The notes under the pieces were generated by a model. It saw only the letters and a program-made list of their open reading frames with translations, did no database searches and was not told where the DNA came from. From Eremomyces bilateralis CBS 781.70 (taxonomy: Eukaryota > Ascomycota > Dothideomycetes > Eremomycetales > Eremomycetaceae), in the NCBI RefSeq assembly GCF_010015585.1, contig NW_022985074.1, positions 744,026 to 808,025 of the forward strand: a DNA stretch of 64,000 bases, in the 5' to 3' direction. The position numbers and the translations under genes are program-made. Shown here in pieces: positions 1 to 64,000 of this stretch; the stretch's first letter is position 1; each line of letters opens with the position of its first letter.

Positions 1-523
1 GCCCTGGTCCTCTCGACCGCGTTCATGCTCTGGAAAGGGCTGTCCGTTGCAACGAACTCGCCGTCGCCGATCGTTGTGGTCCTGTCCGGGAGCATGGAGC
101 CGGCGTTCCAGCGCGGCGACTTACTCTTTCTCTGGAATCGGGGGATGGACACGCAGGTCGGGGAGATCGTGGTGTACAACGTCAAAGGGAAGGATATCCC
201 GATCGTACATCGTGTCATTCGACGGTTTGACGGAGGGTGAGTCGTTCCATCCCACTGCACGCCGATGGTCCCTTCGGGTCTGACTTTGCGACAGTTCGAA
301 ACCGCTCCAGCTTCTCACAAAGGGCGACAACAACGTCGCGGACGATACGGAGCTCTATGCGCGCGGCCAGCGGTTCCTGACCCGCGAGACCGATGTCATT
401 GGCAGCGTGCGGGGGTTCGTGCCCCTCGTTGGCTACGTGACGATCCTGTTGAGCGAATACCCGTGGCTGAAAACCGTGATGCTTGGGCTTATGGGCTTGA
501 CGGTGGTATTGCAGAGAGAATGA
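1..523 (+). CDS. SEC11: Signal peptidase complex catalytic subunit Sec11 (5' partial)
   Basis: Catalytic subunit of the ER signal peptidase, which cuts signal peptides from secretory proteins on the lumenal side. The window opens inside the N-terminal membrane anchor; 154 residues are visible, so about 15-35 are missing. The model is exon 1-236, intron 237-294 (GTGAGT...ACAG), exon 295-523. The join reads [15 protein letters not shown] in frame. The catalytic serine lies in SGSMEP (residues about 31-36 of the visible part) and the basic residue position is held by histidine in HRV, as in eukaryotic Sec11. The conserved GDNN box follows. A second hydrophobic stretch ends the protein at LTVVLQRE. 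The family match is clear from motifs and length; only the missing start is uncertain. Confidence 0.93.
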
Positions 524-3001
524 TCATTGCACTTGGCAGGACGGGCATCAGGGCATTGGTACGGCGCACGTGGAGTTTAGTACCGAGCAAGCGTTCTTTG
601 GATTGGATGATAAGCCGTGTATGAAAAGGGGAATGCCTTTCCATTTTTGCTTTACAATGACACCGACCTTGAGTATCATCGAGATTCGATTCTAACACGT
701 CCAGATCAATGATTGATACTGGATGGAACAAAAGGCCCTGATGCCTCCTAAGGCACCATATATTCAGCTCCAGCGCAACTGGACAGCATCCGATGTTCCA
801 GGTTTTCAGTCGTCATGGTCAGTGAGCAGCTCCGGGCGGTCCAAAATCAAAATATCAGAGACAAAGCAGCGGATGACAAAGATCAATTATACTTTACCTC
901 TCCAAGCATATTGCTTATAAAGCCGTACTTCTTTTCCGCACCGTAAGAGATATCTTAAGCCTTGAGCGAATTCTGGTTGGCCCCAGCAGCAGTGGGTATC
1001 CATCCACAACGCTGCCAACCCGGGGCATTCGGGTTTGTCGCCTCTATTCTTCGGACTTAGTGAGGATATTGGCTGAAGTGCATCATAAGCCAGTCAACGG
1101 CGACTAGGCGGAAAGGAGGGTGCATCACCGTGCATGGCTATTGGCCTGGTTCATCCGATGTTGATCTAGGGCGAGATGCAGCAAGCTACCATCGCTGGCT
1201 GCAACCGTCATGGATTCCTGATACTGACGGTACTTTACATGTACAACTTACCAGGCACCGATAAATTATTCGTGGGACGGAAGTGAAACGCCCTGTGGCC
1301 TGTTTACATGCCGTATGTCAGTGCGACAGGCAGGCAGCGGTAAATTTCGCCGAAACACGCCCAGGGAGTCTGTCATTCCTGGCCTCCTGGCCCCTGGGGA
1401 TAGAATCTAAATGGACGGTACGTACTACTGGGCTTCTGGTCGCCTGAAGCGGGCTGAGGACGGCATGCTGTGTGGGCTTGTGCACTGGGAAGAAGCCTGC
1501 AATCAATAGATGATACCATGAAAGTCATGGGTTAGTACATTGTCGCCGGGTGATAATTACCGGTACAATACCGGTGCAGTATTACAATTAGATGGAATGC
1601 TGCGAAGAGTGCTAACTGGGTGGACGATGTTGGGGAATATCTTGAATAATATACGGGATGATAAGAAACGTAGGTACACACTACGGACGAGTATAGATTA
1701 CCCGATGGCAGCCTTCAGAGGTCATACCAACCTCCACGTTTTTTAGGAGGGGTGCGGTGGTGATGGACGACGATGACGGTTGGATGGGTGTTACGCGCGG
1801 TGGAAGTCTGGAAGGATCTGCCTCCTCACGTCTCATGCTTTGCAGAGGGAAAATCCGGTCTGGGGCGACTCAGCTCATTCAGTCAGTTCACGTCCGGCTG
1901 GCGTTGGTGGCAGGTTTCATTCAGGCCGGATTCTGTTTGGCTGCTGTGCAGGTCACTTGCAGGTCACTTGCAGGTCACTTGCAGGCCTCATGCCTTCATC
2001 ATTTGCGTGGAATCGTGGACTGGTGGAGGATGATTTGTGTTGGATGGTTTGGCTGCTTTGGTCGCTATGGTTGACCGGAGCTGAAAAAGCTTCCCCCTCC
2101 TCCGCTGGTGACTGGACTGGTCTGGAAGGGACGGAGGGTGGCAGGCCTGCGCAGGCGCAGGCGCGACGGTGTGTGCGTGTCCATGTGTTGAGGAGGACCT
2201 TTGAGGAACAGTGGGAAGGAGGGGTTCCTGGCACCTGCTCATTGTTGGTGGGAGCTCCTGCGCTTTCGGGGACCTTCCACTCACCCACTCTTGCCCGCCC
2301 TCTTCTTCGCTGCCTTCAATCTTCCTCCTACCTTTGCTCTCTCTGCTGCTCACCACCGCGCTTCTCTCACTGTTCTCACTGCTCTCATACAACGATACCA
2401 CCAACGCTTCGCCCATACAAATCCTCACTGTGAGTACGCCCATATAATTTCTGGATACCTGCAAATGCGCCCGTTGAATTTCCCATCCATTGCTTCTTCT
2501 AACACGCGTTTTTTCCACTTTTCCGCCTGTCTATCCCTCTGCTCCAGCCTTTCAGCCGTGTGTTTTGTTCTCTCACGGCTTCACCTTCGCCCTGTCCCAT
2601 CGCTTTGATTCCCGCCATTTCTCTTGTTCATCCATACACCACATGTTCCCACGCGTCCACCAACGTTCGAAACTAACAACACCACAGGACTTTTATTTCT
2701 GCTGTTGAATCCAGCTTCATCGCCGCGTCAAATGTAAGCTCCCCGTCTTCAACCCGTGTTTGGTTCACCATTGCCGCCTTGGTCGCGTTTGCGACCAGTG
2801 GCTTCTCGCGCTTTACTGCGCGCTTCTTGTACTTCATCCTTCTAAAGCGCAACAAGTCAACTCTGTTCTACTAGCGATTGTTGTAGTCGCGGTCTCATTC
2901 TTATCTACTCGTTTTCGTCGCTCGCAACCGCTCTCATCCAGCACCATCACGTCATACTGACACTTCTCCTAGACATTACTCTCAAATCAACTTCAGTCAT
3001 C
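524..3001. other. Long intergenic region / NHP6 leader, no gene seen
   Basis: Almost 2.5 kb between SEC11 and NHP6 without a supportable gene. The open frames here are short, overlap on both strands and match no family I know. From about 2280 to 3000 the + strand is strongly pyrimidine-rich, as in promoters and 5' leaders of highly expressed fungal genes. It holds two ACGCGT motifs (2504-2509 and 2651-2656) and, further up, three 11-bp tandem units at 1949-1981. Confidence 0.6.
1949..1981. repeat. 11-bp tandem repeat, three perfect units
   Basis: The unit CAGGTCACTTG is repeated three times head to tail without a mismatch and is followed by a degenerate CAGGCCTCATG. It lies in non-coding sequence about 1 kb upstream of NHP6. 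Such short arrays arise by slippage; no function is implied. Confidence 0.9.
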
Positions 3002-3805
3002 ATGCCTAAGGCAGCAAAAGCTACTACCAAGGCCAAGGTCACCAAGCCCGAGAAGAGGAAGAAGGTACCGCGAATGTCGCACCCTCGTCGCTCGTGAATC
3101 CTCTGTACTAACTTCATGTTTGGAAGGATCCCAACGCGCCCAAGCGCGGTCTCTCAGCCTACATGTTCTTCGCCAACGACAACCGTGACAAGGTCCGGGA
3201 GGACAATCCTGGCATCAAATTCGGTATGTTTTGTCTCTATCAACTTCGTCCTTCAATGGTTCGCTGTTTCACTCTCCATCACCGTGATATCTTCATCGAT
3301 TCCCCCATTCTGTGATGGCATTCGCAATCTCTCGTGATTCAAGGCTCTGGCCTTGTTTTTTCGTAACTGCGATGCTAGTAACGCGTGTTTTGACGCGTAA
3401 ATCGCGTCTATGTCGCGCTATTCTGCACGAAATCCACGCGTTTTCCTCTTCCCTCACAAGCAACTCGCATCGGTCGGCCGGTCTCAATACTTTGATAGCT
3501 AACATCGACATCGCAGGCGACGTTGGCAAGGCCCTTGGTGAGAAGTGGAAGGAGCTCACGGACAAGGATAAGGCTCCTTATGAGGCCAAGGCCAAGGTCG
3601 ACAAGAAGCGATACGAGGACGAGAAGGCGGCTTACAATGCTGTAAGTTGATACGCACTCATGATTTTATTTTTCTGCCATTCCTGGCAATCGTTCGCAAA
3701 AAAACTTTTTATGGACTGGATCTGAGATGTGGTGTGATGAATAGTAAATGACGTTTCCTCCAAACTCATTAGGGAGGCGGCGACGGCAGCGATGATGACG
3801 AGTAA
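3002..3805 (+). CDS. NHP6: Nhp6-type single HMG-box chromatin protein
   Basis: Small non-sequence-specific HMG-box protein that bends DNA and assists the FACT histone chaperone at nucleosomes. The model has four exons, 3002-3064, 3127-3223, 3517-3641 and 3773-3805, giving 105 residues. A lysine-rich N-terminal arm is followed by the box opening [18 protein letters not shown], then [18 protein letters not shown] across the second intron, and an acidic tail ending DGSDDDE. The box and the basic arm match filamentous-fungal Nhp6; the acidic tail is absent from the yeast proteins. Intron 2 (3224-3516, 293 bp) is the longest intron modelled in the window and carries three ACGCGT motifs. The ATG at 3002 follows a pyrimidine-rich leader and sits in CATCATG context. 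Confidence 0.94.
3381..3441. promoter_or_regulatory. Cluster of three ACGCGT motifs inside NHP6 intron 2
   Basis: ACGCGT occurs at 3381-3386, 3393-3398 and 3436-3441, with further CGCG cores between them. ACGCGT is the MluI cell-cycle box recognised by MBF-type (Swi6/Mbp1) factors in yeasts. That it acts as an intronic element here is inference from clustering only. Confidence 0.4.
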
Positions 3806-4631
3806 ATGGAAATAAGACAAGATCACCCTGGGAACCATCCGGCGCTTTCGATTTTGCCGCGCTCCAACGTGGATTTTCCTATCGTTGCGCAAGATGTCAA
3901 GAAGAGACCAGAGAGCCTGGCTCCGCGCTTCCATCATCATTCCATTTGCTCCCATCCCCGTCTGACGATTCGCACGTCTACCCCTGTCCCCATCTCCCTC
4001 TGCGGCAATGATCTGACGAGAATTGATGCGGAGGAAAATGACCCGTTTCTCGCTTTGTTTTACTGGGTATCCAACTGGACGGTGCGGGGTTGTGGGTGCG
4101 TTTCTTTCATTTCTAACGGGACTGCTTCTTTTTACTATCGATGGGATGCGAGGGAAGATAATTGTCTGGTTTTTATTCCTTCGTGTCAGGACCGCCATTG
4201 CGTCATCCCTCACTTACATGAGGTATCACATGCGCTCTGAGTAACTCAATGGCTTTCCAACATGTGGCACCTTGCAATGTATACTAGTAATGGCAGCTCT
4301 TCGCAACGCCTGACTTCCTTGCATGGTGCTTGCTATTCATAGGTATCCTACCGATTGATTCTTCCCGTTGCGCTACCGAAGTCGAAGTGACCCGGCAGTC
4401 AATCTGGGGGTCATATCGCACTTTTTATAAAGCATGGGACCTCGTCATTTCATCGAGACCCTGGAGTTTCTTCCGAGAGGCACCCATTGGGCCAACGTAG
4501 GAAGGGTCATTTGCCAAGTTGGGTTTGGAGATCCTGAGATGCGAGAGCCATCAGTTCTCGGGAGCGTGTAACAAACTCCAGAGCATGACGCTTTATCATT
4601 AAATGCCGTTGAATCAGCGATCGTGATCCTC
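3806..4631. other. Intergenic: 3' flanks of NHP6 and CENP-H
   Basis: Two genes converge on this 0.8 kb. The open frames at 3806-4244 are unconserved and probably lie in the NHP6 3' untranslated region. No RNA gene or repeat was seen. Confidence 0.6.
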
Positions 4632-5441
4632 TCAACCCAACTCCTCGTCTTCAACCACCAACTCCACCAACTTCTCGTCCTCCGCCCAATTCACCCCACT
4701 CCCCACCACCACCCCCTGCACCAACCCCCTCATCACCCGATACCTCTTCCTCTCCTCCGCCACCCTCCTCTCCCCCTCCCTCAGCCTCCCACCCCACGCA
4801 TCCTCCCTCCCCTCCAACTCCTTTACCACCTCCTCCACCCCCGGCTCCCTCCCCTCCTCCGCTAACCGCACCATCTCCCCCACCAACCCGCGGTTCTCCT
4901 CCACCAGTTCCCGGCTCCGAGTCTCCACACGGTCCAGCTCCGTTAACGTCTCTGCCAGCTGCGTCGCGAGCCGGGACGAGACCAGCGCAAGCACGTCGCG
5001 TTCGGCGATGAGCGGCGCGAGGCGGTCGGACGCGGATGGGGAATGTACAGCGTCGAGTATCGGTCGCGTGGAGAGGATGGAAGAAAGGAGGGTTTGCTGG
5101 GCGGTTGTGACGTGGTGGGTGGCACGTAGGTCGGTCTCGGCGGTGGAAAGGGCGGCGAGGACTTCGGCGTCGGAGAGAGTGGAGGGGTCGGGGTTAGGTG
5201 CTGGGATGGGGTTAATCTGGACTGCTTGGGGAGAGCGGTGAGAATGGGAGGACGAACGGAGCTTCTTCGCTTCGAGCACAGCGGTCTCAAGGCGGATCTC
5301 GTGGAGCTGGTTCCAAAGGTCGAGGATCTGCTGCTCGCGCGGGGACAACTGGAAGGCATCAAAGGAAAGCGTAGTGAGAAGGTCAGATATGTCATTAGGC
5401 TGTGCTGCCTGCTCGCCTAGCGATGTCGGGCCGCTCGCCAT
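4632..5441 (-). CDS. Inner kinetochore protein CENP-H (Fta3/Mcm16 family)
   Basis: Subunit of the constitutive centromere-associated network, which links centromeric CENP-A chromatin to the outer kinetochore. Single exon, 269 residues, start ATG at 5441. The middle is helical and heptad-rich (about 20-60 and 130-230), as expected of this coiled-coil family. The C-terminal block GLVQGVVVGSGVNWAEDEKL aligns with the human CENP-H C-terminus, which carries the same GS-VNWAED core as I remember it. That match is the basis for the call. The N-terminal third holds a Ser/Pro-rich linker. The gene is divergent from ATG11, with an ACGCGT at 5546-5551 about 105 bp upstream, fitting cell-cycle control. 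The N-terminal half alone would not have identified it. Confidence 0.82.
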   Translation of the reverse strand: MASGPTSLGEQAAQPNDISDLLTTLSFDAFQLSPREQQILDLWNQLHEIRLETAVLEAKKLRSSSHSHRSPQAVQINPIPAPNPDPSTLSDAEVLAALSTAETDLRATHHVTTAQQTLLSSILSTRPILDAVHSPSASDRLAPLIAERDVLALVSSRLATQLAETLTELDRVETRSRELVEENRGLVGEMVRLAEEGREPGVEEVVKELEGREDAWGGRLREGERRVAEERKRYRVMRGLVQGVVVGSGVNWAEDEKLVELVVEDEELG

Positions 5442-6024
5442 GGTGATGTACGTCGTATCGTCACAGTATCAAGCCGCTTCCATTGCGAGTGTTACTTCGC
5501 CATTTAGCAGATGACGTCGCATCGGTGGTGACGGATCAGCACCCGACGCGTCCGGATATTTGTCGTCAAATGAATACCGGCAGACCAGTTATTACGCCTG
5601 CTGCCATAGAATGCGACTAAATCGTTCACGAGTACAGATCATCCGCAGTTGTAGTGGATGTTCCTCATGCGCTCAATGCTTGGCATCATAGTCACGTGCA
5701 TGTGGCAGAATGCTGTGATTTCATTGGAGCATCAGCTGAAACTTGAGTGGCTGAGAGCTTCTACACGCGCTACAGTTGACCACCGCAGCTGTGAGACCTC
5801 CCCCGAATACGGGACCTGATGAATCCGAAATGCACCCCGTTGATATTCGGTTGACAACCACTCATGGCTGGTAGTCAGCTCTTCTAATCTACTGAGGTTA
5901 TCGCGTCCTCTGCGCCTCTACGACATCCTCAAACCAACGAATCCATCCCATATCTACTATCATCTCCAACGCCGACACTAAATTGGAAGCGCTCCCTCCG
6001 AGCGCAGCTCTCCTAGATGATCGC
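5442..6024. promoter_or_regulatory. Bidirectional promoter, CENP-H / ATG11
   Basis: About 580 bp between two divergent starts. It holds ACGCGT at 5546-5551 on the CENP-H side and TCACGTG with its core at 5693-5698. No TATA box stands out. Assignment of either motif to either gene is inference. Confidence 0.5.
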
Positions 6025-9000
6025 ATGTCGCTTTCACTCTTCATCGCGCATAGCGGCGAACAACTACGCGCCGATCCGGTGTCCATAGGGTCCCTCGATG
6101 CTCTGAAACGTTGGATCCATGAGGCTACACGGATACCGGGAGAGGACCAGATCCTGTTAACATCTCGGGGGAAACACGTCAAGCTACAGACGCTACTCAC
6201 TGAGGTATGTATTCCGCTTGCATTTGTAACATCTGAACCGGAGAGTCCGAGGATTACAGTGTAGATATCTATCGTTCACCCCGTTCCCAACCTGACTCCA
6301 TACAGAAAGAGCTCTTCATCTACGACCGTGAACTATTCACCCATCCGAAGCAGGCGGCCCAGAACGTCCCCGAATCTCCGGCGCCAGAACCCTACATACC
6401 AACCGATCCTCCGGACACGCTTGCCAATCAAACCAACTTGAAGTCATGGCAGACCCTCTTTGCGTCGCGCCGCGACTGGGCGCTGGAGCTGACGCGCGAC
6501 TGCAAGTCCATGGCCCAGACCGCTGAGCGCCACTTCACGCAGCAATCGATCGTCGAACGGGGCCTGCATATCGCGACCGGCAACCATGAACCGCACGTTC
6601 GCGGCTTGGAACGAAAATGCCAGGAAGCACGGGAATGGTTTAAGGATGTATCGAAGGAACATCGAGAGAACGTGGATACCTGGGAGGCAGATGTGGACAA
6701 GTTGACACAGATCGGTGCCGTGGAAGACTTCCGGTATTACCTGAGCGCTGCTCCGTCACCGGTTGCGAGCAAGCCGAGCAAGAAATCATCGAATGCCACA
6801 ACACCGCTAGCGTCCTTCGTAGACGTGGATGCAACACAAAAGGCTGCGACGGCGACGAAGACTGCCACCGATGAGTTCGCTGGACGCATCTCAGACCTAG
6901 GGAGCAGGATAGCCGCTGTCGCTTCAGAGTATGATGGGCTCATGGAGCGACTTAACCAGTTGCACGGGAGGAGTACAAGCGGGGACATAGGTGAGCCAGG
7001 GAAGCTTCTCGAGGAAATAGAGGTGATTGCGCGGAAAGTTACGACCGATCATGACCACGTCATGGCCCTTCCACCAAATCCGAAGAGTGTCGCTCAGGTT
7101 TCCAAGATGGCTTTGCTACATACGAGGAACCATTTGCCGACGATCGCAGAGTACGCCGCGGAGATGGGTGATGTGGTGCGCAGAGCCGTGCATCAGAAGA
7201 ATACTGCGGTGCGGTCAATGCTCGAGCATATGAAGCTCATTGCATCTCTGGAAGGTCGGATAGACTCGCTCAAAAAGGAATTCAGTGGCCTTGAGCTATC
7301 GCCAGACATTATGACTGACTTTGATACCCTTGCCTTGGTCGGAAAATTACCCCTGCTTTACGGCAATCTGACTATCGAAACCGTCCGGTGCCGAGAGTGG
7401 ACGGAGAAGATGAAGCGCGATACAGAAGCGTTGGCGGAAGACCTGGCTGGTTACAAAGAAGAGGAGAACCGCCGACGGAAGAAATGGGTCCGAGGCATGG
7501 GAGAAGTGCTGCGGACCGGCTCTCTGGAGAGGAAGGTACTGGGCGTTGAGGTTAACCTCCAGGGTGGTGACGAGTCCTGGCCTGCTGTAACGCGAGAAGA
7601 CGTCGAAGCATACATTTACACTCTGAGCGAATTAGGCGGCTTCGATTCTACTGTGAGCACGCTCACGCAAAGCTTCAAGGACCTGGACAAACCGACCCGA
7701 TCTCAAATCAAGCGCGCAAAGGCATTTAAAAATGGCTCGGTCCATGAGGGACTCGGAAAAGGCTCCCTGATGCTTCGAGGGGAGGATGACAATCGAGTCT
7801 TACGAGTCGTTAACACCAGGCTTGAAGACGAACTTCGCGGTCAGAAATCGCGTATTCGTAAACTGGAGGATCTGCTACACCGACAAAGCCACATCAACCG
7901 CCTCGGTAGTCCAGGTAGCGCCGTAACGTTTCACGGAGGGGGCCTTAATAGCCCATCGTTCGATGCACCACCTACTCCGACGACCACCGCCCAACCAGCG
8001 AGGCATGAGCTGAAGAGTCCAAGTCCACGGCAGCATGATGAACATTCGCGCCGGTCGTCCATATCGAGCCGGCGATTCTCGGCGAATCAACCGGCTGAAG
8101 ACAAAGCGGCCTTGGTGCGGAAGGTTCTAGCCTTGGAAAACGAACTTACTACAGTGAAAGCAGCGCATGAAGTGCTCGAGCGAGAATCCGCTGGCAGGAC
8201 CGCCTCCGCTGCGCAAGAGCGTCGAGCAAGCGAGGAGAAGGTCTCCGAGGTCCAGCGACTCATGGCGGAGGCAAACTCCACGAAGGAAGATCTCATGAAG
8301 AACATGGACGCGCAGGCGAAGGAGTGGCAGAGTGAGCGGAAACATTTAATAGACGAGATACGAAAGCTGAAGGAAGACTATGAGGAGGATGTTGATAAAC
8401 TTATGGCGAGCCGAGAACAGGAGCGGGTTACACTCGAGGAGAAGGTGGATAACACAAGAATGGAGGGTGAAATGATCACGAGTGAGCTCGAGGTCCAACT
8501 CAAGAAAGTGGAAGAGAAGGCGGAGGCGAACCACGCAGTGGTCGACAAGCTAAAGGACTTGGTGCAGTTTATCCTCCGGAGTCTCAGCCAAAATGACGTG
8601 GAAGTACCGATCGGAGACGAAGAGTTAATAGTAGCAACCAGAGACATTGTTGACGATGTTCTGAAAACGCTTGTCGAGAAGAGCACCAGGATCGCCGATC
8701 AGCTCCAGGACGCTCAAATGAACACGGCACGGGTTGCTGCTCTCGAGTCCGACGCCGCCACTCTTCGTGAGGAGGCCGATACGCTGATGCGAGAAAAGGA
8801 ATCCCTCAACGCCGAGCTCCAAGAAATGAAGACGAGGTTCGACCAAGAGCAGCAAGAGCTACGTGATCTCGCCAAGATGCTCGAGGAGAAGCAGTCTGGC
8901 GACGCCGAAGGAGATGCCCGGATCATGCGCTTGATGTCCGAACTAGCCGAAGGCAAATCGCACATCAACACCCTCGACGCGAAGTTATCGTCCACCCAAC

Positions 9001-10641
9001 GACGCTACGAACGGCTCGTGGAATCGTTGAGGGCGGATGGGGCGCGCTTGGACGCACGTGCGGATCGTGCGAGGCAGTTGACACGGAAGCTTTTCACCAG
9101 CACGGAGCGCTTGAATCGGCTGGTGGAAACCCTTGGCTTTACCGTTGGCCAACCGGATGAGAAGGGGAATCTGATCATTCAACGCGCATCGAAAGTCTCG
9201 TCGTCCGGAGTATTGGCTGATGGTTCCGTCGTCAGTACCGTGTCGGGGTCGCGCAACCTCTCGAATCCCAGCGTGATGAAGCGCACGCTGGATGAACTGT
9301 CTGATAACGGAGCGCTCGAGTGGTCGTCGGCCAGCGCGGAGGAGGAGGAGGCGTCCAAGTTCGCGAATTATTTGAGCGCTATCGAGCAGTTCCCGCTCAA
9401 TGCGTTCTGCGAAGCCCTGGCGAAGCGTCAACGAGACGTCGAGCACACGGCGCGAAAATGGCAGAAAGAGTCCCGCACATATCGTGAACGAGCGCATCGC
9501 TACCAGCACGAATCGCACGAGAAGATCGCCTACCGTTCGTTCAAAGAGGGGGATCTGGCGCTTTTCCTTCCGACGCGCAATCAAACCCGCGGTGGTGCCT
9601 GGGCCGCGTTCAACGTGGGAGCACCGCATTACTTCCTCCGCGAACAAGAGTCCCACCGTCTTAGCGGGCGAGAGTGGCTCGTTGCCCGCATCGGCAAGAT
9701 CGAAGAGCGAGTGGTCGATCTGAGCCCGACCATGGAGGGAGGCAAACCTGCGACCGGCGGCCGTCGTAGGGGCACCTCGGTTGCCAGCATGGCGTCCGAA
9801 CTTGACGACGACAATCCATTCGAGCTAGGGGATGGCTTACGGTGGTATCTCCTGGACGCGCTGGAAGAGAAACCCCATCCGCTCGGCGCGCCCATCACGC
9901 CCCGCGCCGGTACCACCACGGTCGCGAGCGCGAACGTCGACGCGCGAGGGACGGTCGGCACGAGCAAGAAGGGCAATGGCGAGGGAGAAGCGGCGCGCAC
10001 CCTAGGCCGACTGGACGAGCGAGCGGCCGGGTCGACCCGAAGTCGGCGGAGTAGCGAGAACAGTCGACGGAGCGTGCCGCCGCCGGGGTCATCTGCGGGA
10101 CCCAAACCGTTGCTGCCGACCGAGAATAATGGCGAGGGAACAGCGGAAGGAAGCGCGGGGACGGAGCAGCGAGAGGGCGGAGACGTGACAATGAAGGCTC
10201 CGCCTCGGGACACGAGGGGAGAAGAAGAGGTTAGAACCGACCAGCTCCTCGGCCCGTAGAAGAGAGCTGCCATGTTTAGCTCTCTTCGCGGGCCCGGGAC
10301 CTCCCCATCCCGTCGTTCAGATGCTGATCGGTTCTTTCTCCCACCAGATTCCCGCGCCGTCCACGCCGCTCAAACCGCCGCCGACCGCCGACCGCACCGC
10401 GCCCGCGCCAACGCTGACCGTGTCACCGCCCCACGCCACCCCCGATCGCGGCTCGGCGCGGATGTTTAGTCCGTCGGGCAATCGCACGGGCACGCGGCAA
10501 CCCAGCACCGCGTCGCCGGGACGCCGCAATGCGTCGGCTAGTCCGACGAAGAAGGGGAAGGGCGGGTGGGATAGCTTGTTTGATTTGAGTTTGAGCCTGG
10601 GGAGTCCGGGGCCGAAGAAGGGATCGGGGAGTATGGGCTGA
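6025..10641 (+). CDS. ATG11: Autophagy scaffold protein Atg11
   Basis: Large scaffold for selective autophagy (pexophagy, mitophagy, Cvt-type transport) that binds cargo receptors and recruits Atg1 kinase and Atg9. The model has exons 6025-6204, 6306-10229 and 10321-10641, about 1474 residues. The N-terminus MSLSLFIAHSGEQL and GKHVKLQTLLTE are typical of Atg11. Long coiled coils fill about 600-1000. The Atg11 C-terminal domain starts near residue 1134 (YRSFKEGDLALFLPTRNQ) and includes HYFL and EWLVARIGKI. The second intron (10230-10320, GTTAGA...TTCAG) is inferred because the next open frame ends GKGGWDSLFDLSLSL, resembling Atg11 C-termini. If it is retained, the protein stops at 10259. A start at 5983, 14 codons upstream, is possible but the family begins at MSLS. 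Confidence 0.9.
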
Positions 10642-11069
10642 ATTCGACGGGGTTATTCGGCGCGGCTGTGTTTTCGGGGCGTGGGTTGCGCTTCTGGTGG
10701 TGGCGTCGCTGCCGACTTAGATATTCTGATCGTGCTTTTCAAGAGGACAGGGGTGGTGACGACATGCATTTATTTACGATAGTTGTATATAGGCAAATTC
10801 ACGTACTGTCGTATCTCAACCGCACATGTCTCAGGGAATACGCCAGAGGTATCTAGCAATGGGGATAAACGCACAAACATCACACCCAGTTCTTACGTTG
10901 GCTTCACATGAAACAATTTTGTATCATAACATCCTGCTCGCTCAATTAATTACAACTTTTAGGTTCATGCCGCATCAGTCGTATAACATATCCCATTCTA
11001 TTGATTCCATCCTCCGTGGATTGCAGTGGATACAGGCACTTGGAGCAGAGCGGCAGCCCTAGCAAGGAC
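10642..11069. other. Intergenic: convergent 3' ends of ATG11 and PGM
   Basis: AT-richer non-coding sequence between two converging genes; both 3' untranslated regions and polyadenylation sites should lie here. Nothing else is seen. Confidence 0.6.
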
Positions 11070-12858
11070 CTAGGTCTTAACATCCGGCTCGTCGCGACCG
11101 ACGAATTCCTTCAAGCTCAGCAGCTCGGTGGCCATCTTGACCTCCGTCTTCAAGAAGTCCTGCGCATCCAACGGATACGCGCTCGCGTCGCTGGTGTGCT
11201 TCTCGATGTACAGACGGATAGTCGCGCCGCTGCTTCCCGTCCCTGACAAGCGCACGACGATGCGCGTGCCGTCGTCGAACTTGACGTAGATGCCCTGGTT
11301 CTTGCTGACGGATCCATCCAGGTCGGTGTACGCGAAGTCGTCCGCCTCGATGACCTTCTTGCCCGCCACGGTCGAGCCGACGAAGGTGTCGCGACCAGGC
11401 GAGGTGATGCGCTCCCGCATTAGGGCAACCACCTTGTTCGCGCCCTCGGAATCGACGTTCTCGTAGTCGTATCGGGTGAAGAAGGTGCGGCCGTACGTCG
11501 TCCAGAAGTCCATCTGGACGTCCTTAATGCTCGGGGTCTTGCCCGTCTTCTGGCCCACGCCGGCGAGGATGTTCAGCCAAGCCACGACGGCCCAGAGGCC
11601 GTCCTTCTCGCGCACGTGGTTGGCGCCGGTGCCGAAGGATTCCTCGCCGCAGATGTTCATCTTGTCGGCGTCGAAGAGGCCGCAGAAGAATTTCCAGCCG
11701 GTGGGGACTTCGTAGCATTCGAGGCCGCGGGCTTTGGCGACGAGGTCGACGGCGCGGGAGGTGGGCATAGACCGGGCGAGGCCGTAGACGCCTTGTTTCT
11801 TGAAGTAGGGGATCAGGTCGGCGTGGTGTGCGATGATGGCGAGGGAGTCGCCCGGTGAGACGAAGGCGTTGGCACCGTAGATCATGTTGCGGTCACCATC
11901 GCCATCGGATGCAGCGCCGAAGTGGATGCCGTTCTTGTCGACGGCGTCGACCAGGCTCTTGGCGTAGACCAAGTTGGGGTCGGGGTGATGCCCGCCGAAG
12001 TCGGGCTTCGGGATGCAGTTCTGCGTGCTGCCCTTGATGCCGAGCTCCTTCTCGAAGATCTCGACGCCGTACGGACCGGTCACGCCGGACAGGCCGTCGA
12101 ACAGGACTTTGAAGTCGGGGTGGGAGGACAGAAAGTCCTTGATGAGGGCAAAGTCGAAGATGTCCTTCAGCATTTTCACGTACAGGTCGGTGCTGTGAAT
12201 GATCTCGACCTCGAGCGGGCCGTATGTCTTGGACCCGATGTTGTCGATGTCAATGTCGGGGATGTTGGCGATCTTGTAGGAGGTGAGATCTTTGGAGGTG
12301 GAGAACATTTTATTAGTGACCGATTCGGGGGCCGGAGCTCCGTTCGAAAGGTTGTACTTGATGCCGAAGTCCTCGGTGGGACCTACAAGATAGATATCAG
12401 TACGGTGGTTGCTGTCATCTCAGGAAATGTGCTACTCACCGCCAGGATTGTGGCTGGCCGTCAGGAGGATCCCTCCAGTGGCCTTCATCTTGCGGATGAC
12501 ATGGCTGGCAGCCGGAGTGCTGAGAATGCCATGCTGACCGATCACGAGCTTCTTGACACCATATGCAGCTCCAATCTTCGCGATGAGCTGCGTCACCTCC
12601 GGATTCCAGTAGCGACCATCTCCACCGATGACGAGGGAGCTCCCTTCGGCGCCTTCGGGGATGGAGAGGAGGATAGAGGCGATGAAAGCCTCGGAGTAGT
12701 GGCTTTGCTGGAAGACCTTGACCTTCTTACGGAGGCCAGAGCTGTAAGGGGTGTCGTCAGCTAGTGGCCGCAGTTCGGAACTGTTTACACATGAAGTATA
12801 CGTACGTGCCAGGCTTCTGATCGGAGAAGGGGGAGATAGAGACTTCCTTGACGTCCAT
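11070..12858 (-). CDS. PGM2: Phosphoglucomutase
   Basis: Interconverts glucose-1-phosphate and glucose-6-phosphate in the cytosol, feeding glycogen, trehalose and UDP-glucose synthesis. The model has exons 12858-12806, 12741-12440 and 12382-11070, 555 residues, the usual length. The first join gives [16 protein letters not shown], a near-invariant PGM N-terminus. The phosphoserine loop TASHNPGG (Ser about 114) spans the second intron. The metal loop SDGDGDRNM, the sugar-specificity loop CGEESFGTG and the phosphate-binding [15 protein letters not shown] are all present. Introns are 64 and 57 bp with GTACGT and GTGAGT donors. Both the reading and the splice sites are unambiguous. The symbol follows the yeast major isozyme; PGM1 would be an equal choice. 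Confidence 0.96.
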
Positions 12859-14378
12859 TGTGCAATGTACGAGAGCAATTGGGAATTCAGAGTCGCAGGA
12901 AATGGGTATAGTAGCGGAGACGAGGGAGAAGGAAAAGTGGTTACGAAGATGCAAGTTCAAGCGGATCAATTTCTTAAGAAGGATGTCACCTCTAATCTGA
13001 CATCTGGTTTCTCGTGTTGTGTTGTTGGGAGCTCCTCCTGTTGGTCGCTTTGGTGGGGGGAGGTTTAGTGGCAAAGAGCGGGCGCCCCGATGACGAAATT
13101 GGTTAAAGCTTTTCCCACCGATAGCCTGGAGGAGTAGGATTTAGGAAAGACACGATAGACACGTTGAGGAGGTTGAGTTGTTGACCTCTATGATCTATTC
13201 TATCGCCTCTCCGGAAAGTACATTGCAGTTTGTACAGTCCTTTCTCTCTCAATTACTCCAAAGCCTGAGAGGATATCCCCCACTACTTCCCCTCAGTGTC
13301 GTCTCCCAGGCTCTAAACCATAGGAAGCTTAGATTGCTGACTGGTATGGCTGGAGGGTATGTACAGAGTCTTGACAGATCACACCGCTTATTCCTCTCTG
13401 GCTGACGCGAATAGAAAACCATCAGCCGCATTTCCCTCCAAAGGTTTAGAGACAACAGAATGAAGCTCCTGGTAAGTACTGCGACGCATAGGCGCTTCTA
13501 GACCGCTAGAAGCCTAGGACATTCAATTTGCATTTTTTCCATTCCGTCTGACATATCACGGGGGAAGAATACGATACAACGGGTCAAAGTTTTGCTCTTG
13601 AGATATTTTCTTGAGAAATGAGATGAAAAAAGGACACGATTCTCCCGCTTCACTATGCGCTATTGTCTCTTTCGCTTCATGGACAGACAGGCGGCGTACA
13701 GATGTGCCGTCATAGGACGGTCCGTTTCCGCAGCATCGAAAGCTTCGGATTCAGAGGCAGTGATGTATCTATGAATCAGAATTCCAGGCGATTGTGATAG
13801 GTCCTTGAGAATTGAGATGATATCGATTCCCGACTTTCGTATTTGGTGTCGTCCTCCCAAGTGATGGCGATGACGTCGACCTTTAGGCTGTACACGAAGA
13901 ACTGTATTAGTGATTCTAGCGAAGTAAGTGACAACGACAAGGCTAAGATTCCCCCGAAACTGCAGTGATCGGCAGAATAATGGTTTGATTGATCATTGAT
14001 GGAGTATGCCGGAGGAATGGAGTATCGTGTAAGTAGCCTACTAAAGTACTGTACATATCCTTCGGGACCGAACTCGGGGATCTCTCCATGGTACTTCTTT
14101 CCGTTGGATCCATCTCATGATTCTACTAAACCAGCGCGTCAGGCGGATGGAAGCCAAGGCAGTTCATCCTCTCCTCTGAACTTGAACAGCGGTTCTTGAC
14201 CTCACAGCTACTGCATTATAACTCTTCGCTTCTTCGCTTCTTCGCTATCGTGCTCCCCTCCAATCCAAATCGCAAATCATTGTCTTTCCCCGGCGTATTC
14301 TATTTCCCCTTTCTCCACCCGGTTCTATTCCCCTCCTATACGAGTGACCATCATTGTTCGATTGACAGTAGAATCATC
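12859..14378. other. Divergent intergenic region, PGM / KES1-type gene
   Basis: 1.5 kb between two divergent genes, holding both promoters and 5' leaders. A slippage repeat of CTTCGCTT-type units lies at about 14224-14246 in the leader of the oxysterol-binding gene. No conserved reading frame or RNA gene was recognised. Confidence 0.55.
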
Positions 14379-15809
14379 ATGTCAGCTGAAGGATCAGCCG
14401 TACCGGTATCGTCAAAGGGGTCGTGGGCTCAGTTCCTCAAGGTGAGTAAGGCGCATCTTCCCCCTTGAGATGGAAATTTCATTGGAGACCCGATTCGCTC
14501 ATGGTTTGGCTTCGTGTTCGCTAGAGCGTCTCTACCTTCAATGGCGACCTTTCCACCCTAACCGCCCCTCCTTTCATCGTCTCGTCGACCTCCCTGACCG
14601 AGTTCTCCTCCTACTGGGCCGAGCACCCAAACTTGTTCATTGCACCCGCTAAGGAATCCGACCCGGCCACGCGGGCCATGCTCGTGCTGAAATGGTTCCT
14701 GGCCACATTGAAGTCGCAGTACAGCAGTAGAAGCGACAAGCTCGGCAGCGAGAAGAAGCCATTGAACCCATTTCTTGGGGAGCTCTTCCTAGGGGAATGG
14801 GAGGGGGATGTGGAGGATGAGGAGGCCGGCGAGACCAAGCTCGTGAGTGAGCAGGTCAGCCATCATCCGCCAGTGACGGCGTACTGCATATGGAATTCGA
14901 AGAATGGAGTGCGGCTAGAGGGCTACAACGGGCAGAAGGCTTCGTTTAAGAGCACGATCAATGTCAAGGTGAACAAACCACCCGAGTTCATAGACCATAA
15001 AGAACTTCAGCGCCAGGACCAATTCGCTAATATCACCGCAGCAAGTCGGCCATGCCGTCTACAATCTCGAGAAATTCAACGAGACCTACGTCATCACGCT
15101 CCCGTCCCTCCACATCGAAGGCCTCATCAGCGGATCGCCGTTCGTCGAGCTCAACAAGTCCTCCACCATCATCTCCTCCTCCGGCTACGTCGCCACCATC
15201 TCTTACTCCGGACGCGGCTGGCTCTCCGGCAAAAAGAACAGCATCTCCGCGACCCTCCACCAATATGCGAACCCGACCCAGCCCGCATCATACGACCCTA
15301 GCGCCCCCGGCTGCTCCCCCAAATCCCCCCTCTACACCGCCGACGGCCAATGGAACTCGACCTTCAACATCAAAGCCGCGTCCGGCGAGGTGATCTCTAC
15401 CTTCGACGCCAGTCAGCACCCAATCACCCCCCTAAGCGTCACGCCGGTCGAGCAGCAAGACCCGCTCGAAACCCGGCGCGCGTGGAAGAAGGTCGCGGAC
15501 GCGGTTGCCAAGGGCGACATGGACCTGACGTCCTGGGAGAAATCCAAGATCGAGAACGCCCAGCGCGAGCTGCGGAAGAAGGAGAAGGAGGAGGGACGCG
15601 AGTGGCGGCGGCGGTTCTTCAGCCAGACGGACCGGAAGGACGAGAAGGTCAAGGTTATCGCGGCGTTGCTGGGTCATCTGCATGAGAACATCGAGGCGGA
15701 CAAGACCGGGGGGATCTGGGTGTGGGATGCGGACAAGGCGAAGGACGCGCAGCCGCCGTTTGCGGGGAGCGAGGAGCTGGGGAAGCAGGCGGTGGGGCTG
15801 GACACGTGA
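14379..15809 (+). CDS. KES1: Oxysterol-binding protein, Kes1/Osh4 type
   Basis: Soluble lipid-exchange protein carrying sterol against PI4P between ER, Golgi and plasma membrane, acting as a brake on Golgi PI4P signalling. The model has exons 14379-14441, 14525-14968 and 15042-15809, 424 residues, close to yeast Kes1. It is the short form, with only the lipid-binding (ORD) domain and no PH or ankyrin region. The family signature EQVSHHPP is present around residue 104. [12 protein letters not shown] and the basic helix near 330-375 match the end of the ORD. The second intron has a GCTAAT branch site and a GTGAAC donor. Paralogues of this short class (Osh4-Osh7) are similar, so the exact yeast equivalent is an inference. 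Confidence 0.92.
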
Positions 15810-17832
15810 TGAACGAAGCGTGATGCTGACGATTCGTATGATTTTCGTTGGGTTGGTACGTGGAAACGGCCGTTCTGATTCTAGTACCGTTGGAGTGAGC
15901 ATTTATATGGCTTCGCACCATGGTGCCTGTATCAATAGCGGCCCTTTCTACACCAGGAACAGGGCGAACTCCTTGCGCCAGAAGTGTTTCACACGGCTAA
16001 TGTGTGCTTGCCCTCGGTCCAACATAGCATTCTAATTAGTAAAAAACTATCTATCAATTTCAGTGCGTGCTGGAATACTTCGAACGCTAATGCACGCCTC
16101 CATAGGACAGGACTTGAACCATGCACATCTACCCCGCCAGCGCCGCAAGAGGGAAGGTTGGAAAACAGTCTCATCATCCGCAAATTGTCAAGCCATCATA
16201 GAACATGGAGCCATCTACGAGCGATTGAGTATTCTAAACTGAAGCCTCCAGCCTCCTAGGAGAGGCAGACGGATGCCGGGCCTCCGTTTCCGACCATTGC
16301 GAATCCTTGACGAAAGCGCGCCTCGGGCGTGTAACTACCGACGTCTTCGGGAGAATCTCCTGGCGAAAACAAAAAACAAGCTGGTTGCATCCAGCTGCAG
16401 ACCCGACGTCGCTGTGCCGCAATGTTTATATCCGTTGAGGGGCTTCGCCAGGGTGTTTGTCCGACGACCTCACCTGGGGCGGCACGGATGCGTGTAACGC
16501 TAGATCCGAGTGTATGGACACAACCACACCTTTTAATTTGGTTGTTTCTTCGTTGCCGCGGTCAATAAATTGATGATCATGGAGATGATTTACAGCGATC
16601 GTCCGTACTTGATTCATATTGACTGGAAAACCCATGAGAATCGGTAGAGGGAGGTTGTACAGGGATGCTAAGACAGTCACGTGATATTGTGGTGGAGAAA
16701 ATTGATTGGCTGAAAATATTGCGGGAAGTCCCGAGCGGCTCAAGGAACTGAGACACCGCCTTCGCTTCGTCAACGTCCAACCATCACATCTTCATCATCA
16801 ACACATGCTGTTCAACATACTGACTGCATTTAGCCCGTGGAACTGCAAAGGTCCATCAGACCTTAGCTGCGTCTGCAGAAGATCCGATGACCGTCTCCAT
16901 CCCCCCCATGAATCTTTGGCGTATAACGAACGAAAGATCGCGTCATGTCGACGATGGTAACACAGGATCTCACAAGTCACATATCATTGATCATCGATCA
17001 TGGCCTTAATTTAGACAACTTTGCAACCCTCCATCCAGCAAAGTGGCGTGCACAAGCTCATTAGCCCAACCACACTTAACCCAATCCAGCCTGAATCCAC
17101 GGCAGGCGTTCTTAGAGATGCAGATGAACCACTTCCCCGGATCTCCTCCCCCCTGGACCTTAGCTCGCTCGTTTTCAAATCACGGCGGCAGCCTGGCCAC
17201 AACCAACGCGTTCAGCGTTGCCCCGAAAATAGGACGGAACTTCACGTTTCACGTCCTGTACAGTTGGCGGCTGCCCTTCACAGCTTGTGCTCATTCGTGG
17301 AACGTGTGGCAACGTCCATCGATGGAGAGAATGGATCGATTCATAGAAAGGTAGGTCCGGCAACGCGGGTAGTCCTATTCATAGGGCCGCGGGGCACCAA
17401 GGTGTGCTGTTCCGTCTTCAATCTATTCGGATGTTGATCCCTCGAGTCTGCTTTGCCGCGCCATATTAATGTTGATGCTGGGACGGGCCAAACAAGTCAG
17501 TTTTCCTTGTTGTATTGCGTGAGGCGAGGACAGGCGAATATATGACTGCGCCGGAACATATGTACTCCACCCGCCCCTCAGCCTTAAGATTCATTTTAGC
17601 AGCATTCACATCTGCCTTAACTTTGCCGTCGGTTTCATCCCTCTTGTCTCAGTTGTGTTGGCCATTTTCAAGTCCGTGTCTGCGGCTCGATTAGCGTCTC
17701 TGTTTGGGTACGGCTTCGAGGTTTCGTGCCTAAGCTTCACTGCTCAACGGCGCCTACCCATGTAGAGAGTCAACATTTTCCCCTGAACCACCTGAGGCAC
17801 AATACGGCACGGAAGTCCGCCTATCCATCATC
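15810..17832. other. Intergenic, 2 kb, no gene seen
   Basis: Only short, overlapping, non-conserved frames on both strands. A TCACGTGA motif lies at 16677-16684. A tRNA-like T-arm sequence near 16110 was checked and rejected. The last 300 bp are probably the leader of the next gene. Confidence 0.55.
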
Positions 17833-18480
17833 ATGTCCATCCCTCTACCTCCATCCGACACGCCGGCCATCCCCCACCCCGACGTGGCTGCCACCCGCCA
17901 ATCCACCATCACTACCACCGGTCTCCCCTCCAACCCCTCCCCCCACCTCCGTTCCCACTCCCGCTGCTCCTCCCCCACCCTCACATCCCCCACCTCTCCG
18001 ATCTCCAAACCTCACTCTCCCTCCGACTCCCTCTCCCCAACCACCACCCTCTGCAGCTGCTGTCGCAACCTGCTGGCGGCCCCGGAACTCACCCAACCCC
18101 GGGGCCCCTCCGAAACCGTTACCCCGGCCTCAACATTCCCCTCATCCCCGCCGCCAACGGCCATCGCTACATCCCCGCCATCCTACGCCCGCTCCCCCCG
18201 CAGCGTCCCGAAACGCCCGCAGAAACGCGCCACGGCCGGCGGGAGACGGGCGCGGAACAACAGCTTCGTGCGGATCGGGAAGCGGATCAAGATGGAGCTG
18301 CAGAGCTGTTTCGTGGATCCGAACGTGAAGGCGGGGGGGCAAGGGGGCGGTAGTGGCGGAGGTGGAGGAGGTGGAGGAGGGGGAGGAATTCAGGGAGGGA
18401 GCGGGGAGCAGGCGCAGGTTCAAGTGCCGTATGAAACGCACTTTGAGAAGGTACCGGACTTGCATTGGACGGAGAGGTAG
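17833..18480 (+). CDS. Unidentified Pro/Ser-rich small protein with Gly tract
   Basis: Single-exon frame of 215 residues that I do not recognise. Residues 1-145 are low-complexity Pro/Ser/Thr-rich with a CSCC motif near 74. A basic segment follows (KRPQKRATAGGRRARNN), then SFVRIGKRIKMELQSCFVDP (about 151-170), which looks ordered and amphipathic and is the part most likely to be conserved. A run of about eleven glycines then leads to a short tail ending PDLHWTER. The ATG lies in TCATCATG context. Codon use is GC-rich like the neighbours. The non-random protein pattern makes a real gene likely; no function is proposed. A nuclear or RNA-linked role would be a guess. Confidence 0.6.
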   Translation: MSIPLPPSDTPAIPHPDVAATRQSTITTTGLPSNPSPHLRSHSRCSSPTLTSPTSPISKPHSPSDSLSPTTTLCSCCRNLLAAPELTQPRGPSETVTPASTFPSSPPPTAIATSPPSYARSPRSVPKRPQKRATAGGRRARNNSFVRIGKRIKMELQSCFVDPNVKAGGQGGGSGGGGGGGGGGGIQGGSGEQAQVQVPYETHFEKVPDLHWTER

Positions 18481-19181
18481 ACGACTTGAGAACCATCGAG
18501 TATCGTCCGGTTCTCCTGTCAACATTTATGACGAATGATACGTTTTGTAGGTTTGGCATTGGCGTTGGTGGCATTCTTTCGTGTTGACTGACCTCTTCTT
18601 GGGTTGGCCATATCTTTTGCCTCAGACATGCTAAAGGCATTATCAGCAGCGGTTCTATGTTTCAACTTATGAGGGCTAGGACCCTTCTTCCTCTGGCCCC
18701 CCTAACAGATTGTCTCAAGGGGCGACCAACTTGTAGATAAGATGATTCTATATTCATAGCCATCATGGCTCTCATTATCGTTATTTTCTAATGGAATCTA
18801 TGTTATCTAGTACCGGGGTCGCTTGCCGTTGCCTTTTGCCGATTCTGTGAAACAATTTTGGGGTTCCAACTCGTCCAACCAGGAATCCTTGCGATGTTCG
18901 AACCCGCTATGCGCAATCCTAAACACATGTACCCCACATGATCATGATACATCTCCAAATTCGCCGCGAACGGCCCAACTGTCGTGAAAACGAGCATCGT
19001 TGGTAGATGCGAAATACCCCAAACGGTATGCCAAAACCCCCCATCTCCAAACCCGTAACTTCATTCATGCAATGGTAACTCCCAGCTTCCTCACCCGTCT
19101 CGCCTTCCTCCATCCTTCTTCCGCGCTTCCTTCGATTATCTTCCGCCGACCCCTTTATCGATGCCCCAAGGTTAGTCATTC
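18481..19181. other. Intergenic: convergent 3' flanks
   Basis: 700 bp between the stop codons of the Gly-tract protein and the CSC1-type gene. No gene, repeat or RNA is supported. Confidence 0.6.
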
Positions 19182-22100
19182 TCATCTCATCCCCCGTCCC
19201 TGGAAATACCCCTCACTCCCCATCCCGTCGCTCTCACTCCCTGGCGTGTCCACCGGCAATCCGCGATACCCGTGCCCGGACGCCGCTCCCCCGGAATAGC
19301 TCCCGTCCGTCTGCCCCGTGACCGTCCTCCCCATCGGTGCCCCCGCCCCGGCCAAATCGACCCGGCTCTCATCTCCGTACCCATCGACCACCACGCTGTG
19401 CCTCCCTAAACTCCCCTCCCGTGCATGGCCCGCGGGGCTGAACTCCCGGGGCCGCGCACGCGGCGTCTGGTGATAGCCGTGCGGATACACGATCCCCGGC
19501 GCGTCGTCGTCGCGGTCCTGCGACGCGGAGCGACCGTGCCGCGGGTCACCGACCAGCGTGGCCGGGGTGCCTGGCCGCGAGCCGGTGTAGACGCTGTCGA
19601 GATCGCCTTGGAAATCGGACTTGAAATCGGGGTGCTCAGCGTACATGTCGGCCGCAATGTCGCCTTCCGAGACGAACTCGAAGCGGTTCTTCCCCGTGGC
19701 GGCGGAGTCATTCATCTTCATGTCGCCGGGCTTGCTGAACGGATGCATAGCGTAGGTGTCGGAGTAGCCCGCGAGGGTGTGGGTGTCGGTGAGATCGGCG
19801 GACGTGCGGCCCTGGTAGACCTGGGTGAGCAGGTGGCGGGATTTCTCGTGCACCATGGGCGTGATGAGCGGTTTATAGAGCGCGGGATGCCCGTAGCGGA
19901 CGGAGACGCGCTCGCGCTTGTCCCGGACGGAGGAGCTGTCGCTGTGCTCGTGGATTTCGGGGTCTTTGAGCGCGTGGGTGGCGTAGTAGTGAGTTTGGGT
20001 GTCGAAGGCGCGGACGCAGTAGAATTTGAAGCCGGCGAGGAGGAAGGGGAGCGGGATGAGGGAGATGAGCATGGGGGTCGAATAGCCGTTCGCGGCGATG
20101 GCGAGGGCGACGACAATGTTGCTGAGGAGGATGGCGACGAGCATGCGGTTGAAGACCACGCGCCAGAAAGCGCCACCAGATTCGGATTTGGTGATGAAGA
20201 CATAGCTGTGTTGAGAGTCAGTTTTCCCCTCACTTGTCAGACGGAGATGCGGTCACTTACAGAAGCAGGTACTTCTTGAGCCAGGAATCCAGACTGAAGT
20301 AGAAGAGCATGACGGCAAGAACGACGGGCTGCAACGGCGCAAAGAACAGCGCTACCGTCGCATAGAAAAGGAAGGAATTGTAATAGGTTGCATAATCGAA
20401 AGGCGGTGGTGCCGTCAATTCGATCAGCTCCCTTGGGGTGGGATGGGTCACCTTCCTCGTGAAGCCTTTCCAGGCGAGATTGACAAATTGCGACAGATCG
20501 ATGGCCGCAGCAAGGTTACGCTGGAGCAGCCAGCACACCCAGAAGACGGTGAGCTCACAAAGGCCGATCAGAAGTTTGTTCAGTAGCTTCGCATCGGACA
20601 GCGTCTGCATGACATCCTTGTCGTCATGTTTGGCGTCGATGATGATGGTGACGAATTTCCAGACGGTGGAAAAGAGCGAGAAAACGATCAGGTTGTTGAA
20701 GACGAAGAAGGTGTAGAGCTTGTGAAGGACGTGGCGCTCGCGTTGTGATTTGCTCTGATCGCCCGCCTTGATCGAGAGTCGGCGGAAAATGATGGGAAGG
20801 ACGAGGTAAAAGAGTGAAGTGACTGCCGGCGCCAACACACCCTGGACGATAGCCCAGGTTTTGGGATTGTGTTGAAGCTCTTGGGCGAACGCGGGCCATA
20901 ACCGACCGAGATTGTTCAAATTCGAGAGGAAGATCGCAATGAGCGCGTTAGGAGCGATCCAAACGAGGGTGAGAAGGACGACCCAGACGTTGTTCATGAT
21001 GCGTTGTCGCCGTCGAGAGCTTTTGGAAAGCGGGAGATTCTTCCAGATGAGGTCACCTGGGCGCGGTGCAAGGCGAATGGTTGTGCCTTGCGGGTGCTTC
21101 TTACGCGCGGCGTAAGCGATGCTGTGCGCTTCGGAAATCGACCCGTACGAGGCAAAGCCGAAAGGCATCGCATTGCGTTTGTCGACCGTCTCTCGCACCG
21201 ATTTGATCATGCCCTCCAGGTCCTGAATGCGACCCGTCAGATATTCGATAGCGTCCACCTTAGCATTACCAGAATGTGCCTTATCCTTCTTCGAAGGTTT
21301 ACAGGTAGGACGGTTCAACGCAAGGTGATCGGGGTTCTTGAGATATTTGGCCAAATGGCCTTCCAACTGCCGGACCAGGTGTGCATGCTCCTCGATCATC
21401 TCTGGAAGCTCTTTTACGTTCCGCGCGATGGCCGCGCGAGGGATCTCGCCGGTATGGTTGATCGTATCCGTGATCCGTAGGAGACCTTCATCGGACCGCT
21501 GGTCGCTCGGAATGTCCGTCACCATGAGCGTCCGGGCATGTAAACTGCGCTGGTAGTCATCACTCTCGAAATAATTGCGTCTGAGCTCCACTACCGCCCG
21601 ATAGTTCCACCATAGGAAAAAGCAGACGGTCACGTCGAAGAGGTAGGCGACCGCCACATGACCCCAAAACTTCTCCCCGAACATGTATTGCGGAGTCATC
21701 TTCATGAACGCGGATATGGAAAACTCCTTGGTGAGCTGATGGCCGCCCAGAATGTTGATCGGAATGAGGATGCCGCATCCGATGACCGTGAGCACGGCGA
21801 ACATGTTCCGCAGCATGGCTGCGAATCGGAGGAACAGGGCCGCATCGACGCCGGCTTTCTCCACCATGATCTGCTCTTTTGTCCGGACGACGGGTGTGAT
21901 CCAGGCGAAGGGACCGTTGCCGATGGGCGGAGGGGCGTGCCGTGCGTCGGCATGTTTCACTTTCGGTTGGTAGATGACTTTGTTAAATCGGCGGAGAAAG
22001 GAGAACAGGACGGCGACGAGGGCAGTGGCACCGAGGCCAACCACCAGGGCGGCTCCAATGGCTTCATTTTGAATCTGTAGCGAGTGTCAGGACGTGGTGG

Positions 22101-22233
22101 AGTAAAGGGGAGCGGAGGCCTGAGTGAAGCTTACCTGAGTGCTGAAAGGATCGGAGAGGAGATCGAGAAACTCGTCCGTAGCGGTATTCGGGTTTTGACG
22201 AGGTGAGAGCTTTTGTGAGATAGAAGGGTCCAT
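19182..22233 (-). CDS. CSC1/OSCA/TMEM63-type membrane channel (DUF221 family)
   Basis: Multi-pass membrane protein of the osmo/mechanosensitive calcium-permeable channel family (yeast Csc1, Rsn1, Phm7). The model has exons 22233-22135, 22074-20261 and 20205-19182, 978 residues. A short N-terminal tail leads to TM1 (GAALVVGLGATALVAVLFS) and FAWITPVVRTKE, a family hallmark. A large cytosolic loop carries GFASYGSISEAHSIAYA, the RNA-recognition-like segment with the FxS motif. The membrane core follows, including SLFYLVLPIIFRRLS and FFAPLQPVVLAVMLFYF. The last 250 residues are hydrophilic, Ser/Gly/Asp-rich and variable. The final join reads KKYLLLYVFITKSESGG. Which of several fungal paralogues it is cannot be decided from this sequence. 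Confidence 0.92.
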
Positions 22234-23253
22234 GATGAGGACTGTAGCGAATGTTGGGTGATGCAGGGTCGTGCAACCGACCACCGAGCTATGAAGGGAT
22301 CCAGCTATCCAAGATTCGTATGAGTGTCAGTGTTAGTGACGTAGGGGGGCTGATGAACACATTAAGATGGACCAAAAGAAAGTTGGAACCTGGTAACGAC
22401 AGAGGAGGGAGTTAAACTTGTCTCAAGAAAGGAAAAGGTCAAAGGAAAAACGAATTAGAAGAAATCAGAATGGTTGAGTGAAGATGAAGGGAATTGATAT
22501 GAGGGAAGGACAAAGGCCATTACACGGTTACATGGAGTTATTAATATGGGGGTCTTGGGGTGGAAATCTTCACATCGACGGCCTGTCATCGAGATGGTTG
22601 CGTCTGGACCGAACCATGCGGCCCCGGTTCCAAGTCTTCCAACGATCTCTTTGACGCTCTCACATCGCCTATCGGTACGTATTGGAGTCGGTTCGAGACT
22701 TCGAGATCACTAGGGCTGTTAGACGTTGGGCCAGACTATGCCAGACTCGTCCGCGCTATTGGTTCGGGACTTACACGCCCGTCAGTATGCGACGTGTGCT
22801 CCTCACCAGGGATGTTTCTTTGAGAGGGCGCCAACGCAAAAATAACCTCCGGAATGCTGTATTACGGTGATCTAGGAAATAGTGTGACTTTCAATTGCTG
22901 AGGTAAAGTGGTTTTTCATGGTTCTAAATCTTGCAATTCCCACAATGCCATGCTTACTCCAAGTTTCCGACCAATGTTAGTCTCGAAGCCGGGGGCGAAA
23001 GAACAGGAGTCCCCTACTTAGAATGGGGACCTTTCCCAGGGGAATTCCCGTGATATGAATTATTGAATGACTGCGCCTCAGGAGAAGAATGTATTTCTTC
23101 GCTTGGTCAAATACTTGCGTCAATGTTCTGGCTCCCAGATCACTTGTAGGCTCTTGACACTACATTTTCCATCCCTGATGGATGATGATGGATGATAATC
23201 ACGAACCATTCCTCGGAGGTTTAACGGAACAGCCGACGGGTAAGCTTCACTCT
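22234..23253. other. Intergenic: CSC1-type promoter and REX2 3' flank
   Basis: About 1 kb with no supportable gene. The part next to 22234 is presumably the promoter and leader of the minus-strand channel gene. Confidence 0.55.
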
Positions 23254-23878
23254 TCAGGGACGGCGGAAGACACTGTCGCGATAGAACCTGGCCTCTTCGA
23301 TGCTCTCGAGGATATCCGCCCGCGCGTCATGGAGACTCTTCTTCATCGGCACGTTCTTGAGCACGTCTTCGTCTGCCCATCGCCTCGCCGCCTCTTTGAT
23401 AGCACTCACGTCCAGAATGCGGTAGTGCAGATGCTGAATGACCGCATCATAGGGAGCCCGCCGTAGAAACGCTTGGTCGGCGTGCACCGAGTTTCCAGCC
23501 AGCATGGCCACCCTTGGTTCGGAGACGTGTTTCTTGATGTATTCGAGGAGGGCCGTCGCCGCCTCCTCCGCCGTGGTCGTGGATTCGAGGGCCGCGGTGG
23601 TCAAGCCGGTTTCCGCGTGCTGTTTAGTGCACCATTCACCCATCTGGGCCAACGTGTCCTGGTCATGGTGGATGATTAGATCGAGGCCATCGTCGTCCAT
23701 CAGGTTGAGATTGTAGTCGGTGACGAAACATGCGATGGACAGGATGGTGTCGTTGGCATAGTCCAGACCCGTCATCTGCTCCAAGAGTCAACCATCGATC
23801 ATGACTAGTGCCACCGAAAGAATCACGTACTTCACAATCGATCCACACCAATGGAGCTTTGGATCTTCGTTCAGGCAT
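23254..23878 (-). CDS. REX2: Oligoribonuclease Rex2 (DEDDh 3'-5' exonuclease)
   Basis: Degrades short RNA oligomers, mainly in mitochondria, and helps in RNA trimming. The model has exons 23878-23831 and 23775-23254, 189 residues. Joining them gives LVWIDCEMTGLDYANDTILS, which carries the first catalytic Asp and Glu. GNSVHADQAFL gives the second Asp and RILDVSAIKEAARRW follows. KSLHDARADILESIEE supplies the catalytic His and final Asp, so the DEDDh set is complete. The 55-bp intron (GTACGT...GCAG) falls inside the first exonuclease motif. The ATG chosen begins MPERRSKAPL; a mitochondrial presequence would need an upstream start that I cannot confirm. Confidence 0.93.
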
Positions 23879-24872
23879 TTTGCACGACGCTGTGGTTTCG
23901 TCAGAGGCTCGGAGGACAGTGGATATGTGGGACGGAATTCTCGACGTGAACAATGGATTTTTGCGGACAGATGGGATCCAATTGAATACGTAATCCGGCA
24001 ACACATGCTCTCCGTGTGTTTCTTCGGGAAATTAATCCATTAATACTGGTAACCAACCAAAGATGGGTTTCAACATTACGCATGATAGTTGGAAGGCGCA
24101 ATCGACTGGATGTCTATGGTAGGTACTGTGTTCAAGTACTAAGTACTTGGATTCAGGCTGGGTAGCGCGGGTATATATGTTTTACCGCTTCATGCATTCT
24201 GTTCCAAGTAATATCCATGAGGTGTTCTGGTTCTATTTTCAAGAGACATCTCCTGTAATATCCTATCTGCCTTCCGTCCTTTCCTTGTATGTGCATTGCC
24301 CGTCGGTATACCATGGGTACAGGCACCCCCGGACAACCATTGCCAGACTTGAACCGCCTCCGAAATGCTTCGTTTGTGAAATGGACAGTATTCGAGTATG
24401 AAGAAGGGACCGTCCTCGAGGTTTCGAATAGGCCCAACCACTGTCAGATACGAATGAGTGCCTCGTAGGCGAAGTCATCGCCAGATGCCGACTTGGCTAT
24501 ATCAACATGTCGGAGGAAACTGGACCAGTCCATCGATCCGACTTCAAAAAGAATGGTTGCGGGTGCGGTCGTCCATGGCAATTCTAAGTTAATACGCTTC
24601 CATCAATGCATCCCTCGAAGCGCACTGTGTCAAACGAGCTGCGCTGCAAAGCCCTACGACCTATCGTCGATTTCTTCACGGCCCGCCATGACTGAGGTTG
24701 AGAAATTTGCCTGGAGGAACGAAGTTTTCCTTCCGCGCAAGCATAGCCAAAACGGCAAAACCTTTGTTTCGACCGGTGACCAAGACATTAACCGCACCCT
24801 GTAGCAGCTATTATGTCATATGAGGTTAGCGCCATTTTGAACTTACCAAAAGGCAATTGATCCGTCCAAAAC

Positions 24873-24926
24873 CCACCACTTATTATAACGCGAATATCGC
24901 TGTAGCGGTAATCGTTATAGCGGTGG
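24873..24926. repeat. Imperfect foldback (possible MITE relic)
   Basis: CCACC(24873-24877)...TATAACG(24884-24890) is mirrored by CGTTATA(24913-24919)...GGTGG(24922-24926), and the inner ATCGCT/AGCGGT also nearly pairs. The whole segment could fold into one long hairpin. It resembles the tip of an inverted-repeat element, but no target-site duplication was found. Confidence 0.5.
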
Positions 24927-25033
24927 TTGACTGTAAGCCTTTTATGATGCTTCTGTGAACATAGTTCGTGCACTCTTTTAGGGGAGATTCGAAGACAGCG
25001 AACTCTAGCTTCGTTCCTCCAGGCTCCCTTTCA

Positions 25034-25056
25034 GCGAAACCCGCTTGCGGGTTCGC
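25034..25056. repeat. GC-rich hairpin
   Basis: GCGAAACCCGC and GCGGGTTCGC flank a two-base loop and pair fully except for one bulged A. It lies about 300 bp upstream of the POL1 start, outside any gene. There is no trailing T-run and no reason to call it a terminator in a eukaryote. Confidence 0.7.
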
Positions 25057-25091
25057 ATCTCTTGTTGAGAATGAACAGAACGAGAATCTTG

Positions 25092-25195
25092 CACGTGATC
25101 ATCAGTTGATTTCGACATTAGTGGGGCAGTGACAGGGGACCGCGTCATGTCCGCTCCATTCCACGTGATGTAACGCGACCTCAGACGCGACGCGT
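25092..25195 (+). promoter_or_regulatory. POL1 promoter: two CACGTGAT sites and ACGCG cluster
   Basis: CACGTGAT starts at 25092 and 25162. ACGCG occurs at 25173-25177, 25185-25189 and, as a full ACGCGT, 25190-25195. This lies 165-190 bp before the POL1 start codon. ACGCGT boxes bound by MBF drive S-phase transcription of DNA polymerase genes in budding and fission yeast; the same role here is inference. Confidence 0.6.
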
Positions 25196-25362
25196 ACAGT
25201 AGTAATTAGACTAGACGAGCCTCACCCGCCGTCTCCTCCACCACTTGACCTTCATACTACTACACTCCCAGTGACGCTTTCACCTGATGGCATAATTCAC
25301 TCACTCATATCTACATTCTACCATCATTGCTGGACGTGGTACAATTGCTCAGCACACCCACA

Positions 25363-28300
25363 ATGACTTCCAGAGCGACACGTCTCGCCCAGCTGCGTGA
25401 ATTGCGCAAGTCAGGCAAGAAGGCAATCGACTCGTACGAGGTTGAAGAGGCACAGCAGTTGTACGAAGAAGTGGACGAAGAATCGTACAAAAAGGTCGTC
25501 CGTGGCCGTCTGGATCAAGATGACTTCGTTGTGGACGATAATGGTGACGGATACGCCGATGACGGACGCGAGGAATGGGATGATGACCGTCGTCAACGCT
25601 ATTCATCCGAGGAAAGCGACGAGGGTACACAATTAAAGGGCAAAGCTGGTATGTATATTGACAAGATGCTCTTTAACAATAGGCGGCCCTAATTCGACCC
25701 TGCAGCAAAACGAAAACGCGAGGAAGAACGCGAAAAGAAGGTCAAAATCACCAATGGGATCAGCAAGTACTTCAACACCAAGGCCACTGGAGCAGCGGCC
25801 AAGCCCAAGGTTAGTATAGCTCATCGTCCTCTACAATGACGTGGACTAACACCAGCAGCCTGTTGCCACCGCTGAAGATGCCGCTTTCATGGCAGACCTT
25901 CTCGGCGAGGTTGAGGTCAATATTCCTAGCAAGCCTGCCCCTCGAATGAAGCCTGTCAAAAGCGAGACACGACGCAAAGTCCGAGTACTGTCACCACCGA
26001 TCGAAGAGCCAAAGCGGTTTAAGCAGGTTTCTTTCAAGAACTGCGATGTCGATGAGCTCGATGCAGACCACTACAGCGGACCCGCTCTCGATGACGATGA
26101 CTACGTCGCTCCCATGGATGATGATGTTCCAATGAGTGACCCGATGCCGTCTTCACCTCTCGCTCAAGCCATTGAACGCAAGGCTCAGCCACCCGTAAAA
26201 GTGGAAGAAGAAGAGGACGACGATATGATGGAGGTTGCTGAAGCAATTGGTCACAAAGCAGCGAACGTCGCGTCTGTCAACATGGCTGGCAGTCGACCAG
26301 CCCCGAAGATCAAGAAAGACCCATACCCTACACCGGCGAACTCCTCACCACCCATTCCTACCAGCGACGGCTTCGATCCATCAACATGGACTGATGTGAC
26401 CAGCAAGCTCAATGTCTTGAGTACTCCGGCGAATGAAACTACTTCCTTCGGAAAGCTAAGCCCGGAGAGTGTCCTGGAGGCTGACGGAAGTTTTAACTTC
26501 TTCTGGATGGACTATACCGAGGTCAATGGCAGCCTGTGTCTGTTCGGAAAGGTCAAGGACAAGACCACGGACCTGTACACGAGCTGCTTTGTCAAGGTCG
26601 ACAACATCCTTCGAAAATTATACTTCCTCCCTCGCGAATACCGCGTGCGAAATGGACGAGACACCGAAGATGAAGTCCGTATGGACGATGTCTACCAAGA
26701 GGTCGACGCGCTGATGAGCCGTTTCCGGGTCGACATGCACAAGATCAAATCTTCCTCGCGAAAATATGCGTTCGAACTTCCCGATATCCCGAAAGAAGCG
26801 GACTATCTCAAACTGCTGTATCCCTATAACAAGCCCGCTATTCCCATGGACCTCAAAGGCGAAACTTTCTCTCATGTCTTCGGCACAAACACGGCCTTGT
26901 TTGAGCAGTTTGTCCTCTGGAAAAACCTCATGGGACCATGTTGGCTGAAGATTGAAGGAGCCAACTTCACTGCTGTCACCAACGCGTCGTGGTGCAAGCT
27001 GGAAGCTCAAGTCTCGAAACCCGCTCTCATTGTCCCGCTTGGAAACGCCGAAGATTCCGAGTGTCCACCTCTGACGCTGATGAGTATCTCCTTGCGGACG
27101 ACCTTCAACACCAAAGAGAATAAACAGGAGATCCTCATGGTTAGCACTCGTATATATGAGAACGTCTCTTTGGCCGACACGACGCCTGTGGAGAGACTCC
27201 CGTGCAGGACTGTAACCATCATGCGTCCAGCCGCAGAAAATTTCCCCGTCGGCTTCAAAATGGAGGCAGAGAAGCAGAAAGGCTCCGTACATCTGGAGAG
27301 GAACGAGGCGGCTCTCCTTAGCAAATTCATGGCGATTATGCAACGGATCGACCCCGACGTCCTCATGGGACACAAACTCGAGGATGTCGACTACGGCATC
27401 CTTCTCAGTCGCATGAAGGAACGTAAGACCCCTGGCTGGCACCGGATCGGACGTCTCAAGCGATCCGACTGGCCGAAGTCCATGGGTAAAGGAGGCGGTA
27501 GCTTCTATGCAGAGCGACAACTCGTTGCCGGCCGGCTGCTCTGTGATATCGGGAATGACATGGGCCGGTCCCAGATGCCGAAGTGTCAGGCTTGGACTCT
27601 CACGGAGATGTGCGAGCTCTATCTCGGAGCGGGGAACACTCGACAGGACATCAACAACGAGACGGCTCTCAAGACGTGGGCTTCGACCCGGGACGGCCTC
27701 GTGAACTACCTCCGGCACTGCGAGGCGGATACCTACTTCATCGCCGCATTGACGCTCAAGTCACAGCTCCTTCCTCTGACGAAGGTGCTTACCAACTTGG
27801 CTGGCAACTCCTGGGCCCGAACCCTCACTGGCACTCGAGCGGAGCGGAACGAGTATATTCTCCTCCACGAGTTCTACCGCAACAAGTACATCTGCCCTGA
27901 CAAGGTATGGGGCAAAGGGAAGCAGAAAGTCGAGGAAGAAAATCCAGAGGGTGAGGGAGGTGTTGATGCGAAGAAGAAGGATAAGTTTAAAGGTGGCTTG
28001 GTCTTCGAGCCTGAGAAGGGTCTGTACGACAAGTTCATTCTTGTCATGGACTTTAACAGTTTATACCCCAGCATCATCCAAGAATTCAACATCTGCTTCA
28101 CGACCGTGGACAGAGCAGAAGTGGTAAGTTTTGTCCCTTGGCTGACTCGAAATTTTGACTAATATGACACAGTCCGAGGAGGAAGAGAAAGTGCCGGAAG
28201 TCCCAGAAGATCAAGATCTTGGTATCTTACCCCGACTAATCGCAACACTGGTGTCGCGTCGTCGAGAGGTGAAAAAGCTCATGAAAGACAAGACCGCAAA

Positions 28301-29953
28301 ATCAGAACAGCTGGTCACCTGGGACAACAAGCAGATGGCTCTCAAGCTCACGGCCAACTCTATGTACGGCTGCTTGGGATATACGAAATCCCGCTTCTAC
28401 GCTCGTCCACTTGCCATGCTCACGACCTTCAAAGGCCGTGAGATCTTGCGAAGCACGAAGGAGCTGGCGGAGAGCAACATGCTTCGAGTCATCTACGGCG
28501 ATACCGACTCGGTCATGATCAACACCAACATGGACAATATGGAAGCAGCGGTGAAGATCGGAAACGAGTTCAAGCGACTGGTCAACGACCAATACAAGTT
28601 GCTCGAAATCGACATCGACAATATCTTCCGCCGGATCCTTTTGCATGCGAAGAAGAAGTATGCCGCTATTAATATGGTCGAAGTGGACGGGAAATATGTC
28701 GAGAAACTGGAGGTCAAAGGCTTGGACATGAGGCGAAGAGAATACTGCAAGCTGTCCAAAGATACCTCCCAGTATGTCCCTCACCTTTCTTGCACCCAAA
28801 CTCCACTGACTCGCACCATAGACAGCTGCTTAACTTTCTCCTATCCGGAGAAGATCCCGAAGTGGTCGTCGAGAAGATCCACGATTATCTCCGCGAGCTT
28901 TCCTCCAAGATGCGCGAATTCCAGATTCCCGTCCAGCAATACACCATCTTCACCCAGTTGGGCAAGAATCCGGACGACTACCCCAATGGCGCAAGCATGC
29001 CCTCCGTGCAAGTGGCCAAGAAGCTGATGGCGACGGGGAGGCACGTCAAAGCCAAGGACGTCATGTCGTTCGTCATCTGCGGCGACTCGGGCGGCTCTGC
29101 AGAAAAGGCTGCCGCAAACGCGCACACTCTGGCGCAGGCGATGAGGCCCAGTTCGGACCTGAAGCCAGATGTGGACTACTACCTCACCAAACAGATCCTC
29201 CCACCCGTCGAGCGATTGTGCGCACCCATCGATGGCACCAACGCCGCTCGCCTCGCCGAGTGCTTAGGACTCGACCCGAACAAATACCGCAGCCAAGTCG
29301 GCGGATCCAGCGCCATGAACCAGGAGACCGAAATCATGCCCCTGGAGTCTCAAATTCCAGACAGCATCCGGTTCAAGAACTGCGCTCCTCTCCGCCTCCG
29401 CTGCCGGGCGTGCAAGCACCGCTTCCCCTTCAGCGGATTGGTCGGCTCCAGCGACGTCGTCTCCGCGAGCGGAATGGTGTGCCCCACGGAAAACTGCGGA
29501 GCCACGCTGCCGAATCTTTCGATCGTCGCGCAGCTAGAATCGCAGATCCGCCAGCACCTCGCCCGTTACTATGCGGGCTGGCTGGTGTGCGACGACGCGG
29601 CGTGCGGGGCGCGAACGCGGCAGATGAGCGTGTACGGGCATCGCTGTCTCGGACCGAAAGGTCTCGCGAAGGGATGTCAAGGGCGTATGCAGTGGGAGTA
29701 CGGTGAGCGAGAGGTGTATAATCAGCTGATCTACCTCTCGTCGATGTTTGACGTAGACAAGATCAAGCAGAAGGTGAAGGACGGGAAGGAGGTCGGCGCG
29801 GTGGAGATGAAGGAGAAGCTGAACGTGCTGGCTGATCAGAACCGGGAACGGTTTGGGACGCTGATGAACGTGGTCAAGGGGTATTTGGACCGGAACGGGA
29901 GGCGATGGGTGGCCATGGACAGCATTTTTGCGTTTGCACTCAAGGTTGTGTGA
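25363..29953 (+). CDS. POL1: DNA polymerase alpha catalytic subunit
   Basis: Catalytic subunit of the polymerase alpha-primase complex, which extends RNA primers to start leading strands and Okazaki fragments. The model has exons 25363-25648, 25706-25809, 25856-28123, 28173-28771 and 28822-29953, about 1462 residues. The N-terminus is the pol alpha N-terminal domain ([20 protein letters not shown]). The B-family core has motif [10 protein letters not shown] (Asp about 862), motif [10 protein letters not shown] (from about 944) and motif C YGDTDSV (994-1000), so the active site is complete. The C-terminal region has two cysteine clusters for partner subunit and Fe-S/zinc binding, starting near 1280 and 1343. 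Intron 2 ends in a tandem CAGCAG acceptor. Introns are 46-57 bp. Confidence 0.97.
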
Positions 29954-31467
29954 CGTGGTGGACTGGTGAACTGGTGATACTAGCAGCACGTAGTATGCCG
30001 GCTCCTTGCTATTTGGACGGACAGGGGCATGGGCTGGATAGGGCTGATGAACGTATACGTAGTATGGATCGAGATATTGATAGGCGTCGAACCAGGGTTC
30101 CTTGATGGACGGCTGATTACATGATTACATCTGATGTCACTTTTGGATTTGTGGTGAAAAAGGGCTGAAACGTGAATGCTGACAGGCATTTGTAGACTGG
30201 AGCCCTGAAGCCATCCTCAATTTCCTCATTCATCAATCCCTGACCGATCCTCATCGCACATCTTGCCACCACTCACCAGCATTCAACCTGTCTTGTGGGT
30301 ACCGTAAGCACCAGTGGTTAAGCTTAAACGCTAAGGCTCATTGCGGGAGGCCTAGCCCGATTGAAACATCCGGTTTTACAGGGTTTCTAAGTATACTCCA
30401 ACAGAAAATGCAGCTCTTCGTGTCGAATTTCTCGACAATCTCCCGCCGTCGTCCGGTTGGGGGTTGCCGCCGCCTTAGGGGCCAAGGGGTAAGAAAGTTT
30501 GAATGGCCAACAGTCTGTGTGACTTGTGAGGCTATATACAGTGATAGTGTGATAGCCTTATCTCATTCACCGCTACACGTCGATCCCGCTTCCCTCTTCT
30601 GTTGCGGATCCTGTTAATCATGACCAACATTGATTTCTCACACGGTCCACAACACTTTGAAGGGCTCGAACTATGCTTGCTTTGAGTAATTCTCCTCGCA
30701 AGCTAAAGCACGAAGTCGCAATTCCTGAGGAACAAGCAATACTTGGACCAGGACCAGTATCGCGGATTCGTGACACGACAAATGGCGTCAGATGGCGCCC
30801 TTGGCAGTTGAGCATGCTAGCCCGAAGACAGTACTGATAACAAGGCCCCTAATCCAAAGGAGCCAACTGCCACCCAGCGAACAGGGAACAATCCAACCCG
30901 CTTACAGTCAAACCACAACGCCAAACGCCCCCAAATCCCAAACTCCAAGCCTTCCTGGTTAAAATGGATCCCGAAAAACAGTAAGCACTTGCGACGGATC
31001 TATTATTAATATGCCCGATTGGACTTTCGCTGCACCAGTGCTCCTTGGCCCAGTGCCCGCGAATCGGCGATCACTACACCGGACACTGCCTTTTCAGCCG
31101 CAGCAATGTTGCTTGAACCCTTGAATACAATTACAATGTCGCGTGTTTCTTAGCGTGGATTAATTTTAAGGGTTGAGGCTATGGTTGACATGACAGGGAC
31201 GGGGGACTCGGGATCGTCAGTCCATACAGTCAGCTCTTAAATCGCCCATAGCGACGCCATTTATTTCGTAAGGTGACTTTTTTTATATTTTTCTGATTCC
31301 CGATCTTGTGCTTATAATTCCTTCGTGTTTTGGAATTTGGAAGTTGTACTGTATCTTGTTCAGAAAGTAATGCCAGGTCCAGCCCAGTAGGCTGAGAGGT
31401 TATCGGTATGCATCGATTTCCAGGTCATGAACGAGTTTTGAGAGCTAACACGGAATTTGCAGTTCAA
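29954..31467. other. Intergenic plus 5' leader of the GH71 gene
   Basis: 1.5 kb of non-coding sequence. Near the downstream gene a likely 5'-UTR intron is visible at 31406-31462 (GTATGC donor, GCTAACA branch site, TTGCAG acceptor). A possible tRNA near 30320 was considered and rejected. Nothing else is supported. Confidence 0.55.
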
Positions 31468-33297
31468 ATGGGCTCCCCAGCTCCTGCGGCATGGAGCCAT
31501 CAACCCTCTGGAATTCCCAATGATGGAGATATAGCCTACGAGCCGATGCGAGACCGGTCGGATACATACACGTCCGATGCACCTGGACGAGGTCGGTCTG
31601 ATACTTTCTCGGACGAGCCACCTCGATACTACGACCCAAGCGGAACACAGTCACCTCCCCTTGCAAACGACCATTCGAGGCATGTATCACAACCGACTCC
31701 ATTCCATGAGAATGATTTCCTGCTCTCGGATCGATCAGGTGCTCCGACCGTGGAGCACAAGGGACCACCTCCCCCGTTCTTTCGAAGAGGCGTCCTGTTC
31801 TTCACTGCGACACGGAAACGTGTCTTTACTCGTCTCCTTCCATTGATTCTTCTCCTGGTGGGTATCCTCGCCATCGCTATCGGGGTACCGATTGCCCTGT
31901 CGCAAAAAGGCGACTCCAATCCCTCCGATAACAATGACAACAATAACGACGACGGCACCCCGATTGCGGTTGCAGCCAACCTGCTCTCTACACCGGTCGG
32001 CTCTCCGGACGCCGATGATTACGACAATACCCCCCGCCTCATTTTCGCCCACTACATGCTCATCACACCGCCGCCGGACCACAACTATAACCCAGACATT
32101 GCAGCCGCACAAGCCGCGGGCATCGATGCTTTCGCCATCAACTACGGAGGCGTGAACATCAACCCAACTACCCTGCAAGCGGAGCTCCGGAACTTCTACG
32201 ACGCGTGCGCTGACCACGGCTTCTCCGCCTTCATCTCCATCGACGCCACCTCGACCACCGCGTCCGGCGACCAGATCAAGCCCGAGGAAGCCGCCGATCT
32301 GTTCAACATGTTCGCCGGCCACCCGGCCCAACTCAAGTACCGGGACGCCGCCCTGTTCAGCTCCTTCCAGACCACCGACACCCCTTGGAACTGGCGCGAC
32401 GACGTGCTCACCAACCTGAATACCTCCGTCCACCTCCTCCCCGGTACGCTCACCACCGACGGCGACGCCGCGTTCAATCGCTCCGAGGCGGACGGCGCGG
32501 CCGGGTATTTCAGCTGGATCCACCACTTCGAAGACCCGCACAGCGAAGCCAGTATCGACGCCTCCTTCGCGGCGATCCGGAACAGCACCGAGCACTCGCC
32601 CAGCGGGGGGACGAAGGACGGGAAGCTCAAGTGGATGGCGCCGCTCGCGCCGTGGTTCTACAAGAACCTCGGCGCGCACTGGGCGACGCACCAGGGCCCG
32701 CAGATGTTCCTGCCGCGCGCGTTGGACCTGCTGCGGCGGAAGCCGGACTATCTGCAGCTTGTGACGTGGAACGACTACGGCGAGTCGACGTATTTCGGGC
32801 CGGTGAACAGCAACCTGACGGCGCTGTGTTCCGGGTGCTATTACGGCCACCTGGACCACTCCGGGTTTCTCGAGATGTTGAAGCCCATCTTCCGCGCCTA
32901 CCGGAAAGGGGACGTCGACGTCACGTTCGACGCCGACGACAACGACAAGGAGAACGTGTGGATGTACTACCGCCCCCATCGCGCGGCCACGGGCACCGTC
33001 GGCACCCGGCCGGACGCCTGGGACATCCTCCAGGATAAGGTCTACATCGTGACGTTCGTCGCGGAGGATGACACGATGATCACGCTGACGGCCAAGGACG
33101 GGGCCGGGACGAAGGTCAAGGAACAGAAGATGAAGGTGATGAAGGGCCTCACGGTGGTCCAGGCGGACTGGGCGAAGGGCAACCAGACGATCATGGCGAC
33201 GCGTGGGGAGAAGACTGTCGTCAAGGCGAAGACGGGACCATCGATTATGGATGCGCCGGATAGGAATGGATATAACGGGAATGTGGTGGTCGTTTGA
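31468..33297 (+). CDS. Glycoside hydrolase family 71, membrane-anchored alpha-1,3-glucanase-like
   Basis: GH71 enzymes cut alpha-1,3-glucan (mutan), a fungal wall polymer. Single coding exon, 609 residues. There is no signal peptide. About 118 polar residues precede one transmembrane helix (LLPLILLLVGILAIAIGVPI), giving a type II topology with the catalytic part outside, after an Asn/Asp-rich linker. The domain opens with RLIFAHYMLI and AAAQAAGIDAFAINYG, and ends near VTWNDYGESTYFGPV, all GH71 marks; DGAAGYFSW lies between. Several N-glycosylation sequons are present. An upstream in-frame ATG at 31408 probably lies inside a 5'-UTR intron, so the start at 31468 is preferred. The anchor suggests action at the cell's own wall rather than as a secreted digestive enzyme. 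Confidence 0.87.
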   Translation: MGSPAPAAWSHQPSGIPNDGDIAYEPMRDRSDTYTSDAPGRGRSDTFSDEPPRYYDPSGTQSPPLANDHSRHVSQPTPFHENDFLLSDRSGAPTVEHKGPPPPFFRRGVLFFTATRKRVFTRLLPLILLLVGILAIAIGVPIALSQKGDSNPSDNNDNNNDDGTPIAVAANLLSTPVGSPDADDYDNTPRLIFAHYMLITPPPDHNYNPDIAAAQAAGIDAFAINYGGVNINPTTLQAELRNFYDACADHGFSAFISIDATSTTASGDQIKPEEAADLFNMFAGHPAQLKYRDAALFSSFQTTDTPWNWRDDVLTNLNTSVHLLPGTLTTDGDAAFNRSEADGAAGYFSWIHHFEDPHSEASIDASFAAIRNSTEHSPSGGTKDGKLKWMAPLAPWFYKNLGAHWATHQGPQMFLPRALDLLRRKPDYLQLVTWNDYGESTYFGPVNSNLTALCSGCYYGHLDHSGFLEMLKPIFRAYRKGDVDVTFDADDNDKENVWMYYRPHRAATGTVGTRPDAWDILQDKVYIVTFVAEDDTMITLTAKDGAGTKVKEQKMKVMKGLTVVQADWAKGNQTIMATRGEKTVVKAKTGPSIMDAPDRNGYNGNVVVV

Positions 33298-33764
33298 AAG
33301 TTTTTACCGTTGTCAGGAATGCGATCGAATAGACCGAAGATACCTTTCATCTGAGCGTTGGCGCACTAGGAATTAATGTTTCACTCGGGTGGATTTGCAC
33401 AATGATCTCAAGTAGTTGATTTTAGGATATAGCCAATGCTATTGGAATTGTTCAAGTACGCCTCCTTGTCAGCAAATATGGGTGCGCTCCTCAAAGCTCC
33501 GAGCGAGCAGAGAGCGCGGTATTAAAAAGGAACAAAAATCTCAGATGACTATCCTAAGGTGAGGACATCAGCCGAAGCCAGTAGAGCAAGTCCCCAAACA
33601 TTGAAACAAGGTATCCCCAATGTCGTCAGGGCATTTCATATCGTCTTCTCACAACCACCGCCTGGAGATTGGCATGTAAAAGACGTTCCACATCATCACA
33701 AGGACTTAACCTCTTCAATTGAAAGGCATCATCGCCTCTCAATTGGTGCATGTCAACCACCATT
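33298..33764. other. Intergenic: convergent 3' flanks
   Basis: 470 bp between converging stop codons of the GH71 gene and the disordered protein. No gene or repeat was seen. Confidence 0.6.
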
Positions 33765-35823
33765 TCACCCCCGAAGTCTCTTCCTCTCTTTTCCAACGCC
33801 TTCATCAAGCTCACGCTTCATGGGCAGACTCGATGGCAGCTCCGGTTCATTGACTTGGCCATCCAATCCAGTCACTTTCCGCCTCATGTCCGGGGAAACG
33901 GATCCTCCGCGCTTCGTGCGACGCCATCTGTTGAATGGGCTTTGAGTGCGCGTCTTCTCGACCTGCAGTTTGTCGACGGCGTCGTTGATGGGAAACGCCT
34001 CGGCAGTGGTGGGCGTCTCCGCCGCGAGATGGGGAACGGTTGCGGGAGACTGCGGAATATCAGTGGCACGAGCGTCGATGTCCATCATATCATGGTCGGC
34101 TGGGACTGCAGGAGGATCCGAATCTTCGAAGATCGAAACGGGTTCTTTGGATTTCCTGCCACGACGACTCTTCCGCGTCGTCGGTACGGTTCGCTCATCA
34201 TCAGCCTCCGCGCCGGTCTCAGGCTCCAGGTCGACCGAGGGGGTCTTCTGAGCCGCTCGGCGGATCCGAGTAGATGCTCGAGTCGATGCCCGAGTGGATG
34301 CCCGAGCTTTCGGTTGAGCTTGAGGCCTGAAGGACGGAGACTGGTCGGGTTGGGTGAGGTTCGTCGAATGGGAGGAGGCAAAGGCAGACACGGAGAAGCT
34401 GACAGAAGCGGAACGCAGACTTTCGGTGTATTGGCGAACCGTTTCGTTGTCAACGTCCGTCAATGCCTCTTCGTCATTCTCGTCCACAGGCTCCACTGGA
34501 GTTGGCTCAACCGGGACACCTTCATCCTTCGTTTGGCCTCGTGCGGCCTTTGCGTTACTGGAAGAGGGTTCGTCATCGTTTGGGAAGAGTCGGCGTGCAA
34601 TGCGTTGGCTGGATCGAAGAAGTGGCCGGTCGGCGGCCGCTCCTGCGGAACGAGCGACGGTAGCACTCATGGGATATTCTTCCGCCAAAGCCTTGGCGTG
34701 GTTGTTGACGGTTTCCGGTGAAGAATCTGCGGCTCGAAGTCGAGAATCCTTCGAGACTCTTCCGGGGGTGGGCGAGGTCGGAGGTTGGCGGTCCGTGAAA
34801 GGTTTGAACGTCTTCTTCCCCCGGCTATGTAACAAGTCAGTGATGCGTCGCGAATTAAAGGATGGGGAGCGTGTGAATAACTTACAAGACGTAAATCAAT
34901 CCTTCGTTCCGTTGAACTGCTTCTTCCATTCGCTTCTCCTCTTCCACCTGATCCTTCGACTTCCTCTGGCTCCGGGTCTTGGGCGCTGGCTTCACTTCGA
35001 TCGCAGCAGACTCGTCCTTGGCGCGACTTATGAATGGGTTGTCCTCACTCCGGTCAAGCTCGGGTCGTCGCTCCTTGGGATCGGTGTAGACCTCGACGCC
35101 CTCGTTGTCTGCATCTGCCATATCAAGATCATCATTCCAACCGTCGAGCACAAACTTGCCTCGGCGACGGCGTGGTGGAGGCATTGCATCCTCTATTGTG
35201 GCAGTACGGCTTCCGAATAGCGGACGGGCCGCCGCCTGGATGGCTGAGCGGGGGACATCACGTTTGCGTGGAGTCCTGGCAGGCGTTGGGTAAACACCGG
35301 CTCCAGTGAAGGGTAGAAGTGAAGCTCCAGATTGATGACCACTAGGTTGCGGCATGCTGAAAACCTCTTTGTCTTCCTCCATTGTCTTGGCTGTCACACG
35401 TCGTGATTGTGTAGGCGACTTTGATTTGGAAGACTTGCTCGGCGAGGGGTGTGAATCAGAGTGGTGCGGTGAACCAGGAGGTGATAATTCAGAATATTCA
35501 GGTAGCTTGTGCTTTCGTTTGGAGGAGCGCACGGAAGTCGATGGAGTAGGTGTCGTTTGCCGCATATTGTTTCTTGCATATGATGAAAGTGAAAGTGAAG
35601 TGAAGTTGGAGCTTGTGTTAGGTGTGAGTTGGGAAAGTGATGTTGTCGGGGTAGAGGAATATTTGCTCTGTTGCGATGCAACTCGTGTGGATCGTCGTGG
35701 TGAATATGGCTCCCAGCGGTCATGTCGAGCGCCATGCAGAGGAGCCGGAGGGGTGTGGATGCGAGAGTGACGAGGAGGAGTATGAATTCGTGCTCGAGGC
35801 GGCGGTGTGCTGGGAGATGCCAT
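33765..35823 (-). CDS. Unidentified disordered, probably nuclear protein with many S/TP sites
   Basis: I do not recognise this 665-residue protein. Exons are 35823-34886 and 34824-33765. The join reads NEGLIYVFRGKKTFKPF, which looks like a short conserved motif. The chain is mostly disordered, with many SP and TP sites (for example YTPRRST-like and TPARTPRKR segments). A more ordered stretch lies at about 170-240 (FTGAGVYPTPARTPRKRD, then AARPLFGS and GKFVLDGWNDD). Several basic clusters could serve as nuclear signals. The second exon carries a threefold ASTR repeat (34265-34306). The S/TP density suggests a CDK-regulated nuclear protein, but this is inference only. It is divergent from DUO1. 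The ATG at 35823 is the first in frame. Confidence 0.75.
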
Positions 35824-36557
35824 AGTGAACTGAACCAACAGGACCGCTCGTCTCTTCTTCTTGGGTTCTGAACAAGTGACACCAACAAATGTTTGGATGA
35901 GGCTAAGATATGCGCACTGTCAGGAAAGGGATAAGGGAAGCGCTATATTTTGGTCCTCTGATCCGGATGAAGGAGATATGGGAGACTCAAGTCGACTGAG
36001 GAAAGGGGTGTAAGAGGCTAGACAGCATAAAGGGTAGAGCAATGGAATAACCAGAATAAACGTGCTATATCCAAATAGAGCATGAACCATGAACTGAAGG
36101 TAAAACTGGGAAGCGAAGTGAAAGGACGAGATGCTATGTCAGATGCATCATGGCTTCACTTGAGGGATGAGGTGGCTGGGAGGGTTGGTCAATTCCGGTT
36201 GGAGGTCGGTGCTTGTGATGTTTACTGGCCATGTGTGGCTGGGCTGTGGCGCACCATGTCCATCCTGTCACGTGTAAACAAACAAAATAGTATCACGTGC
36301 AATCCCTCTGTCCATGTCACGTGCATATGACTCTCCAGTACGTTCCTGCATCACGTCGGGATTTGTCCTTTGTGAAATTGTGAGTGCAATATCTCGGGTT
36401 GATCCACATATTGAGGTTCTTTATACGTATCCTCAGACTGCCCAAGCTCTTTAAACCTCAATTGGTCCATCTCGCTGGACAAGTTTGCAGATTGTAAAAG
36501 GATCCTTCCCATTCTTGGGTGGAGAGTTATACCTCAGCAACCGTTCAGCTCTCCACC
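35824..36557. promoter_or_regulatory. Bidirectional promoter with three evenly spaced TCACGTG boxes
   Basis: The cores CACGTG lie at 36269-36274, 36294-36299 and 36318-36323, each preceded by T, so the boxes are 25 and 24 bp apart. TCACGTG is the site of Cbf1-type bHLH factors in yeasts. The boxes are about 240-290 bp from the DUO1 start and 450-500 bp from the divergent gene. No other gene is seen in the interval. Confidence 0.55.
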
Positions 36558-37166
36558 ATGGATTCGGAACCGGACTCTCCCACCGACCATCTCTTCGACA
36601 GTCCTCCTCCCCACCCCCCCTCTTCCAAAACCTCGAAACCGTCCCCCGCAACCGATCCCAGTCCCACAAACCCTCAACCACGGTCCGCATCTACACGCTA
36701 CTCCGACGCCGAAGCGCGGGACGCCTCCCTCAAAACCGAGCTGCAGTCCCTCCGCCGTGTCAACGCCACCCTCGACGCGCTCATCGCCTCCTTACGCACC
36801 GCCAAAGGCAACATGTCGACCCTGTCCGGCACCCTCGCCTCCAGCACCACGTTGCTGGACTCGTATTCCCGCATCCTCAGCCTGACGGAGCACCATAACC
36901 GATTGATCCTGGATCCGCGATGGGACGGCGCGAGCGGGGACGTCGCAGAGATGGAGCGGGAGGAGGAGGCGAAGCTCGAGCGGGAGCGGGAGCGGTCGAG
37001 GATAGAGCAGCGGAGGAGGGAGGAGGAGGAACGGAGGAGGGAGGAGGCAGAGCAGAGAAGGTTAGTTGGGGCGAGTAGTAGAGGGAGGGGTGCAAGTGGA
37101 ATCGGGCGAGGTGGAATATCAAGCGGAATCGGGAGAGGGGTACGCGGAAGGGGGAGGGCGGCATAG
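36558..37166 (+). CDS. DUO1: DASH (Dam1) complex subunit Duo1
   Basis: Core subunit of the fungal DASH ring, which couples kinetochores to microtubule plus ends. Single exon, 202 residues. A Pro/Ser-rich N-terminal tail precedes the conserved domain starting RYSDAEARDASLKTELQSL and continuing through AKGNMSTLSGT, STTLLDSYSRILSLTEHHNR and LILDPRWDGASGDVA. The C-terminal part is a highly charged helix of RRREEEE repeats, then an Arg/Gly-rich tail. This layout matches filamentous-fungal Duo1 closely. The start is in a CCACCATGG context. A GTTAGT at about 37060 could be read as a donor, but the frame through it continues into a Duo1-like RG tail, so no intron is assumed. Confidence 0.9.
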   Translation: MDSEPDSPTDHLFDSPPPHPPSSKTSKPSPATDPSPTNPQPRSASTRYSDAEARDASLKTELQSLRRVNATLDALIASLRTAKGNMSTLSGTLASSTTLLDSYSRILSLTEHHNRLILDPRWDGASGDVAEMEREEEAKLERERERSRIEQRRREEEERRREEAEQRRLVGASSRGRGASGIGRGGISSGIGRGVRGRGRAA

Positions 37167-37584
37167 AAGAGGCATCGCAGAGTTGGCAACCTCTACGCGT
37201 TGTCATGGCGGATGGCGTTTATATTTTGGAGAGCAGTGCATGATACCCAACCCTTTGAGCCTTTGCAGAATCGAACGGACCTGGAATGGGAGCGTCCAGT
37301 CCGAAATTACATGGAACGGAATAGTCGTCAAATTCACGTCGATGGAACAATGGCGTGCACGATAAAATATGTCATTTTTAATGACAATGACGCACTGAAT
37401 CTCCCAAAGGAAGAATATCCACCGTGACCCCTAACGATGGCTTAACGACCATGCATACGCCCATACGTATTGCGGTCGACACTAAACCATGTGATGCGCA
37501 GGCATGTAGCGACCAGCTGATCAAACCCTGCCTGAAAACCCCTTCCACGAACCCATCGGGGAACCCGTACGGATCCCATCTACG
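37167..37584. other. Intergenic: convergent 3' flanks of DUO1 and NST1
   Basis: 420 bp, AT-richer than the flanking genes, with no supportable gene or repeat. Confidence 0.6.
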
Positions 37585-40500
37585 TTACATCCCTTGCGAT
37601 CCATCTCCTCCGCTCGGCGATCGGCCTAATCCCCCAATGCGACTATCGAATCCAAATGACCCCGTGCCAACATTCCTCTGCAGGCCAAGTCCCGCGCCCG
37701 GTGCCATGCCCGGCGCGAGGGGCGCTCCGAACGAGTGATTCGGTCCTGCTCCGAGTCCCGGTGCAGCTCCGAGTCCCGCTAAGGGGGAACCCACGCCGAG
37801 TCCAGGGAGCGGGCTCGTTGAATCCGGTTCCCACTTGACGAACGTCCGCTGATCCTCGCCGGGTCCGATCCAGGCGATGCTGGCCGCGTCGTCCTCGGTC
37901 CGGAGCTGGAACGTTCCGCCACCGTTGTTCGAATCGCCTTCGGTTTCAAAGATCTGCATAAGTTCCTTATGTGTGACCTGGCCAATCTCGGGAGGTTGTG
38001 AGCTTTGGACGGCGGCGTACACATCTCGGACTTCGTGGTAGCCATCAATCTTCTTGGCAGCCGCGGAACCAGGACTCTCGGCCACGCCCGGAGCCGTGGA
38101 TCGTCGGGGTGCTGCAGCGGACAGTGTTCGACACGCTTGGCAGGCAAGAAGGCGGATGGTGACAGGTCGAGAGCTACGATGGTGAGATGGGGCTGGCCAA
38201 GGGTTGCCGGGACTCGCTCCCCAAGCACTCGAGCCCGTCAATCCGGACATGAGCCCTGCAGAGCCGAAGGAATTGGCAAGCGGGGGCGTGCTCCAGACCG
38301 TCGATCCGGGGATTTGAGCCCCTGGTGGCGATGGCTCACGACCGAACATCGTTGGCATCTGGTACATGCCGGGTCGGCTGTCTTGACGGCCAATGGGAGG
38401 AATACTCGGACGCCGACCACTTGACGGGCCCGGATATGGATCATCTACATCATCGAGCAATGCAGAGCTACCGAGGTGCCGAGACAAATCATCAATCGGA
38501 TCAGTCGAAAGAGACTTATGTTCGTGCTCGTGCGGCTTCACACTGGACGGTCTCTGGATAGGAGCGGGTCGTGAAATTGGTTGCGCCAAAGACTGTGAAG
38601 CCCCTGGTGGACCATCATACGAACCCGACGGCTGGCGAGAATGAGGCTGAGGGATGTCCTTCCCTATGCCGGGGGGTCCGAATGCGTTGAAATTTACAGG
38701 CCCAGACATGGGAGGAAGTGGACTGGGAAATCCGGGCGGAGGCTCAAATGCACGAGAACCGGGCATCGGTGGCTGCATAGGATGGTGCAACCCCGGAGGT
38801 CCTTGGCCAGGCATCCCATAAGGAGGCATCGGGCGAAACTGAGGTCCCATCGGGAGTTGATGGGTGGTGAAAGGTGATACGTTCGGACCCCCGTGCGGGA
38901 TTGGGCTGATTCCCTGCCCTGGAGACAGTTGAGGTTGACCGGTAGGGCCAAACGTCGTAGGAATTCCAAACCCAGATGCTGCCTGAGATACAGGAAGACC
39001 CGGAGGGGAAGCCAGTGTTCGAGGTGGGGAAGAAGGGTGAGAACTCGAGAGCGGGACCTGTTGTTGACTGGGCCTTTGGAGAATAGACCTTGGTGTTGGA
39101 ACCGGATGAGATGCAGCTGCATTATTCGGAGATGCCGACTTCGACGTGGCTGACGAGATATTCGGTGTTTTAGGCGGAGTTACATGACTACCCGGCTGTG
39201 AGCCTTGCCTTGCTCGCAGACCAGGCGTAGGAACCTTCCCCATGACTGGAGTTGCGACCGGAACGGCGGGGGAAGCATAACCGGAGGGCTGTTTGTGAAG
39301 GCCCGGTGGTATTGCGACGGCAGGTTGAGTAGGTCTTTTGGATGCTTGGGCCTGCAGGTTAGCTTGCGATAGTTGCGATGCTTGGTTCGCGCCCTTCCGG
39401 TTGTGGACCGTCTGGGCTTGAGCCTGCGCCGCAGCCTCCAATCGTAAAGGGGCCTCCTTCGCTTGACGTTCGAACTCCGCTTGGTGCAAGGCATCCCGTT
39501 GTTTGCGTCCCTTCTCCTCCTGGAGCTTCCTCTCCCGGGCCTCCTTTTCACGGGCTTCACGCTCGTCGCGTTCCCTTTTCTTGGCATCGTCTTTGGCCTT
39601 TTTCTCCAGGGCCTTGGCTTCCGCTTGCTTTCGTTGTGCTTCCAGCTGCCGCTCTTTCTCCTCTTGTTGTCGCCGAAGCCGCTCCGCCTCTTTCTTTAGT
39701 CTCTCCTCCTCTTGGGCTTTCTTCTCCGCTTCCTTCTTCCTCTTCTGTTCTTCCCGCTTCTTTCGTTGCTCTTCGGCTTTCTGGGCTTCGGCGGCCTTGG
39801 CTGCGGCTTCTTCCGCTGCTTTCTCGGCCTCGCGTCGAGCCTTCTCTTCAGCCTTGGCCTGCTTCTGCTGGAGCTTCTTGTCTTTGCGCTTTTGGGCGTC
39901 GCGAGCTTTCTTGGCGTCCCGCTCCGCACCCATACGCTCCTCCTCCTGGATCTCCTCGAGGAGTTTCTGCTGTCGCTCCTGGGCCACTTTCTCGCGGTAC
40001 GCGGTGAGGACTCGCTGCTCAAACATCCGGGCGGCGAAGATCTGGAACATGCGGCGGCCTTCTTCCATACGCTGCTCTTCGGTCATGGCATCCTAATTCC
40101 CGGTCAGAACCCTCTTCGTTTCAATGGGGGCGTTCACAAACCATCTCCTCATCCTCCTCGTACTCCTCGTCTTCGCTGTACTCCTCTTCTTCTTCCTCGT
40201 CGTACTCTTCGTCGTCGGGAGGATAAGCGTGAGTATGGGCCCCATGAGAATGCATCATGTTCGCGGCAGCATGGATTGCCTCCTCTTCGCGTTGCATCCG
40301 TCGTTCGGCGAGCTGCTCCATCATTTCGATGAATTTCTTGCCATCGTTTTTCAGCAAATCGTCGGCAACGGTCAGTATGCCCCCTGCTGCAAATCGGATT
40401 AACTCTCCGCCCGACATTGTGTTGGGAGTCCACTATACCTTTCACGGTCAAGCTGTTCCCAAAGTTCAGGAAGTCGGCGGCGGGACCACGAGGTATCTCT

Positions 40501-41504
40501 TCGGAGACATCGTCACTATACTCGTCGTAATCTTCGTCGCTGTACTCCTCCTCTTCCAGATCATCTTCTTCCTCGTCCTCCTCGTCCTCCTCGTCCTCCT
40601 CATCAAGCTCGTCGTCGACGAGATCGACCTGCGAGGCACCGGGGGTTGCATGGTCGATCAGACGATGCATGCGATCGGGCGGCAACCTGGCATGTTGTTG
40701 GCCATTCTGTCTCACCTGAGGGGGTGCGGGCAGGCCGTTGCTTGGGATGTGCTGGTGATGTGCGTACTGTTCAAGCTCATCATAATATGCGTCATATAGC
40801 ACTTCCAGCTCCTCCTCGATGGCGACGCGCTTTCGACCACAAACCGTGCAGCTGCAGGAATGCTTCTGCTGCTCCTTCATCTTCCGCATGACCGCGTCTT
40901 TCTCGATCTTAACCAGTGACTTCCGCTCGTCCTCGCCGAGAGAGAGCCAAAACTCCTTGATTCGCTCCCGCTCTTCTTGCGTGGACGTGTTCCAGATGCG
41001 GTCCTTGGTTTTAGCGTGTTTGGGTCGAAGAGCATCGGACGAGGAAGGGCCAGATAGAGTCGAGACAATCCCATGGGTATGAGGCCCATCAACGGCAGAG
41101 GCTCCGGATTTCGACTTTTTCTTCTTCTTAGATTTCTTCTTCGCCCCATTCGTCGCCTCGCCCGTGTGACCGTTCGGTAGAGCGGACGGGAACCGGGGGT
41201 CCCTTGGCAGGTCGGCGTCGCTGTAGTAAACGTCATCCGGCCCCCCAGGTTGTCCTTGATAATCCAGGTCGGCGTCATCGAATTCCTCTGCACCATGATC
41301 CGTATCTGGCATCGGAGGAGACCGTAAGTGCGCTCCCTGTGACACATGGGCGGCGTTCGGCAAACCACCGGTCGGCCGACCTTGCTCGGCCGCTTGTTTG
41401 GCGGCCTGCTTCGCTCGACGCTTCTGTTTCTTCCGGTTGACGATAGGGGGGATGGACGAGGCAGAGCCAGCGACGGCTCCATTGTTTACTGAGTTTCCCG
41501 GCAT
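37585..41504 (-). CDS. NST1: Stress response protein Nst1
   Basis: Fungal cytoplasmic protein first linked to salt tolerance in yeast; its molecular role is poorly defined. The model has exons 41504-40439, 40386-40142 and 40092-37585, about 1272 residues. The N-terminal part has a [11 protein letters not shown] run, then [21 protein letters not shown] and [10 protein letters not shown], both family marks. A long acidic tract precedes the first intron and a second one closes exon 2. The central third is a very long charged helix rich in Lys, Glu, Ala and Arg (about 490-640). The rest is Pro/Gln/Gly-rich. The C-terminal part has [16 protein letters not shown], as in other Nst1 proteins. The first intron ends in a tandem CAGCAG acceptor. 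The start is divergent from the Rho2-type gene. Confidence 0.9.
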
Positions 41505-42650
41505 CGGGTCCCAAGATGAGGTCGTCTTGGGAGGTTTGCGGGGTGGGTGGATGGAGAGCTGCGATAGCAGAGGTCGCGGAAGTGGTCAGCCCTTCTTCCA
41601 AAGCCACTGGTGACCTGGTCAATAAGCTCGAAAGTCATCCAACGGCGAGTGTGAGTGGCGCGTGGCGGTCTAGCGGAGTCGGTAGCGATATGATGTCGAG
41701 GATAACTAGCCCTTTTCCCAGAAGTGAGTCGATTGTCAGGGCTCTCAGGACCGAAGCAGACGCGTGGACAGCTCCAGAGCGGTGGAAGAGCGGATGGAAT
41801 CGACGGAGACTTCAGCAAGGCAATGCTCGAGGAATCGGATACGGGGAAGTAAAGTGGTGGATGTTTAAACTCTACAGGAGAGAAACGTGAATTGCCCGCA
41901 GAGACCAGAGAGCGTTGGTTATGCAGGTTCGGTCTTGGCGAAAACCGGCAGGGCAGCGGCGGTGCAAGCAATGGGTGGTTCCTGCCCTGCACTGTTGGAT
42001 TTAAGGCGTCAAGGCATCACTCTATCAGACACCACTCTATCAGAAATTCGGAATTCAGACATCACTCTGCACTCACGTGATCTGGCACTACCATCCTTGC
42101 ACAGCCACACTTCTCACTCACCAGGCCACCACAGCCGCAGCTCAACCCCGACTCCCCGAGTCCCCGACAGTGAGACACAACAGTGAGACCACCACCACCG
42201 CTGCCACCACCACTGACTAGACGCCATTCTAAACTTCCTTCTCCCTCCATCTCAACCTCACCCACCGAACGCTTTTCCCACTCCGCTTCCTTTCCCTATT
42301 CCTTCCCCTTCGTGCTGGCGACGGAGCGATCAATCTCTGCTGGTCCCAGGATCCCGCCTCAGCAATTGCCATTGTCTCTCACAGCTTACAGCCTGTCGAC
42401 CAGGGCTTGGAACCGTTGATCATCGAGACAACATCCCGATTCCCCACCCTACCCAATCTTCCCCGACTCCGACCACGATCGCGATCCGAAGACGACTCGA
42501 CGACCGAACTCCTGGACGCTTTCACGACGACGTGACAGGCTGTCCATTCTCCCCGTGCGGAAACCCGTGCAGCTAGGCATCGATCATCGGTTCGAGTCCT
42601 CAACGTCAGCTAAGGCGGAACCCTCGGAATACACATCCTCAACCGGCGAT
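41505..42650. promoter_or_regulatory. Divergent intergenic region NST1 / Rho2-type GTPase
   Basis: 1.1 kb with both promoters and a long leader before the GTPase. A 12-bp direct repeat (CACTCTATCAGA) lies at 42018-42029 and 42033-42044, and a TCACGTGA box spans 42073-42080. From 42180 on the sequence is pyrimidine-rich leader. No gene was recognised. Confidence 0.5.
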
Positions 42651-43772
42651 ATGGCACAGAATGGGGAAACGGTGATGAGGAGGTAAGTTTGCAGAAGGTC
42701 ATAATCTCCTTCAAACTTCAATCACGCCGAACATATCCACCGCATCCCAATATCCAACCCTTTCTTCCCTGTGGCGCTGTTGTGTCACTTCCAGTGCAGG
42801 AGTTCGAATGTCGCACGTATCAGGATGCCTACTACCAGTCCCTCCTTTCTTCCCCCATCCCTCTCTCCCAGCCTTGGGAAGTGTAAACTACCTTCTTTTC
42901 TCCTCTTTCGATTTTCTCGCGGTCGCCAAACCGGTTTTAGGATGATGTCGCCAAAAATAGTATACCGATTGGAACCCCTGCCGCGCTATTCCGTCACTTT
43001 GTCGATTCGGTGTCTTGCTTCCAAATAGACTTGACACAAGTTCTCAGGACTATTACCGATGCCCACTTACTAACCCGACTGCTTGTTCAGGAAACTAGTC
43101 ATCATTGGAGACGGAGCCTGTGGGAAGACAAGTTTACTCAGTGTGTTCACATTAGGTTATTTTCCACCGGTATGGCGAGATACCTCATATTCATATGGAT
43201 CGACTGGCTAACAATAGTCGGTAGAGATATGTATGTAGACTCAATAGCCTAGCCGCATGCAGCAGTCCATACTCATCCGCGACCAGGTTCCCACCGTCTT
43301 CGAAAACTACGTTACAGACTGCCGTGTCGATGGAAAATCAGTGCAGCTCGCTCTCTGGGATACCGCCGGGCAAGAAGACTACGAGCGACTCCGACCGTTA
43401 GCATACTCCAAAGCCCATGTCCTCCTCATTGGCTTCAGCGTTGACTCTCCCGACTCACTCGAGAACGTCAAGGCGAAATGGGCTGAAGAGGCCCGAGAAC
43501 GATGCCCGGGAGTCCCGATTATACTGGTTGGTCTGAAGAAAGATCTAAGAGACGACCCGCTCGCGCAGGAAGATATGCGCAAGAAGAGCCTACGGTTTGT
43601 GACGGCGAAAGACGGAAGCGAAATGAAAGACCTCATCGGCGCCCGGAAATATCTGGAGTGCAGCAGCTTGACTGGAGATGGCGTGGACGATGTGTTCGAG
43701 GCCGCGACACGAGCCGCCTTGATTGCTGGGGACGAAGGGAAGGGCCGGCCCGGGTGCTGCGTCATTCTGTGA
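42651..43772 (+). CDS. rho2: Rho-family GTPase, Rho2 type
   Basis: Membrane-bound small GTPase; Rho2 proteins act in cell polarity and wall synthesis upstream of protein kinase C. The model has exons 42651-42682, 43091-43169, 43225-43230 and 43287-43772, 200 residues. The P loop GDGACGKTS, the switch II region [25 protein letters not shown] and ECSSL are present. The tail CCVIL is a CAAX box with Leu, predicting geranylgeranylation, and the extra Cys may be palmitoylated. Switch I needs two residues between YFPP and VPTVFENY. They are supplied by a 6-nt exon (AGATAT, Arg-Tyr) flanked by TAG and GTATGT, with a CTAAC branch site before it. The 408-bp first intron lies after codon 10. Assignment to Rho2 rather than another Rho rests on [18 protein letters not shown] and is moderately sure. 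Confidence 0.88.
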
Positions 43773-44445
43773 ACACTGAATCCAGCCACCGGGCCATACG
43801 ATGCAAACGACGAGCAACTCCGTCCGCTAAGTATCACTTCGACTCTCACGGTTCCGGCGTTTCTCGTCCCATTCCCTTTGTTCGTCTTTGCATTCAATCG
43901 GCGTTCATGCGACATTGCGGGCGTCCTTTGGAGTTTGGATCGGCCGAAACGACTTCCTGATGAGCTGCTCTTGACCTCCACCACGATTCAGGGGTTCGTG
44001 CTAGGCGATGGTTTAGTGGGGGTGGAAAAGGAATTGGGATTTGGAAATCTCGAAAGACTGATTTGTCACAGCGGGCAGGCCCATAGTTCGATGCTTCGCC
44101 ATCGACCTTTCTCCAATGGTGCTCCTAATGTTCCTCTTCTGTTTCGTCCAGCGGAAAACTAATGATGTCGGGGAAGGTAGCGGGGTCGGAGCCTTCGAAA
44201 AGCACATGTATCTATTATACAGTTGTGAATACATGGTGGTATCTTTTGAAATGTATGCATGCAAGTTGACCACATGATACTTCCATAGCCATACGTACAG
44301 TTAATCGCAGCCGCTGCAATGGATCCTTTCAGCAAGAATCCCATCCACCAGAGTCTCGGATGTAAAAGGGTTTGGCATCCTTATGACCATATCGGCGAAG
44401 ATAGTGAGAGGAAATATATCTCTTCGAAATCGGTCCCAAACTTTC
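43773..44445. other. Intergenic: convergent 3' flanks
   Basis: 670 bp between the GTPase stop and the mL40 stop. The open frames here are antisense or unconserved. No RNA gene was seen. Confidence 0.6.
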
Positions 44446-45156
44446 CTAAGGTCGTTTCCACCCAATATTCCACCCATCACGGCTCGGATAATCAGTAAGC
44501 GGCCTCGCATACTCAATCGGGAACCCTTTCCACACATCCTGCTTCTTCATCGCCTTCCGATACAACCTCCCCACCTCCTTTCCTGTCGGCCTCGCCCGGA
44601 CCTGTTCGCGCGTCTCCGCCTCGCCGCCCTCATCCTCAATCACCCCCGGCGTCGCGTCCGACAACGGCGCGCGGTTGCCCAGCTCGTCCATGTGTCGTAG
44701 TTCTTCGCATGCGTCGCGCATGCTGTGGTAAAGCCGTTGCAGTTCGCGTTCCCGAGCTTCGCGCTGCTGGCGGCGGTAGAGTTGCCAGGCGCGGTGGATG
44801 GTCCAGTGTCTGAGGTAACGGGAACGGCCGAAGCGGAGAGGTCGGGGGGTTTGGGGGTGCATGAGATGGTAGCGGAGCTCGGCTGTAAGCGATGTCAGTG
44901 ACCGGAGCGCTACGAAGGGACGGATGGGGGGAAACTTACTAATCCGCTTATCCTTTTTGGGCCTCTCTTTCTTGCGAGCGAGGAGGGTGGCGGATGTCGA
45001 GAATGGAGAGACTTGAGGCTGAAAGGGCATTATTTGATAGCGAGCGCAATACATTGACTGTGGAATCCATTGTCGTGGATGAGGAGTTGATCTCGATATG
45101 GCCTGTAATGAGCCAAACCATTGGCGAAGGAGGGAAGGCGTTGACATCTTGAACAT
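44446..45156 (-). CDS. MRPL28: Mitochondrial large-subunit ribosomal protein mL40 (Mrpl28)
   Basis: Protein of the mitochondrial ribosome large subunit. The model has exons 45156-44940 and 44882-44446, 217 residues. The first 55 residues are Arg/Ser/Gln-rich and lack acids, a typical mitochondrial presequence. LARKKERPKKDKRI begins the mature part. ELRYHLMHPQTPRPLRF, RHWTIHRAWQLYRRQQ and YHSMRDACEELRHMDE are family hallmarks, as is GRLYRKAMKKQDVWKGFPIE near the end. The 57-bp intron (GTAAGT...CTTACAG) has a length divisible by three and no in-frame stop, so an intron-retained frame also exists; conservation supports splicing. ATG at 45147 is an alternative start three codons in. Confidence 0.88.
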   Translation of the reverse strand: MFKMSTPSLLRQWFGSLQAISRSTPHPRQWIPQSMYCARYQIMPFQPQVSPFSTSATLLARKKERPKKDKRISKFPPIRPFVALRSLTSLTAELRYHLMHPQTPRPLRFGRSRYLRHWTIHRAWQLYRRQQREARERELQRLYHSMRDACEELRHMDELGNRAPLSDATPGVIEDEGGEAETREQVRARPTGKEVGRLYRKAMKKQDVWKGFPIEYARPLTDYPSRDGWNIGWKRP

Positions 45157-45860
45157 CCCGTCCTGGCCTGACAGGAACAGATAGTCTGCAAAATGTTCGA
45201 GTCCTGATATGTGATATTACTCGATCAATGTGCTTCGAAAAACGCAAAGGTCACAATTCCAAGTGAAGTCCGAATGGAAAGTTCATATGGGGAGCTCCTT
45301 AACCAGTTCGAGGCGCATTCTCTCCCTCCAATCAGAGCGGATATTCAGCCAACCAATGGGAGCTGTATAAACATCTGGAACCAAATATATGAGTCACGTG
45401 ATGGCACGTGATCTCCGCCGGCCGTGTTTCTCCTCTGCTGCACTTCCCCCGTATCTTAGAGTACTGAAATGATACCTTGTCTTATGACCCTGTTAATCTC
45501 CGGAGTCAGAAGTCCAAAAATAGTCAGGTAGCGGTGATGGATTGGATCGTCGTGTAATTTGCCTCAATCAGATCTATACCTGATCAATACTATTTCTTGC
45601 CTCAAGGCTTCGATATATCAGGCGTGTTGTCCGAATAGGTACATCCCAGCGTTTTTGTTTCCAGGCTTGTTTAGGCTCCGCTTCTATGGACTGTTGTGTT
45701 GTTTGCATTGCCTGACTGTCAGCGTGTTGAAAGCCACCCTTCTTCAGTACTTCCGCGATCTTTCGCGATCATTCACGATCTTTCACGACCTTTCCTTTAC
45801 ACGGCACTCACATACATCGCTTCCTCTTTTCCAAGTTCCTTGATCAAGTCCTCATCAATC
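45157..45860. promoter_or_regulatory. Divergent promoter region mL40 / AGM1 with paired CACGTG
   Basis: CACGTG occurs at 45395-45400 and 45405-45410, one helical turn apart, each followed by AT. The interval is 700 bp and holds both promoters; nothing else was recognised. Confidence 0.5.
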
Positions 45861-47762
45861 ATGTCCGACGTGATTCCCAAGGCGCTGCTCGAGGCTACTG
45901 CGAAGCACCCCAAGGGGAAGGACCTCGTGTTTCAATATGGGACAGCTGGTGTAAGTTCCGCCTTTACAGTCCAGGATGCATGACACTGACGTCAACATCT
46001 AGTTCCGCCTGAAGGCGTATGCATTGTGCCAAGAGAATATTGGTATCATCTTCATCGCTGACCAGCATGCTGTAGGAACCTCCTTGGCTCTGTGGTCTTC
46101 CGAGTCGGGCTTCTGGCTGCTTTGCGCTCCAGGAAGTTCAATGGCCAAACCATTGGCGTCATGATCACTGCGAGTCACAATCCTCCTGAGGACAATGGTG
46201 TCAAGCTCGTTGATCCAATGGTATGTTCCTTGAACCTCGTGCTGAATTCGTGTTTAGCATATGGCTGACTATATCGTATAGGGAGATATGCTGGAGGTAC
46301 AGTCATTATCACCTTACACATTCGCCTTAGATGCTAACAATATTGAAAGGGTACTTGGGAACAATATGCCACTCTACTTGCCAATGCTGGGAATGATGAA
46401 GCCCTGGTCGAAGCGTATGAACAGGTGGCGGAGGAGCTGAAGGTGAACCTCAATGCGCCTGCTCGCGTGGTCTTTGCCCGAGACACCAGAGCGTCCGGTT
46501 TCACTCTGGCTGCGGCTCTTGTCGATGGGTTGAAGGCGCTCAATGTTGAGTATGTCGACTTCAAGATCCTCACCACTCCCCAACTCCACTATCTAGTCCG
46601 CTGCATAAATACGAAGGGGACCCACTTTGAGTATGGTGAGCCAACCGAACAAGGCTATTATCAGAAGATTGCGACTGCCTTCAAGAACGCCATGGCAGAC
46701 AAGAAGCCCAAGGGTTCTGTCACAGTGGACTGTGCCAATGGCGTCGGAGGCCCCAAGCTTCATGAGATGATCAAGTATCTGCCTCCAGGAATGCTCGATA
46801 TTCGTGTGGTGAACGACGATGTTCTGAAACCCGAAGCTCTCAATGTACAGGTACGGACGGCATGATCGTTTAAAATAGGTGAACTGTCTGACATCGTATA
46901 GTGTGGCGCCGACTTCGTCAAGACGCAGCAACGTCCGCCTCCGTCCTCGAAAGCCGCTCCGCATGAGCGTCACGCCAGCCTTGACGGCGATGCCGACCGT
47001 GTCGTGTATTACTTCCTCGATCGCGAGTCCAACTTCCGTCTCCTCGACGGCGATCGGATTGCAACGCTCGCCGCTGGCTTCCTCGGAAACCTCGTCAAGC
47101 TGGCCGACCTCTCTGATGAGATTACGCTTGGTGTCGTGCAAACGGCCTACGCCAACGGAGCGAGCACCAAGTACCTCACGGATGTGATGAAGCTCCCGGT
47201 AGTGTGCACCAGCACTGGTGTTAAGCACCTGCATCATGCCGCCCAACGCTTCGACATCGGAATCTACTTCGAAGCCAACGGGCACGGTACGGTTCTGTTC
47301 TCTCCCGATGCGCTAAAGGCCATCGAAACCCGTCAGCCGAAGTCGCCGCATCACGCCTCCACTCTCAAGATTCTAACTGCCGTCACCAACCTCATCAACC
47401 AAGCCGTCGGCGACGCCATCTCGGACATGCTCCTCGCGGAGGTGATCCTAGCACATATGGAATGGAAGCCCGAGAACTGGCTTGCAACTTACACCGACCT
47501 TCCGAACCGCCTTGTTCGAGTCGAAGTGCGGGACCGCACCATCTTCAAGGCCACGGATTCCGAACGCAGGCTGGAAAGCCCCAAAGGCGCCCAGGATGAG
47601 ATCGACAAACTGGCTGGCAAGTTCTGCCTTGGCCGGAGCTTCGCACGAGCTAGTGGCACGGAGGATGCAGTCCGAGTGTACGCGGAGGCTGCCACCCGCG
47701 GAGAGTGCGATGAGTTGGCGCGTGGGGTCGTGATGGTGGTGCAGAAATATGGAGCACTCTGA
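45861..47762 (+). CDS. PCM1: Phosphoacetylglucosamine mutase
   Basis: Converts N-acetylglucosamine-6-phosphate to the 1-phosphate on the way to UDP-GlcNAc, the donor for chitin, N-glycans and GPI anchors (also called AGM1). The model has six exons: 45861-45950, 46003-46016, 46076-46220, 46282-46296, 46350-46850 and 46902-47762; 541 residues. Two exons are very short (14 and 15 nt) yet needed to build [20 protein letters not shown] and VDPMGDMLEGTWEQYA. The phosphoserine loop is [12 protein letters not shown] (Ser about 68), the metal loop [11 protein letters not shown], and the C-terminal phosphate site [15 protein letters not shown]. All catalytic loops of the family are intact. Confidence 0.95.
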
Positions 47763-48004
47763 ACTATCAGTTCGGTTGGAAGTTATGCATTCCAGCAATG
47801 CTGGTTGGGTACGTGCTTTCTAGAAATGCAGTCTTCGGGGTTCGACTGTTGATCTCGGGCGGGAACGCAAGATTTGCAGTTGGCTATTCAGCAGCCGACA
47901 TAAAGTCGTGATGAGGCGTGTTCATAGCGCAAATGATACCGTTTAACAGTTCCTACTTTGGGCTGTCTATCCTAACATTGACATGACAATATCTTGAAAC
48001 TGTC
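47763..48004. other. Intergenic: convergent 3' flanks of AGM1 and ISA2
   Basis: 240 bp of non-coding sequence between two stop codons; nothing is seen in it. Confidence 0.6.
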
Positions 48005-48770
48005 TTATTCCTGAACATCAAAACTGGCCCCACACCCACAACTACTCGACGCCCCGGGTATATCCACCACTTTAAACTGGCTCCCAATCAATTCCATGGC
48101 GTAATCCACCTTTGCCCCTCCAATGACTTCCAAGCTACTCTCGTCTACCACCACCTTCGCGCCATCTGCGTCATCGCCAAACTCTCGGTCTTCCTCCGGA
48201 TCGAATTCCTCCTGCGGTGACGTCGCCGAATTTGGCGATGACAGGTCTTCGAGTGTGAATATGTACTGAAAGCCGTGGCAGCCGCCAGGCAGCACGCTGA
48301 TGCGGAGACGAATGGGTTGGTCGGATGTCTTCGCGATGGCTCGGAGCCGCTGTGAAGGTTGGATCAGAACGGTTCAACGCAGAAAGGAGCCATGTGCTTA
48401 CCTCTCTAGCCCGTGGCAAGATTGTTATAATGGACTTATCAGGTGCCGATGGAGGAGGTGTCGTTGTATCAGGTTGTGAAGATCCTATGGTCGTCTGAGT
48501 TGATCGCATGTAGACAGAGCCTGATGATAACCAGCGGACAGCAGTTTGGCTCCTCAAGGTAAACGATGGTATGCTACTGATGCGTAGGGAACCTTCTTTG
48601 CTTCGCATTAAGCATCTCGACGCTCGTGAGGCCAGAGGGTCTGGGGTGGCGCTGGTGAAGGTGAGGGTCCGGGATGAGAAGGCTCTCCGTACGCTGTTGA
48701 GCTGACTCGGTTTTACTGCTGATAGTGCCCGCTGTCTACAAGAGACACAGATGTAAGATGAGGTCGCCAT
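48005..48770 (-). CDS. ISA2: Mitochondrial iron-sulfur assembly protein Isa2 (A-type carrier)
   Basis: Acts with Isa1 and Iba57 in making [4Fe-4S] clusters for mitochondrial enzymes such as aconitase and lipoate synthase. The model has exons 48770-48402 and 48349-48005, 237 residues. A long basic, Ser/Arg-rich N-terminus fits a mitochondrial presequence. The A-type domain begins near RLRAIAKTSDQPIRLRISVL. The three ligand cysteines are present: one in GGCHGFQY and two in the C-terminal SSCGCG. A 25-residue acidic Ser-rich insert follows FTLEDL, common in fungal Isa2. The 52-bp intron has a GTAAGC donor and a TTCACAG acceptor. The gene is divergent from kynureninase, 324 bp apart. Isa1 is shorter and lacks the acidic insert, so Isa2 is preferred. 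Confidence 0.9.
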
Positions 48771-49094
48771 GATGTATTGTCGTGTTATGAATTGCGCAGA
48801 GAATTGCCCAACTCAGCATTATGAATCATGAATCTTTTGAGGTCATCAATTAATTGCATACATGGTATCTGTCGTCCGTCTAGACCCGGCTAACAGAATG
48901 GCTGACCAATCGATGGCAACATGAATCCACTGGACGTTCGCCTTGTATCGGAGGTTATCGGTAAATAATTAAATATCAATGAGTCAACTATTCCCTACAG
49001 TATTGAGATGGGCATCCAACTGATAAATTCAAGGCGTGAGGGAGAAGAGATCGAAATCAAAAGGGTAGGACCGTGTTCTACCTGCTGAACTAAC
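48771..49094. promoter_or_regulatory. Divergent promoter ISA2 / kynureninase
   Basis: A 324-bp AT-rich interval between two divergent start codons, so both promoters lie here. No specific operator was recognised. Confidence 0.5.
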
Positions 49095-50562
49095 ATGAAA
49101 TCGGGAAAATACACGATCGAGGAGGCTCGACAATTAGATGCCGCAGATCCTCTCGGCCACCTCCGTGAGGAGTTCACCATTCCGTCCAAGGGTGACCTCA
49201 AACGAAGGAACCTGAAGCATGATGGCGACAAAGAGCCCGGAGACGAAGATCCATCCATTTATCTCTGCGGCAACTCGCTGGGCTTGCAGCCGAAAAGGAC
49301 CACGGAATACATTGACAGATATCTAAAGACTTGGGGGACGCAGGGCGTGTACGGTCACTTCAAGGAGTTCGACGATGCGTTGACGCCTCCCTGGGTTGAT
49401 ATCGATCTTGCAGCTAGGGGGCGAATGGCGACGGTCGTTGGTGCGAACGAAGAGGAGGTCGCCATAATGGGCACCCTCACAGCGAACCTGCATTTCTTGC
49501 TGGCAAGCTTTTACAAACCCACCAAGGAGAAGTACAAAATCATAATCGAGGGGAAGGCCTTCCCCAGTGATCATGTAAGCCACATTTGCACTCTTGCATT
49601 ACGCTAGAGTCGAGGTTGAGACTCACTGGCTACAGTATGCGGTCCTCTCTCAACTCGCTCATCACTCCTTGCCGGCGGAAGCGCTGATAACCATCGATCC
49701 CCCTGACCCAGAGATACATTACCTTCCGCTGGACCACATTTTGTCTACCATCTCCGCCCATGCGTCTGAAACCGCTCTCGTCCTCCTCCCTGGGGTGCAT
49801 TACTACAGCGGCCAATTCCTCGAGATCCAGAAGATCACCGCTCATGCCCACGGTCTTGGCATCACTATCGGATGGGATCTCGCTCACGCAGTGGGCAATG
49901 TGCCTCTTGCGCTGCATGATTGGGACGTAGACTTCGCGACATGGTGCAGCTACAAGTACCTCAACGCCGGCCCTGGCGCGATTTCCGGCCTCTTTGTGCA
50001 TGGAAAGCACGGTGAGGTGGTGCGGAGCCCCAGCGCCACGGAGAGCGAGACTGAGCAGTTCGAGTACACTCCAAGGTTCTCAGGGTGGTGGGGGAGCGAG
50101 AAATCCACGAGATTTCGGATGGAGCCTGTTTTCCGACCTATCCCTGGCGCTGCCGGGTGGCAAGTGAGCAATCCGAGCGTACTGGATACGACGTCGTTGG
50201 CTGCCAGTCTGTCGGTGTTTGCCAGGACGAGTATTGCATCCCTCAGGGAAAGGAGTCTACAGTTAACGCAATACCTGGTGGAATTGCTCGACCATGCAGA
50301 AGATGGAGACACCGCTCAGGGGTATAGGATTATCACTTCCAGGAATCGCGATGAGCGAGGGGCACAGATCAGCATCAAGCTAGACGAGGGATTATTGGAT
50401 AAAGTGATGGAGATACTCGAGAAGGAGGCCGTGGTGGTGGATGAGCGGAGACCAGACGTGGTCCGGGTTGCACCAACCCCTTTATATAATACTTTTGAGG
50501 ATGTTTGGAACTTTGTAAAGATATTCCGGGCGGCCTGTAAGGACGCAATCGCTGCCGCTTAA
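49095..50562 (+). CDS. BNA5: Kynureninase
   Basis: PLP enzyme splitting kynurenine and 3-hydroxykynurenine into (hydroxy)anthranilate and alanine, in the tryptophan-to-NAD pathway. The model has exons 49095-49574 and 49636-50562, 468 residues. IYLCGNSLGLQP near residue 55 and GTLTANLHFLLASFY near 125 are family marks. The fold-type I Asp lies in GWDLAHAVGN. The PLP lysine is in WCSYKYLNAGPG (Lys about 267), followed by GWWGS. The C-terminal RPDVVRVAPTPLYNTFEDVW completes the enzyme. The 61-bp intron (GTAAGC...TACAG) falls at FPSDH|YAVLSQ, a conserved segment. Downstream the gene converges tightly on the WD40 gene, with only 45 bp between stop codons. Confidence 0.95.
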
Positions 50563-50607
50563 CAAGAGAAGACGACACCGAGCCGCTGTGGTTGGATTTC
50601 AACCCGG

Positions 50608-53133
50608 TCAATCAACTGCGAGATCTTCCACCCTTACGAGCCCGCTACCCATTCCTGCAGCGGCCCACGTGCCGTACTTCAAGTTCGGATTCCAGGATAC
50701 TCTCGTAACCGCCGTCTCTTCCTCATATATTGTAGAGAAGAGGACGCCATTCGCTTGGTTCAGAAAGCCAACACCTTCCCCTGCCACAATATTCGTCTTC
50801 TCCGGTTTGAACCCTTCGATAAACCGACTCATGGGTCGTTTGAGAAGTTCCTCTCGCCATCGCCCATCCATTCCTGGTCCATCGTTAGGGACTGGTAATT
50901 CTTGGATGGTAAGCGGGTCGCCTGGACGTCCGACATTTTGACGAGTGAACCCTTTCTTCTTCGGTTTTGAGGCTTTCGACGTTTTTTGCGTAGCGGTTGT
51001 CTCACTCGGTTTGCTCTTGCTTTGCTCGTCCTCCAGGACCAGATGGGGAATTTGACTGTCTCCTGCTTGAGAATCTTTGTGTGCATTCCCATTTGTGCCA
51101 GCGCCATTCAATCCCCTCTCTCTAACATCTTGTCCCTTCTTATTAGTTTGAAGGCCGTCCCTCCACTCATGCTTGAACCACATCGACTTCCATGCTCCAG
51201 TTCCCGCCTTTGGCTCCTGAAGTCGATCGAAGATCGTCGTCCCAATCGCGAAACCGTCCGCGCAACCAGATAGTACGGTCAAGTGTAATGGCGTCGTTGC
51301 TAAGTCCAGAGCCGGCGAGCCGAGGCCCACCATTCTGTATTCCTGCTGTACACGTCGTATTGGCACAGCTTTTAGGAAATGGTTCTCATCAGTAAGCACC
51401 AGGCTTTGCGAGACATCCTGAAATGCAAAAACGTGGTGTCCGAACCGTGACCGCTGGGAGGTAACCTGGTCCGCAGATGCAAAGGCAGACGATGGACCTT
51501 GGCATTTCGACAAATCGGTGAGGATATAGTAGCCTGACATGGATGCGCTGGCGAGGAGGTTCGGCCTGGACGGATGAAGCGATACCACATGCTGAACATA
51601 TGTTTGGTGAACTGGGTGGTAGAAAAAGGGTCTAACGGATTCGGCAGGGCGGGGAAACGGTGAAGAGATGTAATTCGACAGATCCCAGATAGCGACGTAG
51701 CCATTGGCACATCCGACGGCCAAGCACTTGGGCGAGAGCCAGGCAACACAGGTGCAGACGGTGTCTGGCGGTCGAGATTCAAAAACCGCGGACTCCAAAC
51801 GCACGAACTGTATCGTTTCCTGGTCTTTCGCGATGCAGACTGTGAGGACTCGGACACAGCCATCAGACCATACTCCAGCAAGGAATCCAAGGTCAACTGT
51901 GCTGGCGTCGGGGTCTATTTCCAAGTCGCTTCGCTGCATTGGACACCACTTCAACTGTCGAGGCGTCCCCCACTCAAAGCAAAACACACTCTTAAGACGC
52001 GGATGTTGAGATGAATTCATAACTCTGCCGTTGTCCCGGCTGGACGATGACGGAACCTGCCAGATCTGGAATGATGAGGAATATGGTGGTTGCGGTGCAA
52101 ATGCTCTGGCGGGAGAGTCCCCAACGCTGGCCTCGAAAGACTGCTGCGTGTGCTCGTGTGCTGTATGAAAGGCGGACACCAGTATGTATTGATCATTCCC
52201 GGAATGATGAGGCACCCATTCTAAGCAGTGTATCCTCGCACCGATATTTAATATCCAGCCATTCCTGGTCATGTTGCTAGGAGACGTGTCGATGGTCGGT
52301 CCTCCAGCCCCAGATTCAGAAGCAGTTCCCCAAGCATCGCCCAACGGCATCGATTGGCCATATTGAATGTCGAACAACTTTTGGGATTTGACAGGGCCCA
52401 TTAGTATAGGGAGAGACTCGTATTTCGCCTTCGGAAGGTACCGTCGCCCATCTATGGCATCGATTGAGATCATCCGTTGCTGCTCCTTGAAGGTCTCTGC
52501 ACCTCCTCTTTCATAATACCATCGCCAGCCCTCGGTTGCCTCCCGCCGCTGTTGGTCAATCGAGTAGTAGAAGCTCTGATGTAACTCTTGCCGGAGAGGC
52601 CATATGAATTGGTTGTGCCATTGATCACGCGCTTTGTTCAAAGCTACTAGGTCCTCGTCGCCAGTGCCCCAAGTAAGAAGGATTTTCAAATGTCTAGAGC
52701 CGTTTTTTCGAGGATCGAGTAGCCCCTGGACGTGGAGTTCGTCCTCCTCGTTTGAACCGCCTTTGCCTAGGCGATCGTGCAACCAAAGTCCAGAGCGACC
52801 CTTTCTTCTCATTCTTGAAATCTTCGACTCCTCCCTCTTCTCTCCGGACCCAATAGATCCATCGATTGACAGTCCATCCGTCTTCCCTTCGCTTGCGTCA
52901 GAAACCGAACCATCCTCTATGCCATCAGAATGATACTCGTCCTCCTCTTCGCTTGCGGCAACTTGCTCCTCTTTCGTCACATCGTAAGGTTCATCTTCTT
53001 CGGTGATCTCGGCTACGTCTTCTTCAATCGCGTCGTTCTCGGATTCCGACGAGAATATGTCGAGGCCGTGGAATACATCATTGCTGTACTTGACGTTGGA
53101 TCGACTGGCCCTGACAGATTTTCGAACAGGCAT
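50608..53133 (-). CDS. WD40 protein, probable TFIIIC subunit (Tfc6/Sfc6, GTF3C2-like)
   Basis: Probably the WD40 subunit of TFIIIC, which binds the B box of tRNA genes and recruits TFIIIB for RNA polymerase III. Single exon, 841 residues; ATG at 53133. The N-terminus is basic, then strongly acidic (about 30-95). WD-like blades run from about residue 290 to 660, with WILNIGARIHCLEWVPH, FAWGVWSDGCVRVL-type and LAVGCANGYVAIWDLSNY segments and a later VSLHPSRPNLLASASMSG. A Lys-rich linker near 730-745 precedes a C-terminal block VTRVSWNPNLKYGTWAAAGM. The layout (acidic N-terminus, irregular propeller, final NPN motif) fits fungal Tfc6 homologues. Another large nuclear WD40 protein cannot be excluded. 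Confidence 0.68.
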   Translation of the reverse strand: MPVRKSVRASRSNVKYSNDVFHGLDIFSSESENDAIEEDVAEITEEDEPYDVTKEEQVAASEEEDEYHSDGIEDGSVSDASEGKTDGLSIDGSIGSGEKREESKISRMRRKGRSGLWLHDRLGKGGSNEEDELHVQGLLDPRKNGSRHLKILLTWGTGDEDLVALNKARDQWHNQFIWPLRQELHQSFYYSIDQQRREATEGWRWYYERGGAETFKEQQRMISIDAIDGRRYLPKAKYESLPILMGPVKSQKLFDIQYGQSMPLGDAWGTASESGAGGPTIDTSPSNMTRNGWILNIGARIHCLEWVPHHSGNDQYILVSAFHTAHEHTQQSFEASVGDSPARAFAPQPPYSSSFQIWQVPSSSSRDNGRVMNSSQHPRLKSVFCFEWGTPRQLKWCPMQRSDLEIDPDASTVDLGFLAGVWSDGCVRVLTVCIAKDQETIQFVRLESAVFESRPPDTVCTCVAWLSPKCLAVGCANGYVAIWDLSNYISSPFPRPAESVRPFFYHPVHQTYVQHVVSLHPSRPNLLASASMSGYYILTDLSKCQGPSSAFASADQVTSQRSRFGHHVFAFQDVSQSLVLTDENHFLKAVPIRRVQQEYRMVGLGSPALDLATTPLHLTVLSGCADGFAIGTTIFDRLQEPKAGTGAWKSMWFKHEWRDGLQTNKKGQDVRERGLNGAGTNGNAHKDSQAGDSQIPHLVLEDEQSKSKPSETTATQKTSKASKPKKKGFTRQNVGRPGDPLTIQELPVPNDGPGMDGRWREELLKRPMSRFIEGFKPEKTNIVAGEGVGFLNQANGVLFSTIYEEETAVTRVSWNPNLKYGTWAAAGMGSGLVRVEDLAVD

Positions 53134-54156
53134 TTTGCAAGCCACACAAATGATTTGAGTTAGTAAACAGTGACCGTTAGATTGTCGGATCTATGCGCGG
53201 ACTGGTAGCGTGGCTGATCGAATGGAAGTGGTTCTGCACTTGATCGCAAAGACAGGACACGAAATCAAATCAAGAGATAAGTAATTGAAATCTGCGCAAG
53301 GAAGGCGTGAACGATATGAGTGGCATTCCTTTTGCATGTCTTGGAGCATTTCACACATCAGTTGCGTTATTGGCCATCAATCTCAACTACGTTCCGTCTC
53401 TCGAGGCATTATTGCCAAAGACTTGATCGTTGGATAACGCGCAGATCCAGCATATGTGTACGTATCAACGCCCAGGACTCCAGGTACATAGAGGATTCGG
53501 ATTCCCCTAATCGGGCTAGTCGAGTTCGACGAGTAAAGGCAGGTTTGAAAATCGGAAGGGAAGGGGTAGAGCTCCCAGTGTGCAATGATTTATGAAGAAG
53601 TTGGTTGTCAAATCCATCAGAACTGTCAAATGAGTATATTAAGGGTCCAAGCTCATCACGATCAACCATATTGGAGAAATTCACAGCAAATGTATTATGC
53701 TAGTAACGATTATAGTCACTTATGCTCACAGTTAATAATTTGAGAGTTTAAAAATTGACCTTGACGTATGACCACCCCCTGATACGGGCAACTTTGCCAT
53801 CCGTGAGCATTGTCTGCTGAGGATGCTCTTGGGCGGAACAATGCTGCCGGGTAGCAGTCGTCGTTTTAAAGCGGTCTCCGAGGCAGATGGAACGAAGAAC
53901 TTGATAAAATGAATATATCACTAGCCCTCGCCACATCGAAGTACAATTGCAATGTTATACCATCTATCCTAAAGATGCCAGCTACAGCAGAGGACGGATG
54001 TTCCCTCGCTTAGGATTTGATCATCGCATTTCATCCATATCATTCGAGCGCATCCGATGCGTCCCCCTCCTAGGACCAATCCGCCAATGCTGGATGTGCG
54101 AAGAATGCACGCATGACCTCTCGGCTCTCCTCCATGAGCCCTGCCATGTGACCCTC
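53134..54156. other. Intergenic: promoter of the WD40 gene and profilin 3' flank
   Basis: About 1 kb, AT-rich towards 53700. No conserved frame, repeat or RNA gene was recognised. Confidence 0.55.
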
Positions 54157-54858
54157 CTAATACCCTTGTCCTTTCAAGTAATCGGCGAGATTCTCAACCG
54201 TTGCCGTGGCATTCGGCAGTTGTACGGTGTCGGGATGGTGAGCAATCAATAAGGCTTGGTTCGTTTTTGCGATAACCAGGCCTTCTCGGCCCTGGATAAG
54301 AAGGTCTGTTAGTTGCCATTTTTCAAGGAACGCTGCGGATAGGAAGCTAGTGTAGCAAAACCAGGGGGAAAACACACCTTCTTCAACCGCAAGCTTCCCT
54401 CGGTATTGACAATGATGTACTTCTCTCCTTGAATGACTAAAGACGTGATACCAGAATCCTCTTTGAGTGCCTTTATGATCTCCGGCATCTCCTTCGAAGG
54501 TTCAATCTATGTGCGAATGTTAGTCTCCAGGTTTGTTCAGGGACCGGTTTCGCGAGACTGCGGCCTATGGGAATGCGTATCCAAATTCGCAGACTCAGGG
54601 CAGCTACGCAACATGTCGGATATCTGGATGACGTACAACAAAGCCTGGTGACGATGCCCAAACCGAGGAGCCATCGGCGGCGAAAATTGCTGCCTTATCG
54701 ATATATTTGCTCCCGATGAGACTGGTAATGGTTTCAGCACTGATTACAATCAATTCCCAAATATCCCGTACCTCTTGTCGATGTAATCTGTTGGCATCGT
54801 AGCTATCAGTCATCTGCCTGGCAATGCAGTCAGAGAGGCACTCACCTTGCCAAGACAT
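54157..54858 (-). CDS. PFY1: Profilin
   Basis: Actin-monomer binding protein that also binds polyproline in formins, feeding actin to growing filaments. The model has five exons: 54858-54846, 54787-54772, 54721-54637, 54506-54378 and 54291-54157; 125 residues, the normal size. Assembly gives MSWQDYIDKSLIGSKYIDKA, with the Trp-3 needed for polyproline binding, then SVWASSPGFVIEPSKEM. GITSLVIQGEKYIIVN and the C-terminal GREGLVIAKTNQALLIAHH follow, ending VENLADYLKGQGY. Exon 1 has only 13 coding bases and exon 2 is 16 nt; both have consensus splice sites (GTGAG, ACAG/GTACGG). No single open frame reveals the gene, so it is easily missed by automatic calling. Confidence 0.93.
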
Positions 54859-55285
54859 GGCTGCGGAATGAACGGAGAGGTGTTCTGTTGTGAGGAGATG
54901 GAAGTTTGAGGATGGAAACAATCTGAAGATCAAATGCAAGACGGCCGGAATAATTTCGAGCAATCTGACACGAGCGAAAGGATAATGAACGGCTTCGTAT
55001 CCGGATATTGTATCAAGTCAGGTTGTGGACATGCGGGACTGAAAGGTGTTTATTGTTCTGTTGGTTTCCTCCACTGAAGGACGTCAGTCACCTGCCCCGC
55101 ACCAGCGATGGACTGGATGCCCTAGGCATCAAGGCATACTCCTTTATTCCTCCATTGTATCCAAGACCAGATCCAACCTGTCATCACGATATATGTACAT
55201 ATCGTATATACGTATTAAATGAGGCTACCTTCCTAATGCACTCCTCGGTCATTCTCATCTGGGAATCTCGGCATCAAGGGCCATC
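54859..55285. other. Intergenic: profilin promoter
   Basis: 430 bp upstream of profilin and downstream of the next minus-strand gene. Nothing specific was seen. Confidence 0.5.
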
Positions 55286-55876
55286 TTATACATCCGTTAA
55301 GCCGAACATCCTCTCTTGCAGCAGGGCCTGCTCGATACCCGGTGTTGGACGGATTGGCGCTTTCGCCTCGGGGACAACCACAATTTGCTGACCGCGTGAA
55401 CTCACTTAGCGTGGGGTTACGAGTTCTGCAGTCTCCTGCTGCGGTTGCGCCATCTTGCAGAATTACATGCTTAGGAAATGGAAAATGGCTGCACTAGGAC
55501 TCCAAGGGAGCTTCTGTTTCAGTGTTTCCTGATCGCGAAATCTGCACTGTTGCCCATGCGCTCCCTCGCTTGATGGTTCTTCCAGCCCACCGACGTGCCG
55601 ACATCTACGGTCTGCACGCACTACGCGTAGAAAGGTACACATACCGGCAACAATCAGAAAGTGTCTCGCAAGTGTTCGGGCCAAGTTTGTGGTGTTGACG
55701 CTCATCTTCAACCCCACCAAAGTGTCCCAAACAGTCGCGGATAGACCCTTTGATTGAACTCGCATTAATATATTGCTTAGCCAGTTTTCGACTCTGATGC
55801 GACTCATGCGAGGGAGAGGTCTATCATTACCAAATTCTAAAAGATCCACTCCCATGGAAATGGATTCCAGGAGCAT
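55286..55876 (-). CDS. Unidentified multi-exon gene (structure tentative)
   Basis: I do not recognise the family. A first exon from ATG 55876 reads MSRIRVENWLSNILMRVQ and GLSATVWDTLVGLKMSVNTT, ending in a hydrophobic LARHFLIVAG next to a consensus GTATGT donor (55644). A likely next exon begins at 55488 (GCAG acceptor), continuing AIFHFLS. In the same frame a distinct protein-like segment, QQIVVVPEAKAPIRPTPGIE followed by QALLQERMFGLTDV, runs to a TAA at 55286-55288. The two parts share a frame, which supports one gene, but the last intron (between about 55466 and 55388) could not be placed with confidence. The hydrophobic middle suggests a small membrane, possibly organellar, protein. It is divergent from the Zn2Cys6 regulator. 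Confidence 0.45.
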
Positions 55877-56015
55877 CAACTAATGCCTCGACGGAGGGTT
55901 GTCAAGACTCTATTCCCTAATGGCTAATATTACCCGGCCCTTTTAATACCAATTCGTGCTGGTGCGAAGCCAAAGTTGCTGCCTTGATGCCTGATACCCT
56001 CAGTTGACCCAAGTC

Positions 56016-56037
56016 GAGTTGAGTCTGAGTTGAGTCG
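56016..56037. repeat. Duplicated 11-mer with TGAGTC cores
   Basis: GAGTTGAGTCT is followed directly by GAGTTGAGTCG and then GAGTCAT. It lies about 95-115 bp upstream of the Zn2Cys6 gene's start. TGAGTC is a half of the bZIP (Gcn4/AP-1) site, but no complete TGASTCA is present. Confidence 0.6.
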
Positions 56038-56129
56038 AGTCATCGGTCAGATATTTCGTATACGCATCAAGCGCAAATTGGCGGAGCTACTCTTCGCAGA
56101 CCTTTCCCACGGGATAAATAAGAAGGACT

Positions 56130-58292
56130 ATGTCTTCCATAATAACATTTGCTGCCAATAATGATCTCTTCCGGAAACGCAAGAGGGTCTTCCGCGCTTG
56201 CGAATCATGCAAGAAACGGCGGGTAGGTCACTCCCCCTTCATAAAACCAGTCATTGCTAACGTAGAGCTAGAAACGCTGCACACACGTCTTTGATGAACC
56301 TGATGCTGTGTCAGCGAATGAACCTCAAGTAAAACTGCCAAGAAAGGCCCCATCAAGTCCCCAAGCTCAAGGACAAGGTGGCATAGTCGTGAAGAGCCAG
56401 GTGAAGTCAACAGGAAATCTATTTAAGGCCTCCGTTCTGAACGGCGATGGCCACGAAACACCGTCGGGATCACAAAAGAGGTCAAAGTCGCCAGTACCTC
56501 CTCGATTTTATGGATATCTGCATCCCGAGACGGAATTACGGCACCAGATCCGTGATCAGAGTCGCAACCCGCAGGTTCTCCGTCACCAATGCGGCTATTG
56601 GATTCAGACAGAGGATGGCTCGGAGATGCCAGCGGCTGGATTACCTCGCGAGTCACTCGCTCTGTCAGACCTGAGCAATTCTGCGCAAGAGGCTCTTTCT
56701 AAGTACCTACATGCGGTTGACTTCGGTATTTGTCCACCTCGGCAACATCAGGATGCCATGCTGGAAATTTTCTTTTCTTTCGTCCACCCACTCCTTCCAG
56801 TGGTAGAGAAGGATGTATTTCTCAAGCAATATGCCGAGAGGTCCGAACCACGGCTGCTACTACAGGTTCTTTGCATCATCGCATCCAAACATGATCAGGC
56901 GAGGAAGCATTTGTACCTTGGTCAATCAACGGAACTCCTTTCACCCCGCGATTTCGCTCAGAGGCTGTATAAGTCTGTTTGTGCCGCATTGGATGCTCGA
57001 CAGGAGCCGAATAGGATTGTGTTAATCCAGATTAACGCCCTCCTGTCCATGTATTCGGAAGGATATGATGGTTTCGAGCAAGCATCCTTCCATCTTGTCA
57101 CCGCAATTCATCACGCCCATACGATCGGACTCCAATTTGGGAGGGCACGCCAGTCGCATCATGACGAGTATCTCGATAACCTTTGGTGGTGTTTGTGGTC
57201 CCTCGACCGCGTTACTGCATTCACCTGTGGCCGTCCGCTGAGTATCAATGACCGAGACAACCGTCTGGACAAGATCACGACCCAAGAGGATCGGAAGTAC
57301 ACACCGTTTGGTATCTGGCTGCAGCTTTGTGAAAACGTTGACACGGTCATCAACTACTACAGGCCGACTAATGAACCTCTGACAAACAATGGCTGGGAGA
57401 GCAATTTCCCTGCATTTGAAGACTTTCTAGGAGGCGATGAACGAGTAGTTCAAATAGACCCTACTCTTCTCGGTATGCCACTCTCTTTCCATCGTCAAAG
57501 TTGTAAACTAACAAGTGCTATGTAGCCGCACTGGAGTTGTTCTATTATGCTGTCGCGATGACAACATACACGTCGAGATCCTTGAATGATCCCGAAAGGG
57601 GTTCCCCAGCCTATCTTCGCCAAAGTCATTCAGCCGACAAAGTAAGATGCATCTTAGGTTCTAGAAGTCATGAGAACCTCCCTCCAGTATCTATCATCCC
57701 TTATGCACTCTCGGTTGCCACCTCCGTCTCGTATCGTCACTACAGACAGGCTCAAATCCAACGGAAAAAGGAAGAGGCCCTTCAAGAGCTTACGACATGT
57801 TGTGTCTTGCTACGAAGGATGAGATACCAATGGTGGTCTGCCGCCGCTATGGCCGAACTCGCCTCCGCCGCGCTTGCCAAGGCCGATCGACAAGCAGAAG
57901 CGGCACGACAGCCTTCTGTTGATGAACAGCAGAAAAACGAACCGGAGTCTCGCTTACATGCACTTGCCGCCCTGGCTCATGCCCAACCGGTAGATTCAGA
58001 TCCGATGAATCGGCCATACACATCTTCTTCTGCCGCTGGAGGGAGTAAGATCCCTTCAACGATAACCTCGTCATTCCCTAATTTTAGCGCGACCCCCACA
58101 ATGAGTCCATTGACACCACAGTTGGGCACTGCCACGATGGATCTGACCGACTCCCTCGACTGGCTAAACTTCGACAATTGCTTCGACAATATGGATACGC
58201 TTCTTGGTAGCTCAGGGGCCGACATGTCAATGGAGATGTTGCGACCGTTTGATGATGGTGGACTTGGATTACTAGAATTCCCGCAACAGTAG
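56130..58292 (+). CDS. Zn2Cys6 transcription factor with Fungal_trans domain
   Basis: Fungal-specific binuclear zinc cluster regulator. The model has exons 56130-56222, 56272-57472 and 57526-58292, 686 residues. The first intron splits the zinc cluster, and joining restores ACESCKKRRKRCTHV. After a basic Ser/Pro linker the regulatory domain starts near LSKYLHAVDFGICPPRQHQD, includes FFSFVHPLLPVVEKDVFL and LWWCLWSLDRVTAFTCGRP, the hallmark of PF04082-type domains, and ends about 560. The C-terminus has an acidic-hydrophobic tract (DLTDSLDWLNFDN and MLRPFDDGGLGLLE) resembling an activation domain. The visible zinc cluster spacing is C-x2-C-x6-C; the remaining cysteines are not obvious immediately downstream, so the cluster may be atypical. 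Target genes cannot be inferred; its neighbours form no cluster. Confidence 0.85.
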
Positions 58293-58530
58293 ATATTTCT
58301 TCTGGCTGCCTCCCTTTTACGATTCCATTGAATAGCCTCCATGGTCGCACCGACAGATGGATCTGAAGCATATCACTCGGCTTCGAAAGCTCCCGGTCAT
58401 TTATGAAGGCACCTTTCCGCCTGGGATTGGTGAATCCCGAGAATAAACTCTAGTGAGTCGGAAAGTTGATGACACATCCCATCATTTGCGAGGTTGGAAT
58501 GGTGTTACCAATTCCCGGCCGTGGAGGGAC

Positions 58531-59760
58531 CTAGCTCGCCTCTACTCGGACCGGATACTTCTCCAGACTCTCGTACCACTGGATCACACTTCCGATCAAG
58601 AAAGCCCAGCTGCCCCAGAACGTTGAGCAGCTTGCTTGGTACTGGGCCCAGCTATCGGTATCGTACCCGAAGGCAGGACAGATGGTGAACCCGATCCCTC
58701 CGATAAGATTCCAAAATCCAATATGCCAGCCAAGCACACCGAAGGCTGGCTTCCACCACTTCTTCTGTGTCTCAAGCATGAACAAGGTGCCAGAGATGAT
58801 GAATCCCGTGCCACCGACGACTTGAGGAGTCCAATAAATTCCGTCTTCTAGGCCAGGGGACATTTTGTTGAGAATCCCGGGCAAGGCAGTAAATCCCGAG
58901 ATCCAAAAGACCGTCGCGCCGATCAATTGAGAGAAGCAGGCCACGAAACCGATCTCGTGGAAGAAGTGCTTCTTCAGGTCATACCACGACGGCGACCATA
59001 TCCACACCAGATTATCCGCTGGCTTTCCGGTTTCTTTCCGCCCTTCTTCTACGCTCCTTGACCGCCCGGCTTTCTTTCTAAAGATATTCCAAGTCTTTTG
59101 GTGATGATGGATACAGTGCTCAATTGCCGGCTCCACTGGCCTGGCTGCTTCGTCCAATGCCTCGTGGACTGCCCACCCAAAACACCCGTCCCGGTTCTCA
59201 TTGAGGGCTTCTAGAATCAGCAAGATACTGCCAATTTCGAATATCGTTGCTCCAATGAATGCTGTCACACCACCTCCTACAAGCTCCTCTCCCTTGAACT
59301 CGCTCTTCGGTCGGATGAGCGGGAGAAAGTTGAAGAACCCATTAATGCACCATATTACACTCCCAAGGGTGAATATGACCGCTACGAGATATGAAATATC
59401 AAAGACCGGTGCCTTGGTGAACATCCGTGATATCCCTCGCAAAGTAGAGCGAATCGATCCGGTTACGGGTATCATGTCAAGAGTTTGACTAGGGTGCGTA
59501 CGTTGAATAGAAAGTTCATGCCGGCCTTTGCGGTTATTTCGAGGCTTCCAGACGTACGTCACCAGCGGTCCTGGTTTTGCTCTTGGATGCCCTTGGGCGA
59601 ACTGATGAGCATCTTTGTCGCCTTCCTTTTGGACCCGAAACAAGGCACGGGTCGGGTTCGCGAAATGTAAGGGGCCATTCGTCGCATTCGGGACGGCCTT
59701 TAGCTCCGGATGAACATGAAATGGCTTGTGTCCGTGTTGGAAATGTCCGTTTCGACCCAT
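58531..59760 (-). CDS. Fungal multi-pass integral membrane protein (YrhK-like?)
   Basis: Single exon, 409 residues, ATG at 59760. About 110 polar, His/Lys-rich residues precede at least six predicted membrane helices: YLVAVIFTLGSVIWCINGFF, VTAFIGATIFEIGSILLILE, FVACFSQLIGATVFWISGF, VVGGTGFIISGTLFMLE, GWHIGFWNLIGGIGFTIC and FWGSWAFLIGSVIQWY. The paired helices with G-x3-F and E-x-GS patterns look like an internal duplication. They recall fungal proteins annotated with a YrhK domain, an assignment I make from memory and only tentatively. No catalytic motif is visible, so the function is unknown. A CACGTGAT lies at 60000, about 240 bp upstream. Confidence 0.78.
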   Translation of the reverse strand: MGRNGHFQHGHKPFHVHPELKAVPNATNGPLHFANPTRALFRVQKEGDKDAHQFAQGHPRAKPGPLVTYVWKPRNNRKGRHELSIQRTHPSQTLDMIPVTGSIRSTLRGISRMFTKAPVFDISYLVAVIFTLGSVIWCINGFFNFLPLIRPKSEFKGEELVGGGVTAFIGATIFEIGSILLILEALNENRDGCFGWAVHEALDEAARPVEPAIEHCIHHHQKTWNIFRKKAGRSRSVEEGRKETGKPADNLVWIWSPSWYDLKKHFFHEIGFVACFSQLIGATVFWISGFTALPGILNKMSPGLEDGIYWTPQVVGGTGFIISGTLFMLETQKKWWKPAFGVLGWHIGFWNLIGGIGFTICPAFGYDTDSWAQYQASCSTFWGSWAFLIGSVIQWYESLEKYPVRVEAS

Positions 59761-62700
59761 CGCTTTTCTTTATTCCGTAGCTCTTAACTTCCACTCCCTC
59801 GCCGCGAGTGATTCATAATAGGGGCCATTGTCAGTCGAAAATATCCATGGGACGTATCCTTTTAGGGGTGAAATATAATCAAATGTTGGTTTTAGGTAGA
59901 AAATACCTCGGACCTTGGGGTAAGCTTGAACTGCGCGGAATTTGGGAGCTGCATCAGTTGATGAATTGAACTGACGTCGCATTGACCTTAAGATACATCC
60001 ACGTGATTCAGCCCTATGAGAAGCACACCTGTGAGCTGGTTCATTCATCTACGTGCCTCGTCCCATGGATCTTGATTCTTGAAGGCATCTTTAATAACAA
60101 CATCCAAGGTGGTAGGTAGTGAAAGTATTAAGTATATCATCAGGACTTGAAATCCACAAAGTGCTTTAGGACTGTTGGTAATGGTGTGCTCAGTAGCTTC
60201 AGAGCTATTTCCTAGATATCCTCATTTCCAAATCCTCCGTTCTGGATATTTCCTAGGCTGGAGACAGTCTTCTAACTTCTAAGACTACAGACGAAGTATT
60301 TCGTTTCTCAGATATTTCGACACTAAGGTAATAATTCCAATCTCTACTATCTTCGTACAGCGGTCAGACGCTCCGGTCCGCAGAAAGTCGAATCCAAGCT
60401 CTTGCGTTGCTATTTTCTAAGTCTCATCTCAAATCCAGTCACCTTTCATGTCATGCTTTTTGACGGGTTCGAACATGACTGTGGAGTGTCGATCAACGTC
60501 AAGTCTTCGTCAGTCGCCGCAGTGACCAGCACACTGTCTCGATGACCTCTGGTGTGCGAGAACCTTATGTCCGTTCGTCAACTCCAAGTATAGCACCGAA
60601 AGAGCATTGGGTAGACCAGGCAAGACTCAGTGATTACTGGCTTCCATATTCCAACCCTGCACGGAAGCGGTGTGACTGGTGGCAGCTCCGAATGCCTCCA
60701 ATCCATGAAACTTACTGCTAACGCACTAGCCAATCAGATATTCCATACCAGGTTGGAGATGATGTTCACAGAAAGGATCAGGAGAAACCATCCGATGGAA
60801 ACTTGCATCTGCCTTCAACATGGATCGCATCCTGGCGGCTACAATGCGAAGATGATTTATGTCCTTGACGGTTGACCCCTCATCCTCGATAAGAATGGAA
60901 ATCCAGGCTCCAGCTTCCATTTGATGGTACCTGGGTCCTGGGGCTGCAACTTACCGCCGAGGCGCATTTGGCAGGCTTACTCACGAAAAAAACGTATCCA
61001 GGCCAGCTCCATTTGGCCATTCCTGCATCTCGATTCCTCGGAGCTGTCGAACACTCGTCTGGTTGCCTTCCCAGCCAGCTATAGTCAACATTTGCGCAAG
61101 GGGTGTCATCATGTACATTGCCCATGTAACAGGGTCGTTTCCCCTCCATTCTCGATTGGTAAATCAACACTTGCGCAACGGCATTGATCATGAGTACCAG
61201 TATCTCGGATACCTGGAGCTGAGGGAAGGCTCACTGCTCACTGCTCATTGCTCAGCGTGTCAGTCAGTCCGACTCCCACCAATTCCCGAACCGCCGCATT
61301 GGTGTCAACACGAAAGTTTACTCAGGACAAACAATCAGGATGGCTCCCAATCAAACTCTGCGGATCATGACATCGGAGACGCTAGGCGACGAGTGACATT
61401 TTGGAACCCCCATGCAAGCCTTGCTCCCTACTCAGGATTTTTTCGGTTCGTCATCAGACCGACGAAATGTTCCGGTCATGATCTGCAGGAGAGGCAAAAG
61501 AAAAGAAAGGCACATGCCGTTGACCACGATCTGAATCTTATTGGGGCGGAACAAGATCTGGAAACAAACTGCTCGTTGTGCACCGGTCAGGCGCTCACTT
61601 CAGCACTCAAAACTCAAAAGCAGCTACTGACCGGGGTTCTCAAAGACTTGCTACGATTTACGAAGATTCTTTAGTGCCCAGTGGTGGGTTGGATTGGCGA
61701 GTGGCTTGATCAACAGCAAGTCATCGAGCCCCCTTTCTTTCCCCAGTTATTCCAGTCCAGGTACAGATTTGAACACGGGTTTCTAGCCTTTTCTGGAAGT
61801 ATTCGAACTTTGGTCAAATTTCTCTCCCTGCAGATGATGGCTGTTTTTATCCCTGGTGGAGAATGCTGATCTCTGTTTCACTGTTCAACAGTCGTTTCTG
61901 GGATCTTTGGAAGTTTGGATTGATGACGACTGTAGATTAGTTGCCAATGATCTGCATTGGTGTAGACTAGGGCCTGGGGCATGCCATATTGTCTATTGAG
62001 GATCGAGCGAATGTGGCTTGTTCTCAATTTTGCCTTGCGGTTCCATCGGCGGTACTGGATGACTCCCAAACCCCGATTCCTGGCTTCCCGCATGTCGCAG
62101 CTAGCCGTATCATGTTGTCAGCATTTCGGCACTTGAGTGACCGCACTTCAGATCGGCCGGCATTTTGCCAAGTTCTGGACTTCTGCCGATCAGCTCAATA
62201 CTATTACAAGCATAATTCGTGAAAATAGCGAGAATAGCGACAAGGAGCGGCAGGGCTGGTGTTGGACTTGATATGATGGTGGGGCATGACTGACTGGATC
62301 CTGGATGAGCGGAATGGGCGATGGTGAGAAGGAAGGATGAAGTCACCCCCATGAAGAGTCTCAACAGAGGCCCCAGCAGAGGGCACACTGGGGACAAGGG
62401 TGATCTCAAGTCTCAACTCTGAACTCACTGATCGATTTTCACGATTTCACGATTTCACAGTCAAAGCGGAAGTGAAGTGAAGAATCAAGGAAACATGGGT
62501 GAGGGGAAGCCTGCTGGAGATTACGCGCTTCGTACCCAAAAATACGCCTACCTTCACGTCCCTGTACCTGCACTGCACCAGCCCCCAGGCATTAAGGCAT
62601 TAAGGCAGCCATGTCTCCCCTTCGCGCCTTCTCGGATCTCTGACAGTTTTTGATATTTCGTGTCCATCTCATCGCTCATGTCAGGTCTCGCACTCTTAAC

Positions 62701-64000
62701 TGAGGGTTGAACTGATAAACTCTCCAATAAGCTCTTGCTTTCAGGTCTCTGCAAAACTCCAAGTCCTGTTTCTGAACGCCCGAATGTTTTTGACGCTGGC
62801 GCTGTCGGGGTCCCTAGTGGGCCAACGTATCAGATTCAGACGAGTATCTACCTACTGTGGGCTACAGTCAACATCCTCACATCTCTCATATGAGACGATG
62901 GAGATCGCCAAAGCAATCGCGAAGGAGTACCCTATCATGATGACTGTTCGCAGTCTTACAGCATCGGTGTGCAACCTCTCTGAGGCTCGCACGAGTAAAT
63001 ATATGTTGTACGGAACCTTTGGATACCTTCCTCACCTTGGGATTGTGGCGGTACAGAGAGAGCCTTTTCCCTAACGGGATCACAAAACAGGCAACAGCCA
63101 ATAGGACAGCAAGCAGAGTGAACTGAAAGCAGACAGGATGCAGCAGGCAGCCAGAGAATTCCGCACTTGCCTACGATGGGTGATCTGCCTGGTGGCTTCG
63201 TGTGGTGAGTGGTCGCCTCACAGCTGGCGCCCTTCATTTCCTTGGGTCAGTTGGGCACACAACATCAGCATCGTAATTCAGAAAGGGACCCTCCTCCGGA
63301 GGATAATTTTTCCCAGGCGTTGTTGATCTGGCTTGCACCCGGTTGCGGGCCCGTTGCTGGGTTGCTCGGTGCTCCAGACCAAGATTGCCCCATCCCCTTG
63401 TTCGGCAAGCAGTTAATGGGAGGCTTCAGAGTTCTGAGTTCTGGGAGGTGAGAGCCAATAAAGCAAGCTGTATTATGTCCAGCCGCATTTGCTTCCATCT
63501 GTATGCTCGAGGGAGCCAGTGACGAGCCAGTCCCGGTGACACAACCATCTCGAATTTCTCGATCCATTTGAAGAATTGGAAGGCGGCGAAAACGTTTTTT
63601 GCGCAGTCATGCCGAGCATCAGACTCAGACAGGGAGCGCAGAGCATGGACCGCGAGACGAAGAGACGACGGCTGCAAGCGGCAACGGGCCTGGCATTCGC
63701 AAGCCGATGGGGCGAAGTGGCGCCTGCAAGCCTGCGTGTGCTAAGTGCCATGAGCTAACCCAGGCAAGCAACTAGCAATGCCGAGCGGTGGGTGCACCGT
63801 GTATTCGCTGTCGCCCAGATGCGACATGCGACCGGAGGGCGGAGATGATGAAGTGTTCACTTTAGTCCCTCCCATTTGCTGCGCTTCGGCTTACCCTAGC
63901 CCATTGCGCCCGCGCCTCTCTCCCCCCCGTCAAACAAGAAGGTGGGCTTGGGGTATGGGCGCCTTGAGCGGGTGACGGGAATAGAACCAGACAGGAGGAA
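59761..64000. other. 4.2 kb region without a supportable gene
   Basis: Many short frames on both strands, the longest 203 codons (61063-61674), but none has a conserved motif, plausible exon chain or consistent codon bias. The first 300 bp probably include the promoter of the membrane-protein gene. Short direct repeats occur (for example CTCACTGCT-type near 61231-61254 and ACGATTTC near 62437-62458). No transposase, reverse transcriptase or terminal repeats were seen. Base composition is close to that of the genic part. Confidence 0.55.

Follow-up and report, generated by a model that had tools for sequence, protein, structure and literature searches.

How a Rho-type gene that is interrupted within switch I could still encode a complete switch I is the question raised by a locus of Eremomyces bilateralis CBS 781.70. 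The locus lies in a 64,000-nt stretch of DNA (hereafter, the window), which is part of contig C8 in a genome of 26.6 Mb and 62 contigs. An earlier, sequence-only reading of this stretch had proposed that the missing piece is supplied by an exon of six nucleotides. Here, we weigh that proposal against the other ways in which the interruption could be spliced, and we consider how such an exon may have arisen.

The Rho-type gene and the interruption in switch I

When spliced, the gene at 42651-43772 encodes a 200-residue protein that runs from MAQNGETV to CCVIL (Table 1). By sequence comparison, the product is a Rho GTPase: it matches the Pfam Ras family (PF00071) at 1.4e-44, and its closest solved relatives are Rho1 (9.2e-73) and then RhoA. 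The protein terminates in CCVIL, which we take to be a CAAX-type motif, with putative lipidation. The gene is putatively assigned to the Rho2 subfamily, the genome containing separate Rho1-, Rho3-, Rho4-, Cdc42- and Rac-like genes. In a Pfam scan of eight neighbouring reading frames, five scored above the family cut-off, and these are included in the table; their identities are in keeping with an ascomycete.

Table 1. Features of the Rho-type gene and of neighbouring reading frames with Pfam matches, in window coordinates
Feature	Position	Strand	Description and basis
Coding exon 1	42651..42682	+	10 residues plus two bases of the R11 codon; by frame and donor, with putative start codon
Intron 1, 408 nt	42683..43090	+	Putative; GTAAGT to TTCAG, with TACTAAC 5' of the acceptor
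Coding exon 2	43091..43169	+	P-loop GDGACGKT to GYFPP; spliced alignment with solved Rho1
Intron 2, 55 nt, phase 0	43170..43224	+	Donor CCG/GTATGG, CTAAC; spliced alignment, paralogues
Microexon AGATAT, 6 nt (predicted)	43225..43230	+	Arg38-Tyr39 of switch I; spliced alignment, scheme enumeration, chance control
Intron 3, 56 nt, phase 0	43231..43286	+	Donor TAT/GTATGT; spliced alignment; absent from five other Rho paralogues
Last coding exon	43287..43772	+	VPTVFENY to CCVIL and stop; reading frame
DASH Duo1	36498-37163	+	Pfam match
NST1	40152-41585	-	Pfam match
Mitochondrial L28	44449-45216	-	Pfam match
AMG1 mutase (domain III)	46902-47759	+	Pfam match
Kynureninase	49579-50559	+	Pfam match

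The interruption within switch I is an interval of 117 nt (43170-43286). CCACCG ends at 43169 and is followed by GTATGG from 43170, the sequence GGTAG/AGATAT/GTATGT lies inside the interval, and ACCAG ends at 43286 ahead of GTTCCC from 43287. All of this matches the sequence-only reading, which had quoted a range comprising the exon itself together with both of its introns. Joining 43169 straight to 43287 leaves an 11-residue segment that is two residues shorter than its counterpart in the genome's five other Rho-type genes. Two residues occupy the gap site in all five of these paralogues and in three solved Rho1 proteins with displayed alignments, and the second is always Tyr, while the first, at the position of the Arg, varies among homologues. 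The earlier expectations that Rho proteins have two further residues here, ending in Tyr, and that this Tyr would be lost without the exon are thus both borne out.

We enumerated splicing schemes that place no more than one exon between a first donor in 43140-43215 and a last acceptor in 43225-43310. The sole GT-AG scheme among these that gives GYFP, three residues and then VPTVFENY consists of a 55-nt intron, AGATAT and a 56-nt intron, and these are the intron lengths that had been proposed. If introns in the 20-29 nt range and GC donors are also allowed, a Pro-His scheme appears; we rejected it, as it relies on a GC donor, includes an intron of only 28 nt and does not provide the Tyr. The x-Tyr of the 10-residue Rho switch I sequence is obtained only with the microexon included. 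Spliced alignment with solved Rho1 as the query, using a purpose-written script whose sole splice requirement is GT-AG, also recovers the microexon, and the two approaches together agree with the proposal of Arg-Tyr in phase 0. With the exon, the Ras profile score is 151.9 bits versus 142.1 without it, a gain of 9.8. At 6 nt and with GT-AG introns on both sides, AGATAT falls within the definition of a microexon as an internal exon of no more than 30 nt with canonical sites, and it codes for a residue, the Tyr, that is conserved in homologues.

From these comparisons, we read the locus with considerable confidence as a Rho2-type gene of four coding exons, in which the third is AGATAT, short introns flank it and the switch I Tyr is kept. 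A coding exon of six bases is thus very probably present in this Rho-type gene, and the mature protein would read without a gap through a 13-residue segment spanning the site.

Splice sites, chance expectation and competing schemes

The reference for splice-site quality consists of 33 introns, none longer than 200 nt, predicted in Ras-superfamily genes of the same genome; 34 were collected, one with a poor donor (L018) was left out of the profile, and one of the 33 that were kept has a donor of -9.4 bits and may be wrong. Against this set, the donor of intron 2 (CCG/GTATGG) is weak at 4.2 bits, with 4/33 reference donors scoring lower, and the same GTATGG is used by one reference intron (L038). 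The donor of intron 3 (TAT/GTATGT) is ordinary (19/33 lower), as are the acceptors of introns 2 and 3 (15/33 and 28/33 lower, respectively); all four scores lie inside the reference range. Lengths of 55 and 56 nt both fall inside the commonest reference class of 49-58 nt (15/33). The CTAAC that had been noted 5' of the exon is present, its A being 13 nt from the 3' end of intron 2. The only branch motif that we find in intron 3 is a minor one, CTCAT, 11 nt from the 3' end; CTRAY occurs in 27/33 and YTNAY in 32/33 reference introns. CTCAT is listed among the minor branch motifs of Fusarium introns in the relevant passage of a published study (PMC5677156). Farther upstream, the donor of exon 1 (GAG/GTAAGT) scores higher than all 33 reference donors, and intron 1 is long, at 408 nt versus 49-140 nt in a reference set limited to introns of up to 200 nt. 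The spliced alignment with solved Rho1 starts only past this intron.

In the splicing pathway that we propose, each of the two introns would be recognized by intron definition, and they would be removed one after the other. Because both are short and each has its own sites, either may go first, after which the 6-nt exon would lie within an exon of normal size, and the microexon would be included in nearly all mRNA. Retention of intron 2, intron 3 or both leads to an early stop, while skipping of the microexon keeps the frame and deletes Arg-Tyr.

Since skipping is in frame, there is room for a regulated isoform, with the microexon taken in or left out by condition and two in-frame Rho2 isoforms that would differ by Arg-Tyr. 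An upstream donor and a downstream branch motif that are weaker than usual would suit such a cassette, and the 20-nt regulated microexon described for Xlr2 of Trichoderma virens (PMC11121469) offers a precedent. Against this, the sequence bears no sign of regulation, and we consider a regulated cassette very unlikely. A Rho isoform without the switch I Tyr is likely impaired. The corresponding idea of a splicing switch, in which alternative splicing of two codons, beyond GEFs and GAPs alone, would set the level of signalling-competent Rho2, has in our view only a slim chance of being correct.

The interval could also be a single 117-nt intron, in which case the product would be a Rho protein minus two switch I residues and AGATAT would be coincidental. 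The length is divisible by 3, the joined frame is open, and 5/33 reference introns are at least as long, which places 117 nt within the range. We compared the two schemes by spliced alignment over a grid that combines six Rho queries (solved Rho1 and the five paralogues) with two gap costs and eight values of the intron penalty. A single intron, at the price of a two-residue gap, is favoured in 11/96 settings, all with an intron penalty of at least 16 and 10 of them at the lower gap cost, whereas the microexon is recovered in the other 85. A single intron would discard a Tyr that all five other Rho paralogues have, and in the Rho1- and Rho4-like genes the matching intron directly precedes x-Tyr.

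Coincidence can be gauged from 200,000 dinucleotide shuffles of the interval interior, in which both introns had to be at least 42 nt. A stop-free arrangement of AG, six nucleotides and GT arises in 18,361 shuffles (9.2%), and one with Tyr as the second residue in 1,431 (0.72%). Adding a consensus donor and a YAG acceptor to the x-Tyr site leaves 20 shuffles (0.010%), and requiring CTRAY as well leaves 3 of the 200,000. The consensus conditions were set post hoc on the real site, and therefore 0.7% is the fairest chance figure. Overall, we regard the single intron as highly improbable. Finally, a stwintron, in which two nested introns are excised one after the other with no sequence retained between them, is hardly credible here: stwintrons are reported in fungi (PMC12403724, PMC5639578) and two short introns lying side by side in a fungal gene invite the comparison, but the definition given in those reports, at least in the passages concerned, has an internal intron interrupting a splice element of the external one, whereas both introns at this locus have their own GT and AG with no interrupted element needed, and full excision would cost two residues conserved in the paralogues.

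Intron positions in the paralogues and a proposed origin of the microexon

A six-base exon between two short introns, the reading that we prefer, can be set against the gene structures of the five other Rho-type genes, which we take to be Rho1-like (L007), Rho4-like (L008), Rho3-like (L005), Cdc42-like (L006) and Rac-like (L009). The Rho1-like gene has a 113-nt phase-0 intron at FPE/VYVPT, which is the codon boundary of intron 2, and the Rho4-like gene has a 56-nt phase-0 intron at the matching boundary, FPE/KYVPT. Given these introns, the exon after intron 2 is expected to start with x-Tyr, as is found. Unlike the window gene, L007 and L008 have no second intron 6 nt downstream, and the coding sequence of the 10 residues after FPE is uninterrupted. 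Spliced alignment reveals no intron at the intron 2 boundary in the Rho3-, Cdc42- and Rac-like genes, and the Tyr/VPT boundary, which is the position of intron 3, is uninterrupted by the same method in 5/5 paralogues. The initial paralogue alignments carried a risk of circularity in that their query was a Rho2 protein already containing Arg-Tyr; when L005-L009 were aligned instead with solved Rho1, with and without its two switch I residues, the switch I introns were unchanged in 10/10 runs.

Because the upstream intron position is common to L007 and L008 and the downstream intron is present in none of the five paralogues, a later intron gain is the simplest history. An old intron would be common to the Rho1, Rho4 and Rho2 genes, and the Rho2 lineage would later have gained a second one, placed 6 nt downstream of it, such that the microexon is most simply explained as the piece left between them. 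The downstream intron may instead have been lost repeatedly in the other paralogues, which is a less simple history.

Two specific sources for the second intron were considered and are unsupported. For an introner-type origin, a genome search with each intron at E values up to 10, which may miss diverged copies, returned only the self match and thus no near-identical copies. For a duplication of intron 2, the similarity of introns 2 and 3 is matched or exceeded in 474/2000 shuffles. When the Rho2 protein was used to query viral_contigs and genome_contigs, there was no fungal relative among the results of this search, which, as a single-protein query, reaches close relatives only. With six aligned Rho proteins as the query, viral_contigs gave one locus, L056, at 25% identity.

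Two further observations concern intron positions elsewhere in these families. The Rho1-, Rho4- and Rac-like genes have in common a phase-0 intron farther downstream, at a K/W boundary after query residue 103, and this intron is missing from the window gene. Separately, a Ras-like gene (L033, contig C35) has an apparent 17-nt exon at 1371-1387 that reads YDPTI and is flanked by introns of 77 and 117 nt; it too lies in switch I, but at a different place from AGATAT.

Significance and comparison with known small exons

Fungal exons as short as 1-6 nt have been described before, in the sources cited below, and the kind of exon is therefore known. What is added here is that the upstream intron position is common to Rho1- and Rho4-like genes, which would explain why the microexon exists. 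The locus would thereby illustrate cleanly how a tiny exon originates, with a second intron placed close to an old one in a conserved protein stretch, and, given the paralogues, this history can be tested in related fungi. A gene model without the exon would yield a Rho2 lacking its switch I Tyr, a wrong protein that would nonetheless look plausible because the reading frame stays open.

Among the matches listed for the open-licence literature, we found no report of a microexon in a fungal Rho gene; a match for microexon and rho2 concerns Schistosoma, judging by its title. Two other matches are not comparable as far as the matching text goes: what a Rhodosporidium paper (PMC4624585) calls a 6-nt exon is part of exon 2, 6 nt long, placed in a construct, and the microexons of a Cryptococcus paper (PMC3990503) are a TopHat setting only. 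For Rho2 itself, the Aorho2 gene of Arthrobotrys oligospora is described as having 6 introns (PMC8754127).

The known systems below are compared on the basis of the relevant passages of their reports. The nank genes of Tuber melanosporum have codon-sized microexons (PMC3689799, citing Iotti et al. 2012) and are alike in being tiny exons of a filamentous ascomycete, but they number in the tens, are alternatively spliced and diversify an expanded family. Trichoderma virens Xlr2 likewise provides a microexon of a filamentous ascomycete that was missing from the annotated gene model; however, its 20-nt exon is glucose-dependent and was tested by overexpression (PMC11121469), while the exon in the window is 6 nt long and without sign of regulation. 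A closer match in size comes from the P450 genes of Phanerochaete chrysosporium, where the shortest exon is also 6 bp, or 2 aa (PMC1184071). Like the window gene, these are members of a conserved family in a fungus with very short coding exons and small introns, although they are basidiomycete P450 genes from a survey of assembled genes, which, in the passages concerned, involves no GTPase switch region.

The sequence-only reading had placed 6 nt near the lower limit for any eukaryote, a view that is outdated given the Phanerochaete exon and exons of a single nucleotide in Arabidopsis APC11 (PMC4674806) and Fusarium CYP621A (PMC12940212). The Fusarium exon has support from SRA reads and from 20 orthologues (24 genes aligned). 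It differs from the window gene in its length of 1 nt, its many orthologues and its reads, the window exon being 6 nt long and predicted from the sequence of one genome. The two are otherwise alike: both belong to ascomycetes, in both the micro-exon restores a conserved motif (in the window, on our reading), and in both the clue is a long intron together with a missing piece of the protein.
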